Origin: Sulfurimonas sp.
Lineage (GTDB): Bacteria > Campylobacterota > Campylobacteria > Campylobacterales > Sulfurimonadaceae
DNA: 64,000 nucleotides
NCBI RefSeq assembly: GCF_028694605.1
Contig: NZ_JAQVKP010000008.1
Coordinates: 1-64,000 of the forward strand
Direction: 5' to 3'
Part shown: positions 1-64,000 of the stretch, piece by piece
How the letters are laid out: each line of letters opens with the position of its first letter
Position numbering within the stretch: position 1 is the first letter of the stretch
Made by a program: the position numbers and the translations under genes
Notes under the pieces: generated by a model
The model's input: only the letters and a program-made list of their open reading frames with translations
The model's database searches: none
Told to the model about the DNA's origin: nothing

Positions 1-88
1 TAAAAAAGCACCTTGTATTGGTCTGTTGTCGTAAACAAATTATACTTTAAAGTGCCTATTTATGGGCTTTATTTATGCTTTTGAATGT

Positions 89-245
89 AGGAAATTTAGG
101 ATTTTCTATGTGCGAAAGTTGAGTTATTATCTACCAACAACTTGAAGACAAAATTATACTAATATCAATTTTCTCTAAAACAGATAAAGGAAATTTAAGT
201 GATGATGAACTCTCTTTGGCATTAAAGAAATTTCTCATGCAGTAG
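89..245 (+). pseudogene. Decayed RelE/HigB-family toxin remnant
   Basis: No intact gene is present, but two adjacent frames read as pieces of a RelE/HigB-type toxin C-terminal half. From 89 the frame reads RKFRIFYVRKLSYYLPTT and stops at 143. From 144 the next frame reads EDKIILISIFSKTDKGNLSD and on to a stop at 243. Such toxins typically carry an 'RK.RI...YRVIYYL...I.LL.IYSK...' pattern, and the frameshifted pieces line up with it in order. The start, the N-terminal half and any antitoxin are missing, so it should be inactive. The rest of 1-296 shows no supportable gene. Identification rests on my memory of the family and is moderate to weak. Confidence 0.35.
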
Positions 246-296
246 AAGATTGATAGTAAGTGAACCCGGAATTTAAGAATTCAACAAGATATAATG

Positions 297-570
297 TTAA
301 GGGCACCTCTAAAAACTCTAGCCATCTTCAGCGATAGAGCCAAGTTCACAATCAAGGCGGCTCTTTGCAGCCCTAGCTAAGGCTAAGGCAAAAAGAGGCA
401 ACGCAGAGTGTGGGCTTGGCTCTATCGCCCTACGGGAGGGTTCAAAAAAGCGATATGCCGCAAAACTTTTTATCGCCTTAGCGTTGGCTAAGGCTCAAAA
501 AAGATTTTGCGTCCTCTCATCTTTTTTGATTCCCTCTGAAGACGGCTAGAGTTTTTAGAGGTGCCCTTAA
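297..570. repeat. MITE-like element with 34-bp terminal inverted repeats
   Basis: The left end 297-330 and right end 537-570 are inverted copies matching at 33 of 34 positions; each begins or ends with TTAA. Inside, 331-344 is a perfect 14-bp inverted match to 415-428, so the left third can fold into a long hairpin. The motif GGCTAAGGC recurs near 381 and 486. The 274-bp unit contains no credible ORF. This layout fits a non-autonomous miniature inverted-repeat transposable element; that class is inferred. TTAA at both outer edges may be target duplication or part of the repeat. Confidence 0.7.
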
Positions 571-671
571 TAAAATAGATTTTAATTAAGCATTGACAAC
601 AAGGATAATAATATCTATAATAGTCCTTTTAAATAAGGATAAAAATAAGAGAGGTGTTTAAGCGGCTTATC

Positions 672-1465
672 ATGGACTTTATAGAAAAAGAGATAAAAAA
701 TATACTCCCAAGAGCGTATGATATACCCATAGAGTCAAAAAAGATTACCTCTTTGACGGCGGTTTTGCCGAAACTATTAATGAAGACAAAACTATATCTA
801 GAAAAATTTTGAGCGATTATCTTGAGCTTATCGTCTATAAAGATATAGTTGACAGATACAACATCACAAACAGAAGTTTGCTAAAGAGTTTAAATAAATA
901 CTGTTTTACAAATATCGCTACTTTGGTAAGTTTTACGAAGCTTTATAACGATTTTAAATCCCAAGGGTTCAAGCTCAGCAAAGACACTGTTTTTAACTAT
1001 CTCTCACACCTAGAAGACGCTTATGCCATCTTTACACTGCCCATATATCGAAACTCCATCAAAGAGGAGCAACGCAATCCCAAAAAAATATATGCCATAG
1101 ATAACGGATTTAAAAAGATATATGACTATGCTATCGGTGAAGATATGAGTAAGCTTTATGAAAATATCGTCTTTTTGCATTTGCGAAGACAGACAAAAGA
1201 TTTGTACTACTTCAAGCAAAATCATGAGGTTGATTTTTATGCCAGAATTGATGGCAAAGAGCATTTGGTAAATGTAAGCTACATGATTGAGAATGAAAAA
1301 ACAAGAAAAAGAGAAGTCGATGGACTGCTTGAGGCTATGGATTATTTTGGTATGGATAGCGCATACCTTATCACAAAAGAGCAAGAGAGCGTAATCGAGG
1401 TCGATGGTAAAAAAGTGTATGTTTTACCACTGTATAAATATCTGCTAGAATCGGATAAAAAATGA
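672..1465 (+). pseudogene. AAA ATPase/DUF4143 protein with internal deletion
   Basis: The C-terminal part, read from a TTG at 809 or from the open frame starting at 722, is a DUF4143 domain of the AAA_14 ATP-binding family: it contains KDYLFDGGFAETIN, the usual GGF-P-E region, and ends in a PD-(D/E)XK-like segment (HEVDFYARIDG...HLVNVSY). In another frame an ATG at 672 gives MDFIEKEIKNILPRAYDIPI, typical of the N-terminus of the same family, but it stops about 46 codons later. The Walker A/B ATPase core is absent. The two halves meet near 735-760, consistent with an internal deletion plus frameshift. The last codons overlap the start of the next gene (ATGA, 1462). Any product would lack ATPase function. 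Confidence 0.6.
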
Positions 1466-2487
1466 AAATAACAAAAATTATAACCGAAGTGAAACATATA
1501 GAGTTAAAAACTCCGTTTAAAACTGCTCTTAGAACTGCTGCTCATGCGGAGTTTGTAAGAGTTTTTGTAGAGTGTGAAAACGGTCTTACAGGGGTTGGCG
1601 AAGCGCCTGCAACTAAGGCGATTACTGGGGAGGGGATAGAGGATATTTTAGAGTCTATCGGCAGTGTTAAAGAGCTGTTTTTTAATCTCTCGCCAAAAGA
1701 GGCTATAACAACTCTTCATAAGGCAAAAATCGGCTCAAGTGCAAAAGCCGCACTTGATATAGCGTTTGTACATCTATTAGCTCAAGAGGCAAAAAAGAGG
1801 CTTTATGACTACTTTGGTGCAACGGATTTGTCTTTACTTAAAACAGATGTTACTATCAGTTTAAATGAGACCGACAAGATGCTTTATGATGCTAAAAAAG
1901 CTTATAGTGAGGGTATGGAGATACTAAAAGTAAAAGTCGGGAGCGATGTTTTGCATGCAGTGGGTGTTGTAAGAGCTATAGAAAAAGAGCTTCCGTGCGC
2001 AAAGATACTTGTAGATGCCAATCAGGCATGGAGTGTGGAAGATGCGGAGTTTTTTGTCACCAATATGTTTGATATAAAGATAGAGCTTATAGAACAGCCC
2101 GTAATTGCGGCTGATTTGGATGGATTGAGAAAAGTTACCGAGTTTTCGCATATCCCTATTTTGGCGGATGAAGCGGCATTTACTCTTGAAGATGTAAAAA
2201 AAGTGGTGAATTCTAAGAGTGCGGATATGATAAATATAAAGTTTATGAAGTGCGGCGGAGTGAGCAAGGCTATAGAGATTTTGGAGTATGCAAGAGAGCA
2301 AAAAGTCCCTTGTATGCTAGGTTCTATGCTTGAGGGTCCATGCTCTATCAATATGGCCATTTATCTTGCGTTTGCATATCGTGATGTTGTGAAGTATGTC
2401 GATTTGGATAGTCCGCTGCTTTATAAAGAGCCATGCAGCGAGCTTGATTTTGAGTTTCATGGGTGTGAAATAACTTTCAAAAATTAA
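1462..2487 (+). CDS. Dipeptide (L-Ala-D/L-Glu) epimerase, enolase superfamily
   Basis: 341-residue enolase-superfamily enzyme of the muconate-lactonizing subgroup, most like L-Ala-D/L-Glu epimerases that help recycle murein peptides in the cytoplasm. The KxK catalytic pair is at K156/K158. Metal ligands are D185 (in DANQAW), E211 (in EQPV) and D236 (in ADEA), and the opposite-face base is K260 (in NIKFMKCGG). The N-terminal capping domain carries the usual GVGEAPAT segment. The start overlaps the stop of the upstream pseudogene by 4 bp, and only a weak GGA precedes it. A repeat-end relic lies just after the stop. Substrate specificity cannot be read from sequence alone; other dipeptides or o-succinylbenzoate-type activity are alternatives. 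Confidence 0.8.
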   Translation: MKITKIITEVKHIELKTPFKTALRTAAHAEFVRVFVECENGLTGVGEAPATKAITGEGIEDILESIGSVKELFFNLSPKEAITTLHKAKIGSSAKAALDIAFVHLLAQEAKKRLYDYFGATDLSLLKTDVTISLNETDKMLYDAKKAYSEGMEILKVKVGSDVLHAVGVVRAIEKELPCAKILVDANQAWSVEDAEFFVTNMFDIKIELIEQPVIAADLDGLRKVTEFSHIPILADEAAFTLEDVKKVVNSKSADMINIKFMKCGGVSKAIEILEYAREQKVPCMLGSMLEGPCSINMAIYLAFAYRDVVKYVDLDSPLLYKEPCSELDFEFHGCEITFKN

Positions 2488-2504
2488 TGGCACCTCTAAA
2501 AAAA
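2484..2504. repeat. Relic of the 297-570 element terminus
   Basis: This 21-bp stretch, TTAA-TGGCACCTCTAAAAA and following A residues, matches the outer end of the inverted repeat at 297-330 apart from one base near the junction. No partner copy is visible nearby, so it looks like a solo end or excision scar. It sits exactly between the epimerase stop and the toxin-antitoxin module. Confidence 0.5.
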
Positions 2505-2509
2505 TCTAC

Positions 2510-2562
2510 TTGATAATAAATATAATAAACAATATAATAATAAATACAATAATAGACACAAA
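2510..2562. promoter_or_regulatory. AT-rich iterated tract before antitoxin gene, possible operator
   Basis: The stretch is almost pure A/T and repeats variants of AATAATAAATA several times before the antitoxin start. RHH antitoxins usually bind short iterated operators upstream of their own gene, so this is a plausible autoregulatory site. That role is inferred; no recognised consensus is present. Confidence 0.3.
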
Positions 2563-2571
2563 GGGCACAAA

Positions 2572-2793
2572 ATGTACAAAACAGTAAAACCTACAACATT
2601 TACACTTCCGCTTTCACTTTTAGAGGAGCTAGACGCACTCTCTCATGAACTTGGTAAAAAAAAGAGTGCGATTATCTCTGAGGCGCTTGAGATGTATATG
2701 GATTATCAAGATGTTCAAACGGCTAGGGATAGGCTTAAAAATAGTGAGGGGACAATTACACATGAAGAACTTCTCAAAGAGCTAGGGCTTTAG
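2572..2793 (+). CDS. Ribbon-helix-helix antitoxin (RelB/CopG type)
   Basis: 73 residues. The N-terminus KPTTFTLPLSLLEELDALSH followed by KKKSAIISEALEMYM is a typical ribbon-helix-helix DNA-binding domain of CopG/RelB antitoxins. The tail from about residue 50 (ARDRLKNSEGTITHEELLKE) is the toxin-binding segment. Its stop is separated by one base from the start of the RelE-like partner, so the two are co-transcribed. It should bind its own promoter and neutralise the toxin. No strong Shine-Dalgarno sequence is visible; an AAAGGGCACAAA tract lies just before the ATG. Confidence 0.8.
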   Translation: MYKTVKPTTFTLPLSLLEELDALSHELGKKKSAIISEALEMYMDYQDVQTARDRLKNSEGTITHEELLKELGL

Positions 2794-2794
2794 G

Positions 2795-3082
2795 ATGTAC
2801 AGCGTTGTTTATGATAAAAAAGCTATTAAAGATTTTAAATCTATAAATAAATCGCACTTAAAATATTTAACAGATTCAATACTGGAGTTTGTAACAAATT
2901 TCTCCCACAAACTAGAACAAGATTTTTTAACAAACGGGAAGATTAAAAAACTAAAAGGCTTCGACGAAGAGCTTTATAGGCTTAAGCTTAGAACTTACAG
3001 AGTTATCTACAAAAAAGAGGATGAGAGGCTTATTATTTTGGTTGTGAGCGTAAAGTCAAGAGAGGGGAGCTATAAAAAATAG
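2795..3082 (+). CDS. RelE/ParE-family toxin
   Basis: 95 residues with the RelE/ParE fold pattern: N-terminal helices (KKAIKDFKSINKSHLKYLTD), then KLKGFDEELYRLKLRTYRVIYKKEDERLIILVVSVKSREGSYK, whose RLK.RTYRVIY and VV.VKSR strands carry the basic residues used for mRNA cleavage in RelE-type toxins. Spacing of one base after the antitoxin gene supports a type II toxin-antitoxin operon. Whether it is a ribosome-dependent RNase (RelE) or a gyrase poison (ParE) cannot be decided by eye; the K/R-rich C-terminus favours RelE. It looks intact, unlike the toxin relic at the left end of the window. Confidence 0.8.
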   Translation: MYSVVYDKKAIKDFKSINKSHLKYLTDSILEFVTNFSHKLEQDFLTNGKIKKLKGFDEELYRLKLRTYRVIYKKEDERLIILVVSVKSREGSYKK

Positions 3083-3091
3083 CTCCACCCA

Positions 3092-4201
3092 CTAAAACGA
3101 AAAACTCTCTTTCTTAAAGACATGAAACTCTTTTGCCGCTTTTTCGTTCTCAAGCCCAAGTGATTTTAGTGACTGCGGATGCACTAAAAACCACCCCAGC
3201 GTAACATCTACTCTGTCGCCTTTTTCGAGTTTAAAGTCCCGTCTCACGGCTCTTTTCTCGTTTGCTTTTACCATGCTATCTTTTAGCGTTGCATCGGCAA
3301 CCCACGGCATGGCAGGTTTGTTCTCTTTGCCTATAACACGCACAAACTGCTCTTCTGCAAGTGCTTCTGTTTTGCCGTCCCTTGTGACGCTAATCTTAAG
3401 AACGGCTAGACGCATTGGGTGTAGCAACAGTGCATGAGAAGTTTGGTTGTCCACATTGACTATAAAGTGGTCAGTATTGCGTAAAAGTGAGATTTGGACA
3501 TACTTTTTGAGCATGTCGGAGTTGGCATGCGCCCCTGCAAAACCATGAAAAGAGTGCGTTTTCGTCTCTATGATAGAGGAGAAACTTCCCTCAACTTTTG
3601 GCATGTGGCAGCTTACACAGTTAGAAGTGCTCATCTCATCGTTTACATTTGTGGAACAGAGGTTAAGCCCATGAGCGTTGAGGTTGTGCGAGTGGCATCC
3701 GATACAGACATTGCCGTTACTAAAATGTTCGTTTTTTTCGGTGATGATTTTATGGTAAGGCGACTCTAAAGAGCTTCTTGTGGAGCCGTAAAAGCTAAGT
3801 TTTTCTTTGGAGATAATGTTGGTGTTGTTCATCTTGCCGTGTTCTATGCTTTGGATGCGGTGGCAGTATGCGCAGCCGACCGCCTCTTGATGCGTTTCGT
3901 TTTTTGAATCATGAAGAGCTTTCTGCCCTTTAGCAAGCATCGCATCTAGGTTGTCGGCGGCAGGTGAGTGGCACTTGCCGCATGAGTATTGTTCAAACTT
4001 GTTTTTATGCGGATGCTTATCCCAGACGGCTTTATGGATGGGGTCTTTGTCCGGAGTAGCATTGGCGTGCATAGAGCCGTAATACTCTTCGTAAATCTTC
4101 GGATGACATGCCTGACACTCCGCACTCTTTGCAAATTCGTGTGCGGTGTCGTTGCCCAGTAACCAAGCTGCGGCAGAGAGTAAAAAGAGCAGTTTTTTCA
4201 T
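3092..4201 (-). CDS. Exported pentahaem cytochrome c
   Basis: 369 residues with a Sec signal peptide (MKKLLFLLSAAAWLLGND) and five CxxCH haem-binding motifs: CQACH, CGKCH, CAYCH, CIGCH and CVSCH. Extra histidines that could be distal ligands occur at YGSMHANA, KHPHKNK and HSHNLNAHG. The C-terminal third lacks haem motifs and looks like a beta domain. It resembles periplasmic multihaem cytochromes of the c554/NapC-associated type that pass electrons to terminal reductases, but I cannot name an orthologue. It ends 9 bp from the convergent RelE toxin gene. The nhaA gene lies 43 bp upstream on the same strand, probably independent in function. Confidence 0.8.
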   Translation of the reverse strand: MKKLLFLLSAAAWLLGNDTAHEFAKSAECQACHPKIYEEYYGSMHANATPDKDPIHKAVWDKHPHKNKFEQYSCGKCHSPAADNLDAMLAKGQKALHDSKNETHQEAVGCAYCHRIQSIEHGKMNNTNIISKEKLSFYGSTRSSLESPYHKIITEKNEHFSNGNVCIGCHSHNLNAHGLNLCSTNVNDEMSTSNCVSCHMPKVEGSFSSIIETKTHSFHGFAGAHANSDMLKKYVQISLLRNTDHFIVNVDNQTSHALLLHPMRLAVLKISVTRDGKTEALAEEQFVRVIGKENKPAMPWVADATLKDSMVKANEKRAVRRDFKLEKGDRVDVTLGWFLVHPQSLKSLGLENEKAAKEFHVFKKESFSF

Positions 4202-4244
4202 GGCGCATTCCTTTTTTTAAAACTATTATAACACTAAAAAACTA

Positions 4245-5588
4245 TTACTGCTCTTGTACAGGGCTTTTTGCAACGTAGCGAAGCCAGAAAAAGCCTAAAA
4301 GTCCGGCACATAAAGAGGCGCTAAGTATCCCAACCTTTGCTTGAAATATAAGCGCATCATTGCCCGCAAATGCCAAGTCAGCGACGAAAATGGACATCGT
4401 AAAGCCGATACCGCCTAAAAAGGAGACACCTACTATCTGGTTCATTGTGCTGTTTTGCGGCAGTGAGGCGATTTTAAGTTTGATGGCTAGATAAGCAACT
4501 CCCGCAATTCCGATAGCCTTTCCAAAGAGAAGCCCCATGATGATGCCCAAAGAGACGTTTTGCGTGACGGATGCGCCGATTGATGAGAAATCTATGGCGA
4601 TTCCTGCATTGGCAAGGGCAAAAAGCGGGATAATTACTAAACTTATAGGCAGATGCAGCGAGTGTTCAAGGCGTGCAGACGGAGAGCCAACGGCATCTAT
4701 CTTGTCTTTGATATTTTGTAAAATCGCTTTTTGTCTCTCGTGCATAGTATGGTCTGTGGCAACCGGATAGTTGTCGTACTCATCAAGGAGGTTTTTGGTA
4801 TGTGTGGTAAAAGAGGTAGGTGTGTATTTTGGTTTGGATGGGATGCTTAGTGCCGCAATTACTCCGGCTATGGTCGCATGAACACCGGATTCAAGCATAA
4901 AAAACCACATAAAAAGCCCCACGCTAAAGTATGGAAGCACCGCATGGATACCAAAACGGTTGAGTACAACCATCACTAAAAATGCGCCTCCCGCCATCAT
5001 AAGCCATGAGAGATGAATCTCGTTTGTGTAAAAAAGTGCAATGACGATAACTGCTCCAAGGTCGTCCACGATGGCAAGAGCGACCAAAAATGTCACAAGC
5101 GAGGTGGAGACTCTGTTTCGCAAAAGCACAAGCGCACTGATGGCAAAAGCGATATCTGTCGCCATAGGGATACCCCAGCCGTTAGCTCCTTCGCCGCCGC
5201 TGTTGAGGGCACTATAGATAAGTGCCGGAAATATCATCCCGCCGATGGCACTAAGTATGGGCAGCATCGCCACTTTGATGTTGGATAGTTCACCGACCAA
5301 AATCTCCCGTTTTATCTCCAGTCCGATGATAAAGAAAAAAACCGCCATAAGTGCATCGTTAATCCAATGATGGATAGAGTGCGATAGCTTAAACTCCCCG
5401 ATTTCTAACGCAATGGAGGTGTGAAAAAAGTGCATGTAAGCATCATAAAGAGGAGTGTTCGCCAGTACAAGCGCAACGATAGTCATGCTCATCAAGATGA
5501 TACCGGTTGTCGTCTGCGCATGGATAAAGTGTTCAAAAGGAGTAGCGATTTTGTTAAAAGCTTTCTCCCACGGCGCATATATCTTCAT
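4245..5588 (-). CDS. nhaA: Na+/H+ antiporter NhaA
   Basis: 447 residues, polytopic inner-membrane protein. The NhaA signatures are all present: the N-terminal FIHAQTTTGIILMS helix, the NDALMAVFFFIIGLEIKREILVGELS segment, GWGIPMATDIAFAISAL with the ion-binding Asp pair region, ALAIVDDLGAVIVIALFY with the adjacent Asp-Asp of the active site, and C-terminal FLGGIGFTMSIFVADLAF. It exchanges cytosolic sodium for protons and supports pH and salt homeostasis. There is a roughly 60-residue hydrophilic insertion before the LPISLVIIPLFALANAG helix (KPKYTPTSF through ARLEHSLHL), as in several epsilonproteobacterial homologues. AAAGGAAA precedes the ATG on the coding strand. Confidence 0.95.
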   Translation of the reverse strand: MKIYAPWEKAFNKIATPFEHFIHAQTTTGIILMSMTIVALVLANTPLYDAYMHFFHTSIALEIGEFKLSHSIHHWINDALMAVFFFIIGLEIKREILVGELSNIKVAMLPILSAIGGMIFPALIYSALNSGGEGANGWGIPMATDIAFAISALVLLRNRVSTSLVTFLVALAIVDDLGAVIVIALFYTNEIHLSWLMMAGGAFLVMVVLNRFGIHAVLPYFSVGLFMWFFMLESGVHATIAGVIAALSIPSKPKYTPTSFTTHTKNLLDEYDNYPVATDHTMHERQKAILQNIKDKIDAVGSPSARLEHSLHLPISLVIIPLFALANAGIAIDFSSIGASVTQNVSLGIIMGLLFGKAIGIAGVAYLAIKLKIASLPQNSTMNQIVGVSFLGGIGFTMSIFVADLAFAGNDALIFQAKVGILSASLCAGLLGFFWLRYVAKSPVQEQ

Positions 5589-5684
5589 TTTTTTTCCTTT
5601 GGTTGAAGTTGTGTTTGAAGATTGTAGCTAATTAAAAAAAACAGGTGGTCTTCATGTCGTATGCCATGATTTAAACTTTTTGGT

Positions 5685-5696
5685 TACAATCACCCC
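5685..5696 (+). promoter_or_regulatory. -10 box placed for a leaderless transcript
   Basis: TACAAT at 5685-5690 is followed by only six bases before the ATG at 5697. Transcription normally starts about 7 nt after the last base of the -10 box, which would put +1 on the A of the start codon. There is no Shine-Dalgarno sequence. A leaderless mRNA is inferred. Confidence 0.45.
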
Positions 5697-6962
5697 ATGA
5701 ATTTACAAAACCTACAAAACAAAAAAATCCTTCTTTTTGGCAAAAGCCGTGCTTTTAGCATGGATGAGTTTAGTGCGCAGTTGCAGGTGCATAAGATAAT
5801 CATCACAAGCAGCTACAGTGATGATGTCGCTCTTGTCGTTGAGGGCAAGATGATGACGCCTTATGAGCAAAATGAGAGCAATGCGCTTTATGATGAGCAT
5901 GGGAGCGGGCTTGAGTTTGTCGGTATCGATGTTTTTGAGAAGGAAATCGCAAAGTACATAGACGCAAACACGCTTTTGATGTCGCTCAAACTCAGCCGCA
6001 ACAAAGAGCGGCTCAAATCTTTTCTGCAAAACTCCATGATAGAAGATGCACTTTTTTTCAAACTTCTCAAGATGTACGTATGGGGCGGCGAGGATTTTTT
6101 TGAAAATGATGACAACCGTGATGTGAGCGCGGCGATTATTTTGCGTTTTTACAAAGATATCGAGCGCAACCACAATGTGCAGTATGCGACTTCCGGATTT
6201 ATCCATCTTTTGGCGCAAACAGACAATCAAGAGTTGGTGCGTGCGATGTTGGAGCTTGAACCGATGCAAAAAAAGAGCAGCGCAAATATAAAGATAAAAA
6301 CCCTTATCGCAATGCGTTATGATTGTGACGAGGCTATGCAGATGGCACTTTACGGTTCAGGCGATGCGAGTGTACTTGAGGCACTCTGTAAAAATGAAAA
6401 CCTCTCAAAAACGCTGCTTGAAAAGCTTTTAAAAGAGCCGGAATTTGCTCCTCTTTTGGCACGCTACATCAAACTTGACAATGCGCTTTTTAAAAAACTT
6501 TTAGCGGTTGTGCCTCTTGCGCTTTCAAAAAATGAGACACTCACTCCAGAGATGCAAGAGCAGCTTGTCGGGCTTGATGCAAGCGATGTTCATATCTCTC
6601 TTGCTTCCAACGAGAAGATTGCTCTTGCAGTGGTAGAAAAACTTCTCTCTTTTGGCACATTTGAGTTGCAAGAGACGCTATATAAAAACAGCGCAACACC
6701 GACGACACTGCTTTTTGAAGCATACAAAGAGGGAACGCATCATGCCGCCGTTGCCTCTAACCCAAATACGCCGCAAGAGATTTTAGAAGCACTCGCAAAC
6801 TCCGGTAACATTGAAGTTTTAAAGGCTTTGGCGCAAAACAAAAGCACGCCGGTTGAGATTTTATACCAGTTGCAACTTGACTCAAGACTTGCACGCACAG
6901 TTAAAGAGAACCCCGCTTTTGGCAGATATATACAACAAGAAAATATAGGATGGATAGTATGA
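5697..6962 (+). CDS. BRCT-like plus leucine-rich-variant repeat protein
   Basis: 421 residues, no signal peptide, so cytoplasmic. Residues about 1-90 (KKILLFGKSRAFSMDEFSAQL... GLEFVGIDVFEKEIAKYID) look like a BRCT-type Rossmann-like domain. The remainder is all-helical. Near the C-terminus (about 335-410) it has clear leucine-rich-variant style repeats: ASNPNTPQEILEALANSG, then ALAQNKSTPVEILYQLQLD. The reading frame runs 13 bp into the MoxR ATPase gene, so the two are translationally coupled and probably act together; the protein may be an adaptor or substrate recruiter for the ATPase-VWA pair. I do not recognise a named family; the domain calls are by eye. Confidence 0.6.
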   Translation: MNLQNLQNKKILLFGKSRAFSMDEFSAQLQVHKIIITSSYSDDVALVVEGKMMTPYEQNESNALYDEHGSGLEFVGIDVFEKEIAKYIDANTLLMSLKLSRNKERLKSFLQNSMIEDALFFKLLKMYVWGGEDFFENDDNRDVSAAIILRFYKDIERNHNVQYATSGFIHLLAQTDNQELVRAMLELEPMQKKSSANIKIKTLIAMRYDCDEAMQMALYGSGDASVLEALCKNENLSKTLLEKLLKEPEFAPLLARYIKLDNALFKKLLAVVPLALSKNETLTPEMQEQLVGLDASDVHISLASNEKIALAVVEKLLSFGTFELQETLYKNSATPTTLLFEAYKEGTHHAAVASNPNTPQEILEALANSGNIEVLKALAQNKSTPVEILYQLQLDSRLARTVKENPAFGRYIQQENIGWIV

Positions 6963-7954
6963 CGATTACGGAGCTTAAAGATACCATAGCTTCACTTTTA
7001 GCGCAAAAAGTGCCTACATTTTTGTGGGGTGCACCGGGGATCGGCAAGTCCTCTATCATCAGACAGATAGCACAGGAGCAAAACATCGGTTTTATCGATT
7101 TGCGTTTGGCACTTATGGATCCAACCGACCTAAAAGGCATCCCGTTTTATGACAAAGAGAGCCATACCGCACTCTGGGCGCCGCCTGCATTTTTGCCAAA
7201 AGAGGGAGAGGGGATTTTGTTTCTGGATGAGCTAAACTCCGCACCGCCAAGCGTTCAAGCCTCAGCGTATCAACTCGTACTTGATAGAAAAGTAGGCGAG
7301 TACGAACTTCCCTCAGGATGGGCGATAGTCGCTGCCGGAAACCGTGAGGGTGACCGTGGCGTGACTTACCGTATGCCAAGCCCTTTGGCAAACAGATTTG
7401 TTCACTTTGAGATGGATGTTCATGTGGATGACTGGCGGGTCTGGGCGTTTGAAAACAGCGTGGATGCGCGCATCATAGCTTACATCGCCTATAAAAAAGA
7501 ACATCTGTTCACTTTTGATGCAAAGAGCGAAAACAAGAGTTTTGCAACGCCAAGAAGTTGGGAGTATGTCGATAAAATCCTAAAAGCCAACCTAAAACCG
7601 TCTCTTTTGCTTGAAGCTATCGGTGCGGCACTCGGTAGAGATGTCGGCGTCTCCTTTTTGGCATTTGCAAAAGTGATGAACAAACTCCCCGATATTGAGA
7701 TGATTTTGGAGAGCGGAAGCGGAGCATACAGTGACGAGGTGGATGTGCTTTATGCGCTCAGTTCGGGCATTGTGGGCAGCTTTTTGGGCAATCCGAGCAA
7801 TGAGCGGCTTGAACATCTACTCACCTACACTTTTGGACTAAAAAGCGAGTTCGCCGTGATGATTGTGCAGGATTTACAGCGCAGCGGCGTGAAGATGGAA
7901 CACTCCGACGTATTTAAAGAGTGGGTCAAGAAATTTGCCTATCTTTTGGGGTGA
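6950..7954 (+). CDS. MoxR-family AAA+ ATPase
   Basis: 334 residues. Walker A is GAPGIGKSSI (about residues 24-33) and Walker B is GILFLDELN. Sensor 1 is VAAGNR, followed by MPSPLANRFVHFEM with the arginine-finger region, the classic MoxR layout. MoxR ATPases pair with von Willebrand A proteins as chaperones that mature protein complexes. The usual VWA/DUF2201 partner is present downstream at 8950, but separated by an inserted MntA-HepT pair on the other strand. ATG at 6950 overlaps the upstream gene; an alternative ATG at 6959 has an AGGATGG tract upstream and may be the better start. Confidence 0.85.
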   Translation: MDSMTITELKDTIASLLAQKVPTFLWGAPGIGKSSIIRQIAQEQNIGFIDLRLALMDPTDLKGIPFYDKESHTALWAPPAFLPKEGEGILFLDELNSAPPSVQASAYQLVLDRKVGEYELPSGWAIVAAGNREGDRGVTYRMPSPLANRFVHFEMDVHVDDWRVWAFENSVDARIIAYIAYKKEHLFTFDAKSENKSFATPRSWEYVDKILKANLKPSLLLEAIGAALGRDVGVSFLAFAKVMNKLPDIEMILESGSGAYSDEVDVLYALSSGIVGSFLGNPSNERLEHLLTYTFGLKSEFAVMIVQDLQRSGVKMEHSDVFKEWVKKFAYLLG

Positions 7955-8045
7955 TTTTTAAAATAGGTTTTTCGTTCATAGTGGATTTTGAACCATGTAT
8001 TTCAATCACCATTTAAGACAAGTTTAAGGCGTATTTCTTGACATC

Positions 8046-8471
8046 TTATTTTCTTAGTTTAGTAACAGCATCTACCACAAAATTCAAATGTCTATTTTCA
8101 TCTATAAAATCGATTATTAACTCTTCTTTGAGCTCTTTTTCAATTGTTTCTATCTTTGAGATTGCTATCTGTTTTAAGTCATTTAGTTTGTTGCGGGCGA
8201 TATCAAATACCTCTTCTTCGTCTATCCCAAAATATTCATGAATCAAAACATTTCTAAAATTGACAATCTCTCTTTTGCTTGTATCAAACACCTCGCTATT
8301 GATAAGGTTTTTTGTAGCTTCTCCAATGATTTCAAACTCTCTTATGACACTATCCCATGCCATGTAGTTGTGTTTTAGTGCATCACCATCACTAAAGTTT
8401 TTGCAAGTTTCTTCTATCTTTGCAATAGCTATTAGCATATCAAACAAAAAAAGCTCTTTTACCCTAGACAT
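8046..8471 (-). CDS. hepT: HEPN toxin (HepT, DUF86)
   Basis: 141 residues, all-helical HEPN domain. The RNase signature R-X4-H-X-Y is seen as RNVLIHEYFG near residue 78; the Tyr in that motif is the AMPylation target in characterised MntA-HepT systems. The gene starts 8 bp inside the end of the nucleotidyltransferase gene, so the pair is one operon read right to left. The operon stands between the MoxR ATPase and the DUF2201/VWA gene, against their direction. As established for the family, HepT cleaves RNA (tRNA 3' ends in known examples) until modified by MntA. Confidence 0.85.
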   Translation of the reverse strand: MSRVKELFLFDMLIAIAKIEETCKNFSDGDALKHNYMAWDSVIREFEIIGEATKNLINSEVFDTSKREIVNFRNVLIHEYFGIDEEEVFDIARNKLNDLKQIAISKIETIEKELKEELIIDFIDENRHLNFVVDAVTKLRK

Positions 8472-8754
8472 AAATCATCTCTTTTTCTACTCTTTTTCTT
8501 AAAAAATTTCTCATACTGCTAAGATACCCTATGTCAACACTTTTTTGAAGTAGTTCTTCTAAGAAATATTTTGCTTGTACACGATTAAAATAATCTTTTT
8601 TATCAATCTCAACTATCGCTAAATCAATGTCGCTATCTTCTCTTGCTTCATCTTTTGCATAACTTCCAAAGAGTGCTATTTTTTTGATACCAAATCTATC
8701 ATAAAGCTCTTTTTCATGTTCTCTTAAAAAATTGAGTATATAAGCTTTTGTCAT
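8464..8754 (-). CDS. mntA: Minimal nucleotidyltransferase antitoxin (MntA)
   Basis: 96 residues from the ATG at 8754, which has GGAG 7 bases upstream; a TTG at 8766 would give four more residues but removes that site. The fold is shown by KKIALFGSYAKDEAREDSDIDLAIVEID, the GS-x(n)-DxD nucleotidyltransferase motif with its two metal-binding aspartates. In MntA-HepT modules it transfers AMP groups to the HEPN toxin and so inactivates it. It overlaps hepT by 8 bp. A relic of the window's inverted repeat lies just upstream at 8778-8798. Confidence 0.85.
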   Translation of the reverse strand: MTKAYILNFLREHEKELYDRFGIKKIALFGSYAKDEAREDSDIDLAIVEIDKKDYFNRVQAKYFLEELLQKSVDIGYLSSMRNFLRKRVEKEMIYV

Positions 8755-8777
8755 AATTTTCTCCAAAACAAGCTAAG

Positions 8778-8798
8778 GTTTTAAGGTACCCTTAATAA
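8778..8798. repeat. Degenerate repeat end flanking the MntA-HepT insertion
   Basis: GTTTTAAGGTACCCTTAATAA at this position resembles the outer right end of the 297-570 element (GTTTTTAGAGGTGCCCTTAATAA) with two short gaps and one substitution. It lies 24 bp upstream of the mntA start, i.e. at the edge of the module that splits the MoxR and VWA genes. No matching end was found on the hepT side. Its origin from the same repeat family is an inference. Confidence 0.4.
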
Positions 8799-8931
8799 TT
8801 CAAGCAGTCTATACTCAGTATCTTTAAATGCTGTTCCATTTATGCTTTTGGTATAATAACTAAAAGAGATTAAAAATTTGATTTATTAAAATATACAAGA
8901 GCTCTAATGTCTTTGATGCTATAAGCTTCGA

Positions 8932-8937
8932 TATAAT
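8932..8937 (+). promoter_or_regulatory. -10 box for the VWA/DUF2201 gene
   Basis: TATAAT at 8932-8937 lies 12 bases before the ATG at 8950. The same decamer TATAATAACT also occurs at 8852-8861. A dedicated promoter here would keep the VWA gene expressed after its separation from moxR. No good -35 box or Shine-Dalgarno sequence is seen. The rest of 8767-8949 shows no gene. Confidence 0.45.
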
Positions 8938-8949
8938 AACTCTAAAAAA

Positions 8950-10056
8950 ATGGATATTTACATGTTAGCTATGAGGCAAAAAATCTCAGAAGCCAAAGCC
9001 AAACTTCTTCTCAGGTTTCCGCTTTTTGGTACGCTTGCTTCCAAGCTCAAACTCGTTGCAAACGATGATATAGAGAGTTTTAAGAGCAACGGCATCACGC
9101 TTGAGTACAACAGTGATTTTTTGGCAAAACTCTCCTTGCAGCAGTTGGAGTTTGTTTTTGCCAACGGTGCGATGCACGCGTCTTTGGCGCATGAGGCGAG
9201 GAAAAATGGCAGAAGCGGTTGGCTTTGGCAGCTTGCGACAGACTATGCCATCAACGATATGCTTGTGCAAAACGGCTTGACGCGTCCCGATGAGGCGCAC
9301 TACTCACACCGTTTTAACGGGCTTTATGCAGAGGAGATTTACGCCGCACTTAAAGAGGATATTTTGCGTGATGAGCTGGAGTATGAAGCCGATACGCCAG
9401 ATGATGTGCAAAATCAAAACGTACAAGAAGAGGCGTTAGAAGAGCAGCTCTTTGAAGAGTTCGCCAATGCTAAGTTTGAAGAGGAGATGCAAAGCGGCGA
9501 GGTTATCCACGCCATAGAGCGTTTTTTTCACACGCCGAAAAAAGGCAAAATCAACTGGCGTGATGAGCTAAAGGCTGCATTAGAGAGGTTTCACAGAGAC
9601 GACTACACGCTCTTGCCGCCAAGTAAAAAACTGCTCTATATGGGAGTTTATCTTCCTTCATGTATAAGCCAGCGCTTCAGGTTCGTTGTTGCGGTGGATA
9701 GTTCGGGTTCTATTGATGAGGCACTTTTAAACTCTTTTTTAAGTGAGCTAAACTCCCTTATGCACACCATCCCAAACTTTGAGCTGGAACTTCTCGTGTG
9801 TGATGATAAGATTAGGATGCGCAAAACTTTTTACGGCGGCGACACATTGGAAGCAGAGCTAAGCGGCGGCGGCGCAACCGACTTTCGTCCAGTCTTTGAG
9901 CTGGTAGAAAATGAGCTTGAAGATGTAAAACTGCTCTTGTACTTTAGCGATCTGGATGGAGTTTTCCCGCTTGTTGCACCGGAGTATGAGGTAAAATGGA
10001 TAACCCCAAAAGAGCGGGATGTGCCTTTTGGGAGCGTTATAGTTTTGGAAGATTAG
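8950..10056 (+). CDS. DUF2201 putative metallopeptidase with VWA-like domain
   Basis: 368 residues. The N-terminal half is a DUF2201 metallopeptidase-like domain: HASLAHEARKNGRSGWLWQL followed by ATDYAINDML gives the H-x3-H...A-D-x2-N pattern. An acidic linker (DELEYEADTPDDVQNQNVQE...) leads to a C-terminal VWA-like domain with the MIDAS-type VVAVDSSGSID and GGGATDFRPVFE. This is the partner protein normally encoded directly after a MoxR ATPase; here it is separated from it by about 1 kb. It probably acts in a chaperone or quality-control complex, target unknown. An alternative start at 8962 (MLAMRQKIS) is possible. It converges with, and overlaps by 4 bp, the next gene. Confidence 0.75.
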   Translation: MDIYMLAMRQKISEAKAKLLLRFPLFGTLASKLKLVANDDIESFKSNGITLEYNSDFLAKLSLQQLEFVFANGAMHASLAHEARKNGRSGWLWQLATDYAINDMLVQNGLTRPDEAHYSHRFNGLYAEEIYAALKEDILRDELEYEADTPDDVQNQNVQEEALEEQLFEEFANAKFEEEMQSGEVIHAIERFFHTPKKGKINWRDELKAALERFHRDDYTLLPPSKKLLYMGVYLPSCISQRFRFVVAVDSSGSIDEALLNSFLSELNSLMHTIPNFELELLVCDDKIRMRKTFYGGDTLEAELSGGGATDFRPVFELVENELEDVKLLLYFSDLDGVFPLVAPEYEVKWITPKERDVPFGSVIVLED

Positions 10057-11297
10057 TTACTAACCACTCTATTTCTTCCCTGCTGTTTTGCGCTATATAG
10101 GAGCATGTCGGCTTGGTTTACACTCTCTTCTAGAGTCTCTTCAGGGGTAAGAAGTACGCCGATGGAAGCGGTGCAGTGGATATTTTCGCCGTTTGCCACC
10201 GCAATGCTGCACAGTTCTATTTTTGCTCTTAAATCTTCAAAAATGCTCAGTGCCTTTGATGGGGCGATATTTTTTAGTACTACACAAAACTCCTCGCCGC
10301 CGAAACGTGCCACCATGTCCTCTTGGCTTGTGTTGGCACGCAAGGTATCTGCTACTGCATTGATAACCTTATCGCCCGTATCGTGTCCGTATGTGTCGTT
10401 GATTTTTTTAAAATGGTCGATGTCAATCATGGCGATGGCAAGCTTCTCGCTCTCTTGAAGTGCTTTTTCAAAGTAGCCCTGCATCGTTGCAAAAAAGTAT
10501 CTTCGGTTATAAAGCCCTGTCAAAAAGTCACGGTTGGCATGGTTGGTGATGGTGTGGATATTTTCAAGGGCTTCTATGGAGTTGTTGATGCGACATGAAA
10601 ACTCCTCTTTTGAAAAAGGTTTTTTGATGTAGTCATTTGCACCGCTTTTTAAAAAGAGCGCCGTGGTGTCCTCTTTATCGTCATTGGAGACGGTAATGAC
10701 ACCAAGGTCGTTTTTAGTGTATATCTTGCGTATCTCGCTTGTGAGTTCAAGCCCGTTCATTACAGGCATATGGTAGTCGGTCAAAACCAGACTGATGTCA
10801 TTTCTTGTGCGTAAGATTCCCATCGCTTCCTCACCGTGTGCTACGGTAATGACCTTGAAAAACATATTTTCAAGCATACTTTGGAGTTGTTTTCTAAAAA
10901 CCAAAGAGTCGTCAACCACCAAAATAGTGTGGTTTTGGTTTTTTTGCAGTCTCGCAATGGTTTGAAGAATGTAGTTGATATCATTTACACCGCTTTTATT
11001 GACATAGTCGATGATGTTTTTTTTGAGCATTGAGGTGCGAAATGTTTTATCGATGTTGCCACTAAGGACTATAACATGGTTGCCGCTGCCAAGCGCATAA
11101 TCAACGATTTCACCATTTGGAGCATCTGGAAGATTTATGTCTGTAAGAACCAAAAAGTAGCTATATCTTTTTAAAAAAAGTTTTGCTTCGGACATAGAGT
11201 AAGCGATATCCACTTCAAAACCAAGCTCAAGATTTATCTTTTTCGCTACCACTTTTGCTAGAGCTTTGCTGTCTTCAACGATTAATATTCTCTCCAT
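10053..11297 (-). CDS. Diguanylate cyclase response regulator (REC-REC-GGDEF)
   Basis: 414 residues. Two receiver domains: the first (1-115) starts ILIVEDSKALAK with the phospho-acceptor in VLTDINLP; the second (about 120-240) starts ILVVDDSLVFRK with VLTDYHMPVMNG. The C-terminal GGDEF domain has NRRYFFATM, MIDIDHFKKINDTYGHDTGD and the active-site loop RFGGEEFC. The RxxD product-inhibition site that usually precedes the loop is not present (SQEDMVARFGG). The protein should make c-di-GMP in response to phosphorylation. The first receiver has an unusual DAPNGEI insertion where MDG-type residues are expected. It is the first of three c-di-GMP genes in this block. Confidence 0.9.
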   Translation of the reverse strand: MERILIVEDSKALAKVVAKKINLELGFEVDIAYSMSEAKLFLKRYSYFLVLTDINLPDAPNGEIVDYALGSGNHVIVLSGNIDKTFRTSMLKKNIIDYVNKSGVNDINYILQTIARLQKNQNHTILVVDDSLVFRKQLQSMLENMFFKVITVAHGEEAMGILRTRNDISLVLTDYHMPVMNGLELTSEIRKIYTKNDLGVITVSNDDKEDTTALFLKSGANDYIKKPFSKEEFSCRINNSIEALENIHTITNHANRDFLTGLYNRRYFFATMQGYFEKALQESEKLAIAMIDIDHFKKINDTYGHDTGDKVINAVADTLRANTSQEDMVARFGGEEFCVVLKNIAPSKALSIFEDLRAKIELCSIAVANGENIHCTASIGVLLTPEETLEESVNQADMLLYSAKQQGRNRVVSN

Positions 11298-11333
11298 AAA
11301 CAGCTTCCTTATAAAAAAATTTCGTCATTATAG

Positions 11334-11344
11334 TATAATCTTGT
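11334..11344 (+). promoter_or_regulatory. -10 box placed for a leaderless transcript
   Basis: A perfect TATAAT at 11334-11339 is separated by five bases from the ATG at 11345, so +1 would fall on or next to the start codon. No Shine-Dalgarno sequence precedes this helicase gene. Leaderless translation is inferred. Confidence 0.5.
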
Positions 11345-12604
11345 ATGAATTATTTTGAAGCAATCACTCAAAAACTGCATAATAAAGAGAGTGTTTTTCT
11401 AACCGGCGGAGCAGGTGTCGGCAAGACGACAATGACAAAAAAAGTGATAGAGCACTTTGAACAGGAGGCGAAGAAAGTCGCAAAACTTGCCTCTACAGGG
11501 ATGGCGGCAACGCTTATCGGCGGTCAGACACTGCATAGTTTTTTTGAGTTTGGAATTGCACAAAACCACGAAGAGCTTGTGCGTAATGGCAAAGGCGAAC
11601 CATCAAAACGGCTTAAAAAACTCATCGCTTCACTCGCACTTATCGTAATTGATGAGATTTCTATGGTAAGTGATACCCTTTTTGAAATGGTAGCTATGCG
11701 TCTTGAGCAGTGTGCATTTGACGGTGCGCTTTTGGTAGTCGGGGATTTTTTGCAGCTTCCTCCGGTTGTGCGCGGGGGTGAGGTTCGTTTTGCTTTTGAG
11801 TCTGAGGCTTGGAGTGCTTTTGTGTTTGAGCGTGTGGAGCTTACACACATCTACAGAACCACCAATGCTCATTTTATAGAGCTTTTGCATAAGGTACGTT
11901 TTGGAGAAGCGAATGAAGAGGTGCATAATGCGCTAAATGCTTTCATCAAGCCTCTGCCGTATGATTTTAACGATGTGACTTTTCTTTTTGGGCTTAACCA
12001 AAGCGCACAGCGACATAACAAAGAGCAGCTTGGCAAACTTGATGGCGAGCTTTATACCAAAGAGGCACAAATCATCAAGCATAAAAAAACACTCAGCGAT
12101 GCGGAAGTAGAGCGTTTTATGAACGATGCACGCATAGAGAGGCTTTTAGAGCTAAAAGTCGGTGTGCCGGTACTCTTTAGCAAAAACGCATGGAACTATT
12201 TTAACGGCGAGCGGGGCGAGATAGTCGGTATTGATGCAAGCTATGTTTATGTCAAAAAGAGCGATGCAAAAGTTGTCAAACTAGAGCAGGTTGCCCAAAG
12301 CAAGATGGTATGGGCGGAACGCATCCATGAGGGCAAAAAAGAACTTGTAGAAGAGGCTGTCGTGACGCTCTATCAGTACCCCATCAAACTCGCCTACGCC
12401 ATTACCATCCACAAGTCCCAAGGTATGAGTATTCTTGACCTTGTTATCGCCACAAATGAGATTTTTGCACCATCACAGTTTTATGTCGCTCTCTCACGTG
12501 CCATGCAGCCTGCGCGCCTCACACTTCTCGCACCAAAAGGGCAGTGGTACGAGAAGATTTTTGTCCATCCAAAGGCACTTGATTTTATGGACACATCACA
12601 CTAA
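11345..12604 (+). CDS. Pif1/RecD-like superfamily 1B helicase
   Basis: 419 residues with all SF1B helicase landmarks: Walker A GGAGVGKTTMTKKVI near residue 20, motif Ia LASTGMAATLIGGQTLHSFF, motif II LIVIDEISMVSD, motif III VGDFLQLPPV, an YRTT motif IV region, AYAITIHKSQGMSILDLVI (motif V) and FYVALSRAM (motif VI). This is the Pif1 family of 5'-3' DNA helicases, compact compared with eukaryotic members and with no accessory domain. It probably acts in replication fork or recombination repair. It is separated from the flanking signalling genes and appears to be transcribed from its own promoter. Confidence 0.88.
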   Translation: MNYFEAITQKLHNKESVFLTGGAGVGKTTMTKKVIEHFEQEAKKVAKLASTGMAATLIGGQTLHSFFEFGIAQNHEELVRNGKGEPSKRLKKLIASLALIVIDEISMVSDTLFEMVAMRLEQCAFDGALLVVGDFLQLPPVVRGGEVRFAFESEAWSAFVFERVELTHIYRTTNAHFIELLHKVRFGEANEEVHNALNAFIKPLPYDFNDVTFLFGLNQSAQRHNKEQLGKLDGELYTKEAQIIKHKKTLSDAEVERFMNDARIERLLELKVGVPVLFSKNAWNYFNGERGEIVGIDASYVYVKKSDAKVVKLEQVAQSKMVWAERIHEGKKELVEEAVVTLYQYPIKLAYAITIHKSQGMSILDLVIATNEIFAPSQFYVALSRAMQPARLTLLAPKGQWYEKIFVHPKALDFMDTSH

Positions 12605-12659
12605 GCCGATTTTAAGATATTCTTCTGTTATAATGTGTTTGTAGCGGAGGGGGATTTTT

Positions 12660-14675
12660 ATGAATAATAATCAGACGGCAAGTTATGTAAAAACAGTCAT
12701 AACAAAACGTTACGTGATTGCGCTTGCAATTATTGCGTTGCTCTCCACGCTTGCACTCTCGATGCTTCATCTTGTTTTAAAAGATACACATAGCATCGCC
12801 TACGTTGTCAATCTCTCCGGCAAGCAGCGTATGCTCTCGCAGTATATCGCCCTTGATGCACACAGAATTCATCACCGTTATCAAGATAAAGATATTGAAA
12901 CTGCAAATATTATAAAAAGAAGACTGGAGCGACAAAGCGATGAGATGCTTCGTGCAAATGCAATGCTCTCAAGCGGAAAACTTAGCCTGACAGAGGAGCT
13001 TACACTCTCAAGTGAGATGAATGACCTCTACTTTGGTCATGCCCGGATTGCTAAGCGTGTAGAAGCGTATGCCAACGCCGCAAAAGAGCTTGTTCGTGCA
13101 GAGACTCTAAAAGATATGGAGAGGCTTGCCGTCTTTTTCAACACTGAGTCGGATGCTCTTTTGGTGGATTTGGACAAAGTTGTTGCGCAATACCAAAAAG
13201 AGGGTGAGGCAGGTTTATACAAGATACAGCGTACAGAAAACATTATCTATGGAGTGACGCTTGTAGCGCTTCTTTTAGAGATGATTTTTATATTTCAGCC
13301 GATGGCGCGCAAGTTAGTAGAACTTGCAAGAGAGAAAGAGCTTTTTATGGGTGATTTGCGACATCAGGTCGAGTTGCGTACGCTCCACCTTGAACGTGCC
13401 AACGAGCGACTTAACAAACTTGCCAGCCATGACCCTCTCACAGGGCTTTTTAACAGGCTTACCTTTGAGATGGATATGAATCTGCTCATCAAACATTACA
13501 AAGAGCATAAAGCTCCGTTTGCGGTTATTCTCTTTGATATTGACTGGTTTAAAGATGTTAACGATACCTATGGACATGACGTAGGGGATTTTGTGTTGAG
13601 TGAGTTTGCACAGCTTCTCAAAGAGCATTTCCGTCATGAAGATAAGATTTATAGAGCAGGCGGAGAGGAGTTTGTGGCACTTCTAAGTCGTATCAGTGTT
13701 GAGGAGAGTATGATTATCGCTCAAAAAATTCGCCGTATTGTTGCGGAGCATGCTTTTAACAAAGGAAGCATCGTATTTCATAAAACAGTAAGTGCAGGGG
13801 TTTATCATACAGATATTCATACGGGGATAAAAAATTATAAAAATATTTATAAGTTGGCAGATATAGCGCTTTACAGGGCAAAAGAGGAAGGGAGAAACAG
13901 AACCGTTTTAGCGCAAGAAGTATTTCACGAACTGCATAATACGGATGAAAGAGAGAAGTGCCTCTTTGTCTTTGAAGATAGTGCACTCCATTATGTTATA
14001 GATGCAAATGGTCCTGTCTTTGAGATAACAGGCTATAAAACAGAGGCATTTGTCCACAAAGAGAGAGAGTTTCTCTCTATTGTTTATGAAGCAGACCTTG
14101 ATGTGTTTCAAGATAGCGCTCTTGCCTACTCAAAAACTCTTCGCATAGTGTGTGCCGATGGAAAAATCAAGATAGTACGTTTAAATATCCGCCAACACAA
14201 CGGCACTTTTATAGTAGAGATGTATGATGCAAAATCACTTGCCGGTGAGATGCGTGATGCTCTGTCTCTCTATAATTTTAATGCAATGCTTGAGCGAACC
14301 AATGACTTTATCTACTTTAAAGATGAAAATCATCTCTTTACCGCCGCAAGCAAAACACTTCTTGCTATTACCACCGCCGCAAGTGTTGAGGAGCTTATCG
14401 GCGCTACCGACTATGAAGTTTTTGGCAAAGAGTATGCGGATGAGTATTATAAACTTGAAAAAGCCATCTTTGGCGGTAAGGTTGATGTCGCGCAGGAGTA
14501 CCAGCCATTTGTCACAAAAGAGGGCAAAAAAGGGTGGGTTGATAACAGAAAATACCCTATCAAAGATGTAAACGGAGCTATTATCGGGTTGTTTGGAATC
14601 GCAAGAATTCTCTCCGATGATTTTAGAGAGAGCGTTATTCCAAAGGAGTTAAAAGAGCGGTGGGAGTATCTATAA
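12660..14675 (+). CDS. Membrane diguanylate cyclase with PilJ-like sensor, GGDEF and PAS
   Basis: 671 residues. A TM helix (YVIALAIIALLSTLALSMLHL) is followed by a periplasmic PilJ/NarX-like four-helix sensor containing the SGKQRMLSQYIAL motif, then a second TM near residue 200 (IYGVTLVALLLEMIFIF). The GGDEF domain follows (HDPLTGLFNR, ILFDIDWFKDVNDTYGHDVGD, RAGGEEFVAL). The C-terminal 240 residues hold PAS-like segments (ALHYVIDANGPVFEITGY; NDFIYFKDENHLFTAASKT...). Having PAS domains after the GGDEF domain is unusual. GCGGAGGGGG is a strong ribosome-binding site. It overlaps the convergent HD-GYP gene by 6 bp. Confidence 0.88.
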   Translation: MNNNQTASYVKTVITKRYVIALAIIALLSTLALSMLHLVLKDTHSIAYVVNLSGKQRMLSQYIALDAHRIHHRYQDKDIETANIIKRRLERQSDEMLRANAMLSSGKLSLTEELTLSSEMNDLYFGHARIAKRVEAYANAAKELVRAETLKDMERLAVFFNTESDALLVDLDKVVAQYQKEGEAGLYKIQRTENIIYGVTLVALLLEMIFIFQPMARKLVELAREKELFMGDLRHQVELRTLHLERANERLNKLASHDPLTGLFNRLTFEMDMNLLIKHYKEHKAPFAVILFDIDWFKDVNDTYGHDVGDFVLSEFAQLLKEHFRHEDKIYRAGGEEFVALLSRISVEESMIIAQKIRRIVAEHAFNKGSIVFHKTVSAGVYHTDIHTGIKNYKNIYKLADIALYRAKEEGRNRTVLAQEVFHELHNTDEREKCLFVFEDSALHYVIDANGPVFEITGYKTEAFVHKEREFLSIVYEADLDVFQDSALAYSKTLRIVCADGKIKIVRLNIRQHNGTFIVEMYDAKSLAGEMRDALSLYNFNAMLERTNDFIYFKDENHLFTAASKTLLAITTAASVEELIGATDYEVFGKEYADEYYKLEKAIFGGKVDVAQEYQPFVTKEGKKGWVDNRKYPIKDVNGAIIGLFGIARILSDDFRESVIPKELKERWEYL

Positions 14676-16580
14676 AAACTTCTTAAGTGTTTCGTAGGAG
14701 TTGATTTGATTTTGTGCTGCATCTTTTACGATACAGTCAAAAGAGAGCTTATGGGCTTCCAAAAATTCCCTAATTTCTGCCTTTTTTCCATCTATGGTTT
14801 CTTGTGTTCCAAGCAAAACGATAAAATCATTCGCTCTTACTCTAAAGAGTGCTTTACCGGGAAAGAGTTTTTGTAAGAGTGCGGCAAACTCTTTAAGCAC
14901 TCTATCCCCATCTTCCCAGCCATGCTTTTTATTGTAGTTGTCAAACTGATGCAAAGAGATAAGAACTATCTTTTGAAATGCCCTAAAATTTTCATTGTTT
15001 ACAAGCGTCGCTTCTAAGTATTTTGCATTGTAAAGCTCTGTAAGACTGTCCTTGTAGAAGTAAACAAAACGTTGTTCCTCTAAAACTGTTCGAGGAGTTT
15101 GGCTGACATTTTCTGAAGTATCAATCTCTTTAAGCGCTATCACGGCTGCTTGAATGACCTCCGGATGATAGTATCTGCCACTTAGTTCAACTATCTCTTC
15201 TATCGCATGTACAGTGCTTTTTTTGTGTTTGTAAATCCTGTTGGTAGTCATCGCATCAAAGGCGTCTGCAACCATCATAACACGTGCAAGTTTTGGAATC
15301 ATATCTTTTGCCACACCCATCGGATAGCCGCTTCCATCGTATTTTTCATGATGATGCTTGATAATCTCTAGGATGTCATGAAACATAGGAACATCTTGAA
15401 GGATTTTGATACCGACATTGACATGCTCTTGAATGATGGCATACTCTGTCTGTGTAAGCTTTTCAGGCTTGAGCAAGATGGCATCAGGAGTGGCGATTTT
15501 ACCTATGTCGTGGAGCATTGCCGCTTTGTAGAGTAGAGCTTGTTCCTCTTCATCATATCCCATCTCTTTGGCGATTAACCCGCAGTAGCGTGCCACGCGC
15601 TGAGAGTGTCCTGCCGTGTAGGAGTCTCTTTGTTCTATCATTGCAATAAGCGAGTAGAGAACTTGTCTGTAGTTATGTGCTTTTTCGTTTTCAATAGCTT
15701 GAAGGTGGTGAGCATTTTGGACTATTTTTTTAGTTTTCACACCGACTAGATAGCGAAAAAAGAGTACCGCACTGCCAAGCAGCAAAAGCAGTGTTGAGGC
15801 GATGATAAGAAACGGGTAAAACCACTCAGGAAGCCCAATCTTTGGTTTTACTTCAAGCCACTTTCTTTCCGCTGTGTAGTAGATAGAGCTTCTGTCTTTT
15901 TTGATTAAATCAAGATGATAATCAACTCTTTGAGCTATCTCAAAATTTTCTGCTTTGTTTGTGAGAGCAAATTTTAAAGCAGCCGGGTTGAGAAGTATGG
16001 AGCTTTCAATGAGGTTATATTTTTCAAAATATTGCGCTCCAAAATGTCTGTTAACGATTGCCGCATCGACCACACCGCTTTGTGTAAGTACAAAAGCCTC
16101 TTCAAAACTCTTTACACTAAGCAAAGTAGGCTTAACCCCAAAAAGAGCAAAACTCTCTTCAATCTGCTCTTGCTGGATACTGTTTTCTAACACCGCAATT
16201 CGCTTGTCATCCAAATCCAAAATAGAAGAGATTTTGCTTTTTTTGTTAGAAAATAGCGTTGACCAGTTGGAGATGACAATCTCTTTGTTGAACAAAAAAT
16301 GCCTCTCCCGCTCTTTAGAGTAGGCAACATCGGGCATAATGTCCAACTCGCCATTCTCAAGCATCAAAAGACACTCTTGCCACTGACACGCCTTATATGT
16401 TAGAGACCAACCCTCTTTTTTTGCAATATCATTTAAAATATCCACAAAAAAACCGGAAGGATTGCCATTTGCATCCGTAAAAATCTTAGGAGCATTTTCG
16501 TAAATACCGACACGCAACTCTTTTGGAGCATCAGCATAAAGAGCAACGAGAAAAAGGAGTGCTAAAAGGAGTGTTTTCAT
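14670..16580 (-). CDS. Periplasmic-sensor HD-GYP phosphodiesterase
   Basis: 636 residues. A signal peptide (MKTLLLALLFLVALYADA) leads to a family-3 solute-binding sensor domain (about 20-235; LRVGIYENAPKIFTDANGNP, PSGFFVDILNDIAKKEGW). A TM helix is near 255-275 (FLIIASTLLLLLGSAVLFF), then an HD-GYP domain: HSQRVARYCG, AAMLHDIGKI, and HHEKYDGSGYPMGV. The C-terminal 130 residues look like a degenerate GGDEF domain (RVRANDFIVLL replaces RxGGDEF). It should degrade c-di-GMP in response to a small periplasmic ligand. It faces the diguanylate cyclase gene tail to tail, suggesting opposing roles. Confidence 0.88.
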   Translation of the reverse strand: MKTLLLALLFLVALYADAPKELRVGIYENAPKIFTDANGNPSGFFVDILNDIAKKEGWSLTYKACQWQECLLMLENGELDIMPDVAYSKERERHFLFNKEIVISNWSTLFSNKKSKISSILDLDDKRIAVLENSIQQEQIEESFALFGVKPTLLSVKSFEEAFVLTQSGVVDAAIVNRHFGAQYFEKYNLIESSILLNPAALKFALTNKAENFEIAQRVDYHLDLIKKDRSSIYYTAERKWLEVKPKIGLPEWFYPFLIIASTLLLLLGSAVLFFRYLVGVKTKKIVQNAHHLQAIENEKAHNYRQVLYSLIAMIEQRDSYTAGHSQRVARYCGLIAKEMGYDEEEQALLYKAAMLHDIGKIATPDAILLKPEKLTQTEYAIIQEHVNVGIKILQDVPMFHDILEIIKHHHEKYDGSGYPMGVAKDMIPKLARVMMVADAFDAMTTNRIYKHKKSTVHAIEEIVELSGRYYHPEVIQAAVIALKEIDTSENVSQTPRTVLEEQRFVYFYKDSLTELYNAKYLEATLVNNENFRAFQKIVLISLHQFDNYNKKHGWEDGDRVLKEFAALLQKLFPGKALFRVRANDFIVLLGTQETIDGKKAEIREFLEAHKLSFDCIVKDAAQNQINSYETLKKFL

Positions 16581-16609
16581 AGAGATATTTTACATTAATT
16601 TTATGAAGA

Positions 16610-16634
16610 GTAACATGTGAAACTCACATGTTAC
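16610..16634 (-). terminator. Hairpin after peroxiredoxin gene
   Basis: 16610-16620 and 16624-16634 form a perfect 11-bp inverted repeat with a 3-base loop, 17 bp beyond the peroxiredoxin stop on the minus strand. The following bases are only moderately T-rich, so termination may be partial. It also lies close upstream of the HD-GYP gene. Confidence 0.5.
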
Positions 16635-16650
16635 CAAGTAGAGAAAAATA

Positions 16651-17247
16651 TTAGAGTTTTTCGCTGTTTTTAGCCAAGTATTCTGCAACACCCTCAGTTG
16701 TCGCTTTCATACCCTCATCGCCCTTTTGCCATCCTGCCGCACACACCTCGCCATGCTCGTCCGTAAACTGCATCGCATCCACCATTCTTATCATCTCGTC
16801 GATGTTTCTTCCAAGCGGAAGGTCGTTGATAACCGCATGACGCACAATACCTTTGCCGTCAATCAAAAATGAACCGCGAAGCGCCACTGAATTTCCAAAT
16901 AAAACATCATAATCTTTAGAAATTTGTTTTGTCAAATCTGCCACAAGCGGGTATTTTATTCTGCCGATACCGCCGCTGTTTACGGGAGTTTCTCTCCAAG
17001 CAAAGTGTGAAAACTGGCTATCGACAGAGACACCTATTACATTTACGCCACGGTTTTTGAACTCCTCTATTCTATGAGAAAATGCAATGATTTCAGACGG
17101 GCAGACAAAAGTAAAGTCAAGAGGGTAAAAGAAAAGAACCGTCCCTTTTGCACCAAGATTTTCTGATAATTTGAAATTTTCAACGATAGAGCCATCCGCT
17201 AAAACTGCTGTTGCACTAAAATCCGGAGCTGGGTTTGTTACTAACAT
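16651..17247 (-). CDS. ahpC: Typical 2-Cys peroxiredoxin (AhpC/TsaA)
   Basis: 198 residues, cytoplasmic thiol peroxidase reducing H2O2 and organic hydroperoxides. The peroxidatic cysteine is C49 in DFTFVCPSE and the resolving cysteine is C169 in HGEVCAAGW. RHAVINDLPLGRNIDEMIRMVDA is the typical substrate and dimer-interface region. The sequence closely follows the Helicobacter TsaA/AhpC pattern (IIAFSHRIEEF, GVSVDSQFSHFAW). No ahpF is adjacent, as usual for Campylobacterota, where thioredoxin acts as reductant. The 203-bp gap to the divergent metK gene is very AT-rich and must hold both promoters; a peroxide-responsive PerR-type site is possible but I could not define one. Confidence 0.95.
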   Translation of the reverse strand: MLVTNPAPDFSATAVLADGSIVENFKLSENLGAKGTVLFFYPLDFTFVCPSEIIAFSHRIEEFKNRGVNVIGVSVDSQFSHFAWRETPVNSGGIGRIKYPLVADLTKQISKDYDVLFGNSVALRGSFLIDGKGIVRHAVINDLPLGRNIDEMIRMVDAMQFTDEHGEVCAAGWQKGDEGMKATTEGVAEYLAKNSEKL

Positions 17248-17397
17248 AATATTTCCTTGTTTTTTTAAATTTGATACTGAAATTTTAACTGAATAAAAGT
17301 AAGAAAATATCTAGTCAGCTAAAGTAATAAAATATCTTAAGGATAATTTTTATTATTTGATAATTATTTGCATAATAATATCTTTAATTTTATGAGT

Positions 17398-17403
17398 TAT
17401 AAT
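17398..17403 (+). promoter_or_regulatory. -10 box for metK
   Basis: TATAAT at 17398-17403 lies 47 bases before the metK ATG at 17451, and AAGGAAA just before that ATG serves as ribosome-binding site. The extended A/T tracts upstream, with no clear -35 box, are usual for sigma-70-type promoters in Campylobacterota. Confidence 0.45.
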
Positions 17404-17450
17404 TTTGCCGATTTATGGGGCTTGACTCTATATTTCAATAAGGAAAATCG

Positions 17451-18614
17451 ATGACAAAAGAGTATATATTTACTTCAGAGTCTGTAACAGAGGGGCATCC
17501 CGATAAAATGGCTGACCAAATCAGTGATGCAATTTTGGATTATATTATTGAGCGCGATACCGCTGCACATGTAGCATGTGAGACTTTGGTATCCAATGGA
17601 TTTTGTATCATAGCGGGTGAACTCAAAACAACAACCTATGCACCGATGCAGGAGATTGTACGAAAAGTCGTCCAAGAGATTGGCTACACGGATGCAACTT
17701 ACGGATTTGACTACCGCTCCGCCGCAGTGCTTAATGCAGTCGGAGAACAATCGCCGGATATCAACCAAGGTGTAAGTCTTGCAGATGGCGAGATAGGCGC
17801 AGGAGATCAAGGACTTATGTTTGGTTATGCGTGTCGGGAAACCGATGTGCTTATGCCGCTTCCCATCTACCTTGCACACCGTCTCACAAGACGCCTTGCA
17901 GAGGTGCGCAAAGAGGGGATTATCCCATATTTAAGACCAGATGGAAAAGCACAAATCAGTATAAAATATGTGGATGATAAACCGGTTTTTGTAGAGACGG
18001 TTGTTGTCTCAACACAGCACGCTCCCGAGATTAGCCAAGAAAAGATACATGAAGATGTTGTACGCGAGGTGATTCGTGAAGTTATTCCCGCAGAGTTGAT
18101 GCATGAAAATACCATTTTTCACATCAACCCGACAGGCAAATTTGTCATAGGCGGACCTCAAGGCGATGCAGGTCTTACAGGGCGCAAGATTATCGTTGAT
18201 ACATACGGCGGAAGCTGCCCTCACGGCGGCGGCGCATTTAGCGGCAAAGACCCGACCAAAGTTGATAGAAGTGCGGCGTATGCGGCAAGACATGTAGCTA
18301 AAAATCTCGTTGCAGCCGGTGCGTGCGATAAAGTAACCATACAAATCTCTTATGCCATAGGCATAGTGCAGCCGACTTCTATCATGGTAAATACGCACGG
18401 AACCGCTTTTGTCGATGAGAATAAAATCGAGGCATGCGTGAGAGAACTTTTTGATTTGTCTCCAAGAGGTATTATGAACTCTCTTAACCTTTTGCGCCCT
18501 ATTTATCGTAAAACTGCTGCTTATGGGCATTTTGGACGAGAAGAAGAAGAGTTTACGTGGGAGCAGACAAATAGAGTAGGTGATATAAAAAATTATCTAA
18601 AAATAGGGATTTGA
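17451..18614 (+). CDS. metK: S-adenosylmethionine synthase
   Basis: 387 residues, full length. It makes S-adenosylmethionine from ATP and methionine, as a cytosolic tetramer. Signatures: [21 protein letters not shown] (ATP and metal site), [12 protein letters not shown] (the GAGDQG signature), and [23 protein letters not shown], the phosphate-binding loop signature. [24 protein letters not shown] follows the family pattern. It is transcribed alone, from the AT-rich region shared with the divergent peroxiredoxin gene. No SAM riboswitch is seen in the short leader. SAM feeds, among others, the radical SAM enzymes MiaB, RimO and the SPASM protein in this window. Confidence 0.97.
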
Positions 18615-18725
18615 GCAAAGATTTTGTAACAAAAAAGATTTCTTTGGATTTTGTGTTTGATTTTTTAGCTATCTTTAAAAATGTTTTGTTAAACTTACCA
18701 CGAAATTAAAAATAGGAGAATCCTA

Positions 18726-19010
18726 ATGGCAGTAATTATTGGTGATACATGTATTAACTGCGGCGCTTGTATCGATGAGTGTCCGGTAGAAGCAATCGTT
18801 GACGAGGATGATAACCCGACTGGTGAGGAGACTTACTATGTATATTCTAACAAGTGTGTAGAGTGTGTCGGTCATCATGATGAGCCTGCATGTGCGACTG
18901 CATGTCCAACTGAGGGATGTATTACTTGGGATGCTGTAGGCGATAGCCCGGCACACCGTGCAGACATTACTGATGATATGCGTGGAATCGGCAAGGCTGT
19001 TGTAGCGTAA
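18726..19010 (+). CDS. 2[4Fe-4S] ferredoxin, YfhL/Alvin type
   Basis: 94 residues, small soluble electron carrier. The first cluster motif is CINCGACIDECPVEA. The second is CVECVGHHDEPACATACP, with an eight-residue loop between the second and third cysteines, plus a further Cys in EGC. The enlarged loop and the C-terminal extension are typical of the low-potential YfhL/Allochromatium-type ferredoxins. GGAGAATCCT stands before the ATG. A strong terminator follows the gene, so it is probably monocistronic. A redox partner cannot be assigned from context; pyruvate:ferredoxin or 2-oxoglutarate:ferredoxin oxidoreductases are common partners in this phylum. Confidence 0.92.
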   Translation: MAVIIGDTCINCGACIDECPVEAIVDEDDNPTGEETYYVYSNKCVECVGHHDEPACATACPTEGCITWDAVGDSPAHRADITDDMRGIGKAVVA

Positions 19011-19020
19011 TGCTCTCTTT

Positions 19021-19066
19021 AAAACCGTGAAGCAAAAAATGCTTTGCGGTTTTTGTCCCCTTTTTT
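19021..19066 (+). terminator. Rho-independent terminator after ferredoxin gene
   Basis: AAAACCG..AAGCA and TGCTT..CGGTTTT (19021-19053) form a stem with one two-base internal mismatch, followed by a T-rich run. It starts 10 bp after the ferredoxin stop. Confidence 0.75.
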
Positions 19067-19130
19067 TCTTTCAAACACCTCTTTTTATTTGGCTTATGCA
19101 ACTTTAATTTTAAATCAGTGATTTTTTGGG

Positions 19131-19136
19131 TACAAT
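19131..19136 (+). promoter_or_regulatory. -10 box for ndk-DUF177-rpmF-plsX-fabH
   Basis: TACAAT lies 34 bases upstream of the ndk ATG. It follows directly after the ferredoxin terminator, so it is the likely start of the five-gene run ending with fabH. Confidence 0.4.
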
Positions 19137-19170
19137 TCCATCCTAATTTTTACATTTCATAGGAGATTTG

Positions 19171-19584
19171 ATGGAACGCACACTATCAATAATAAAGCCA
19201 GATGCCGTTGCTAAAGGTGTTATCGGTAAGATTTTAGATCGTTTTGAAAGCAATGGTCTTAAAATAGCAGCAACAAGAAAAATGCAACTTTCACGTGCTG
19301 ATGCAGAAGCATTTTATGCAGTACACTCTGAGAGACCTTTCTTTGGTGATTTAGTTGATTTTATGATTAGCGGTCCTGTAGTTGTCTCAGTACTTGAAGG
19401 TGAAAATGCAATCGCAAAAAACCGCCAACTTATGGGAGCAACAAACCCTAAAGAGGCAGAAGCAGGCACTATCCGTGCAGATTTCGCTGAAAACATTGAT
19501 GCAAACGCTGTTCACGGAAGTGATTCTGCTGAAAATGCAGCGATTGAAATCGCATTTTTCTTCTCCCAAAGAGAAATTGCATAA
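19171..19584 (+). CDS. ndk: Nucleoside-diphosphate kinase
   Basis: 137 residues counted from the ATG at 19171, which has AGGAG five bases upstream; the in-frame TTG three bases earlier is not needed. It equilibrates NTP and NDP pools using a phosphohistidine: the active site is [12 protein letters not shown], with the catalytic His in [26 protein letters not shown] is the family N-terminus and [20 protein letters not shown] the dimer and substrate region. Length and motifs are standard. It is followed 9 bp later by the DUF177 gene, the usual Campylobacterota order leading into ribosomal protein L32 and fatty-acid genes. Confidence 0.97.
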
Positions 19585-19593
19585 GTAAAATAT

Positions 19594-19965
19594 TTGAAGA
19601 TATCTTTAAATAAAATTGGCAAAACACCTTTAGAGTTTGATATCAAAAAGGATAAAATAACTTTTAAAGGTTTTTTGCAGTATGATTCTGCAAAATTAAT
19701 TTTGCTGAAAGCAAAATTAAGTGGTAAGATAGAGACTGCTTGCGATGTATGCGCTGAAGATTTTTTGCTCGATATAGATGAAGATGTGGAGTTCTACATC
19801 TCTGATGGACTCTATACTAAGAATCAAGATCTTTTTTTGGAAGTTGTAGAGTCTTTTGACTCTATGATTGACTTGCAAGAGATAATGAATTCTGAGATAG
19901 AACTTATTTTGAGTGACTACAAAAGTTGCGGAAATTGTGCTGGCTCTGACTATACAGTAGAGTAG
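19594..19965 (+). CDS. DUF177 (YceD-like) protein, likely rRNA/ribosome associated
   Basis: 123 residues from a TTG start; no ATG is available in a suitable place. It has the DUF177 pattern: acidic beta-rich segments around a cysteine pair CDVCAEDF and a second pair CGNCAG close to the C-terminus, together able to form a zinc site, although the spacing is unusual. The family is almost always encoded just before rpmF, as here (45 bp gap), and has been linked to 23S rRNA accumulation in bacteria and plants. The function in this group remains inferred from that linkage. Confidence 0.8.
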   Translation: MKISLNKIGKTPLEFDIKKDKITFKGFLQYDSAKLILLKAKLSGKIETACDVCAEDFLLDIDEDVEFYISDGLYTKNQDLFLEVVESFDSMIDLQEIMNSEIELILSDYKSCGNCAGSDYTVE

Positions 19966-20010
19966 TGTGAAGCTTAAGGCTTCTTTAATTCAAACAGAAA
20001 GGAATATACT

Positions 20011-20160
20011 ATGGCAGTACCAAAGAGAAGAGTCTCTCACTCGCGTTCAGCAAAGAGAAGAACTCACTACAAAATTTCTTTAGCTCGTCCAGTGAAAGAT
20101 AAGGATGGAACATACAAGCTTCCACACCACATCAATCCAACAACCGGTGAGTACAAATAG
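20011..20160 (+). CDS. rpmF: 50S ribosomal protein L32
   Basis: 49 residues. It begins [20 protein letters not shown] and ends [11 protein letters not shown], the typical L32 start and tail. It is the short form lacking the zinc-binding cysteine pairs (C-minus type). AAAGGAATATACT provides the ribosome-binding site. The stop codon is 3 bp from the plsX start, so translation is likely coupled. The DUF177-rpmF-plsX-fabH order is conserved over many bacterial phyla and links ribosome and membrane-lipid synthesis. Confidence 0.97.
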
Positions 20161-20163
20161 TCA

Positions 20164-21162
20164 ATGGTTAAGATTGCTATTGACGCAATGGGTGGGGACT
20201 TCGGTCCTGAGCCTATCATTGAAGGTTGTATCCAAGCTCTCAAACAAAAACTTTTCATTCCTATACTTGTAGGTAAAAAATCAGAAATTTTACCTCTGTT
20301 ACCAAAACGTTATAGAGATAAGATTTCTATAGTTGAAGCCGATGATGTTATATCGATGCATGATGCTGCTACCGATGCTCTTAAAAGGACGGAAAGTTCA
20401 ATTTATAAAGCCATTGAGCTTGTAAAAAACGGTGAAGCGCATGGCGTAGTTTCCGCCGGACACAGCGGAGCAACTATGACTTTGGCTACTTTAAGACTAG
20501 GACGTCTAAAAGGTGTTTTAAGACCCGCACTTGTGGCTCTTATGCCGACAAAAACATCACGAAAATCTGTTATTCTTGATGTTGGGGCAAATGTGGACTC
20601 CAAACCTGAACATCTGGTACAGTTTGCCGTTATGGGCGGATGTTATGCGGAGGATATGTTCAAAGTACAAAATCCTTCCATAGGTCTGCTTGCAAACGGA
20701 GAGGAAGACTCTAAAGGCAATGAGCTCACAAAAGCGGTTTTTAAACTCTTGGTCGGATACAAGGGCTTTAAAGGCAATGTTGAGGGAAGTGATATCTTCA
20801 ATGGAAGCTGTGATGTTATCGTTTGTGACGGTTTTGTCGGTAATCTTGTGCTTAAAGCATCTGAAGGCGTTGCTTCCACTATTAGCGGACTTATCAAAGA
20901 TTATATCAGAAAGTCCCCGATTGCTATCACTGGAGCGCTTTTGATGCGCAAAGTGTTTGTGCTTCTTAAAAAACAGATGGATTATGCTGAAATTGGCGGT
21001 GCTCCGCTTATCGGTATTCAGGGTTGTGCAATAGTAAGTCACGGAAAAAGCAATCCAAAAGCGATAAAAAATGCAATCTTTCAGGCGATTGGCTATGTTG
21101 ATACGGGCGTAAACGAACATATAGTAGAAAGACTAGAAGCGTTAAAAAATAAGGAAAAGTAA
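20164..21162 (+). CDS. plsX: Phosphate acyltransferase PlsX
   Basis: 332 residues. It converts acyl-ACP to acyl-phosphate for phosphatidic acid synthesis at the membrane surface. Signatures: [19 protein letters not shown] at the N-terminus, [50 protein letters not shown], and [16 protein letters not shown]. Full length. The stop codon shares one base with the ATG of fabH (TAATG), giving tight translational coupling. The partner acyltransferase PlsY is not in the window. Confidence 0.96.
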
Positions 21163-22163
21163 TGGCATATGCTGCATTTCGCTCTATTGGTGCGTACGCT
21201 CCAAGCAAAATTCTCTCAAATGAAGATCTCGCAAAGATGGTGGATACTTCTGATGAGTGGATTACTAAGAGGACGGGTATCAAAGAGAGACGCATTGCAG
21301 AGGATGGAGAATTTACAAGCGACATGGGTGCAAAAGCTGCTCAAATCGCATTAGAGAGAAGCGGTATAGATAAAAGTAAAATCGATATGATTATCTGTGC
21401 GACTATTTCGCCTGATTACTTCTGTATGCCTTCAACTGCGGCTATCATCTCTACAAAGCTAGGCATTTCCAATGCAACTGCTTTTGACATCTCTGCGGCG
21501 TGTACCGGCTTTGTCTATGTCTTGTCAATTGCAAAAGCTTTTATAGAGTCCGGAATGAAGAAAAATATCCTTGTTATTGGTGCTGAAAAGCTCTCCGCCA
21601 TAACCGATTATACAGACAGGGGTACTTGTATTCTTTTTGGAGACGGTGCAGGTGCGGCAGTTGTAAGTGCTACTGAGGATAAAAATGAAGCAATTATTGA
21701 TGTACATACTGGAGCGGACGGAACATTTGCAGACTTGCTTATGTCTCCAAACGGCGGAAGCGGCTCTGCCCATGATACTTTGGAACAAGAAGCAACAAGC
21801 TGTTTTATGCAGATGAAAGGGAACGAGACTTTTAAAGTCGCAGTAAAAACATTGACAAAAGATGTAGTTGACATCTTAAGGGACAACAGCATTGACTCTT
21901 CTGAGATTAAACACTTTGTTCCGCATCAAGCAAATCTAAGAATCATAAAAGCAGTAGGCGAAGCACTTGGTATGAGTGATGAGCAGGTTGTTTTGACGGT
22001 TGAAAAGTACGGTAACACTTCCGGCGCTTCTATCCCGATGGCGATAAACGATATCTATGAGAGCGGTCGTTTGCAAGCAGGAGAGCTTATGCTTCTTGAC
22101 GCTTTTGGAGGCGGACTGACATGGGGTTCTGCACTCGTTCCCTTTGCTCCGCTTCAAAAGTAG
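21162..22163 (+). CDS. fabH: 3-oxoacyl-ACP synthase III (KASIII)
   Basis: 333 residues. It starts type II fatty-acid synthesis by condensing acetyl-CoA with malonyl-ACP. The catalytic triad is visible: Cys in [13 protein letters not shown], His in [11 protein letters not shown] and Asn in [28 protein letters not shown] is the CoA-binding N-terminal segment and [10 protein letters not shown] the glycine-rich strand. Length is standard. It is the last gene of the ndk-to-fabH run and converges with a HIT-family gene whose stop is 1 bp away. Confidence 0.97.
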
Positions 22164-22164
22164 T

Positions 22165-22533
22165 TCATACGCCCTTTAAAGCCTCTTTGACTCTTCTATA
22201 AAACTCCTCTTCGCTAGGAAGCGTGAGTTTGCCCTCTCTTAATTTCTCCCCCCACATCGGATTTGGAAAATGACTGTCCTCTTCAAATCTTGCCATTACA
22301 TGTATGTGAACACGGGGAAGCATGTTGGCAAAAGATGCCATATTTATCTTTTTTGGATTGTAGTAGCTTCTCATCTCTTCTTCTATGATGTCGTAAAGCT
22401 CCCAAAGTCTGCCCTTTAGCCCTTTGGGCATGTCGCCTAGCTCTCTGTATGGTTCTTTTGTGAAAATTTTTAACCACGGAATAGAACTTGCCTCTGTTTC
22501 TACAAAAAAATCGCTGTTTTCAAAAATAATCAT
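22165..22533 (-). CDS. HIT-family nucleotide-binding protein
   Basis: 122 residues. The C-terminal half has the HIT-type strand-helix layout ending in NMLPRVHIHVMARFEEDSHFPNPMW. The canonical motif is H-x-H-x-H-x-x; here it is R-V-H-I-H-V-M, so the first His is replaced by Arg while the middle nucleophile and last His are kept. ENSDFFVETEASSIPWLKIF at the N-terminus fits the Ap4A-hydrolase-like branch annotated in proteobacteria as HIT domain proteins. It probably hydrolyses dinucleoside polyphosphates or nucleotide amidates. Paired 12-bp direct repeats lie in its promoter region. Confidence 0.75.
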   Translation of the reverse strand: MIIFENSDFFVETEASSIPWLKIFTKEPYRELGDMPKGLKGRLWELYDIIEEEMRSYYNPKKINMASFANMLPRVHIHVMARFEEDSHFPNPMWGEKLREGKLTLPSEEEFYRRVKEALKGV

Positions 22534-22567
22534 TTGTTCTCTTTTTTTGGTTTTTTTTAATGGTCTT

Positions 22568-22613
22568 ATTATATCTTGCAGAGGGGTAATTTATATAAAA
22601 GGCAGAGGGGTAA
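22568..22613 (-). promoter_or_regulatory. Promoter with paired 12-bp direct repeats upstream of HIT gene
   Basis: On the minus strand a TATAAT -10 box occupies 22573-22568, 35 bp before the HIT start. GCAGAGGGGTAA occurs twice on the plus strand, at 22578-22589 and 22602-22613, exactly 24 bp apart, i.e. about two helical turns, flanking the -35 region. Same-face spacing suggests binding by a regulator; the regulator is unknown. Confidence 0.4.
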
Positions 22614-22632
22614 ACCCGAAAAAATCGGGTTT
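22612..22632 (-). terminator. Hairpin downstream of DEAD-box helicase gene
   Basis: AAACCCGA (22612-22619) and TCGGGTTT (22625-22632) form a perfect 8-bp stem 15 bp after the helicase stop. The T-run is better on the plus strand than on the minus strand, so termination of the helicase mRNA may be imperfect. Confidence 0.5.
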
Positions 22633-22646
22633 TTGTGAGATGTTTT

Positions 22647-24239
22647 TTAGTCTCTGTGTCTTCCGCGGTTTCTATCGTTGCTTCCCGAGCGGCCTCTCTC
22701 GCCGCCGCTAGCATTGTTGCCACGGTAACCGCCGCCGCTTGGGCGAGAACTTCTGTCTCCGCCTTCGCTTGAGCGAGATCTATCACTGCTTCCTGAGCGG
22801 TTTCTGTCTCCGCTTGGACGGCTTCTGTTTCCACGGAAGTTACCGCCACGACCCCTATTTCTTGAATCGTTTCTTTTGTCTGCGCGCTCTAGGATAGCAG
22901 CAAGTCTGTCGGCAGGGATACCGATATGGTTTGGTCCTTGGATAGTCTGTTTGTCCAAAATCATAGAGACAAGTTTAAACATAATTGTCTCTTCGTCTAT
23001 ATCTTCTTTGAGCATATCAAGAATCTTATGTGCCTCATCATATATATGCTGCGCCTCTATGGTATCAACGATATTTTTAAGATTTAATGCTCTTAAGTCA
23101 TTTTTGCTTGGAACAAATGCATGTGTCATTGTCGTTCCTACTTTTGCCTTGATGCGCTGAAGCTCTTTAAACTCAAGCGGAGTAAGAAGCGTGATAGCTT
23201 TTCCTTTTATACCCGCTCTTCCCGTTCTTCCGATACGGTGTACATAAGACTCCGGATCAAAAGGGATATGGTAGTTGAAGACATGCGAGATGTTGTCCAC
23301 GTGGATACCGCGAGCAGCAACATCGGTAGCAACTAGAACTTTTACACCGCTGTTTTTGAAGTTTTTGATAACAGTCTCTCTTTGTCTCTGCTCCATGTCT
23401 CCATGAAGACCGTTTGCAAGGTAGCCCGCACTTGAGAGAACGTTTGAAAGTCTGTCAACTTCGCTTTTTGTTCTACAAAAAACGATAGATTTTTTGCTTT
23501 TTTCCGCATCCATAAGACGGATGATAGCGTCATCTCTCTCCGACTCCTCGATAACATAGTACTCTTGGTCGATGTCCGTGTTTGTCGTCTCGCCTTTTGT
23601 GATACTTACAAACTCCGGATTGTCAAGGATTCTCTCTGCAAGAAGCTTAATTGGCTTTGGCATAGTAGCCGAGAAGAGAAGTGTTTGGCGGTTTGAGGGA
23701 AGATAAGAAAAAATCTCGTTGATATCATCCAAAAATCCCATATCAAGCATCTCATCAGCTTCGTCAAGTACGACAACGCTTGGAGCAAAGTCTTTTACAA
23801 GATTCTTTTTAAGGATATCCAAAAGTCTGCCCGGAGTTGCAACAACTACGCTAGCACCTCTTTGTATAAGGTCAATCTGTCTGTTGTAAGAGCTTCCGCC
23901 GTAAACTGTTACGGTTTTGACACCCATGTTTCTGCCGTATTTGAAAATCTCGTCACTTACCTGGGTTGCAAGTTCGCGTGTAGGAGTGATAACCAAAAGA
24001 CCTATGCCGTCTCTTACATCTATGTTGTTAAGAGCAGGAAGAGAAAACGCTGCCGTTTTACCTGTACCCGTATGTGCCTGACCTACAATGTCTCGTCCTG
24101 CCAAAACAAACGGAATCGCCGCTGCTTGAATCGGACTTGGGGTAGTAAAACCAGCATCCTTGATACTCTGAAGTATCTCTTTTTTTAAACCCAAATCATC
24201 AAATGTGATTGCTTTTTCTTGTGCATTTTCTTGCATCAT
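22647..24239 (-). CDS. DEAD-box RNA helicase with RGG-type tail
   Basis: 530 residues. The helicase core carries the Q motif (TTPSPIQAAAIPFVLAGRD), AHTGTGKTAAF (motif I), PTRELATQV (Ia), VVLDEADEMLDMGF (DEAD, motif II), LLFSATM (III), VLVATDVAARGIHVDNISHV (V) and YVHRIGRTGRAG (VI). After about residue 445 comes a low-complexity tail rich in Gly, Arg, Ser and Asn, useful for RNA binding. This fits RhlE/CsdA-type helicases that remodel ribosomal precursors and cold-stress mRNAs. ATG at 24239 is immediately followed by a second ATG; AAAGGAAA precedes both. Confidence 0.93.
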   Translation of the reverse strand: MMQENAQEKAITFDDLGLKKEILQSIKDAGFTTPSPIQAAAIPFVLAGRDIVGQAHTGTGKTAAFSLPALNNIDVRDGIGLLVITPTRELATQVSDEIFKYGRNMGVKTVTVYGGSSYNRQIDLIQRGASVVVATPGRLLDILKKNLVKDFAPSVVVLDEADEMLDMGFLDDINEIFSYLPSNRQTLLFSATMPKPIKLLAERILDNPEFVSITKGETTNTDIDQEYYVIEESERDDAIIRLMDAEKSKKSIVFCRTKSEVDRLSNVLSSAGYLANGLHGDMEQRQRETVIKNFKNSGVKVLVATDVAARGIHVDNISHVFNYHIPFDPESYVHRIGRTGRAGIKGKAITLLTPLEFKELQRIKAKVGTTMTHAFVPSKNDLRALNLKNIVDTIEAQHIYDEAHKILDMLKEDIDEETIMFKLVSMILDKQTIQGPNHIGIPADRLAAILERADKRNDSRNRGRGGNFRGNRSRPSGDRNRSGSSDRSRSSEGGDRSSRPSGGGYRGNNASGGERGRSGSNDRNRGRHRD

Positions 24240-24411
24240 TTTCCTTTAAATCGGAGATGATACAAGCATGTCACTAATGACAAGGCACCTTCCCCTAAAA
24301 TATTTGGCGAATTATACCCAAATAAACTCCGTTTTTTATTGAAATAAATTATATTTAGAATTATTTAAGGTAATATTGAGTAAAAATGGACAATATAGCA
24401 AAAGGAGAAGC

Positions 24412-24609
24412 ATGACGATAGAGACACAGTATAGTTATGAAAAGAGTTGGAGAGTAACCAAAGATGAGCATCTTTTGCAGATAATAGCAGAAGAAGTCGG
24501 CGACGCAGACCCGCAAGGCATACTTGCTTATATAAAAGAGGCGATAAAAAACGGTAAAATGATAACGGTCGGCAGTTGCAGATTTAAACGCAAAGAGGAG
24601 AGCAAATAA
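24412..24609 (+). CDS. Small conserved-looking hypothetical protein
   Basis: 65 residues from the ATG at 24412, preceded by AAAAGGAGAAGC; a TTG 36 bases earlier lacks such a site. The sequence MTIETQYSYEKSWRVTKDE continues with LLQIIAEEVGDADPQGILAYIKEAIKNG and ends GSCRFKRKEESK. It looks alpha-helical, charged and cytoplasmic. I recognise no family. It overlaps the DoxX gene by one base (TAATG), so the two are co-translated, and a role next to that membrane protein is possible. Confidence 0.6.
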   Translation: MTIETQYSYEKSWRVTKDEHLLQIIAEEVGDADPQGILAYIKEAIKNGKMITVGSCRFKRKEESK

Positions 24610-24989
24610 TGCAGGATATAACAAAACTTTTTTTACGGCTCGCGGTTGGCATCATGATGCTTTTTCATGGTCTGCACAAAATCATTCACGGCATTGGCGG
24701 AGTAAGAGAGCTTACGCTTGCTGCGGGTTTGCCTGAGTTTGTAGCTTATGGCGTTTATGTCGGTGAGGTTGTTGTGCCTATTTTTATCTTGCTTGGAGCT
24801 TACGCTAGGGCAGCATCCCTTATTTTGGCGCTAAATATGGCAATGGTAATCTTTCTAGCCTATGGAAACTCTCTTTTTGCCCTTGGAAAACATGGCGCAC
24901 CTGTTTTTGAACTCCCGTTTCTCTATCTTATACTTTCGCTTATGATTTTTGTTTTTGGAAGCGGGAAGTATGCGCTTAATGGGAAATAA
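24609..24989 (+). CDS. DoxX-family membrane protein
   Basis: 126 residues with four predicted TM helices. The family pattern is RLAVGIMMLFHGLHKIIHGI at the N-terminus, GVYVGEVVVPIFILLGAYAR in the second helix, then two more helices up to MIFVFGSGKYALNGK. DoxX proteins are integral membrane proteins connected with quinone or thiol redox chemistry in some species; the exact role is unknown here. Its start shares a base with the stop of the 65-residue gene before it. It ends directly next to the convergent pssA gene. Confidence 0.85.
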   Translation: MQDITKLFLRLAVGIMMLFHGLHKIIHGIGGVRELTLAAGLPEFVAYGVYVGEVVVPIFILLGAYARAASLILALNMAMVIFLAYGNSLFALGKHGAPVFELPFLYLILSLMIFVFGSGKYALNGK

Positions 24990-25547
24990 TTAGGGATGCG
25001 GCACTTTAATTTTTGAGTTTAAACTCCACCCTATGGCTACCATAAAGAGTAAAACCGCCGCTGATGGAAGCGAAGCGTAGGTTTGTGCCAAAAAGACAAG
25101 CCAGAGTAAAATTGCTCCCAGAGGAGTCGGTACGCCTGTGAAATGCTTGGCTACCTCCCCCGCATCAGAGTTGATGTTGAACTGGATAAGTCTTCTTAGA
25201 CCCGAGATAACATAGTAGATGCTCACAACTCCCGCCGCAAACATCCACACACCCGAAAAACTGCTGCTGTAAATGGCTTGAAAGATAAGAAAAACAGGCA
25301 CAAGTACAAAACTCAAAAAGTCCGCAAAGCTGTCAAGCTGAATGCCAAACTCGTTGGAGAGTTTGTACTTTCTGGCGATTTTGCCGTCAAAGATATCAAA
25401 CGCTCCGCCTACCCACGCCAAAATAACGGCTATGAAGAAGTTGTTTTGCGTGATGAAGTAGGTTGCCAAAAGCCCTGCTGTGATGTTTACAAAGGTAAAA
25501 AGGTTTGCGAGGTTAAAGTGTGATGACGGATTGTATAAAAATTTCAT
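24990..25547 (-). CDS. pssA: CDP-diacylglycerol-serine O-phosphatidyltransferase
   Basis: 185 residues, integral membrane CDP-alcohol phosphatidyltransferase. The catalytic motif D-G-x2-A-R-x8-G-x3-D-x3-D is present in FDGKIARKYKLSNEFGIQLDSFADFLSF. The remaining sequence forms five or six TM helices. The N-terminus NPSSHFNLANLFTFVNITAG resembles type II PssA proteins of Gram-positive bacteria and Helicobacter rather than the E. coli type. The product, phosphatidylserine, is the precursor of phosphatidylethanolamine. No psd gene is adjacent. Phosphatidylglycerophosphate synthase shares the motif, but the N-terminal features favour PssA. Confidence 0.82.
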   Translation of the reverse strand: MKFLYNPSSHFNLANLFTFVNITAGLLATYFITQNNFFIAVILAWVGGAFDIFDGKIARKYKLSNEFGIQLDSFADFLSFVLVPVFLIFQAIYSSSFSGVWMFAAGVVSIYYVISGLRRLIQFNINSDAGEVAKHFTGVPTPLGAILLWLVFLAQTYASLPSAAVLLFMVAIGWSLNSKIKVPHP

Positions 25548-25589
25548 ATATTATCCAATATGGTTCAGGTGTGCGAAATTATAACAAAT

Positions 25590-25747
25590 TTAATAGACTT
25601 CTTGCATAACCTTAAAATAAAACTTCATCCCTTCGCCCTGAGCTTGTCGAAGGGTGGATAAAGCACATGGTTCGACAAGCTCACCACGAACGGATTTTAA
25701 AGCTAACATTAAGCGAAAACTAGGCTTTGCAGGAAGTCTTAATAGAC
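25590..25747. repeat. MITE-like insertion with 9-bp direct repeats and REP-type core
   Basis: TTAATAGAC occurs at 25590-25598 and again at 25739-25747, as expected for a target-site duplication. Just inside lie inverted ends, AGACTTCTTGCA (25595-25606) and TGCAGGAAGTCT (25728-25739), matching at 11 of 12. The core has the palindrome CCCTTCG...CGAAGGG (25629-25654) and an inverted pair GAGCTTGTCGA/TCGACAAGCTC (25640-25650, 25672-25682). The core resembles the 'TTCGACAAGCTCA' repeat that is widespread in bacterial genomes. No ORF inside. It occupies most of the otherwise gene-free 25548-25853 stretch. Confidence 0.65.
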
Positions 25748-25806
25748 AAATAGCGTTTTAAAAAGATATTTGATATCAGTTATCAATATTAAGAGAGATA
25801 TAAGCT

Positions 25807-25825
25807 GATAGTGATTATCATTTCT
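25807..25825 (+). promoter_or_regulatory. Fur-box-like site upstream of porin-feoAB run
   Basis: GATAGTGATTATCATTTCT matches 14 of 19 positions of the classical Fur box consensus and sits 29 bp before the porin ATG. The downstream genes encode iron uptake and storage proteins, which makes iron regulation by Fur likely. The binding itself is inferred. Confidence 0.55.
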
Positions 25826-25853
25826 TAATTAAACAAAATTACAAAGGATTAAT

Positions 25854-27065
25854 ATGAACGGTTCACTAAAGAGTTTGTTTTTTATATCTGCCTTGACATC
25901 CGGTGCAGCACTTTTAGCAGATGAAAATTTACAAGTAAAAGCTTCAACGGTTTCACAGATGTTCGAAGAGGGTAAAGTTTCAGGAAATATCAGAGCTATT
26001 TATGCAGGATACAATCAAAAGCAGTTGGGAGAAGATGATGTTTATGCTACGGCGCTTGGCGGGTATCTGAAATATGAGCTCTCTGAGCTAGATGGTTTTA
26101 GTGCGGCTGCTGCTTTTGCAGTATCGCATGATTTGGGTTTTGCTACTGGGGAGAGGGGAAGCAAGCAAAATGATGAACTCTCTTCGTCTAACGGAGAGTA
26201 CAATACACTAAGTGAAGCATATCTAAACTACAGCTATAATGATTTTAATTTTCGTGCAGGCCGTCAGCTTATCGATACGCCTTTGGCGGACAGCGATGAT
26301 ATAAGAATGATTCAAAATACATTTGAAGCGTATATAGCAACTTATGAAACTTTGAACTTTAATTTTATGGCAGGAAAGTTGGAAAAATGGCAAGGCACTG
26401 ATGCAGGTTTGGATAATGGCTGGGTTAAGACTGGTGAAGATGGCACCCTATTTGGCGGCATTACATATTCAAAAGATACAATGGAGGCAAATGCGTGGTA
26501 TTACAATATCTCAAAATTAACAGATGCAACATATCTTGACGCAAAGTTTGGCTATGAGATAAGTGATGATTTGTCTATTTTGGGTGCGGTTCAATACTTA
26601 AGAGAAAATGAGATTGATAATAGCGGTACCAAAGCTTCTGTATATGGCTTATTAGCAGAAGTATCGGCTTATGGCTTTACTCTAAATGCGGCATATAACA
26701 ACTCCCAAAAAGAGAGCGGCAAAGCAAGTTTTAGCGGATTTGGCGGCGGTGCGCTTTTTACGAGTATGGATAGCATGATTTTAGATGCCATAACAATGGA
26801 TAGGGGCGCAAAAGCTGTTGTAGCCGGTTTCACATACAACTATAATAATTTAAAATTGATGTATGCCTATGGGGATTTTAAGGGGAATGCAAACTCTCTT
26901 GGAGCAAAAGAGCACATCATAGAGCAAAATATAGGTTGTGAATACACCCTGCAAAAAGAGTTGATGCTGGCGGTTGTCTATGTTAAAGACAGAGACAAGG
27001 AGCATAGCTATAGCAATGGCGGAAATTGGGAAAATATGAGAGTTTTGCTCTCCTATAATTTTTAA
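25854..27065 (+). CDS. OprD-like outer-membrane porin, probably iron-linked
   Basis: 403 residues. Signal peptide MNGSLKSLFFISALTSGAAL, then a soluble-looking segment and beta-rich sequence with alternating aromatic residues, ending in a terminal aromatic strand (NMRVLLSYNF) as in outer-membrane barrels. Segments such as NFRAGRQLIDTPLADSDDIRMIQNTFEAY are typical of the epsilonproteobacterial OprD family. AAAGGA precedes the start. A Fur-like box just upstream and feoA, 44 bp downstream, suggest it passes ferrous iron or an iron complex through the outer membrane; that substrate is an inference. It is related to, but clearly different from, the porin at 39518. Confidence 0.85.
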   Translation: MNGSLKSLFFISALTSGAALLADENLQVKASTVSQMFEEGKVSGNIRAIYAGYNQKQLGEDDVYATALGGYLKYELSELDGFSAAAAFAVSHDLGFATGERGSKQNDELSSSNGEYNTLSEAYLNYSYNDFNFRAGRQLIDTPLADSDDIRMIQNTFEAYIATYETLNFNFMAGKLEKWQGTDAGLDNGWVKTGEDGTLFGGITYSKDTMEANAWYYNISKLTDATYLDAKFGYEISDDLSILGAVQYLRENEIDNSGTKASVYGLLAEVSAYGFTLNAAYNNSQKESGKASFSGFGGGALFTSMDSMILDAITMDRGAKAVVAGFTYNYNNLKLMYAYGDFKGNANSLGAKEHIIEQNIGCEYTLQKELMLAVVYVKDRDKEHSYSNGGNWENMRVLLSYNF

Positions 27066-27071
27066 TTAATA

Positions 27072-27090
27072 TGATATCTATTATCATTAC
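27072..27090 (+). promoter_or_regulatory. Second Fur-box-like site, before feoA
   Basis: TGATATCTATTATCATTAC lies between the porin stop and the feoA start and is a weaker match to the Fur consensus (about 13 of 19). It may give feoAB extra iron control independent of the porin promoter. It also argues that translation of feoA does not begin at the ATG overlapping it. Confidence 0.35.
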
Positions 27091-27109
27091 AGAAAAAGAA
27101 AAGAGAAAT

Positions 27110-27349
27110 ATGTCTGAGAGTACGAAAAAATTAAGCGAATGCAAAAAGGCGTGTGTCGTAAAAATAAAGAAGTTACACGCCACAGCAGAGCTTAAAGCGC
27201 GCCTTATATCCTTTGGTGTGATGAAAGATGCAGTTATAGAAGTTTTGGAGTATGCTCCCGCAAAAAGCACTATCGAGATAAAAGTTGGTAAAACAAGACT
27301 GGCTCTTAGAGCGCAAGAGGCTGAACTTATAGAGGTGCAAAAAGTATGA
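27110..27349 (+). CDS. feoA: Ferrous iron transport protein FeoA
   Basis: 79 residues from the ATG at 27110, preceded by AAAAGAGAAAT; an earlier in-frame ATG at 27071 falls in the Fur-like box and has no ribosome-binding site. The sequence is a small SH3-like FeoA domain: LHATAELKARLISFGVMKDAVIEVLEYAP, then VGKTRLALRAQEAELIEV, the typical 'L..LGi..G..v.v...ap..dP..v.v.g..iaLr..eA..I.V' pattern. It interacts with the FeoB G-domain in known systems. It overlaps feoB by 4 bp (ATGA). Confidence 0.9.
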   Translation: MSESTKKLSECKKACVVKIKKLHATAELKARLISFGVMKDAVIEVLEYAPAKSTIEIKVGKTRLALRAQEAELIEVQKV

Positions 27350-29481
27350 GAATCAATGCAAAGAGTTGCCCCATAACGGCAAAACACATTAAAGTGGCTC
27401 TCGTTGGACAGCCAAATGTCGGCAAGAGCATGCTTATCAACTCCATCTCTAATGCTCACTTGCATGTGGGTAATTTTACGGGCGTGACGGTGGAAAAGAG
27501 CGAGGTGCTTTTTGACTATAAGGAACATCATTTTACTGTTGTAGATTTGCCGGGAACCTATGCTCTGAACGAGTATTCCATGGAGGAGAGGGTTACAACA
27601 CAGTTTCTTATAGCCCAAGATTATGACCTTATCATCAATGTTATGGATTCAACGAACTTGGAAAAAAATCTGCAACTCTCTACCGAACTTATGAGTCTTG
27701 GCAAAAAGATGGTTATTGCACTTAACATGAGCGATGAGGCGCAAAAAGAGGGCATAGAGATAGATAGCAAACAGATGTCGCTTATCCTTGGGGTACCTTG
27801 CGTAAAGGTCTCCGCCGCTACAAAACTTGGTATAAAAGAGCTTATAGAAGCAGTGATAGAAGAGTTTGAAAAGAAGCACTCGCAAAACAAACTACTCTTT
27901 AGTGAAGCGGTGGAAGAGGAAATTGCGCTTTTAGAGGAGAGTTTGGCAAAGCACAGATTTAAAGATGAAAACTCATATAGAAACATTGCTATAAATCTGC
28001 TCAAAGGAGAGAAGCAAACTTATACCAAGCTCCATGACGACCCTGTCTGGACAGAGTTGCAGCCGCTTCTTGTAGAAGCGATGAGGCATATTGAGCTTCA
28101 CCACGGAAGCGATGATATAAAAGAGGCGTTTGCTGAAGAGTATGCATCTTTTAACAAAGGTGTTGTTGCCGAAGTGCTACACTTTGCCAAAGAGCCAAAA
28201 CGAAGAACGCTTACCGACAAGATAGACTCTATTTTGATTCACAATATCTTTGGCATCCCGATTTTTCTCTTCTTTATGTGGTCTCTTTTTCAGCTTACAT
28301 TTGAGATAGGCTCTATCCCGATGGAGTGGATAGACGGGATTTTTTCTTGGCTTGGGGACGCTGTGGGTGCGACCATACCAAACGAGGATGTCCGCTCTTT
28401 GGTGGTGGACGGAGTTATCGCCGGAGTAGGGGCGGTTATGCTATTTGTGCCAAACATCGCCATTTTGTTTTTGGGTATCGCGCTTTTGGAGAGTACGGGC
28501 TATATGTCCAGAGTTGCCTTTTTGCTTGATGGATTTTTCCACAAATTTGGTCTTCACGGGCAGTCTTTCATTCCGCTTGTCACGGGCTTTGGATGCTCCA
28601 TTCCAGCTTATATGTCTGCGCGCATCCTTAAAAATGACCGAGACAGACTTCTTACGCTCTTTGTTATCGGGTTTATGAGCTGTGGGGCGAGACTTCCTGT
28701 CTATGTTCTTTTTGCTGGCGCTTTTTTCTCTGAGAGTATGGCAGGAAATGTTCTTTTTGCCATCTATATCATCGGTGCATCTTTTGGGCTTATCGCTGCA
28801 AAGGTACTCAAACTTACCGCATTTAAAGGTGTGGATGAACCATTTGTTATGGAGATGCCAAAGTATAGACTTCCCTCTCTTAAGCTTATCTGGCACACGG
28901 TGGTTACAAAAACGGTAATGTATCTTAGAAAAGCGGGAACATTTATAGCCGTTGCTTCCATACTTATCTGGTTTTTTAGCAACTATCCGCACAATCTTGC
29001 ACTAGAGGAGAGCTACGCACAAAAGATAGAAAATGCCTCAAGCGAGGAGGAGAAGAGAGATCTTGCAAACTCTCTTGCTCAGGCAAATTTGGAGCAGAGT
29101 TATCTGGGGCAAATCGGGAAGTTTTCAGAGCCTCTTTTTGCACCGCTTGGATTTGACTGGAAGATGAGCGTAGCGCTTCAAACCGGACTTGCCGCAAAAG
29201 AGGTTGTTGTCTCTACGCTTGGAGTTTTGTACTCTTTGGGTGATGAGGTGGATGAAGAGAACAGCTCGCTCAAAGAGATTATCTCTAGCAATATTCCACT
29301 TGCCTCTGCAGTGGCGTTTATCTTTGTAGTTATGACCTACTTGCCTTGTCTGGCGGCTTCAACCGTCTTTACTAAAGAGGCGGGACATATCAAATACTTC
29401 TTCTATCTTTTGGCGTTTACCTCTGTTGTTGCTTATACGTTAGCATTTATTGCTTACAATGTTACGAAGTTATTGACATAA
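27346..29481 (+). CDS. feoB: Ferrous iron transporter FeoB
   Basis: 711 residues. The N-terminal G-protein domain has G1 GQPNVGKS (residues 21-28), switch I HVGNFTGVTVEK, G3 DLPGTYAL and G4 NMSD, followed by a helical guanine-dissociation-inhibitor-like region to about 270. The membrane part starts at ILIHNIFGIPIFLFFMWSLFQ and includes the Gate motifs with conserved Cys (FGCSIPAYMSARI, SCGARLPVYVLFAGAFF) and GLAAKEVVVSTLGVLY. FeoB imports Fe(II) across the inner membrane, powered or gated by nucleotide hydrolysis. It is followed 17 bp later by a ferritin-like gene, so uptake and storage are co-expressed. Confidence 0.97.
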   Translation: MRINAKSCPITAKHIKVALVGQPNVGKSMLINSISNAHLHVGNFTGVTVEKSEVLFDYKEHHFTVVDLPGTYALNEYSMEERVTTQFLIAQDYDLIINVMDSTNLEKNLQLSTELMSLGKKMVIALNMSDEAQKEGIEIDSKQMSLILGVPCVKVSAATKLGIKELIEAVIEEFEKKHSQNKLLFSEAVEEEIALLEESLAKHRFKDENSYRNIAINLLKGEKQTYTKLHDDPVWTELQPLLVEAMRHIELHHGSDDIKEAFAEEYASFNKGVVAEVLHFAKEPKRRTLTDKIDSILIHNIFGIPIFLFFMWSLFQLTFEIGSIPMEWIDGIFSWLGDAVGATIPNEDVRSLVVDGVIAGVGAVMLFVPNIAILFLGIALLESTGYMSRVAFLLDGFFHKFGLHGQSFIPLVTGFGCSIPAYMSARILKNDRDRLLTLFVIGFMSCGARLPVYVLFAGAFFSESMAGNVLFAIYIIGASFGLIAAKVLKLTAFKGVDEPFVMEMPKYRLPSLKLIWHTVVTKTVMYLRKAGTFIAVASILIWFFSNYPHNLALEESYAQKIENASSEEEKRDLANSLAQANLEQSYLGQIGKFSEPLFAPLGFDWKMSVALQTGLAAKEVVVSTLGVLYSLGDEVDEENSSLKEIISSNIPLASAVAFIFVVMTYLPCLAASTVFTKEAGHIKYFFYLLAFTSVVAYTLAFIAYNVTKLLT

Positions 29482-29498
29482 ATCCTAAGGAGTTAGTT

Positions 29499-30014
29499 AT
29501 GGCAAAGTTTGGAAATTCTATTATCAAAGGCTTGGAGGTAAGTGAAATCATTGCGGTGCTTAACAAAGCATACGCAGATGAGTGGTTGGCACACTACCAG
29601 TACTTTATTGAGGCAAAGGTTGTCAAAGGTATTATGAAAGATGCCGCAATTGTGGAACTTAACCAGCATGCGGCGGATGAGCTAAGACATGCGACAATGG
29701 TTGCAGATAGAATCATACAGCTAGGCGGCACTCCTCTGCTTAACCCGAAAGAGTGGTTTACGCACTCGCGCTGTGGTTATGAAGAGCCAAAAGATTTTGA
29801 TGTCGTGAGCATCTTGCAAGACTCCATCAAAGGAGAGCAGTGTGCTATTTCCATCTATTCGCAGCTTGTCGATATGACACGGGACAAAGATATCGTTACT
29901 TACGATATAGTTTCGCAAATCCTAGCCGATGAAGTAGAGCATGAGGAGGATCTTCAAGCACTTCATGACGATATTACCGAGTTTGTGGCAGACCTTAAAA
30001 AATCACTTGTATAG
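29499..30014 (+). CDS. Ferritin-like protein of DpsL/bacterioferritin type
   Basis: 171 residues, four-helix ferritin-like fold. Di-iron ligands are visible: NKAYADEWLAHYQYFIEAKVV, then NQHAADELRHATMVADRI (E-x2-H), a Glu in IKGEQCAISIYSQL, and DEVEHEEDLQ (E-x2-H). A cysteine in SRCGYEEP and another in GEQCAI recall the thiol pair of Dps-like (DpsL or 'thioferritin') proteins. It should oxidise and store iron, or detoxify peroxide. AAGGAG precedes the ATG. Located directly after feoB and before a two-component system, it belongs to the iron run. Assignment to DpsL rather than bacterioferritin is tentative. Confidence 0.8.
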   Translation: MAKFGNSIIKGLEVSEIIAVLNKAYADEWLAHYQYFIEAKVVKGIMKDAAIVELNQHAADELRHATMVADRIIQLGGTPLLNPKEWFTHSRCGYEEPKDFDVVSILQDSIKGEQCAISIYSQLVDMTRDKDIVTYDIVSQILADEVEHEEDLQALHDDITEFVADLKKSLV

Positions 30015-30024
30015 AGGCTAGAGT

Positions 30025-30687
30025 ATGAAAAAGATATTGATGATTGAAGACGATTTGGAGCTTGCGGAGATACTTACGGAGTATCTTGAACAGTTTGATT
30101 TTAAGATTATCACTGAGGATGACCCTTTTAAAGCGGTTAGCATCCTAAAGTTAGAGCCGTTTGACCTTGTTATTTTGGACTTGACGCTTCCGGGAATGGA
30201 TGGTTTGGAAGTTTGCGAAGCTATTCGTGAGCGTCAGGACATCCCTATTATTATCTCATCTGCCAGAAGTGATGTTACGGACAAAGTAAAAGCGCTTGAG
30301 TTGGGTGCTGATGACTATATCCCAAAACCTTATGACCCACGAGAGTTGGAAGCTCGCATCCACTCGGTTCTCAGACGCTATGAGGCAAAATCGCAGCAAA
30401 GAGAGGAGTCCAAAAGCGACTTTAAGTGCGATTTATCATCTATGATGATTACATATAAGGGTAGAAATATCGACCTCACAAACGCAGAGTTCGGGATACT
30501 TTCCTACATGATTGCAAAACAGGGGCTTGTTGTCTCAAGAGAAGATTTGATTCATAATGTCAACGCCATAAACGAGGACTCCTCTAACAAAAGCATCGAC
30601 GTTATGGTAGGTCGTATCCGAAATAAACTCGGAGATAAAGCGCTTATCGAGTCTGTTCGAGGCGTTGGCTATAAACTCTTAAAGTAG
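30025..30687 (+). CDS. OmpR-family response regulator
   Basis: 220 residues. The receiver domain (1-115) carries IEDDLELAEI, the phospho-acceptor in LVILDLTLPGMDGLEVC, and the Lys in GADDYIPKPYDPRELEARI. The winged-helix output domain (about 130-220) ends SIDVMVGRIRNKLGDKALIESVRGVGYKLLK. Only 10 bp separate it from the ferritin-like gene, and the sensor kinase follows immediately. It resembles ArsR-type regulators of Campylobacterota, but orthology is uncertain. The inducing signal is unknown; position in the iron run suggests a metal or envelope cue. Confidence 0.93.
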   Translation: MKKILMIEDDLELAEILTEYLEQFDFKIITEDDPFKAVSILKLEPFDLVILDLTLPGMDGLEVCEAIRERQDIPIIISSARSDVTDKVKALELGADDYIPKPYDPRELEARIHSVLRRYEAKSQQREESKSDFKCDLSSMMITYKGRNIDLTNAEFGILSYMIAKQGLVVSREDLIHNVNAINEDSSNKSIDVMVGRIRNKLGDKALIESVRGVGYKLLK

Positions 30688-30694
30688 CTCTTTT

Positions 30695-31969
30695 TTGCGC
30701 AAACATGCCGTTTTAATCACCGTTCTTTTTGCACTCACGGTAACACTTGTGAGTGTCAGTGCGGTTTTTTGGAAATTTTTTCAGCTAAACAGACAAAACT
30801 ACATCAACAATATATTTACCAAACATGCCATCATCACGCAAATTTATCAGCAGTATCAGCAGCAAGAGGGTTCTGAGGTTATGCTTGAGGCAAATCTCGC
30901 TGTTTATAATTTTGTACTTGTTAAACAAAAAGCCGATGCGACAGTTATTCTAAAAAATGCAAAAATACTCAAGAAAAAAGATTTTCAAAATGTTAACGCC
31001 TCACTTCTTTTTTCAGGAAACGGCTTTTATACGCAGCGTGTAGTGACCGATTTGAGTGCAACAATGCTTGAGTTTAACAAAAAAATCTACTTTCAAATTG
31101 CTTCGCCAAACGCTTCTGTTATCATTCTTGATGAGGAGCTAAAACCTTATAAATACTGGAATGTAGTCTCTCCTTATTTGCTTATCATCTCCATTATTTT
31201 TATCTCTTTTATCCTTATTTTACGCAGGTTAAGACCTCTTATACGCTTAAGAAAAAAAATTGCCCTCTATGGAAACGGCGATATGAATGTCTCCTTTAAG
31301 ACCAACGGGCAAGATGAGATAGCACTTGTAGCAAATGAGCTTGAAGCCACACGCCAGAAGATAAATATCATACTTGAGTCAAGAACCCTCTTTTTGCGCA
31401 ATATCATGCATGAACTTAAAACACCCATAGCAAAAGGAACCATAGCAACGCAGATGCTGGAATCTCAAAAGCAGCGAGATAGATTTACTTCCATCTTCGG
31501 GCGTCTGGAGTCCCTTATCAATGAGTTTGCGCTTATCGAAGAGGTAACAACTATCGGAGATAGAGCTGAGTTTAAAGAGTACCGCCTTATTGATATTGTT
31601 GATGGTGCTATGGATATGGCGATGGTAGAACCAAGCAGTGTTGCTATCAATGTCGATTCTACAAAAAAGATAAACGCAAACTATAGGCTCTACACAACAG
31701 CGATAAAAAACATGATAGACAACGGTATCAAGTACTCCACTGATGCGCATGTTGCGGTCCTTGTCAAAAACGATGAGCTTGTTTTTGAGAGCAAAGGAGA
31801 GTGCATCGCTCATCCGCTTCAGTACTACATAGAGCCTTTTACTAAAGACAACCCGTCCAAAAACAGCTTTGGACTTGGGCTTTATCTTGTGGACTCTATC
31901 TTAAAGGCACATGGACAAGTACTCGCACATGAGTATGAAAATGGAACAAATCGTTTTATATTTGCATAA
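30695..31969 (+). CDS. Sensor histidine kinase, partner of upstream regulator
   Basis: 424 residues from a TTG start, the only sensible start in the short open stretch after the regulator stop. Topology: TM1 (VLITVLFALTVTLVSVSAVFW), a periplasmic domain of about 120 residues, TM2 (YLLIISIIFISFILIL), a HAMP-like linker, H-box MHELKTPIAKGT, N-box MIDNGIKYS and G-box FGLGLYLVDSILKAHG. The HELKTPI H-box and the short ATPase domain resemble the Helicobacter ArsS/Campylobacter CprS-type kinases. It should phosphorylate the adjacent OmpR-type regulator. Confidence 0.88.
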   Translation: MRKHAVLITVLFALTVTLVSVSAVFWKFFQLNRQNYINNIFTKHAIITQIYQQYQQQEGSEVMLEANLAVYNFVLVKQKADATVILKNAKILKKKDFQNVNASLLFSGNGFYTQRVVTDLSATMLEFNKKIYFQIASPNASVIILDEELKPYKYWNVVSPYLLIISIIFISFILILRRLRPLIRLRKKIALYGNGDMNVSFKTNGQDEIALVANELEATRQKINIILESRTLFLRNIMHELKTPIAKGTIATQMLESQKQRDRFTSIFGRLESLINEFALIEEVTTIGDRAEFKEYRLIDIVDGAMDMAMVEPSSVAINVDSTKKINANYRLYTTAIKNMIDNGIKYSTDAHVAVLVKNDELVFESKGECIAHPLQYYIEPFTKDNPSKNSFGLGLYLVDSILKAHGQVLAHEYENGTNRFIFA

Positions 31970-31992
31970 GTTTTGAAGGATAAACTACTAGC

Positions 31993-33408
31993 ATGAAAAA
32001 ATATATGAACAAAGGAACAGTTGCGCTTTTTGCGATGAGTTTCTTCTTTTTTGGCTGGATGGGGCATGTACTCTATGAGAATGCACACAAAATTGTCAAA
32101 AGTTCTACCCTTAAAAAGATACAAAAAGATGGAGTTTTAAATGTTGTGCTGCTCAACTCTCCATCGACCTACTATATAGGTTCAGACGGACCAAAAGGGT
32201 TTGAATATGACCTTTTAAATGCTTATGCAAAATATCTTGGCGTTACGCTAAACGTTACAACGGCAAATACCATCAAAGAGGCGCTGGAACTAAGCAAAAA
32301 TCCCGATATTCAAATCACTTCAGCCTCTTTGACAAAAACAACAAAAAGGGAACAGACCTATATCTTTGGTCCCTCCTACTTTGAGGCACAAGAGCAGCTT
32401 ATATGTCATAAGTCGTTGACACAAGACGGAAGATTTCCGACCAGCATGGACAAACTCTCCAACCTTAGTATAGTCGTAGGCGAAGATACAAGCTACAGCG
32501 AGACGATAGAACAGCTCAAGCAAGATGGGTTTGATATAAATGCAACCTATTCGCCCGAGCTATCCACGGATGAACTTATCGCACAGGTAGATTCTCATGA
32601 AATAGATTGCACAATCGTCGATTCCAATATTTATGCTCTTAATCAACGCTATTTTAAAAATATAGAACTGGCTTTTGATGTAACAAACAGAAGACAGCAG
32701 GCGTGGATTTTGGCGCCGGATTCAGATATGTTAAAAGCGCATATGTACGAGTGGCTCAACTCCTTTAACCAAAGCGGCGAGATGGCACGGCTTAAAGACC
32801 ACTACTACAGTTATGTCCTCTTTTTTGATTATTATGATACTGCAATGTTTTATAAGCGTATCAAGACGCTTTTGCCAAAATATGAACACTACTTTAAAGA
32901 GGCTTCCGGTAAATACAATATCCCCTATTCAGTTCTTGCGGCACTCTCTTACCAAGAATCTCACTGGAATCCCAATGCAGTGAGCTTTACAGGCGTAAGA
33001 GGGCTGATGATGCTTACGCAAAATACGGCAGATTTGCTTGGAGTAAAAGATAGAACCGACCCTAAAGATAGTGTTTTTGGAGGGGCGAAACATCTTCGTG
33101 AGATGCTCACAAATATTCCTGCCGAAGTGGGGGGAGAAGAGCGCCTTAAATTTGCCCTTGCGGCTTACAATATAGGGCTTGGACATGTTTTTGATGCTCA
33201 AAAGCTGGCACAGCAGCTCGGACTCAATCAAAACAGCTGGACAGATTTAAAAGTGGTACTGCCGCTTCTATCGCAAAAGAAGTACTATAAAACACTTAAA
33301 CACGGTTATGCAAGAGGAAGCGAAGCGGTACGCTATGTAGATGCTATCTACGACTATAGAGATATTCTACAAAAGATTGACAGCGAGACAGCCTTGCTTC
33401 AAAAATAG
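31993..33408 (+). CDS. mltF: Membrane-bound lytic transglycosylase MltF-like
   Basis: 471 residues. An N-terminal membrane anchor ([21 protein letters not shown]) precedes a family-3 solute-binding-like domain (about 40-270; [39 protein letters not shown]). A C-terminal SLT transglycosylase domain follows with the catalytic Glu in [34 protein letters not shown], and [16 protein letters not shown]. This two-domain layout is typical of MltF, a periplasmic murein hydrolase controlled by its sensor-like domain. It lies 23 bp after the kinase gene and may be the end of the same transcript. Confidence 0.92.
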
Positions 33409-33419
33409 AGCAGAAGGCT

Positions 33420-33755
33420 TTAAAAAGCCATTCCCTCTTTGCCATCGGCTAAAGAGCTTAAAAAACTCTCCATGTCGTATTTGACACGATACTCGGGCGT
33501 CATGATATGGATGAGGATATCGCCCAAATCCACAACTATCCAGTCACTGCTCTCATCTACGGCATTGAACTTTTCTGCTGGTTTTAAATCTCTTTTGAGG
33601 TGATCCAAAAGAGCAAGTGTATGTTTTGAACCTAAAGAAGAGGCGATAATGGCATAGTCAACAAAGTAGTTTTTGTTTCTAAGGTCAAAAACCTCTATAT
33701 TTTCCGCTTTGTTTTTATCCAAAACTTCTGTGATTCTTTCTATTCTGTTTTGCAA
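33420..33755 (-). CDS. rsfS: Ribosome silencing factor RsfS
   Basis: 111 residues. It binds ribosomal protein L14 and prevents joining of the subunits under starvation. The pattern KAENIEVFDLRNKNYFVDYAIIASSLGSKHTLALLDHL and SSDWIVVDLGDILIHIMTPEYRVKYDMESF matches the family (DUF143/Iojap). Its start overlaps the 3' end of nadD by 16 bp, the common nadD-rsfS arrangement. It converges on mltF, 11 bp away. Confidence 0.93.
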   Translation of the reverse strand: MQNRIERITEVLDKNKAENIEVFDLRNKNYFVDYAIIASSLGSKHTLALLDHLKRDLKPAEKFNAVDESSDWIVVDLGDILIHIMTPEYRVKYDMESFLSSLADGKEGMAF

Positions 33756-34288
33756 TTGTTTTCCTTGTAAAAGTTATATATTTGCGTTGCGCATTTTTTT
33801 GGCAGTTTTGTTATCTCCATCTCTTCTCTTAAGTCGGTTGAGGAGATATCTACTGCAACATTAAGCGTGAGAAACTCTTTTGGAATCTCAATATTTTCCC
33901 GTGAGACCACAACAAAGGTTATAAGCTCTTTGAGCCTCTCATAGCTCTTCCACAGATGTAGTTTTGCGAGATTGTCCGCACCTATGACAAGATAGATTTT
34001 TTTGTAACTCTCAAGCAGATGTTCCACCGTCTCTATCGTTGGAACTTGTCTCTTTTGTAAAACTTCATAATCAGAGATGACAACATCTTCATCACCGCTA
34101 AAAATCTCTCTAAGCCACTCCAGCCTTACGTGTGCAGGGGCATGAAAAGTTGATTTAAAAGGATTTAAAAATGTTGGCATGATGATAATTTTGTCAATAT
34201 CTCTAAAATTTTTTAAAGCCCTGACAACAGCTTCGTGTCCGATATGAGGCGGATCAAAAGAGCCGCCAAAAAGTGCAATCGTATCCAT
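33740..34288 (-). CDS. nadD: Nicotinate-nucleotide adenylyltransferase
   Basis: 182 residues. It makes nicotinic acid adenine dinucleotide in NAD synthesis. Motifs: IALFGGSFDPPHIGHEAVVRAL (GxFDPxHxGH), the core strand KIIIMPTFLNPFK, and DISSTDLREEM (the ISSTxIR motif, here SSTDLR) near the C-terminus. A -10 box (TATAAT on the minus strand, 34305-34300) lies only 11 bp before the ATG, so the leader would be about five bases long. It overlaps rsfS by 16 bp and is divergent from gap. Confidence 0.95.
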   Translation of the reverse strand: MDTIALFGGSFDPPHIGHEAVVRALKNFRDIDKIIIMPTFLNPFKSTFHAPAHVRLEWLREIFSGDEDVVISDYEVLQKRQVPTIETVEHLLESYKKIYLVIGADNLAKLHLWKSYERLKELITFVVVSRENIEIPKEFLTLNVAVDISSTDLREEMEITKLPKKCATQIYNFYKENNCKTE

Positions 34289-34354
34289 ATTTAAAGCGAA
34301 TTATAACTAATTTTAGATAAAATTGCCCAACTTTTACTTTTTAGGAATCATGAT

Positions 34355-35353
34355 ATGGCATTAAAGATAGCAATTAACGGATTTGGTAGAATCGGTCGCT
34401 GTGTCGCACGCATAGCTGCAACAAGAGATGATGTGGAAGTGGTGGCTATAAACGACGCCGCTAGTATGGACATGATGCTCTATCTTCTTAAGAATGATTC
34501 TGTTCATGGGACATTTAACGCTGAAGTAACACAGCTTGATGAGCAAAATATTGCTATTAACGGACAAAAAATCAGAGTGTTCAGTGACCGTGACCCAAAA
34601 AATCTCAAATTTGCAGAATGCGGAGCAGATATGGTTTTAGAGTGTACAGGTGTCTTTTTAAGCCAAAAAGATGCACAGGTTCACATCGACAACGGTGTCA
34701 AAAAAGTTCTCTTCTCTGCTCCGGCAAAAGATGATACCCCGACATTTGTTATCGGCGTGAACGAACATCTCTATGCGGGGCAGAACATAGTTTCAAACGC
34801 TTCTTGTACTACAAACTGTTTAGGACCTATCGCAAAAGTGCTTGATGATGCTTTTGGTATCGAAAAAGGACTTATGACAACTATCCACTCCTATACAAAC
34901 GACCAAAATATCCTTGATGTCAAACACTCAAAAGACAAGCGCCGTGCACGTGCCGGAGCTATCAACATGATACCTACGACAACAGGAGCTGCAAAAGCTA
35001 TCGGCTTGGTGCTTCCTCAACTCAAAGGCAAGCTTCACGGGCAAAGCGTGCGTGTTCCGACACCTAACGTCTCTATGGTTGATTTGAATGTAATTGTAAA
35101 GAGAAAAGTAACAAAAGAGGAAGTAACGGCGGCATTTAACACAGCTGCGCAAACAACACTCAAAGGCATCATTTTGATGGATAAAGAGATGCGTGTTTCT
35201 CAAGATTTTGTAGGATGTGAGTATAGTTCTATCGTTGCAGAGGATTTGACGCAGGTAATTGACGGCGATATGGTAAAAATCATGGCATGGTATGACAACG
35301 AGTGGGGATACTCGACAAGACTTATAGACATGGCACTTTATATCAGCAAATAG
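34355..35353 (+). CDS. gap: Glyceraldehyde-3-phosphate dehydrogenase
   Basis: 332 residues, type I GAPDH. NAD-binding N-terminus KIAINGFGRIGRCVARIA; the catalytic cysteine is C151 in SNASCTTNCLGP; WYDNEWGYSTRLIDMALYI is the C-terminal signature. It is the first gene of a four-gene cluster gap-pgk-tpiA-fabI. TTTTTAGGAATCATGAT precedes the ATG. In an autotrophic or gluconeogenic bacterium it would run mainly towards sugar synthesis; the coenzyme preference (NAD versus NADP) is not clear from the sequence, although the NDA in VAINDAASMD is typical of NAD users. Confidence 0.97.
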   Translation: MALKIAINGFGRIGRCVARIAATRDDVEVVAINDAASMDMMLYLLKNDSVHGTFNAEVTQLDEQNIAINGQKIRVFSDRDPKNLKFAECGADMVLECTGVFLSQKDAQVHIDNGVKKVLFSAPAKDDTPTFVIGVNEHLYAGQNIVSNASCTTNCLGPIAKVLDDAFGIEKGLMTTIHSYTNDQNILDVKHSKDKRRARAGAINMIPTTTGAAKAIGLVLPQLKGKLHGQSVRVPTPNVSMVDLNVIVKRKVTKEEVTAAFNTAAQTTLKGIILMDKEMRVSQDFVGCEYSSIVAEDLTQVIDGDMVKIMAWYDNEWGYSTRLIDMALYISK

Positions 35354-35362
35354 GATGCAAAT

Positions 35363-36559
35363 TTGGAACTTTTAAATATTAAAAATTTAGATTTAGCGGG
35401 TAAAAAAGTTTTTATCAGATGTGATTTTAATGTACCGATGGACGAGTTTGGCAATATCTCCGATGATCGCCGTATCCGCTCTGCAATTGCGACAATTCAC
35501 TACTGTTTAGACCAAAACTGTGCAGTTATTTTGGCATCACACCTTGGTCGCCCAGAGGGACAGGTTGTTGCAAAATACTCGCTTGCTCCGGTGGCAAAGA
35601 GAATCCAGCAGCTTCTCAAGCGTGATGTTGTTCTTGCGAATGATGTTGTCGGAGAAGATGCTCTTGCAAAGGCAGCCATACTTAAAGAAGGTGAAGTTTT
35701 AATGCTTGAAAACCTTCGCTATGAAGCAGGCGAGACAAAAAACAATGAAGAGCTTTCAAAAAAACTCGCATCTATGGTTGAGTTTTATATCAATGACGCT
35801 TTTGGTGTAAGTCACCGCGCACACGCTTCTGTGGAGGGAATCACACGCTATTTTGACAATGAACACAAAGCAGCGGGCTTTTTGCTTCAAAAAGAGATAG
35901 AGTTTTTAGGAAAAATCATCCAAAATCCTGTTCGTCCTTTTGCTGCAATCGTTGGCGGGAGTAAAGTTTCGGGAAAACTTGAAGCGCTTATCAATCTTCT
36001 TCCTAAAGTTGACAAGATTCTTATAGGCGGAGGAATGGCATTTACATTTTTAAAGCACCTAGGCTACGACATAGGAGCTTCTCTTGTTGAGGATGATTTG
36101 CTTGATGAAGCCGGACGCATCTTGGAAGAGGCAAAGAGACTTGACGTGAAGTTCTACCTTCCTATTGATGTTGTGGCGGCTGAGAAATTTTCTGAAGACA
36201 CGCTAAGCAAGATAGTTCCATCGCAAGAGATACCGTCTGGTTGGATGGGGCTAGATATCGGACCTGCGACGGTAAGACTTTATAGAGAAGTTCTTAACGA
36301 TGCCCAGACGATTCTCTGGAACGGACCGATGGGTGTTTATGAGATGGAGAAGTTTGCAAGAGGCTCTAACAAAATAGCGCACTTTGTGGCAGACAGCTAT
36401 GCAACGACAGTCGTTGGCGGCGGTGACACGGCGGACTTGGTGCAGAGAATCGGCGTGGATGAAGAGATGACGTTTATCTCGACTGGCGGCGGGGCTTCAC
36501 TAGAACTTTTAGAAGGCAAGGTTTTACCGGGTGTTGCCTCTTTGATGGTTCAAAAGTAA
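35363..36559 (+). CDS. pgk: Phosphoglycerate kinase
   Basis: 398 residues, full length, from a TTG start with AGGA upstream (TAGGATGCAAATTTG); the nearby ATG at 35354 is out of frame. Signatures: [19 protein letters not shown] at the N-terminus, [32 protein letters not shown] and the C-terminal [13 protein letters not shown] and [13 protein letters not shown] (phosphate-binding loops). It transfers phosphate between 1,3-bisphosphoglycerate and ADP. Second gene of the gap cluster, 9 bp after gap and 4 bp before tpiA. Confidence 0.97.
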
Positions 36560-36563
36560 GCTG

Positions 36564-38106
<1,543 letters not shown>

Positions 38107-38125
38107 AACATAACCTTAACTTTTG

Positions 38126-38151
38126 TTTGACTTCTCTTGCGAGAAGTCAAA
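38126..38151 (+). terminator. Terminator of the gap-pgk-tpiA-fabI operon
   Basis: TTTGACTTCTC (38126-38136) and GAGAAGTCAAA (38141-38151) form a perfect 11-bp stem with a four-base loop, 20 bp after the fabI stop. The downstream run is A/T-rich rather than pure T. Confidence 0.75.
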
Positions 38152-38246
38152 ATATCTTCTAAAAACTGCTTAATTTTTAATCTCTTTCTCGCACCTCTTC
38201 TCAATTTCCTATGTAATAATTTTACAACAAAATAAAAGGATATAAC

Positions 38247-38912
38247 ATGAAACTTCTTAAATTAAGTCTAGTGACTGCTTTACTTGCAACTTTTGCAACC
38301 GCACAGGAGCAAAAATCAGGCATCAATATGAGTGCAAATGTGGCATTTACAAGCAACTATGTATGGAGAGGTATGACACAGACAAAAGACTCACCTGCCA
38401 TTCAAGGCGGAATCGATTTGGACTACAAAGGCTTATACGCCGGAGTATGGGGCTCAAATGTAGAGTTTGGAGATGACAAAAACTCTATGGAAGCGGATTT
38501 GTACGGAGGATACAAGGGCGAAATCTCTACAATTGGCTATGATGTAGGCTATATTCAGTATATTTATCCAAATATGTCCGATGAGTACAACTTTGGCGAA
38601 GCGTATATCGGCATAAGCAAAGAGTGGGATAAGTTTGGTGTGAGTGCAAAATACTATAAAGGAGTAGAGACAAACGAACTTAATCCACAAGATTATTATG
38701 AAGTCGGTATTACTTCTTCAATTCTGCCTTACGGGATTGGTTTCAAAGCAACCTACGGCAGTTATAACAACATAGGCGATTACTACTTGGTGGGACTTGG
38801 CAAATCGTTTGAGAAGTTTGATGTAAGCGTGGCATATATCGACTTTAGCCACGATACAGACTCAAGTGCAGACGAAGATAATGTCGTCGCCACACTTGGC
38901 TTTAAGTTTTAG
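38247..38912 (+). CDS. TorF-family putative outer-membrane protein
   Basis: 221 residues. Signal peptide MKLLKLSLVTALLATFATAQ, then beta-rich sequence. It shows the TorF/TIGR02001 pattern SANVAFTSNYVWRGMTQTKD, PAIQGGIDLDYKGLYAGVWGSNV and ends with a terminal aromatic residue (VATLGFKF). The protein probably forms a small outer-membrane barrel; its transport role is not known. AAAAGGATATAAC lies before the ATG. It stands alone between the fabI terminator and a convergent lipoprotein gene. Confidence 0.85.
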   Translation: MKLLKLSLVTALLATFATAQEQKSGINMSANVAFTSNYVWRGMTQTKDSPAIQGGIDLDYKGLYAGVWGSNVEFGDDKNSMEADLYGGYKGEISTIGYDVGYIQYIYPNMSDEYNFGEAYIGISKEWDKFGVSAKYYKGVETNELNPQDYYEVGITSSILPYGIGFKATYGSYNNIGDYYLVGLGKSFEKFDVSVAYIDFSHDTDSSADEDNVVATLGFKF

Positions 38913-38914
38913 TT

Positions 38915-39394
38915 CTATTTTGTCGCTGTGCCAATCACCGGCATAGCGTTTATTTTACCTACATGTGAGTTTTTCTCATCTGAGCTTACCCTGCTGTTGT
39001 AGCGCTCCATTTTATCTATATACTCTTGAAGAGTAAAAGGTCTCTCCTCGTCTTGGTATTTGGCTTGGAGTTCCTGCTCTCTTTTTGTCTCCTCTTTATC
39101 CATTTTTTTTAAAAGAACCCCAGTTTTTGCATCTATAAGTTCAGAAGTACCATTCTCCTTTGGGACTATTTTTACTGATGTCTCACCGTTTGGCGGTGTT
39201 GTTCCTTCTGTAATAGGCGACCATTCTTCTTTGAGCCATCTGTCTAGCTTTTGTTGCATAAAGCCACTGTTGTCACTCTCTTTTTTTCCTGAAATAGCAT
39301 TTAATGCTTGGTTTTGAGACGGATTTGCACCATCCACTTTTGCACAAGAAGCAAGCAGCAAAGCTGCAGATATTGTCATAATTAATGTTCTCAT
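38915..39394 (-). CDS. Putative lipoprotein of unknown function
   Basis: 159 residues from the ATG at 39394 (MRTLIMTISAALLLASC); an upstream ATG at 39409 would add five residues before a good signal peptide. The lipobox is LLASC, so the mature protein should be lipidated at Cys17. The remainder is hydrophilic, rich in Lys, Glu and Asn, with KREQELQAKYQDEERPFTLQ forming a likely helix. I recognise no family. It converges with the TorF-like gene. Confidence 0.65.
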   Translation of the reverse strand: MRTLIMTISAALLLASCAKVDGANPSQNQALNAISGKKESDNSGFMQQKLDRWLKEEWSPITEGTTPPNGETSVKIVPKENGTSELIDAKTGVLLKKMDKEETKREQELQAKYQDEERPFTLQEYIDKMERYNSRVSSDEKNSHVGKINAMPVIGTATK

Positions 39395-39517
39395 GACACA
39401 ATTATACACAATTATTTTGTTGACTTATAGAAAAAATAAAAAAGAATCCATAAATTAATATTAAATTAATCTTCTATATGACATTATGTTGACAACGTTA
39501 AGTTTAGGAGAACAAAA

Positions 39518-40849
39518 ATGAGAGTAACAAAATTAAGTTTGATAGCGGTTTTACTGCTTGGTTCAAGCGCATTTGCAATTGAAAATACAAAAGTTTCAGG
39601 AAATGCTAAACTATATTACGGAACACAAGATTCGGATGCTGAGAATGCGCCAAATCTTTTTACAAAAGAGTCAGGTTATACAAACTTTGCGGCACGCCTT
39701 GATTTGACAACTGATTTGACAAAAGGCGTCTCTGCGGGTGTCGGTACACAAGTTGTAACAACTCTTGGTGTTGAGCATAATCTTGTTGATAGTGTTTGGT
39801 CTAATGCACATACGGCAAGCGGATCTACCGGTGCAAGATTTGTCGGCGGCGCTCAAGTTGACAGCGCTATGTGGTTTGATGAAGTTTGGTTGGCGGGAAG
39901 TGCATTTGACACAACGCTAAAAATCGGTCGTCAGTCACTTGACACACCTTTAGCGTTCACTGAGAGCTGGGGTGTTGATAAAAACACTTTTGAAGCAGCT
40001 GTGCTTATAAATCAGTCTCTACCGGGTACAACTTTAGTAGCTACTTTTATAGGAAAATCAAACGGCTCTGCCGATGATAGAACAAGTGCACGCGAGGGCG
40101 GTGTCGGCAACTTAAATGACCTTGGCGCAACAGCGGCAGGTTATGTTGCGGCAGATGGAACATTCTCAACTTTTGGTACACAGGGAACATACGCATTTGG
40201 TGTGGTAAACAACTCATTCAAGCCGCTAACTATTCAAGCGTGGTACTACGATATGGTTGACTTCGCACAGGCATATTGGCTTCAGGCGGACGCAAAATGC
40301 TCAAAAATTGAAGGGCTTAGCGTTGGTGTACAGTATGCAAATACAGACCTAGACAAAAGAGCAAATATTGGCGGTACAACAGGTGTTATCGGTGTTGATA
40401 CAGAAGATACAACTGCATGGGCAGCAATGGTTGGCTATAAGATGAAAGATGTTGCAACATTTAAAGCGGCATACTCTGATGTTGACGATAAAGGTGTGTT
40501 AGGCGTGGCAAACACTGCAACAGGCTCTATCGCTACGGCAGGCGGACAGTCAAAACTATACACTGAGATGTGGTGGAACTATGGTTATGTTTCTGCTGTA
40601 GGCGCTGAGTCTTTCGCACTCTCTGCCGAGACAAAACTTGCAGGTGTAGATTTCCTCTTAGGTTATTATAATGCAGATATCGCTAAAGATTCTACGCTCT
40701 TTAGTAAAGAAGAGTTGACAGAAGTTGCACTTGTCGCTTCTAAGAAATTTGGACCGCTTGACACATCTTTAGCACTTATCCATGGCGATAGAGAAGTAGA
40801 AGATGTTAAAACAACAGATATCCAAATCTATTTAACATACAATTTCTAA
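39518..40849 (+). CDS. OprD-family major outer-membrane porin
   Basis: 443 residues. Signal peptide MRVTKLSLIAVLLLGSSAFA followed by a beta-rich chain; ARLDLTTDLTKGVSAGVGTQ, LKIGRQSLDTPLAFTESWGVDKNTFEAAVL and the C-terminal TTDIQIYLTYNF (terminal Phe) are typical of the epsilonproteobacterial OprD family. Substrates are probably small anions, amino acids or peptides. TTTAGGAGAAC is a good ribosome-binding site. It is followed by a strong terminator, so it is an independent transcription unit. An orphan peptide-type ABC permease gene lies next to it. Confidence 0.88.
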   Translation: MRVTKLSLIAVLLLGSSAFAIENTKVSGNAKLYYGTQDSDAENAPNLFTKESGYTNFAARLDLTTDLTKGVSAGVGTQVVTTLGVEHNLVDSVWSNAHTASGSTGARFVGGAQVDSAMWFDEVWLAGSAFDTTLKIGRQSLDTPLAFTESWGVDKNTFEAAVLINQSLPGTTLVATFIGKSNGSADDRTSAREGGVGNLNDLGATAAGYVAADGTFSTFGTQGTYAFGVVNNSFKPLTIQAWYYDMVDFAQAYWLQADAKCSKIEGLSVGVQYANTDLDKRANIGGTTGVIGVDTEDTTAWAAMVGYKMKDVATFKAAYSDVDDKGVLGVANTATGSIATAGGQSKLYTEMWWNYGYVSAVGAESFALSAETKLAGVDFLLGYYNADIAKDSTLFSKEELTEVALVASKKFGPLDTSLALIHGDREVEDVKTTDIQIYLTYNF

Positions 40850-40878
40850 TTTTTCTCTCTACTCCCTTTTTTCTCTTG

Positions 40879-40908
40879 AAGGGGCTAAGATTTCTCACTT
40901 AGCCCCTT
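40879..40908 (+). terminator. Terminator after the porin gene
   Basis: AAGGGGCTAAG (40879-40889) and CTTAGCCCCTT (40898-40908) form a perfect 11-bp stem with an eight-base loop, 30 bp after the porin stop. It is separated by 9 bp from the -10 box of the next gene. Confidence 0.75.
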
Positions 40909-40917
40909 ATATTTAGC

Positions 40918-40930
40918 TATAATTTCCCCC
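40918..40930 (+). promoter_or_regulatory. -10 box nearly abutting the ABC permease ATG
   Basis: TATAAT at 40918-40923 leaves seven bases to the ATG at 40931. A transcript from this box would start at or one base before the start codon. No Shine-Dalgarno sequence exists (the spacer is TTCCCCC). Confidence 0.45.
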
Positions 40931-41890
40931 ATGAAACAGTTACTAAAAAAAATATTTTATATCTTCTTTATGCTTTTTTTTATCTCAGCCATCTCTTTTT
41001 TGGCTATTCATGCCGCACCAAACAGCTTTTTTGCAGCAGGCGAACTTAACCCAAATATGACAGAAGAGGCGATAGCCACGCTCAAAGCCGTTTATGGACT
41101 TGATAAGCCGCTTTTGGAGCAATATACGGATTGGGTTACAAACATCATGACGCTCAATTTTGGTATCTCTTTTGTCTCAGGACAAGATGTAAGTGCCGAG
41201 ATACTCAAACGCCTCCCTGTAACGCTTGTTGTGAACATTGTATCGCTCGTAGCAGTTTTTATCATGTCTCTCTACCTTGGTATCAAGGCAGCTTTGAATT
41301 ATGAAAAAAAGAGCGACTACATTATCCGCCAGATTTCACTTGTCTCTTTTTCTATGCCGTCGTTTTATCTTGCACTTCTTTTTATAATCTTTTTTTCTTT
41401 GATGCTTGGACTTTTTCCAATCTCAGGTCTGCACTCCATAGAGCCAAAAGAGGGGTTTGCCTATTATCTCGACATGGCGTGGCATCTGGCTTTGCCCATA
41501 GGCGTTATGATATTTGTGGGGCTTGGAAGTATGGTTATCTACATCCGCTCTCTTACGTTAGAGATACTCAAAAGTGACTACTACTACTTCGCACTCTCGC
41601 GCGGTTTGGCGAAAAAAGAGCTGCTGCGCTACTACATTCTTCCAAATCTTTTGCCCCCGATAGTTACTCTTTTGGGACTGTCTCTGCCGGGGCTTATCGG
41701 CGGAAGCGTGATTTTGGAGTCGATTTTTGGAATAGAGGGAATGGGACAGCTCTTTTATATGAGTGCCATGAGCCGTGACTATCCAATCATCATGGGAACA
41801 CTCATCATTACTGCATTTTTAACGCTGCTAGGAAATATGATAGCGGATTTAATCCTTTTAAAATTAAATCCGTATATGACTAGGGGATAA
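40931..41890 (+). CDS. Orphan DppB/OppB-type ABC transporter permease
   Basis: 319 residues with six TM helices. The N-terminal helix and FAGELNPNMTEEAIATLKAVYGLDKPLLEQY region are typical of the B-type permeases of peptide/nickel ABC importers. The EAA loop near residue 220 reads ALSRGLAKKELLRYYILPNLLPPIV. These permeases normally need a DppC-like partner, two ATPases and a binding protein; none is near. Genes of the second permease may be elsewhere. It converges on nusA with a 3-bp gap. Confidence 0.85.
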   Translation: MKQLLKKIFYIFFMLFFISAISFLAIHAAPNSFFAAGELNPNMTEEAIATLKAVYGLDKPLLEQYTDWVTNIMTLNFGISFVSGQDVSAEILKRLPVTLVVNIVSLVAVFIMSLYLGIKAALNYEKKSDYIIRQISLVSFSMPSFYLALLFIIFFSLMLGLFPISGLHSIEPKEGFAYYLDMAWHLALPIGVMIFVGLGSMVIYIRSLTLEILKSDYYYFALSRGLAKKELLRYYILPNLLPPIVTLLGLSLPGLIGGSVILESIFGIEGMGQLFYMSAMSRDYPIIMGTLIITAFLTLLGNMIADLILLKLNPYMTRG

Positions 41891-41893
41891 GAT

Positions 41894-43036
41894 TTAGCTA
41901 AATAACGCCTTAAGTGCGTCAACACCCTCTTTTTGCTCTCTCGGCTCTTGCATCTCTGCACGTTTTGGTGCTTTTGCATCGTTTTCAACAAGCTCGATGT
42001 TCATACCGCTTAGCATAGATGCAAGACGGATATTGATACCGTTTTTGCCGATTGCTTTTGATTTTTGGTCTGATGGAAGTGTAATAATAGCCTTTTGAGC
42101 CACGCCGTTTTCATCTCTTTCAATCTCAACGGCGGAGATGATAGCGGGACTCATGATTCTTGAGATAAATAGCTCCGGAATAGTTGTGTATTCGATGCAG
42201 TCTATATTTTCTCCGAAAAGTTCTTGACTTACGGCGTTGATACGTACACCCTTGACACCGACAGTTGCGCCGACAGCGTCAACTTGTGAGTGTGTGCTGA
42301 TAAGAGCGATTTTTGCTCTCTCTCCCGGGATACGTGCACTTTTTTCTATGATAACCGTTCCATCCGCAATCTCTGGAACTTCAAGCGCCAAAAGCTCTTC
42401 CAAAAATTTTGGAGAAGTACGTGAGAGTTCTATTTGGATACCGTTTTCTTTGTTCATATCAACACGGCGAACCACTGCTTTGAGGTGGTCGCCTACTTTA
42501 AACACTTCGCCTTTGATACGGTTTTTCATCGGAAGAACAGCACGAATTTCATCAATTTCGATGTAAGTCGCATTTTGGTGATCTACACGCGTTACCCTGC
42601 CTGTGACAAGAGTGCCGATTTTGGATTTATACTTGTTGAAAACTTCATCTTCTACAAGTCTTTGGATGTGGTACTCTATCTCACGATGGAGCTGTGAAGC
42701 CGCTGTTCTGCCGTATTCTTCGAGTTCGTGCGGGATTTGAAGCTGGTCATCAAGCTCCACTTGGTCATCATACCCACGTGCCTCTTTAATGGAGATATAC
42801 GCAGGAGCAACTTCCGGGTCTTGGAGCCTTTCATCGTTGTTTGCTACAACTGTAATAGTTTGAATAATGTCGATAGTTTTTGTTTGGTTGTTAATCACTG
42901 CTTCGAAAGCAAATTTCGGGTTGATAACTCTTTTTGCAGTTTGAACAAATGCGTCTTTAAGTGCTTCTGTTACCTTCTCAGGTTTTAGCCCTTTTTCATT
43001 GGCAATAGCGTCAACGATATCTAAAATTTTTTCCAT
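41894..43036 (-). CDS. nusA: Transcription termination/antitermination factor NusA
   Basis: 380 residues from the ATG at 43036, which has AAGGATAATT upstream; the open frame extends 34 codons further without a start signal. Domain order: N-terminal RNA-polymerase-binding domain (1-125), S1 domain (GTLVTGRVTRVDHQNATYIEI), and two KH domains (PGERAKIALIS... VGVKGVRINAVSQELFGENID; SDQKSKAIGKNGINIRLASML). It lacks the C-terminal acidic repeats of E. coli NusA, as usual in this phylum. It modulates pausing and termination. Divergent from the HP0268-like gene. Confidence 0.94.
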   Translation of the reverse strand: MEKILDIVDAIANEKGLKPEKVTEALKDAFVQTAKRVINPKFAFEAVINNQTKTIDIIQTITVVANNDERLQDPEVAPAYISIKEARGYDDQVELDDQLQIPHELEEYGRTAASQLHREIEYHIQRLVEDEVFNKYKSKIGTLVTGRVTRVDHQNATYIEIDEIRAVLPMKNRIKGEVFKVGDHLKAVVRRVDMNKENGIQIELSRTSPKFLEELLALEVPEIADGTVIIEKSARIPGERAKIALISTHSQVDAVGATVGVKGVRINAVSQELFGENIDCIEYTTIPELFISRIMSPAIISAVEIERDENGVAQKAIITLPSDQKSKAIGKNGINIRLASMLSGMNIELVENDAKAPKRAEMQEPREQKEGVDALKALFS

Positions 43037-43211
43037 AATTATCCTTGTTTGGTTGGTATCATAAAAAAACAGTGTATAAAAATAGTGGGGATTTTTTATG
43101 AAGAGTGTTATTATAGCAAAGTTGCATAAAAATAGCATTAATGGGATTTTTAGTAGAGTTCAACTATAATGCAAAAAAAATATAGGGCACCCCTAGAGTT
43201 GAGGATTAATT

Positions 43212-43457
43212 ATGGATTTAAAATTTGCAAGAACTGAACTTACTGCAAAACCGAAAAAAGCGGAATTGGCAAAGATTGAGGCTGCTGTTGAGAAAGATGA
43301 GAGCGTGATTTTCTACTTCGATAGAGAAAATTCACATAAAGATTTGCTTGAGCTTCAAGACTATTTTGAAGCAAAGGGAAAGAGCTTTTATATGACTGAA
43401 GTAAGATACGGACTCTCGGACAATGAGTATATGTATCAAGTTCATATCATCAACTAA
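43212..43457 (+). CDS. HP0268-like small protein
   Basis: 81 residues. The sequence DESVIFYFDRENSHKDLLEL, DYFEAKGKSFYMTEVRYGLS and the end YMYQVHIIN match what I recall of Helicobacter pylori HP0268, reported to be a small purine-specific ribonuclease/nicking endonuclease with a Smr-like fold. It is located immediately upstream of miaB (9-bp gap), the same order as HP0268/HP0269. The function in this organism is inferred. GAGGATTAATT precedes the ATG. A short segment resembling the repeat end (AGGGCACCCCTAGAG) lies just upstream. Confidence 0.8.
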   Translation: MDLKFARTELTAKPKKAELAKIEAAVEKDESVIFYFDRENSHKDLLELQDYFEAKGKSFYMTEVRYGLSDNEYMYQVHIIN

Positions 43458-43466
43458 GAAGCAGCG

Positions 43467-44768
43467 GTGTCAAAAAAACTATTTTTAGAGACGCTCGGCT
43501 GTGCTATGAACTCACGGGATAGCGAGCATATCATCGCAGAACTGCATGAAAAAGAGGGTTACGAGACAACAGATGATATCACAACCGCTGATTTGATTCT
43601 CATTAACACCTGTTCGGTCCGAGAAAAGCCTGTGGCAAAACTCTTTTCAGAACTTGGTGTTTTTAACAAAAAGAGAAAAGAGGGTGCAAAAATCGGTGTT
43701 TGCGGATGTACTGCATCGCACCTTGGCGAAGAGATTATCAAACGTGCACCTTATGTGAGTTTTGTTTTGGGTGCGAGAAATGTGTCTAAAATTACAGAAG
43801 TTTTGCACAAAGACAAAGCCGTTGAGATAGATATAAACTACGATGAAAGTGAATTTGCTTTCAATGACTTCCGTACATCTCCATACAAAGCTTACATCAA
43901 TGTCTCCATCGGGTGTGACAAAGCGTGTACCTACTGTATCGTTCCAAAAACACGCGGAGAAGAGATTTCTATTCCTATAGAGCTTATTTTGCGTGAAGCA
44001 CAAAAGGCAGTTGAGCGCGGGGCAAAAGAGGTCTTTCTTTTAGGACAAAATGTAAACAACTACGGTCGCCGTTTTTCGGGAGAGCATGAGAAGGTAAATT
44101 TTACGGAACTATTAAGAAGATTGAGTGCTATTGATGGGTTGGAGAGGATTCGGTTTACATCTCCGCATCCCTTTCACATGGATGATGAGTTTTTAAGTGA
44201 ATTTGCATCAAACCCTAAGATTTGCAAGTCGATGCACATGCCGCTTCAAAGCGGCTCTTCAAAAGTTCTCAAAGATATGAAGCGAGGCTACACAAAAGAG
44301 TGGTTTTTAAACAGAGTGGAGAAGCTAAAAGCTCTATGTCCTGAAGTAAGTGTTTCCACAGATATTATCGTTGCATTCCCAGGCGAGAGTGATGAGGAGT
44401 TTGAAGATACGCTTGATGTGATGCGACGTGTTAAGTTTGACCAAATCTTCTCATTTAAGTACTCCCCGCGTCCTGAAACCGAGGCAGAACACTTTACAAA
44501 TGTCGTGGATGAAGATGTCGCTTCTATGAGACTTACAACTCTGCAAAATCTTGCAACCGATATTTTGGATGAGAAAAACAAGATGCAGCTTGGAAAAGTG
44601 TATCGTGTTTACTTTGAAGAGTTAAATCAGGATTACTTCGTCAGCGGCAGAAGCGACAACAATCTTCTTATCAAAGTCAAAGGCTCCGATGAGCTTTTGG
44701 GCGAATTTCGTAATGTCAAGATAACAGCGATAGGCAGAACAATTTTGAGCGGGGAAGTTGTTGGCTAA
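43467..44768 (+). CDS. miaB: tRNA methylthiotransferase MiaB
   Basis: 433 residues from a GTG start. It adds the 2-methylthio group to i6A37 in tRNAs. N-terminal UPF0004 domain with [14 protein letters not shown] and three auxiliary cysteines ([22 protein letters not shown]). The radical SAM motif is C150-x3-C154-x2-C157 in [23 protein letters not shown] domain forms the C-terminus ([20 protein letters not shown]...). [15 protein letters not shown] follows the family. The end overlaps the acyltransferase gene by 11 bp. Confidence 0.96.
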
Positions 44769-45384
44769 GAAATTTTTTCGAGCATTGGCGCTTCTTGTTG
44801 TTCCTTTTTTAGCCTCTTTGTTCATCAGATTTATCTACGCTACAAACAAAAAAAACTTTTACGCACCTCTTAGCATCCCAGATGAGCCGACTATCTTTGC
44901 TTGTTGGCACGGGGAGCTTTTGATGCTTCCATACCTTTACTTCGTATATAGAAAAAAGCCACACGCCAAAGTACTTATCTCAAGCCATTTTGATGGAATG
45001 CTGATTTCCAAAACTATTGCCTATTTCGGACTTGAAACCATTGCAGGCTCCACAAACAGAAATGCAACAAGAGTTTTGATGCAAGGAATCAGGGCGCTTA
45101 AAGATGGTTATGATATAGGAATTACGCCGGATGGTCCAAAAGGTCCCAGACATGAGGTAGCAGATGGTATAATAGCAATGGCACAGAAAGCAGAAGCCAA
45201 GGTTGTTCTGGTGAGGGTGACATCGGCAAAGTTTTGGCAACTGGAGAGCTGGGATAAATTTACCATTCCAAAGCCTTTTGGCATACTTAACTATTATGCT
45301 ACGTTGCCTATTGATGTGTGTGGGTTGGATATGCAGAGTGCCAAAGAGATGATTCAAAAGGGGTTAAAAAAAGATGAAGAGTAG
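44758..45384 (+). CDS. DUF374 lysophospholipid acyltransferase-like protein
   Basis: 208 residues from a TTG start (44758, or the next TTG at 44761). An N-terminal TM helix ([17 protein letters not shown]) anchors an acyltransferase-like domain with [56 protein letters not shown] and [19 protein letters not shown]. The H-x4-D/E motif of classic acyltransferases is replaced by SHFDGM (H-x2-D), as is standard in DUF374. Probable role in membrane lipid or lipid A acylation, unproven. Overlaps miaB by 11 bp and the next gene by 11 bp, so it is translationally coupled on both sides. Confidence 0.8.
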
Positions 45385-45832
45385 ATTGTTTGTCGTTATC
45401 ATCGCTGCATCAATGCTTTTTGTTATGGCTCTTTATTTCATTGTCAACCCGTCTTACGAAAAGTCCCTTCGTGCAAAATATTATTATGAAGTAGGCGAGT
45501 ACACTGAAGCGTACAATCTCGCAAAAGAGGCCTTTGGTATTGACCTCTACAATCGAATGGCGGCAACTATTATGGCGCAGTCGCAAATATCACTTAAGTA
45601 TGTCGCTTATATCCAAGAGGCAAAAGAGTATATGAAGAGCATCGATGCAATCGCAAAACATGAACAGATATCTGATGTTGACAGAGCAAAGATAAAAATG
45701 ATGTGCAACATAATGGTAGGCTCCTATGTAAAACTGGCTCCAAGCGTGGTAACCGATAAAGAGCTTGTGCAAGAAGCCGCAGCTTATCATGCAAAATTTG
45801 AGAAGCTCCTTGAAAAAGTTACTCAAAACTAA
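45374..45832 (+). CDS. Membrane-anchored TPR-like hypothetical protein
   Basis: 152 residues. One N-terminal TM helix (LFVVIIAASMLFVMALYFIV) is followed by an extracytoplasmic helical region: YEKSLRAKYYYEVGEYTEAYNLAKEAFGIDLYNRMAATIM is reminiscent of a TPR unit, and the rest stays helical to the end. No cysteines suggesting a redox role, apart from one in MMCNI. I recognise no named family. It overlaps the acyltransferase gene before it and the recombinase gene after it, so it belongs to the miaB run. Confidence 0.65.
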   Translation: MKSRLFVVIIAASMLFVMALYFIVNPSYEKSLRAKYYYEVGEYTEAYNLAKEAFGIDLYNRMAATIMAQSQISLKYVAYIQEAKEYMKSIDAIAKHEQISDVDRAKIKMMCNIMVGSYVKLAPSVVTDKELVQEAAAYHAKFEKLLEKVTQN

Positions 45833-46649
45833 ACAAAAAGAGTTTCTTCTCTTTCTTGAAGAGATAAGAGGTTATTCCGACTTTACTATAAAAAGCTACG
45901 ACGGCTCTTTAAATGAAGCATTTTTGCACATAGAAGCCATGGAAGAAAAGGGGCATATTCTTCTCAATCTTATGCCTTATCGCATAAAAATAGCTTCGCT
46001 AAACCCTAAAACAATCAGTAAAAAACTGAGTGCCGTGCGCTCGTTTGCAGAGTATCTGAATGACAATGGGGTAAGAGTGGTTTTAAAGGCAGATGAGAGC
46101 ATTAAAATCGCAAAAACCTTGCCAAAACCAATAGCCCATGAGCATATCGTAGAGGCACTCTTGAGCTCTGAACTTGAAGAGAGGGTAGTTGTAACAATGC
46201 TCTATACGCTTGGTCTTCGTATCTCAGAGCTCTCTTCTTTGGAGATTCAGGCTGTCTCGAAGGAGTGGGTGCGTGTCATAGGAAAAGGAAATAAACAAAG
46301 AGATGTGCCGCTGCTTAATAGTTCTAAAAAATTACTTGATGAGTATTTGAGCAAATATAAGCGAAATAAATTTGTTTTTGAAAAAAATGGCGAAAAATTA
46401 AGCGAAAACAGTCTAAGATATATGGTTATAAAAGTCTTTAGAAGAGTAGGGCTCAAAGTCTCTCCGCATCAGCTCCGCCACTCTTTTGCATCGCAACTGC
46501 TCAACGCTCATGCGCCGATTGCCGATGTAAGTGAGTTGCTTGGACACTCGTCTATGGCTACAACACAAATATACACAAAGCTGGGCAGTGCATTGAAACA
46601 ACAAAATTACAGTATGGCGCATCCGCTTTGCGGGATAAAAGAGTCATGA
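45789..46649 (+). CDS. xerH: Tyrosine recombinase, XerH-like
   Basis: About 286 residues; the start is uncertain because ATG at 45789 and TTGs at 45798 and 45810 are all possible, each overlapping the preceding gene. N-terminal SAM-like core-binding domain (KEFLLFLEEIRGYSDFTIKS). The catalytic residues are present: Arg in YTLGLRISELSSL, Lys in GKGNKQRDVP, H-x2-R in SPHQLRHSFASQLL, His in LLGHSSMATT and the nucleophile Tyr in TQIYTKLG. It probably resolves chromosome dimers as the single Xer enzyme of Campylobacterota (XerH); placement near miaB supports a chromosomal, not mobile, gene. Confidence 0.85.
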   Translation: MQNLRSSLKKLLKTKQKEFLLFLEEIRGYSDFTIKSYDGSLNEAFLHIEAMEEKGHILLNLMPYRIKIASLNPKTISKKLSAVRSFAEYLNDNGVRVVLKADESIKIAKTLPKPIAHEHIVEALLSSELEERVVVTMLYTLGLRISELSSLEIQAVSKEWVRVIGKGNKQRDVPLLNSSKKLLDEYLSKYKRNKFVFEKNGEKLSENSLRYMVIKVFRRVGLKVSPHQLRHSFASQLLNAHAPIADVSELLGHSSMATTQIYTKLGSALKQQNYSMAHPLCGIKES

Positions 46650-47653
46650 TAAGCAAACTTTTTTCCTCTTTATATGCAAGAGTATTTGTCAATATTGTTG
46701 TAGAGAACACGCAGAGTCTGGTTTTTGTGGAGATTTGCTCTAGTAAAAAAGTAGAGCGCAGTATGCACAAGTACTTTGCTACAACTACTATGAATGCGCA
46801 GATGCATGAGTTTATCAGTACCTTTTACAAAGAATCCCCTTTTTGCTACATCTCTGTTTTAGATAAATCCCTGGCTCAGGGTGCTATGCCTACGTGTACG
46901 ACAAGTGAAATGGGAAAATATTGTGATATTAATGCCTCAGAGTATCGGTGCTACTCAAATGACTGGGCATTTTATACATCGGAGTATGATTTAGAGGCTA
47001 TAAAACATGATTATCGAAGTATCGGCATTGACTTTATCTTCTCTCCGTTTGCGCTTCTGGCAAATTTTTTCAAGGACAAGATAGATAGTACGCTTTCTAT
47101 CTTTGTGTTGGTAGAGAGCAACTCCCTTTCTTTTACTGTTTTTGATAACGGGAAGCTTCTTTATGGGGAATATCTTAGCATGAAGCACAGCAAAGGGAGC
47201 GATGCTCTTTTGGTTGACTCTTCTTTAGATGAGGAGTTGGATGCAGGCATGATAGACGGGATTGATTTAGAGGATATTGCCATAGAGGATGATGCTTCCG
47301 GATTTGAAGATTTTGGTGTTATAGAAGATTTGGATGCAGATGATACTATGGATGAATTTTCTGAAGAGGCAGTGCCTAATGAAGTAGTACATGAAAAAGA
47401 GCAGCATACCCCATCTTCAGGAGTTTTCAATGAAGATTATCAACGGTTTGTTTTAGTTCAGAGTGCTCTTAATACTTTTTATAAAGACCCAAAATACAAA
47501 AGCCAGTTTGTTGAGAGTATTTATATTGCTGATAGTGTCGGCGTGAGTTCTGATTTTAAAAACTATTTGGAAGAAGAGATTTTTTTGACCGTTTTTATAA
47601 GAAGGATAGACCTTGGTGCCTCACTTTGTGATATGGCAAAAGCAGAGGTATAG
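46646..47653 (+). CDS. PilM-like type IV pilus assembly protein with acidic linker
   Basis: 335 residues from the ATG at 46646, overlapping the recombinase stop (ATGA). No signal peptide. FVNIVVENTQSLVFVEICSS and STLSIFVLVESNSLSFTVFDNGKLLYGE look like strands of an actin-like PilM/GspL fold, though Walker-like ATP loops are not obvious. Residues about 190-255 are strongly acidic (DEELDAGMIDGIDLEDIAIE and on), an insertion unlike standard PilM. The next two genes resemble pilN and pilO, which supports this reading. Function in pilus or type II secretion assembly is inferred. Confidence 0.5.
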   Translation: MISKLFSSLYARVFVNIVVENTQSLVFVEICSSKKVERSMHKYFATTTMNAQMHEFISTFYKESPFCYISVLDKSLAQGAMPTCTTSEMGKYCDINASEYRCYSNDWAFYTSEYDLEAIKHDYRSIGIDFIFSPFALLANFFKDKIDSTLSIFVLVESNSLSFTVFDNGKLLYGEYLSMKHSKGSDALLVDSSLDEELDAGMIDGIDLEDIAIEDDASGFEDFGVIEDLDADDTMDEFSEEAVPNEVVHEKEQHTPSSGVFNEDYQRFVLVQSALNTFYKDPKYKSQFVESIYIADSVGVSSDFKNYLEEEIFLTVFIRRIDLGASLCDMAKAEV

Positions 47654-48208
47654 ATGCGCTACAGCTATATAAAACCCAGAAATAAAACTGTTTTTACAAA
47701 AGATTTACAGCTTCTGCTTACTTTTTTTGGCGTAACGCTTTTTATGCTTTTTGCTACTTATGGCTTTTTGCTTTTTAAAGATTATCGTTATGGGCAGGAT
47801 TTGGTAGAGATAGACCAGCAAAAAAAGGAGCTGGAAGGCAAAATTACAAAGATGAGCCAAGAGATAGCTACCGTAGAGAAGCAAAGTCTCCTGGCAGAGA
47901 AAATTTTGACAAAAAACAGTGTGCTTAAAGAGAGCATCACAAACCTTTTTGACTTGGTACCGAGTAGGATAACGCTTACGGAAGCAAATATTATGCAAGA
48001 TGGGCTTGTACTCTACGGTATTACGCCAAATAGAGATGTCTATAATTTTATGCTTCAAGCACCGCTTCGTTCCATATTTCACAGAACATACAGTAGTTTT
48101 TACCCAGAGAAAAACGGGTGGCTGCGCTTTGTGTCAACCAACTATATAGACCAAACAGATGAAGCAGGAAATTTTGAAAAACAGGAGGAGAGAAACAGTG
48201 AAGATTAA
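47654..48208 (+). CDS. PilN-like membrane protein
   Basis: 184 residues. Cytoplasmic N-tail, one TM helix (LLTFFGVTLFMLFATYGFLLF), a coiled coil (IDQQKKELEGKITKMSQEIATVEKQ), then a ferredoxin-like periplasmic domain: LVPSRITLTEANIMQDGLVL, YGITPNRDVYNFMLQAPLRSIF, WLRFVSTNY. This layout matches PilN. The start directly abuts the previous gene and the end overlaps the PilO-like gene by 11 bp. It should form an inner-membrane platform with PilO. Confidence 0.65.
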   Translation: MRYSYIKPRNKTVFTKDLQLLLTFFGVTLFMLFATYGFLLFKDYRYGQDLVEIDQQKKELEGKITKMSQEIATVEKQSLLAEKILTKNSVLKESITNLFDLVPSRITLTEANIMQDGLVLYGITPNRDVYNFMLQAPLRSIFHRTYSSFYPEKNGWLRFVSTNYIDQTDEAGNFEKQEERNSED

Positions 48209-48749
48209 TATTTCAAGACAAAGTATCTATCTTTTGGCATCTTCTTTCTTTTTGCTTGTTTTTGTTTTGGTTTTTTCATTTATGGTTTTGATTCCGGAGG
48301 GAAAAAAGTACCGCATCACAAGAGGTGAACTTGCCAATGAAAACGTTGAATTAAAGCAGCTTAGTGATTTTGCAGCCCAAAAAGAGGTAATTCTTCAGAA
48401 ACTACAGAGTGACAATCTTCATGCGATTAAAGCGTTTGAAACCGAGTTTAATCCTGAACGCTTTACTAAACAGCACAGAGCTTTTTTTACCTCTTTGCAT
48501 ATTTTTAAAAAAGAATCTCTTGAAGAGGAGGACGGTTTTAGCGTCTATGAGGTCAATGCGAGTTCTGAGATAAGTTCGCCGAAGAGTTTTTATAACTTTT
48601 TAGACGCTTTGGGTAAAGGTGACTGGATTATTTCGGTTAACTTCCCTATCAATTTTAAAAGAGAGGGAGAGATGATTCACTCCTCTTTTACGATGCGGGT
48701 TTATAATAACAAAAAAGATTCAAACAGTAGTATCGTTATGCCCAACTAG
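48198..48749 (+). CDS. PilO-like membrane protein
   Basis: 183 residues from the GTG at 48198, which has AGGAGG nine bases upstream; the longer open frame from 48159 lacks such a site. One TM helix (LASSFFLLVFVLVFSFMVLI), a coiled-coil section (GELANENVELKQLSDFAAQ...), and a C-terminal alpha/beta domain (ISSPKSFYNFLDALGKGDWI, INFKREGEMIHSSFTMRVY). Typical of PilO/GspM. It overlaps the convergent tilS gene by 30 bp. Neither PilP nor PilQ is present after it. Confidence 0.65.
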   Translation: MKINISRQSIYLLASSFFLLVFVLVFSFMVLIPEGKKYRITRGELANENVELKQLSDFAAQKEVILQKLQSDNLHAIKAFETEFNPERFTKQHRAFFTSLHIFKKESLEEEDGFSVYEVNASSEISSPKSFYNFLDALGKGDWIISVNFPINFKREGEMIHSSFTMRVYNNKKDSNSSIVMPN

Positions 48750-49733
48750 CTCTTTGACTTTCAAAAACGCACTGCTGTTTTTGTAAAGATAGGGACGCAG
48801 TTTAGGCTCTATCTTTAAAATTCTGCAAGCCTCTTTGAACTTTGCATCCATTTTTACAGCCTCTTGCTCAAAAGGCGTTATAAAGATATACTCCTTGCCC
48901 AAAGCAACTATAAACTTTCTGCCCACTACAAGAACACTCTTGTTTTTTAAAAGCTCTCTCTCTTTTGCACTAAGCATATAAAGCCGTGATTTGAGGTATT
49001 TGTCGATGGCAAAAATATCCGTTCTTGCATTGTTGGAGCGTTTAAAATAGGCAAAATCATCCAACACATGCACAACAATCTCTTCTATGAGATTTGTTCT
49101 ATCCTCGTCAAGATACTCAAAACTTTTTTTTATACCGCCAAGATACTTTTCCAAAAGAGGAAGCGAGTAGTTGTGTCTAAATGAGTTTCTCTTGATATCC
49201 TCATCCATGTTGCTCTCATCTTCAAAATAGACCCTTTTGTTCGCCTCAAGATAGGCAAGAAGCTCTTTTTTGTCAAGATGCAGCAGTGGGCGCACAAGAG
49301 TATAATAGTCTCTTTTTTGCTCTTTTTGCATCCCTACAAGCTCCACACATCCCGCACCCTTGCAAAACTGCATCAGCATCCACTCAAACCTATCTCCGAG
49401 GTGGTGTGCGGTAAGGAGGTTTTCATACCCATCTTTTTTGATGATTTTTTCAAAAAAAGCGTAGCGAATCTCTCGTGCTTTTGCTTCAAAGTTTTTCTCT
49501 ATCTTTGGTGCGGTATGCAGATGGCACTTAAGGTTGTGTGTTTTGGCAAGCTCCTGTGCATAGGCAACTTCCTCTTTGCTCTGCTCACGCATGCCATAGT
49601 CAACTATAGCTATATCAAAAGGGATTTTGTGTTCTAGGAGGAGAAAAAACAGAGCAGTAGAATCTGCTCCGCCCGAGAATGCTAAGAGATTTTTTTTATC
49701 CCGAAGCTTAAAGAGGAGAGATTCTTCAACCAT
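48720..49733 (-). CDS. tilS: tRNA(Ile)-lysidine synthetase
   Basis: 337 residues. The PP-loop is LAFSGGADSTALFF (residues 20-25 for SGGADS); HHLGDRFEWMLMQFCKGAG is the second family motif. It converts C34 of the CAU-anticodon tRNA-Ile to lysidine, so isoleucine AUA codons are read properly. The C-terminal part is shorter than in E. coli, as normal for this phylum. Start overlaps rimO by 8 bp on the same strand; the 3' end overlaps the PilO-like gene. Confidence 0.93.
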   Translation of the reverse strand: MVEESLLFKLRDKKNLLAFSGGADSTALFFLLLEHKIPFDIAIVDYGMREQSKEEVAYAQELAKTHNLKCHLHTAPKIEKNFEAKAREIRYAFFEKIIKKDGYENLLTAHHLGDRFEWMLMQFCKGAGCVELVGMQKEQKRDYYTLVRPLLHLDKKELLAYLEANKRVYFEDESNMDEDIKRNSFRHNYSLPLLEKYLGGIKKSFEYLDEDRTNLIEEIVVHVLDDFAYFKRSNNARTDIFAIDKYLKSRLYMLSAKERELLKNKSVLVVGRKFIVALGKEYIFITPFEQEAVKMDAKFKEACRILKIEPKLRPYLYKNSSAFLKVKELVGHNDTTV

Positions 49734-51039
49734 TCTCTACAGTCGCAGTCAAGATAGAACCGACACTGCCGGTGATTTTTGCTCTATAGGCTTTGCCAAA
49801 TTCCAGCTGTGCCTCATTTGTCTGGTCGTTTACATAGATTTCACCGTCTATCTCAGGCGCCCAAAGAAGCTCTCTTGCACTAAGCAGATACTCATGCTCA
49901 TCACTCTGAGCGTCAATGACGATTTGAACCTCTTTGCCGATTTCGCCTTGAAGTGATTTCTCCATAACCTCAGAGGCGATTTTACCAAGAATCGCCGCTC
50001 TTTTGTTGATAACTTTTGCAGGGATTTTATCTTTCATCTCATGTGCAGTTGTCGTCTCTTCATCGGAGTAGGCAAAAACATTGATACGGTCAAAGCCAAA
50101 ATTTGCCGCAAACTCGCACATCTGCTTAAACATCTCCTCGCTCTCCTGCGGATGCCCGACGATAAAACTTGTGCGTACAAATGAGTTTGGAAGTCCTCTC
50201 ATAAACTCCAAAAGTTCAAGTGTCTCTTTTGTGCCAAAACCTCTTTTCATGATGCGTAACATATCGTTGTTGATGTGTTGGATGGGCATATCAAAGTAGT
50301 TATGAAAAATCTCGCTTTTTGCTATGTTTTTAAGAAGCGTGAGTGTTGTCGTAGATGGGTAGAGATAGAGGATCCTCGCACTCTTCACCCCATCAATAAG
50401 CTCTATACGCTGAATAAGCAGGCTCAAACCGTCCTTGACATTTTGGTCTCTCAAAAACGAAGAACTGTCTTGAGAAACAAATGAAAAATCCCAATACCCC
50501 TTTGCAACAAGCCCCTCAACCTCTTTGGCAATGGACTCCAGCGTTCTTGATTTTAGTTTTCCTTTGAAAGATGGGATAGCACAAAAACTGCACGCTTGGT
50601 TACACCCTTCTGAGAGCTTGATGTAAGCATGATAGGTTGAACCCGTCACTACCCTCTGAGCACCGTCAATGAGATAAACTTCTTCCGAAAAACGGCTCTT
50701 TTTCTCCACCAACAGCTCATCTATCTTGTCATAGTCACCAACACCCGTAAAGATATCAACCTCTGGCATATCTTGGCGTAACTCCTCTTTGTACCGCTCG
50801 CTCAAACACCCCGCCATAACCAAAACAGAGTCCTCTTTTCTTGCTTCATGAAGATTTAAAACTGTGTTGATGGACTCCTGTTTTGCCGCATCGATAAAAC
50901 CGCAAGTATTTACGATGATAACATCCGCCTCCTCTTGGTTGTCTGTAAGCTCAAAATTTTGAAGCCTGCCCATCATCACTTCAGTGTCAACGAGATTTTT
51001 TGTGCATCCTAAAGATACGATATGAAGTTTGTTGCTCAT
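49726..51039 (-). CDS. rimO: Ribosomal protein S12 methylthiotransferase RimO
   Basis: 437 residues. Like MiaB but of the RimO branch: HIVSLGCTKNLVDTEVMMGRL at the N-terminus, INTCGFIDAAKQESI, and VMAGCLSERYKEEL hold the auxiliary cluster cysteines. The radical SAM motif is GCNQACSFCAIPSFKGKLKSR. The C-terminal TRAM domain is shown by the sequence around LLSARELLWAPEIDGEIYVNDQ. It methylthiolates Asp89 of ribosomal protein S12. It is transcribed together with tilS (8-bp overlap); the divergent flavoprotein gene starts 62 bp away. Confidence 0.95.
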   Translation of the reverse strand: MSNKLHIVSLGCTKNLVDTEVMMGRLQNFELTDNQEEADVIIVNTCGFIDAAKQESINTVLNLHEARKEDSVLVMAGCLSERYKEELRQDMPEVDIFTGVGDYDKIDELLVEKKSRFSEEVYLIDGAQRVVTGSTYHAYIKLSEGCNQACSFCAIPSFKGKLKSRTLESIAKEVEGLVAKGYWDFSFVSQDSSSFLRDQNVKDGLSLLIQRIELIDGVKSARILYLYPSTTTLTLLKNIAKSEIFHNYFDMPIQHINNDMLRIMKRGFGTKETLELLEFMRGLPNSFVRTSFIVGHPQESEEMFKQMCEFAANFGFDRINVFAYSDEETTTAHEMKDKIPAKVINKRAAILGKIASEVMEKSLQGEIGKEVQIVIDAQSDEHEYLLSARELLWAPEIDGEIYVNDQTNEAQLEFGKAYRAKITGSVGSILTATVENG

Positions 51040-51089
51040 TTATGCTACTTTTAAATATTTTTTGTATTATATCTAAAGGTGCCATAAAG

Positions 51090-51101
51090 TATAATTTCGG
51101 C
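51090..51101 (+). promoter_or_regulatory. -10 box placed for a leaderless transcript
   Basis: TATAAT at 51090-51095 is followed by six bases and the ATG at 51102, the same spacing as at 5685-5697. +1 would be the A of the ATG. No Shine-Dalgarno sequence is present. Confidence 0.5.
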
Positions 51102-52250
51102 ATGAAAATATATGATGTTTTAATCCTTGGCGCAGGAGCAAGCGGGCTTATGTGCGCTTCCAATATTGATAAGAAGTTGCAAGTAGGCATGGTGGAGTGC
51201 AACAGTAAAATCGCCCAAAAACTTAAAATTTCGGGCGGCGGCAAATGCAACATTACCAACGCACAGCTAAGTCAAGAGAATTTTGATGGGGATAAAGATT
51301 TTATCTTCCATGTTTTTGAGCAATTTTCCAGAGATGATCTTCTTGAGTACCTCCGCCAAAACGGCGTTGTCCCAGAACTCCGCAAAAAACGCTACTATTT
51401 TTGCAAAGACTCCTCAAGCGAAATTATAGAAATATTCAAAAAAGCGACAAAAGATGTAGCAATGCACTTGAGTAGCAATATCTTGTGGGTTAAAAAAGAG
51501 GGTGAACTTTTTCATGTACAAACCCAAAAAGAGAGTTTAAGAGCCAAAAAAGTAGTGGTTGCAACGGGCGGGAAGAGCTACAAGGATTTGGGAGCAACCG
51601 ACATTGCCCTAGAGATAGCCAAGAGTTTTGGTATCAAAGTCAAAGAGTTTACTCCCGCACTTGTAGGGCTTACGGTGCAAAAAGAGCAGTTTTGGATGAG
51701 AGAGTTAAGCGGTCTTAGCTGCATGGCTGCCATAAAAGTGGGTGCAAAAACTATCAAAGAAGAGCTTCTCTTTACACATAAAGGTATAAGCGGGCCCTCA
51801 GTTTTAAGCGCATCGCTCTACTGGCAAAAGGGCAACATCGCTATAGATTTTCTCCCTGATGCCAATATTTCAGAGCTTATAAAAGGGAGCAAAAAGCTCT
51901 TAAGCTCCCTCATCCCACTCCCAAAAAGACTATCAAAAGCGCTATTGGAGGCACTGGAAGTAGAAGACACCGAGTGCAAAAAAATCAGTAACGAATCCAA
52001 AAAAAAGCTAGAAAATATCCACGCATACGAGTTTGCACCGGCAGGAAATTTCGGTTTTAGCAAAGCCGAAGTAAGCCGCGGCGGAGTTTTGAGCGAGGAG
52101 CTAAACCCCTACACTATGGAAGCATTGGATGTGAAAAATCTCTATTTTATAGGTGAAGCAGTAGATGTAACCGGAGAATTAGGCGGATACAACTTCCAAT
52201 GGGCATTTAGCAGTGGATATATCTGTGCAAAAGAAATAAATAGAAGCTAA
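51102..52250 (+). CDS. HI0933/YhiN-family flavoprotein
   Basis: 382 residues from the ATG at 51102. The frame is open 34 codons further upstream, but MKIYDVLILGAGASGLMCAS is the standard start of the FAD-binding Rossmann fold. NITNAQLSQENFD and VVATGGKSYKDLGATDIA are typical of the HI0933 (YhiN-like) family, and the C-terminal GEAVDVTGELGGYNFQWAFSSGYI is its signature. Function in vivo is unknown; it is often annotated as an NAD(P)/FAD-dependent oxidoreductase. It ends 1 bp from the 3' end of tRNA-Val on the other strand. Confidence 0.88.
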   Translation: MKIYDVLILGAGASGLMCASNIDKKLQVGMVECNSKIAQKLKISGGGKCNITNAQLSQENFDGDKDFIFHVFEQFSRDDLLEYLRQNGVVPELRKKRYYFCKDSSSEIIEIFKKATKDVAMHLSSNILWVKKEGELFHVQTQKESLRAKKVVVATGGKSYKDLGATDIALEIAKSFGIKVKEFTPALVGLTVQKEQFWMRELSGLSCMAAIKVGAKTIKEELLFTHKGISGPSVLSASLYWQKGNIAIDFLPDANISELIKGSKKLLSSLIPLPKRLSKALLEALEVEDTECKKISNESKKKLENIHAYEFAPAGNFGFSKAEVSRGGVLSEELNPYTMEALDVKNLYFIGEAVDVTGELGGYNFQWAFSSGYICAKEINRS

Positions 52251-52251
52251 G

Positions 52252-52327
52252 TGGTGCTCACAACTGGACTCGAACCAGTGACTTTTACCTTGTCGAGGTA
52301 ACACTCTACCAACTGAGTTATGCGAGC
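52252..52327 (-). tRNA. tRNA-Val(GAC) with unusual C33
   Basis: 76-nt cloverleaf on the minus strand. The acceptor stem GCTCGCA/TGTGAGC has one G-U pair; the D stem is ACTC/GAGT, the anticodon stem TTACC/GGTAA and the T stem ACTGG/CCAGT with loop TTCGAGT. CCA is encoded. The anticodon loop reads TCGACAA, giving anticodon GAC (Val, reading GUC/GUU). Position 33 is C where U is nearly invariant. All other consensus positions look normal, so the gene is probably functional. Confidence 0.88.
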
Positions 52328-52458
52328 GAGGGTGGAATTTTACCAAAAAAAACTTAAAGTAATTTTTCAAATAGACTCTTTATTTTGTTTGATGAAAAAG
52401 TTGTTAAATTTTCGTAAATTGAGGAGTATATTTACTTTGGATTTAGGTATGTTAGGTG

Positions 52459-52476
52459 TATAATTTCGTCTATAAT
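52459..52476 (+). promoter_or_regulatory. Tandem -10 boxes of pckA
   Basis: TATAAT occurs at 52459-52464 and again at 52471-52476, 12 bases apart, 25-42 bp before the pckA ATG. Either could serve as -10 box. AAGGCAAGTT lies just before the ATG. Two nested starts may allow differential regulation. Confidence 0.4.
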
Positions 52477-52500
52477 TAAAAAAGTACCATAAGGCAAGTT

Positions 52501-54087
52501 ATGAACTTAACCGAGTTAGAAGAGATAGGTTTAAGGAATGTTGGTAAGATTTATCATAATCTTAGTTATGATGAGTTAATTCGCCACGAGATAGAGAATG
52601 GTGAGTGCGTGCTTACAAAACAGGGCGCTACCGCCGTGGATACAGGCGTTTTTACAGGGCGCAGTCCAAAAGATAAATATTTCGTTGATAGAGACCCTTC
52701 CAACAGATACATCGCTTGGGGTGATGTTAATCATAAAGTAAGTGAAGAAATTTTTAAAGAGCTTTTAGAGGTGGCAAGAGAGCAACTCTCAGGCAAAGAC
52801 CTTTATGTTACTGATGTTTATAGTGGCGCAAGTGTTGACTCAAAGCGTTCCATCCGTTTTGTTACAGAGATAGCGTGGCAGGCGCATTTTGTAAAAAATA
52901 TGTTCATTCGCCCGACTGAAACTGAGCTTGATGGTTTTAAGCCACAGTTTACGGTTCTAAATGCTTGTAAAGCAGTAAATGAGAAGTGGAAAGAGCATGG
53001 GTTAAACTCAGAAGTTTTTGTTTTGTTTGATATCGAAAACAATCTTTCGATTATCGGTGGTACTTGGTATGGCGGAGAACTGAAAAAGGGTATCTTCTCT
53101 ATGATGAACTATTGGCTGCCGCTGGAGAATAAGCTTTCCATGCACTGCTCTGCCAATGTCGGAAAGAATGGTGATACAGCACTTTTCTTCGGACTAAGCG
53201 GTACGGGAAAGACTACATTGTCAACCGACCCTTACAGAAAACTTATCGGGGATGATGAGCATGGCTGGGATGACAAGGGTGTCTTTAACTTTGAAGGCGG
53301 ATGTTATGCCAAGGTGATTAACCTTGACGGAAACAACGAGCCTGAGATTTACAATGCTATCAAAAGAGGCGCACTGCTTGAAAATGTTGTCCTTGATGAT
53401 GATGGTATCGTAAACTACAATGACGGAAGCAAAACAGAAAACACTCGCGTCTCTTACCCTATAGAGCATATTAAAAACCACGAAGTCTCGCTAAGTGCCG
53501 GACATCCTCAAAATATCATCTTCTTAACTGCCGACGCTTTTGGCGTTCTTCCTCCGGTTTCAAAACTTACTCGTGATCAGGCAATGTACTACTTCTTAAG
53601 CGGCTATACTGCTAAAGTGGCAGGAACCGAGAGAGGCATCACTGAGCCGGTTGCTACATTTAGCGCATGTTTTGGAGAGGCTTTTTTACCGCTTCATCCG
53701 ACGGTGTATGCCAAGCTTTTAGGTGAAAAAATTGATGAGCATAATGTTCATGTTTATCTTGTAAATACAGGATGGACAGGCGGAGCGTATGGTGTGGGCA
53801 AGAGAATGAGCATCAAAGATACCCGCGCTTGTATCAACGCTATTCTTGATGGCAGTATAAACAAAAGTGAGTTTGACACCACAAAAACATTCAGACTTCA
53901 TGTGCCTAAAACGCTAGGAGATATCAACCCTGAGATACTCAACCCGAGAAATGCGTGGAGCGACAAAGAGGCTTTTGATGCAACAAGAGATACTTTGGCG
54001 GAGATGTTTATCAAAAACTTTAAAAAGTACCAAAAAGAAGATAGTGAGTTTGACTACTCTGCTGCAGGACCAAAAGTAGGGGGTTGA
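52501..54087 (+). CDS. pckA: ATP-dependent phosphoenolpyruvate carboxykinase
   Basis: 528 residues, full length. It interconverts oxaloacetate/ATP and PEP/ADP/CO2. The P-loop is [11 protein letters not shown] at about 231-241; the metal site is [35 protein letters not shown] and RVSYPIEHI follow the family, and [20 protein letters not shown] is the C-terminal signature. In an autotroph or gluconeogenic organism it supplies PEP for sugar synthesis. Transcribed on its own, with DedA convergent 5 bp away. Confidence 0.97.
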
Positions 54088-54092
54088 TCTCT

Positions 54093-54659
54093 CTACTTTT
54101 GCTTCTTTTTTGTTGCATAGTTCATATAAGTCCACAAGGTGACTCCGAAAACTACCAGAATGATTGGCGCTATCCAAGGTCTCTCGGCGACGGCTTCTGC
54201 CATTTTTACCAAAAATCCTCCAGAGTAAAAGCTTCCAAATCCAAAAACTAAAGCCCAGAGAGCGGCTCCGAAAATATTAAAAAATGCAAACTTTTTAAAA
54301 TCATATTTTGTAAGTCCGATGGTTATGGGGATAATAGTTTTTATGCCATAGATAAACTTCTGAACGACAATAATCCAAGAGTCGTTTTTTTTGAGCAAAA
54401 GATGTGCAAGAGCCAGTTTTCTTCTATGTTTGCGAAGCCCATCCATCATCATACTTTTTTGGTAGCGTGCCATATAAAAAAGCATAAAACTCCCGAGTGC
54501 ATTTGCCATAAACGCTATAAATATGGAGAGTCCCAAATCCATCTTTCCCATATAAGAGAGAACTCCGGCGGCGACAATCGCCACAAATCCTCCGCCAAGC
54601 GAGTAGAGAAAAAGTCCTATGTAACCGTAAGTGGCTAAGTTGCTAAATGTATCTTCCAT
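54093..54659 (-). CDS. DedA-family membrane protein
   Basis: 188 residues with several TM helices. The DedA/SNARE-associated pattern GGGFVAIVAAGVLSYMGKMD, LGSFMLFYMARYQ, FIYGIKTIIPITIGLTKYDFKKFAFFNIFGAALWAL is seen. DedA proteins move lipid carriers such as undecaprenyl phosphate across the membrane and support division and drug tolerance. The F-x-G-R motif of the family is replaced by FIYGIKT (Arg to Ile change), seen in some divergent branches. It converges on pckA and lies 7 bp after uvrB. Confidence 0.83.
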   Translation of the reverse strand: MEDTFSNLATYGYIGLFLYSLGGGFVAIVAAGVLSYMGKMDLGLSIFIAFMANALGSFMLFYMARYQKSMMMDGLRKHRRKLALAHLLLKKNDSWIIVVQKFIYGIKTIIPITIGLTKYDFKKFAFFNIFGAALWALVFGFGSFYSGGFLVKMAEAVAERPWIAPIILVVFGVTLWTYMNYATKKKQK

Positions 54660-54666
54660 GCTAATC

Positions 54667-56649
54667 CTATAATTTTTTGAGTTTTGCTATCTCATCACGC
54701 AGGCGTGCAGCCTCTTCAAAGTTAAGTTCTCGTGCAGCCTCTTTCATCTTTAAAGAGAGTTGTGTAACAAGTGCTTTTCTCTCTGAAGCCGGCATTTTAT
54801 CTATTTTTTTATTTTTTTGGTAAATGGCGCCATAATCCTCTACTTTGAGATTCTCATCAAGTTTTCGGATAGTGGTTGTCGGTGTGATGCCATGTGTTTT
54901 GTTGAATTCATTTTGCATCGCTCTTCTTGCGTTGGTAGTATCGATGGCCTTTTGCATAGAGAGCGTTACCTTGTTGGCATAGAGGATAACTTTGCCGTTT
55001 GCATTTCTTGCCCCACGTCCGATGGTCTGTATGAGTGAGGTTTCGCTTCTTAAAAAGCCCTCTTTGTCGGCATCCAAAATCGCAACAAGGCTTACTTCTG
55101 GCAGGTCAAGCCCTTCACGAAGAAGATTGATGCCGATAAGCACATCAAACTCTCCAAGGCGCAATGCTCTTATGATTTGGTTGCGCTCTATGGTGTCGAT
55201 GTCGGAGTGCATATACTGTACTTTTATGCCCAAATCAGCGAGGTATCTGGTAAGTGCTTCTGCCATTTTTTTGGTCAGAACGGTTATAAGTACACGCTCA
55301 TTTTTTGCTACCACTTTTTTTATCTCATCATGGATATCTTCTACTTGGTTAGTGGACGGTTTTACCTCTAAGATGGGGTCCAAAAGCCCTGTTGGTCGTA
55401 TAATTTGCTCTGCTTTTACGCTTGAGAGTTCCCGTTCATATTTTGATGGCGTAGCCGAGACAAAAAGGTAGTGCGGAGCTTTTGTGATGTACTCATCAAG
55501 CATAAGCGGGCGGTTGTCAAGTGCGCTTGGCAGACGAAAGCCATACTCTACCAAAACTTCCTTTCTTGCTCTGTCACCCGCATACATACCGCGATATTGA
55601 GGAAGCGAAACATGTGATTCATCGACGATGACTAGATACTCTTTGTGGTGCAGCGCAAAGTAGTCAAGCAGTGTGTATGGTGCTTCTCCCGCTTTTTTTT
55701 CAGTAAGCAGCCTTGAGTAGTTTTCTATCCCTTTGCACATGCCTGTTGTCTGGAGCATCTCAAGGTCAAATTCCACCCTCTGTTTGAGGCGTTGGTACTC
55801 AACAATCTTTCCCTCTTTTTGAAAGTAAGCCAGACGTTCATGCAGCTCATCTTCTATCCGTTTGATAGCGATAGCCATTTTTTCTTGCCTGACGCTAAAC
55901 TGGGAGGTTGCGTAGATAGTAAGCTGTTTATGCTCCTCAAGTTTTTTGTTGTCTATGACATCAAAGGTATAAATCGCCTCTATCTCATCTCCAAAAAACT
56001 CAATGCGAACCGCCTCTTGCTCGAAGTATGGCGGATAAACATCCAAACTCTCGCCGTTTACCCGTATGTGCCCACTGTCAAAATAGGTGTCATTTCTTGT
56101 ATAGCCCATCTCCACAAGACGGTAGAGCAGTTTTTTTTGTGCAATAGTGTCGCCGATGGCAACGGACTGTACCATGTTTTCATACTCTTCTGGGTCTCCC
56201 AGACCGTAGTTTGCAGAGACGGAAGCCACGACAATAACATCATCATAAGAGAGCAGAGAAGCTGTTGAGGAGAGGCGCAAGCGCTCAAGTTCATCATTGA
56301 TAGCACTGTCTTTTTCTATAAAAAGATCTTGGCGCGGTATATAAGCCTCAGGCTGGTAGTAGTCATAATAGCTTACAAAATACTCAACATGGTTTTTGGA
56401 AAAAAACTGCCGAAACTCGCTGTAGAGCTGTGCCGCAAGTGTTTTATTGTGCGTCATGATAATGGTCGGCATCTGTACTTTTTCGATGATACGTGCCATC
56501 GTGTGTGTTTTGCCGCTTCCAGTTACTCCCTCAAGGGTTTGATAGCGGTTGCCCTTGAGGATAGAGCTGCTCAAAACCTCTATCGCTTTTGGCTGATCGC
56601 CCGCAGGCTCATAGTCTGATACTACTTGGAAGGTGTTTTTTTTATTCAT
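54667..56649 (-). CDS. uvrB: Excinuclease ABC subunit B
   Basis: 660 residues from the ATG at 56649 ([20 protein letters not shown]); the frame extends nine codons further upstream without support. Helicase motifs: [14 protein letters not shown] (I), the beta-hairpin [28 protein letters not shown] (II), [20 protein letters not shown] (V) and QTIGRGARN (VI). The C-terminal UVR domain ends [21 protein letters not shown]. UvrB verifies DNA damage in nucleotide-excision repair with UvrA and UvrC, which are not in the window. Standard length. Confidence 0.97.
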
Positions 56650-56668
56650 GGATGCGATTATACCAGAG

Positions 56669-57535
56669 TTAACCAAACCGCTTTTTGTAGGTGCATTTTT
56701 TGCATAGCTCCTCTACTGCTATGCTGTTTTTAAAACCATCAATGATATCTTGCGCTCTTTTGGCACTCAAAATATCTTTGAGGCTTGTTTGGTTAAGATT
56801 GCCTAGGTTGATAACACCGTCCCCATCCAGACAACATGGAACAACAGTTCCGTTTGCAAGGATGCCGATGTGTGATTTGAGTCCGTGGCATGTCCCATCA
56901 CTTTTGTGCGTTGCACTCATGGACGGCCACTCAAAGTAGTTGTCAAAATCAAGAAGCACTTTGCATGCCAAGCGGATGGATGCAGGTTTTTCTTTATAAA
57001 CACTGTTTTCATCAAGAGAAGAGCCAAAAAAAGTGTTGAGCTTTTCAAAAACCATCGTGTTATATGAAGCTTCACTTGCAAAGGTATCAAGATTCCAAAG
57101 ACGAAGATTGATAAACGGTTTTGGATAGTGTGCCAGTTTTTGTGCGCAGTGACGAAAAATTGCATCAATATAGGTGCCAAAGGGCATTGTCAGGCTGTTT
57201 TTGTTGAAACTGTTAAGTGAGATATTGAGCTGGCGTACCGCAGGATGAAAAAGAGTAGCGCTTTTATGTCTTTGAAGATAGTAGCCGCTTGTCGTAAGCT
57301 CCACTTCAAAAGCGTGTTTTTGGGCGATATCAAGATAGTCATGTAGATTTGAGAGTGTCAAAGGGTCACCCATCACATGCAGAGCAATACTCTTTGTGTA
57401 TGGGCGAAGCTGTTGCAGCACATTTTCAAAAAAAGGGAGCGTCATGGTTTTTGACGGCTCTTGTTTTGGAGGGCAAAAGCTGCATGCCAGACCGCAGATA
57501 TTTGTTGTTTCGATATAGACACGATGAAATTTCAT
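56669..57535 (-). CDS. Radical SAM/SPASM-domain protein
   Basis: 288 residues. The radical SAM motif C-x3-C-x2-C is in [17 protein letters not shown] (about residues 13-20), followed by the [13 protein letters not shown] glycine/acid motif. The C-terminus has a SPASM-like region with the pattern [25 protein letters not shown] and [11 protein letters not shown], which bind extra iron-sulphur clusters. Target is unknown; such proteins modify peptides or cofactors, or act as anaerobic maturases. AAGGAATAAG precedes the ATG. A 43-residue exported peptide gene is divergent from it at 57666. Confidence 0.82.
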
Positions 57536-57598
57536 CTTATTCCTTAGGTAAAACTTAAAACAAAAAGATAATTAAAAAGAGATAAGAAAGACAAAAGA

Positions 57599-57625
57599 TA
57601 AATCGGATAAAATTTCTCCGATTTA
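57599..57625 (+). promoter_or_regulatory. Inverted repeat over a -10-like box, possible operator
   Basis: TAAATCGGA (57599-57607) and TCCGATTTA (57617-57625) are perfect 9-bp inverted repeats separated by TAAAATTTC, which includes a TAAAAT -10-like box. It lies 41 bp before the small peptide gene and also between it and the divergent radical SAM gene. A dimeric repressor could bind here; identity is unknown. Confidence 0.4.
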
Positions 57626-57665
57626 AAATATTAGAGGGTAACGCTCTCTTACCAAAGGACACACG

Positions 57666-57797
57666 ATGAAAAAAATCATCTTACTAATCGCATTGACACT
57701 AGGTGCTCTCCAAGCTAACGATATTGTACATTATGATGCTAACGAAGCGGAAGCTCCAATTAGCAAGCCCAACCACCCAAATACAGATATTCATTAA
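57666..57797 (+). CDS. Small exported peptide, 43 residues
   Basis: MKKIILLIALTLGALQAND is a convincing Sec signal peptide with cleavage after AQA-like residues (LQA). The mature part is only about 25 residues, hydrophilic and rich in Asn, Asp, His and Pro (IVHYDANEAEAPISKPNHPN, then TDIH). It has no cysteine, so no lipobox. CAAAGGACACACG precedes the ATG. The inverted repeat upstream suggests regulation. Not recognised; candidates are a periplasmic metal-binding peptide, a signalling peptide or a substrate for the adjacent radical SAM enzyme. Confidence 0.6.
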   Translation: MKKIILLIALTLGALQANDIVHYDANEAEAPISKPNHPNTDIH

Positions 57798-57850
57798 TAT
57801 CTGATTTTTCTATTTCTCCTTCTAAGATAGGTCTTTACCGTTGACCTATT

Positions 57851-59293
57851 TTAGAATATCTCACTTCCTTTTTGACTTTTGTAAAATTCAACTCCATTCT
57901 CAAGAAGTTTTTTGACGATTTTTTGGCTCAGTTGCGATTTTAATTCCATTATCTGATGATAAGGTGCTGCATACCAGACATAAAGTATAAAGCAGGGATT
58001 TTTTTCATCCGGAATAAAATGGACACGCGGTCGAAACTCACGAGAGCGCATATCGTAGCGATTTTTTAGGCTTGAGAACTGCTTTGAAGCAACATCCATA
58101 TAACGCTCTGTTGCCTCTAAAGCTACTGCGCTTACAAGCTCTTCAATCTTTTTTGTATCTGCGTCAAAAGAGAGACGAAACTCTATGAGGTCGTAGATAG
58201 TTTTCATCTTATCATGCGTATAGTTATAGACATAGTTGGTCACAAAAAAGTTGTTTGGTATAAAAACTGTTCTTCCGGAGCGTTTTAAATTGAGTGCCGT
58301 TGTATTGTTGATACCTTCGTAAAGAGTAACTTGAAAGAGGGATATGTCGATTATCTCGCCTATGATTTGATTGTTATTGATTTGGATAAGAATTCTGTCT
58401 CCGACTTTGATAAAGTTTCCAAATGATAGATGAAACCATGTAGCCATGCTTTGGATGTACTCTTTCATGCTTATCGTCATTGCTGCGCCAATTACACCGA
58501 TGAGTGTAGCTGCATAGACAATATTGCTGATATTGAAGATGATAAGCATAAGTAAAATAACAAAGAAAAATGTGATGTTAAGCACACGTTTCATTCTAAA
58601 GAGGCGGTCATCATCTTTGATTTTTTTTGAAATAAAATACTTTAGTAGATGAAACAGAAAAAACATGAGAAACAAAATGGCGATTTTAACAACATGAATC
58701 GGCAGCTGCGTCTGCTTATATGTCTCAAGTTCGTTAAGATAACTCTGTTTTGTACGTCTTAAAACTTCTTTTTTGTTATCTAAAAGTCCAGCGGCACTTC
58801 CAAAAAAATCAAGTGCTTTTTGAAGTTGTTGTTCCTTGGTGACGTTCTTAACCTCTAGCTCTTTGGTTGTTGCAAGCTCTTTTTCTAAAAATGTAAGAGC
58901 TTGAATAAATTCATCCTCTAAAAGGTTAAGACGCTGTGTTTGAATCTTAAATTTGCTTTTTTGGTTAGTAAAGATAAACTCCAAGAGAGTAATCTCTTCA
59001 ACTTTTTCAAGTGTAATTTTATCAAGAATGGTGTCAAAAGATTGTGGAAGCTCATCAATAATTTTCTTTTTGCTTTGTTGCAGTTCAAGAAGTTGTTTAA
59101 GTTCTGTTTTTTTCTTTCCCCATGACTCTTTTATCGATTTTTCAAGTGTTTTTATCTCTTCATCAAGTGCTTGCGCTTTGAGGGAGTTGCTATAGACTTG
59201 TAGCCAACTGTTTTTCTCCTTCTCAAGATAGTCAACATTTTGTGCATTTAGAAACAAAGAGACAAATAACAGAATTGGTATAAAGTTTCGCAT
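57851..59293 (-). CDS. MscS-family mechanosensitive channel with coiled-coil N-terminus
   Basis: 480 residues. A signal peptide (MRNFIPILLFVSLFLNAQ) is followed by a long periplasmic coiled-coil region to about residue 190 (EIKTLEKSIKESWGKKKTEL and on). TM helices are near 205-225 and 235-285, the last being the pore helix (ATLIGVIGAAMTISMKEYIQSM). The beta domain is FGNFIKVGDRILI, then EIIDISLFQVTLYEG, and a C-terminal alpha/beta cage follows. It is the last gene of the rimB-rimK-peptidase-mscS operon (10 bp after the peptidase), which ties it to osmotic adaptation. Confidence 0.88.
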   Translation of the reverse strand: MRNFIPILLFVSLFLNAQNVDYLEKEKNSWLQVYSNSLKAQALDEEIKTLEKSIKESWGKKKTELKQLLELQQSKKKIIDELPQSFDTILDKITLEKVEEITLLEFIFTNQKSKFKIQTQRLNLLEDEFIQALTFLEKELATTKELEVKNVTKEQQLQKALDFFGSAAGLLDNKKEVLRRTKQSYLNELETYKQTQLPIHVVKIAILFLMFFLFHLLKYFISKKIKDDDRLFRMKRVLNITFFFVILLMLIIFNISNIVYAATLIGVIGAAMTISMKEYIQSMATWFHLSFGNFIKVGDRILIQINNNQIIGEIIDISLFQVTLYEGINNTTALNLKRSGRTVFIPNNFFVTNYVYNYTHDKMKTIYDLIEFRLSFDADTKKIEELVSAVALEATERYMDVASKQFSSLKNRYDMRSREFRPRVHFIPDEKNPCFILYVWYAAPYHQIMELKSQLSQKIVKKLLENGVEFYKSQKGSEIF

Positions 59294-59303
59294 TTTATCC
59301 TCT

Positions 59304-60335
59304 TTATATTTTGTAGAGCTGTTTTAAAACAGTTATCATGCTCTCAATAGCTCTTGTGGTTGTCGTTTCATTGACGGTATGGTAACCGATAGTCGGTATT
59401 TGGAGTGTTGTTCCTTGAATTTCGCCTTTTGTTGCATGGATGAGTCTTCCAAGTTCGGTTGTTCCTAGCGAGCTTACTGTTCCGTTTTTACGCATTTTGT
59501 TTTTAAGATAAGTATCTTTAAAATTAAATTTGATTTTCTCTTTTATTGCTATTTTTTTGATTTTGTTTTTTAAAGCAGAGCGAAAAATAGCATTGGAGTC
59601 TCTGTGTCTAAGGACAATATCGATGTTACGTATCTCTTCTAGCGTTGGGTACGGGCTTGTGTCCAGTACAAGCAGCTCATCCGTTTTTATATCAAAACGT
59701 CTAAACCACTCCAGCAAAAACCTCCAACTCCTACCAGCCTCTTCTGAAGCCGTAAAAAAGGCAGTTCCCTGATATCCAAGAGAATATAGATAGATGATAA
59801 TGGCAATACTGATAACATTGTCAAGCTGTGCAGAGACCAAATCGTCGTTAATCACAAGTTTATCCATAAAAGCGATAGGGATTCCGGGCAAAAGATAGTC
59901 AAAACCGTCTATTTTAAAAATAATGTTGTTTCTTCTTTCGCATAAAAAGGCATCTTTAATAGAGCCTAGCCCAAGGTAGCTTCCAGCCCATGGTTGGTAA
60001 GCCTGTACTTTCTCATCCATAAATCTGGCAGTAAAGTTGCGTAAAAGCTGTTCCGAGTTGGAATCACCAGTCAAATCAGCTTTGTTTTTTGCGATAAACG
60101 CCGCATACTGAAATTCATTGTGTCCCGTGCAGATAAGCCCGTGCCTGTCGGCGTGTGCCGAGATATAGCCGCTTTGAGGGCTACTCCCTTTTGCCACAAG
60201 TACACCGTCGTAATATTTAACAGTGATGCCAAGTTCTTCAAGCTCTCTTTTGATGAACATAAAAAAAGGCTGTTCCGCTCCCACGACACTGGGAATACGG
60301 ATAAGCTGCTTTAGGATATCATAAAATAGTTCCAC
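59304..60335 (-). CDS. M42-like zinc aminopeptidase
   Basis: 343 residues, dinuclear zinc exopeptidase fold of the M42/M20 type. Ligands: H-x-D in GYISAHADRHGL (His and Asp of the first site), VSAQLDNVIS (bridging Asp), the catalytic Glu pair in FFTASEEAGRSW, DTSP (Asp) and the last His in IPTIGYHTVNE. In characterised M42 enzymes, Glu or Asp residues are removed from peptide N-termini; a glutamyl-specific activity would make sense next to the glutamate ligase RimK. It starts 2 bp after rimK ends. The activity is inferred, not shown. Confidence 0.75.
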   Translation of the reverse strand: MELFYDILKQLIRIPSVVGAEQPFFMFIKRELEELGITVKYYDGVLVAKGSSPQSGYISAHADRHGLICTGHNEFQYAAFIAKNKADLTGDSNSEQLLRNFTARFMDEKVQAYQPWAGSYLGLGSIKDAFLCERRNNIIFKIDGFDYLLPGIPIAFMDKLVINDDLVSAQLDNVISIAIIIYLYSLGYQGTAFFTASEEAGRSWRFLLEWFRRFDIKTDELLVLDTSPYPTLEEIRNIDIVLRHRDSNAIFRSALKNKIKKIAIKEKIKFNFKDTYLKNKMRKNGTVSSLGTTELGRLIHATKGEIQGTTLQIPTIGYHTVNETTTTRAIESMITVLKQLYKI

Positions 60336-60337
60336 GC

Positions 60338-61270
60338 TTATGCCCCGATACTATCTTTTTTGATTTTTCTTTTTTTTGGGTGCGTCTTGCATTTTGGAGC
60401 AACATGTTGTGCTATATAATCCATAATTTTGCCGGCTATGTCTATTTTTGTTGATTTTTCAATCCCTTCTAGCCCGGGGGAAGAGTTTACTTCCATAACA
60501 AGCGGTCCGCGAGACGATGGAATCATATCAACTCCACAGATGCCAAGCCCCATTGCTTTTGCGGCTGCAAGTGCGGTTTCTTTCTCTTTTTTGGTGAGTT
60601 TATGTGCTACGGCACTTCCGCCTTGATGTAGGTTGGAGCGAAAATCTCCCTCCGCTCCTTGACGTTTCATGGCACCCACGACCTTTCCATCCACGATAAA
60701 AGCACGGATGTCCGCACCGCCTGCTTCTTCTATGTATTCTTGAACAAGGAGGTTGACATCCATCCCGTAAAAGGCATCGAGTACAGATTTGGCAGCTTTT
60801 TCACTTTCTACCAAAACAACACCCACTCCTTGTGTTCCCTCAAGTATCTTAAGCACAAGCGGTGCACCACCACTGAGTGCAATAACATCTTTCGCGCTTG
60901 ATTTGTTGGAAGCAAAGACGGTTTTTGGCATATCAATACCGTTTTTTGAAAGAATCTGAAGGCTTCTTAGTTTATCTCTGCTTCTCTTGATTGCCAAAGA
61001 ACCTGTTGCACTAAAGACATCCATCATCTCAAAGTGTCGTACCATTGCCGTACCGTAAAATGTTCTGCTTGCACCTATTCTTGGGATGATTGCATCCGGT
61101 GTCGGAAGCTCTTGCCCCTCATAGTTGATTTTGAGCTCGTCTTTCATTATCTCTATACTGCATTTAAGATAGTCGATAACATGTGCTTCCCACCCTCTAG
61201 TTTCTGCAGCTTCTACCAATCTTTTTGTAGAGTAGAGTTCCTTGTTTCTTGATAGTATGTAAATTCTCAT
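60338..61270 (-). CDS. rimK: ATP-grasp alpha-L-glutamate ligase RimK
   Basis: 310 residues. RimK family: N-terminal domain [21 protein letters not shown] with [25 protein letters not shown]-grasp core [65 protein letters not shown]; and [29 protein letters not shown] with the metal-binding Glu and Asn. RimK adds glutamate to ribosomal protein S6 or makes poly-alpha-glutamate in E. coli. A basic C-terminal tail ([11 protein letters not shown]) is unusual. Overlaps rimB by 4 bp. Confidence 0.92.
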
Positions 61271-61701
61271 TTTTTCTCCTCTTTTGTCTGCTGTGTGAGA
61301 TATTCTCGTGAAACATCAACTAAAAATTTTTTTGCTAAAAACTTTCTTCCTATAAGCATCGGATATTTCATGTCAGAGCGATTGGTGAGAGATATGACCG
61401 TTGTATAGCTTTTTCCAAAAAAATTAACCTTGACACGTACAGATGGTCTGTTTTCCGTCTTTCCGTTGGAACTCTTAATGCGTTTCATCTTATAAAGAGG
61501 CAAAGTCATTTTTTTATAGTTATACGTTGGGTGCACTTCATCAACAAGTGTAAAATGGACTATGTCGTTTTCAACAAAGATGGCATCGCAGTGTAGTGCA
61601 TTGGAGTCCGCACCTGTATCAATTTTTGCATCAAGATTGTATAGTTCTAAAATTGGAATGGAGATGACTTCTACTCTGCCGATAATTCTCTTTTTTACCA
61701 T
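61267..61701 (-). CDS. rimB: RimB-like retropepsin-type protease partner of RimK
   Basis: 144 residues from the ATG at 61701 ([20 protein letters not shown]); an earlier in-frame ATG at 61782 gives a longer N-terminus with no ribosome-binding site. It has the retropepsin-like active-site motif [16 protein letters not shown], a beta-rich body and the segment [28 protein letters not shown], all typical of the family long annotated as 'ATP-dependent zinc protease' and since described as RimB, an aspartyl protease acting with RimK in Pseudomonas. First gene of the operon, overlapping rimK by 4 bp. Confidence 0.85.
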
Positions 61702-61801
61702 CGAAAAATCCAATATTTTAGGGAGATTATAGCATATAATATAGGTAAGATACGGTAGTTTTTTTAAGACTTTTTTTAGCAAACTTTTTTTTATTTGTGA
61801 G

Positions 61802-61817
61802 TATAATTTTGTATAAA
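61802..61817 (+). promoter_or_regulatory. Promoter elements of the 61.8-kb leader
   Basis: TATAAT at 61802-61807 and TATAAA at 61812-61817 are candidate -10 boxes for the structured leader and the small acidic protein gene. They give predicted starts near 61814 or 61824. Confidence 0.4.
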
Positions 61818-61941
61818 TAAGGGAGTTATACTAAATGCAACAAAGTTGTATTTAGTATTAGGTGGCTTTAAAAGCCTAAGGTGATTGTGCGACAGTGCAA
61901 GGCATTCACAGAAGTGAAAGGTATTTGTTAAGAGGGCAAAT
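61814..61941 (+). ncRNA. Structured 5' leader, possible cis-regulatory RNA
   Basis: The roughly 120-nt leader begins with a long hairpin: 61829-61841 pairs with 61845-61857 with one G-U pair, extendable by one A-T pair. A second small hairpin, GGCTTTAAAAGCC, is near 61863-61875. The hairpin includes a tiny ORF, ATGCAACAAAGTTGTATT and stop, which could be a leader peptide. No known riboswitch class is recognised. A leader of this length is exceptional for this compact genome. Its role is an inference. Confidence 0.45.
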
Positions 61942-62190
61942 ATGACGTTGAAAGATTTGGAATTTATGTTAGAGTTGAATGGTGTTATGCGAAAAGACAT
62001 CGATTCTATTTTAGACTTTAGTAGAAAAAATGGCATTAACCAAGAAGAGATAGATGATGAGCTCAATAAAATGGGGTATGAGAGAATTGTTGAAAATGAA
62101 TTAGACGGCGGATGGGATGATGATGAAGATGATTATGGTCATGTAGAAAAAATCAAATCCCGCGGTAAATTTTCAGAGGATTATGACTAG
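61942..62190 (+). CDS. Small acidic hypothetical protein
   Basis: 82 residues. The N-terminal part is helical (LKDLEFMLELNGVMRKDIDS, ILDFSRKNGINQEEIDDELNKMGYERI); the C-terminal part is very acidic with many Gly and Asp (DGGWDDDEDDYGHVEKI). GAGGGCAAAT precedes the ATG. I recognise no family. It stands at the head of a run with the ZapB/ZapA-like genes and behind the structured leader, so it may be regulated at the RNA level. Confidence 0.65.
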   Translation: MTLKDLEFMLELNGVMRKDIDSILDFSRKNGINQEEIDDELNKMGYERIVENELDGGWDDDEDDYGHVEKIKSRGKFSEDYD

Positions 62191-62207
62191 TCCGGAGATT
62201 GGCAGCA

Positions 62208-62249
62208 TATTTTTTTGGATGAAATATGAGATTTTATCCAAAAAGTGTA
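62208..62249 (+). terminator. Imperfect hairpin after the acidic protein gene
   Basis: TTTTTGGATGAAAT and ATTTTATCCAAAAAG can pair with one G-U or mismatch at the centre, about 20 bp after the stop at 62190. It ends in GTGTAACTC without a T-run, so termination would be weak; it may be attenuating. Confidence 0.35.
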
Positions 62250-62347
62250 ACTCACATTACAATAAGATTCCGCATAAGAGCATTCTGCTAGCGGCTCGTT
62301 TTTAAATTATGATAGAATTATATTAATATAAGATGGATGGGGTTTTT

Positions 62348-62575
62348 ATGCAAAATCAAACAACTTTAGCAAGATTAAGTGACAAAGTTTCAGCAATGGT
62401 TGATCAATATAAAATGATAAAAGAAGAGAATGAGGCGTTGAGAGTAGAGATGGTGAAGCTTCAAGCTCAAAATGAACTCAAAAATCAAGAGATAGAAAAA
62501 CTTACGGAACAAAATGCACTCAAAGATTCAGAAATAGAGTCTATTGTAGAAAAGCTAGAAAGTATAATGGCTTAG
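62348..62575 (+). CDS. ZapB-like coiled-coil protein
   Basis: 75 residues from the ATG at 62348 (GGGG five bases upstream); the alternative ATG at 62333 would add five residues. Nearly the whole sequence is a coiled coil: LARLSDKVSAMVDQYKMIKE, then ENEALRVEMVKLQAQNELKN and repeats of LKDSEIESIVEKLES. Size and structure are like ZapB, the cell-division factor that bundles with ZapA at the FtsZ ring. The ZapA-like gene follows 4 bp after. Assignment rests on coiled coil and neighbour only. Confidence 0.5.
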   Translation: MQNQTTLARLSDKVSAMVDQYKMIKEENEALRVEMVKLQAQNELKNQEIEKLTEQNALKDSEIESIVEKLESIMA

Positions 62576-62579
62576 AGTA

Positions 62580-62798
62580 ATGAGCAAAAAGCTTGGGTTA
62601 TATATAGCCGGACGCCGTTTTGATGTTGATATAGATGATGGTTTTGCTCCTTTTTTGGAGCAACAGATGAGAAAAGATTTCAATATTGACGGCAACAATG
62701 ATTTAAAAGTATTGCTTCAAGCTTATGTTCGCAAAAATCACGAGCTCTATCTTCAGGAAAAAAAAATAGAAGAAATTACAAAAACATTAGAAATTTAA
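62580..62798 (+). CDS. ZapA-like cell-division protein
   Basis: 72 residues. SKKLGLYIAGRRFDVDIDDG, FAPFLEQQMRKDF and LLQAYVRKNHELYLQEKKIE match the small ZapA fold: a short beta-hairpin followed by a long helix. ZapA tetramers cross-link FtsZ filaments. It is shorter than the E. coli protein (109 residues), close to the size in some Campylobacterota. Located directly after the ZapB-like gene and before tRNA-Arg. Confidence 0.6.
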   Translation: MSKKLGLYIAGRRFDVDIDDGFAPFLEQQMRKDFNIDGNNDLKVLLQAYVRKNHELYLQEKKIEEITKTLEI

Positions 62799-62863
62799 CG
62801 CAGTTTTTATCATTCTATAAGTTAAGAGTGATATAATTTCGGTCTCTTAAATAGAGATAATGT

Positions 62864-62940
62864 GCGTCCGTAGCTCAGCTGGATAGAGCACTGGTTTGCG
62901 GTACCAGTGGTCAGGGGTTCGAATCCCTTCGGGCGTACCA
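62864..62940 (+). tRNA. tRNA-Arg(GCG)
   Basis: 77-nt cloverleaf: acceptor GCGTCCG/CGGGCGT with G-U pairs, D stem GCTC/GAGC, anticodon stem CTGGT/ACCAG, loop TTGCGGT with U33 and anticodon GCG (reads CGC and CGU), T stem AGGGG/CCCTT with loop TTCGAAT, and an encoded CCA end. A TATAAT at 62831-62836 lies about 27 bp upstream. Confidence 0.92.
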
Positions 62941-62973
62941 CTTACAAACTCTTCATCCATTCAACAATCAGAT

Positions 62974-63714
62974 TTAGCTGTTTATCTCACTTTTTATTAT
63001 TTGCGCAAGCTTGCTGCAATTTTTTATTTTCTCTTCATAACCGAGTTTCTCATCTAAGAGTATAGAGACAAAAGCGCTCCCGACTATAACTCCGTCTGCC
63101 CCTCTTACTTTCTCTTTTGCTGTTTTTTCATTAACTCCAAAGCCTACATAAACAGGAGTTTGTGTATATTTTTTGATAGTCCTCAGAATCGGTTGCAAAT
63201 CTTCTGCGGCTCCAGACCCCGTAATGCCGGTATAAGCAACCATATAGATAAATTTTTTTGCATCACTGACAATCTTGTGGATTCTTGCTTCACTGTCTGT
63301 TGGAGCGACAAAGCTGATATTTGCCAGATTGTTTGTGTCAAAAAGCGAAGAATACGCAAGACTTTCTTCGTAAGGCAAATCCGGAATTATAAATCCGTTG
63401 ACGCCAATTTCTCTTGCCAGAGGGATTAGTTTTTGCATATTGTGTTGATAAAAACTGTTGAAATAGCCCATCCATAGTGTATCTACCTTTGGAGCGATTG
63501 CTTTTGAAATCTCTAAAAGATGCTCAAACTTAAATCCTAGTTCAAGTGCTCTCTGGTTTGCTTTTTCTATCAAAGGACCATCTGCAACAGGGTCAGAGAA
63601 TGGTATGCCAAGCTCAAGAGTGTCAACTCCATTTTCATGAAGTGCCAGCGCCAAATCAATGCTAAAAGATTTTTCAGGGTATCCGGATGTGATGTATGCT
63701 ACAAGTTTTTTCAA
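62974..63714 (-). CDS. trpA: Tryptophan synthase alpha subunit
   Basis: 246 residues, TIM barrel that cleaves indole-3-glycerol phosphate and channels indole to TrpB. VDTLELGIPFSDPVADGPLIEKANQRAL contains the catalytic Glu (LELGIPFSDP) and the Asp (DPVADGP) of the active site. The phosphate loop is seen in YVGFGVNEKTAKE and GADGVIVGSAFV. FIIPDLPYEES is the loop 6 region and VAPTDSEARIHKI follows the family. It overlaps the Hpt gene by 4 bp; trpB is not in the window. The 33-bp gap to tRNA-Arg holds no gene. Confidence 0.95.
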   Translation of the reverse strand: MKKLVAYITSGYPEKSFSIDLALALHENGVDTLELGIPFSDPVADGPLIEKANQRALELGFKFEHLLEISKAIAPKVDTLWMGYFNSFYQHNMQKLIPLAREIGVNGFIIPDLPYEESLAYSSLFDTNNLANISFVAPTDSEARIHKIVSDAKKFIYMVAYTGITGSGAAEDLQPILRTIKKYTQTPVYVGFGVNEKTAKEKVRGADGVIVGSAFVSILLDEKLGYEEKIKNCSKLAQIIKSEINS

Positions 63715-64000
63715 GGTGTTTCCAAATCAGGTAATTTTAGCAGAGAATATTTGACATGAGTAAGTTCGTTGTCGGATTTTAAATCATCTTTCCATATGGC
63801 AAACATGTCGCTAATGCCAAGAAGCCAGTTGAGTGTCTCTTCATTAACTTTTGTATGGTTTGTGCGTATCTCTTCAAGCGCTTCTTCCACAAAAGTTGCA
63901 AGCTTTGTCATGGATGTTATTTTCAAATAACCTGAAGCAGATTTTATGTTATGAAAAACTCGAAAAAGTTCATTAACGCTCTGCCGGTACATGTTTGGCT
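63711..64000 (-). CDS. Hpt-domain protein, partial
   Basis: The frame is open to the window end, so the N-terminus lies beyond 64000; an internal ATG at 63992 gives 93 residues. LFRVFHNIKSASGYLKITSM contains the Hpt phospho-acceptor His in HxxK-x2-x2-G (HNIKSASGYL), embedded in a four-helix bundle (LATFVEEALEEIRTNHTKVN). It probably belongs to a CheA-like or phosphorelay protein. The 4-bp overlap with trpA implies co-transcription, but a functional link is not obvious. Confidence 0.7.
   Translation of the reverse strand, partial: PNMYRQSVNELFRVFHNIKSASGYLKITSMTKLATFVEEALEEIRTNHTKVNEETLNWLLGISDMFAIWKDDLKSDNELTHVKYSLLKLPDLETP

Follow-up and report, generated by a model that had tools for sequence, protein, structure and literature searches.

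A short intergenic stretch of a Sulfurimonas sp. genome, lying between a lipid-synthesis gene (pssA-like) and an iron-uptake cluster, raises the question of what kind of element has settled there, how it could have arrived and which of its neighbors it might affect. The window, i.e. the whole stretch of DNA that was analyzed, comprises 64,000 nucleotides. According to the original prediction, positions 25590-25747 hold a MITE-like insertion flanked by 9-bp direct repeats, with 12-bp inverted ends and a palindromic core. These structural observations were all confirmed: TTAATAGAC occurs in two identical copies (25590-25598 and 25739-25747), the inverted ends AGACTTCTTGCA and AGACTTCCTGCA match at 11 of 12 positions, and the core contains TGAGCTTGTCGAA (25639-25651) together with its exact complement TTCGACAAGCTCA (25671-25683), 13 bases each, which belong to the two palindromic units listed below. 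An inverted-repeat tool reports an 18-nt pair with 83% complementarity and a spacing of 109 nt, the fold z-score of the element is -6.8 on the plus and -6.3 on the minus strand, and no open reading frame of at least 80 amino acids overlaps 25595-25739.

While the predicted stretch is real, its proper limits differ: judged by the 17-bp ends and the ANT target duplication of its family, the element spans 25595-25739 rather than 25590-25747.

25595..25739, no strand assigned: IS5-ended MITE of 145 bp, with limits taken from the 17-bp ends and the ANT duplication of the family
25595..25611, plus strand: left terminal inverted repeat AGACTTCTTGCATAACC, the exact family consensus
25723..25739, minus strand: right terminal inverted repeat AGACTTCCTGCAAAGCC (read inward), with 3 mismatches to the consensus
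25592..25594, no strand assigned: left copy of the target duplication, AAT, placed by alignment with empty sites and by the family rule
25741..25743, no strand assigned: AAT, right-hand copy of the target duplication, with an extra T at 25740 between it and the element
25590..25598, plus strand: left copy of the 9-bp repeat, made of host TTAAT and the element's own AGAC
25739..25747, plus strand: right copy of the 9-bp repeat, made of the element's last T, the extra T, AAT and host AGAC
25629..25656, plus strand: payload palindromic unit 1, CCCTTCGCCCTGAGCTTGTCGAAGGGTG
25666..25693, minus strand: payload palindromic unit 2, CATGGTTCGACAAGCTCACCACGAACGG as read on the plus strand, facing unit 1

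The family rule was derived from loci fetched across the genus, in which converging ends 40-420 bp apart gave 40 pairs. One chance pair (at L149, starting at 1369 and enclosing a real pair) was dropped, which left 39 elements for analysis; their loci were mostly picked by the end motif, so that a family frequency cannot be deduced from them. Identical 3-bp flanks were found in 28 of the 39 copies, and all 28 read ANT, the target of bacterial IS5 elements (PMC4482050, accessible text). When flanks were shuffled among the elements, the AT-rich DNA gave a mean of 12.6 identical pairs, and none of 10000 shuffles reached 28. The window copy stands outside these 28 perfect ANT copies: its flanks match over 4 bp (TAAT) instead of 3, and it is the only copy to do so. 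The extra T at 25740 may either be a slip or the sign of a 4-bp TAAT duplication.

With this footprint at hand, the 9-bp repeat, which had originally been taken as the mark of the insertion, has to be read differently: the family duplicates the 3-bp ANT, and the AGA of the right-hand copy is host sequence in an empty orthologous site (L220). That site reads ATTAATAGAAACAC, so that the TTAATAGA following the window element on its right belongs to the host; the AGAC on the left, by contrast, is where the element itself begins. The TTAATAGAC repeat is therefore a composite of the AAT duplication, a flanking T and a coincidental AGAC.

Relatives of the host allow the site to be compared before and after insertion. 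Some match to an 801-base stretch around the insertion exists in 128 of 135 genus genomes, and we compared the pssA upstream regions of the best 29 loci besides the window (one of them ending after 100 bases). Hereby, the core of the window element was absent from all 29 regions, and under a strict test both element ends were found in none. The predicted empty site was recovered in three loci (L217, L220 and L221), which are orthologous along the full intergenic region and carry no insertion at the site. When the element and one duplication copy are taken out of the window, the alignment has a one-base gap at the insertion site for L217 and L221 and none for L220; the latter has a three-base gap further along the intergenic region. 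Lone end-like matches with 3-4 mismatches lie upstream of pssA in L210, L212 and L233. The pssA-porin intergenic region of L212 (G039:C1) holds a different IS5-ended MITE of 103 bp, flanked by AAT on both sides, with a different palindrome core and extra bases in its left end, 11 bp from the position orthologous to the window insertion. The single matches in L233 (G065) and L210 (G126) have 4 mismatches each and are perhaps remnants of older insertions or chance.

The element is also repeated elsewhere. A DNA search of its own genome (2.15 Mb in 25 contigs) gave 9 hits, corresponding to 7 core-bearing loci including the window, one end-only copy (C1:16907) and one overlapping hit on the minus strand. 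The core 13-mer TTCGACAAGCTCA occurs 11 times in this genome, compared to 0 for the reversed-pattern control, and 9 of the 135 genus genomes hold copies of it: besides the 11 hits here there are 15 in genome G021 and one each in seven further genomes, the last being a level equal to that of the reversed control. The end motif with at most one mismatch was found in 26 of 60 same-genus genomes, the own genome included (reversed control: 1 hit in 1 genome), and 15 of 60 genus genomes contain a partial match to the whole element. No match was obtained with the whole element in the phage collection or with the core in E. coli genomes. Other copies and empty sites, whose joint absence would have spoken against the original prediction, were looked for and both found; together with the target duplications of the family and the full-length relatives described below, they uphold its reading as a MITE-like insertion. 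A separate inverted-repeat element lies at 290-577 of the window, with 42-nt arms of 90% complementarity and ends AAGGGCACCTCTAAAAA, and is probably the first MITE that had been predicted in this DNA; its end motif recurs in locus L005 of the own genome and next to the core-A copy in L007.

Full-length elements with window-type ends (0-1 mismatches) exist in three genomes, G052, G076 and G100. They measure 906, 907 and 896 bp and are flanked by the duplications ATT, AGT and ATT, respectively. In a fourth relative, a 949-bp element of G129, the ends have diverged further, with 4 and 5 mismatches, and the flanks are AAT/AGT. At its left end the window element agrees fully with L289 and differs by one mismatch from L286 and L287. 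In the 906-bp element of G052 the transposase would be spread over two overlapping frames, and its two halves match HTH_Tnp_4 and DDE_Tnp_4; its match to the NCBIfam IS5 model lies below the curated cut-off. Relatives of the second frame are present in 22 of the 135 genus genomes. In the own genome and in G021 no relative of this C-terminal half was found, nor was the N-terminal half found in the 25 contigs of the own genome; a Pfam search for DDE_Tnp_4 in the own genome was likewise negative, which is weak evidence as the control was positive in only 1 of 14 genomes. As no matching transposase was found in the own genome, the window copy is probably stranded now.

The interior of the element differs from what one would expect of a shrunken transposase gene, as it consists of two facing palindromes, here called core A. 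Its units begin with CAT and CAC and thus lack the CGTC, TGTC or CCTC head followed by an AT-starting stem of 8-9 bp that marks CGTC-tagged REPs. The payload of the window element is therefore a REP-like dimer without a CGTC tag and is not classed as a CGTC REP. In the plasmid collection, core A was found in 39 records from 7 genera, by name all Pseudomonadota and thus of a phylum other than that of Sulfurimonas (Moraxella, Sphingobium, Comamonas, Sphingomonas, Methylobacter, Variovorax and Methylotuvimicrobium). None of 8 inspected plasmid loci has an IS5 end at core A, compared to at least one end at 6 of 7 own-genome loci and at 8 of 14 loci of G021, where 0.20 would be expected by chance in each; these counts stem from an indel-tolerant search with 90-base flanks, a criterion altered post hoc, the ungapped first version (75-base flanks, at most 5 mismatches) having given 4 of 7 and 6 of 14. 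Since core A occurs in Pseudomonadota plasmids without IS5 ends, this palindrome pair is of wider occurrence and is here carried between IS5 ends. Either the dimer entered an existing MITE or the IS5 ends closed around the dimer. In L244 and L251 (G021), core-A units are also arranged in direct tandem, besides the facing pairs.

The same ends enclose other payloads. Sorted by motif, the 39 elements comprise 2 with core A, 11 of class B/E, 7 of class D, 6 of class G and 13 without recognized payload (an alternative motif pattern gives 10 for B/E and 14 for none). Those of class B/E and most of class D are head-to-head dimers of units beginning with GTCAT. Perfect ANT duplications flank 10 of 11 B/E elements, 6 of 7 D elements, 9 of the 13 without recognized payload, 3 of 6 G elements and neither of the two core-A elements. 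Three composites of one genome that are 93-96% identical (L190, L259, L265) sit at different sites with the duplications AAT, ACT and AAT, and three others with 90-95% identity (L132 and L146 in G039, L008 in the own genome) are flanked by ATT, AAT and AAT. As most composite units have clean target duplications, IS5-ended MITEs with palindrome dimers appear to have moved as units. There are also versions of 46-49 bp that consist of the two ends, a small palindrome and little else (L135 and L205 in G018, L149 in G053), as well as a 267-bp MITE with the same ends and no recognized palindrome payload (L133 in G013, L144 and L194 in G054, L147 in G007), which is 95-97% identical across three genomes.

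We also searched for dimers independently of the ends, in stretches of G039 (400 kb) and G041 (380 kb). G039 contains 14 head-to-head dimers, compared to 0 in shuffled sequence; IS5 ends were recognized on both sides of 4 of them, where 0.00 would be expected, and on at least one side of 6, where 0.12 would be. The single dimer of G041 has an end on both sides. For 8 of the 14 dimers in G039 no end was recognized, so that REP dimers are not confined to IS5 ends. Among the 15 dimers in these 780 kb, 8 possess 8-bp stems and 5-base loops in both units, and 6 of these 8 have an IS5 end, compared to 1 of the remaining 7, which have a shorter ATTGC...GCAAT stem in one or both units; this split was drawn after the dimers had been seen. 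The heads of the 30 units read CGTC in 18, TGTC in 7, GGTC in 4 and AGTC in 1 case. With such heads, an AT-starting stem of 8-9 bp, a loop of 4-5 bases and head-to-head arrangement, the dimers of the sister MITEs qualify as CGTC-REPs. Degenerate dimers are overlooked by this search, which missed four IS5-ended MITEs with palindromes in the same stretches, L263 and L265 (G041) and L182 and L255 (G039). In 80 pssA loci CGTC units gave no signal (13 compared to 15 in shuffled sequence). Plasmids contain only partial matches to the D core, in 2 records, and the B/E core in 1 record, a Sulfurovum plasmid; the plasmid searches with these two cores thus do not show a wide spread of the payloads. Three D-type dimers without IS5 ends in L315 and L324 (G039) have similar right flanks (TNTGTTCAGA, by eye), possibly a second vehicle.

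Whether the insertion affects its surroundings depends on the following neighbors.

24990..25547, minus strand: CDP-alcohol phosphatidyltransferase gene, pssA-like, scoring below the NCBIfam pssA cut-off
25578..25583, minus strand: -10-like hexamer TATAAT of pssA, preceded by TGT, 11 bp from the element
25765..25824, plus strand: conserved block on the porin side that contains Fur-box-like matches (25765, 25772 and 25807)
25854..27065, plus strand: porin-like gene, first of the iron run, with an Opr porin match below cut-off and no Pfam match
27071..29481, plus strand: feoA and feoB

The original prediction had placed the element directly upstream of a Fur-box-like site and had therefore laid the emphasis on the iron genes. 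Neither point could be maintained. The nearest Fur-like match, obtained with a low-stringency pattern for which 0.33 matches are expected, starts 26 bp past the element (25765), and the promoter that the element abuts is that of pssA. The porin-side block extends 26-85 bp beyond the element and aligns with the three empty-site relatives with a gap of at most one base. Because the block with the Fur-like matches is intact and lies beyond the element, an effect on the iron genes is less likely and a strong effect on porin-feoAB is not predicted; the insertion is probably neutral for this run, with its regulation left untouched. The pssA-like gene, 94% identical to one of Sulfurimonas sp. UBA6792, reads away from the element. 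Among 80 relatives, 71 have one of the hexamers TATAAT, TACAAT or TATAAC in the 70 nt preceding pssA, compared to 21.5 expected from shuffles. The gene would have lost its original upstream promoter DNA and kept an extended -10, and any effect is likelier on pssA than on the iron run. A promoter scan yielded 3 sites, compared to 1.3 expected, none of which pairs with the pssA TATAAT: one crosses the left junction (25590-25618, plus strand), one lies directly to the right of the element (25743-25770, plus strand) and one on the minus strand between the pssA hexamer and pssA. If the putative promoters are correct, neither transcript includes the element, which then could not work as a hairpin in an untranslated region.

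Four other explanations have to be weighed against an IS5-family MITE. Elements of the IS903 group duplicate 9 bp of target, and TTAATAGAC, an exact repeat, could in principle be the true footprint of a different element of this kind. However, copies whose flanks are unrelated usually begin with AGAC too, TTAATAGA is already present in the L220 empty site, and delimiting the element by the 9-bp repeats would put its two ends out of register with each other by 3 bases. Moreover, none of the 39 family copies shows a 9-bp target duplication or any flank match beyond 4 bp. We consider such an element scarcely credible, and a nine-base duplication was ruled out by the family footprints and the empty site. 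Somewhat less improbable, though still quite unlikely, is a REPIN-like element moved by a REP-associated tyrosine transposase (RAYT), for which the outer inverted repeats would be incidental. The facing palindromes of the core fit this idea, as does their presence at loci devoid of IS5 ends, namely 8 of 8 on plasmids and 6 of 14 in G021; in addition, Y1_Tnp is present in 7 of 7 genus genomes with a single core 13-mer hit, compared to 5 of the 8 genomes hit by the reversed control. Across the 135 genus genomes Y1_Tnp was detected in 72, yet not in the own genome or G021, the only two that are rich in the core (11 and 15 hits), although for the own genome this negative result has to be read with controls that were positive in 5 of 14. 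The IS5 ends found at 6 of 7 and 8 of 14 core loci, where 0.20 is expected, likewise argue against incidental repeats.

The other two explanations ascribe a function to the insertion. That it was selected for changing the transcription of porin-feoAB or pssA is unlikely, though of the four the least so. Its position 11 bp from a hexamer kept in most relatives, the second MITE that L212 carries 11 bp away, and the promoter-like matches at the left junction and directly right of the element are compatible with such a role, and there is a precedent in E. coli, where the accessible text of PMC11894529 describes activation of an operon by IS5 insertion upstream of it. Against it stand the intact porin-side block past the element and the promoter scan, with 3 sites where 1.3 are expected, none of which makes use of the TATAAT of pssA. 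A non-mobile, transcribed hairpin RNA, akin to the Aggregatibacter sRNA family RF02901 (AaHKsRNA41), is very improbable. In a 501-base search this family matched with 30.3 bits (E 3.6e-5), and the element folds strongly; the score is, however, far under the gathering score of 97, the family is absent from the whole-window search at gathering thresholds, and the match may reflect a shared dispersed palindrome.

In conclusion, we regard it as very probable, on the grounds of ends, footprints and genome comparison, that the window element is a non-autonomous IS5-family MITE that was moved in trans, carries a palindrome dimer as payload and was inserted at AAT. In this scenario an ancestral copy would have been recognized through its 17-bp ends by an IS5-type DDE transposase acting in trans, which placed it at an AAT in the pssA-porin interval and thereby duplicated the 3-bp target; a one-base slip would have occurred at the right end. 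The interior would be a head-to-head dimer of short palindromes taken along as payload, not a shrunken transposase gene, and the same ends would carry other palindrome dimers in other MITEs. The transposase would have come from an IS5 relative, none of which was found in the own genome. The two core-A copies of the 39-element set, neither of which has a perfect duplication, count against this explanation, as do the 4-bp flank match of the window copy, the negative search for an IS5 relative in its genome, the diverged ends and unequal flanks of the G129 element and the single end-like matches in L210 and L233. By its mechanism the insertion is ordinary; what is unusual is the payload habit of the family, in which one set of IS5 ends holds several unrelated dimers and which is relevant to the possible routes by which REPs lacking a transposase spread. 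For the locus itself, the analysis moves the promoter likelier to be affected from the iron run to pssA.

More tentatively, and in our judgment slightly short of an even chance, the IS5 ends could serve as a general vehicle in Sulfurimonas, with an IS5 transposase rather than a RAYT carrying palindrome pairs, CGTC-type REPs among them, from site to site and from species to species, and with payloads that are apparently interchangeable. CGTC-tagged REPs are, according to the accessible text of Di Nocera 2013 (PMC3733652), not associated with transposase genes and occur in five phyla, with Sulfurovum among the hosts. If the proposal is true, these REPs, reported without a dedicated transposase, would gain a mobilizer in at least one lineage, and an IS5-mediated route could explain part of their spread. 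The same text describes REPs within longer palindromes in A. variabilis, T. roseum and H. neapolitanus, so that there is a precedent for nesting in general. REP dimers inside IS5 ends are not reported in the accessible parts of the literature searched, including a MITE review (PMC10969869) and PMC12306157, and a text search for TTCGACAAGCTC returned no paper on repeats, judged by title.

Several known systems lend themselves to comparison. With those IS5 family members that duplicate ANT, which we take to be the ISL2-type subgroup, the family of the window element shares the 17-bp ends and the 3-bp ANT duplication, and its full-length relatives have the corresponding size and the HTH_Tnp_4 and DDE_Tnp_4 halves; unlike them, the window element contains no transposase gene, and the relative's score with the NCBIfam IS5 model remains below cut-off. 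The window element resembles bacterial MITEs in being 145 bp long, non-coding, multicopy and intergenic, with inverted ends and a target duplication in the family, whereas its interior is a REP-like palindrome dimer and not a recognizable remnant of a parent IS. The facing pair of short palindromes with a spacer recalls the CGTC-tagged REPs as they appear in the accessible text of PMC3733652, and the sister-MITE units, which have a GTC head, a stem of 8 bp starting with AT and a loop of 5 bases, are similar to its family CGTC-2; in contrast to those REPs, the window payload has no CGTC, TGTC or CCTC head, and the dimers here lie inside IS5 ends. A link between IS elements and REPs is also known from insertions of IS elements into REP sequences (PMC1525189, accessible text), but there the IS enters the REP, whereas here the REP dimer is found inside the mobile unit.
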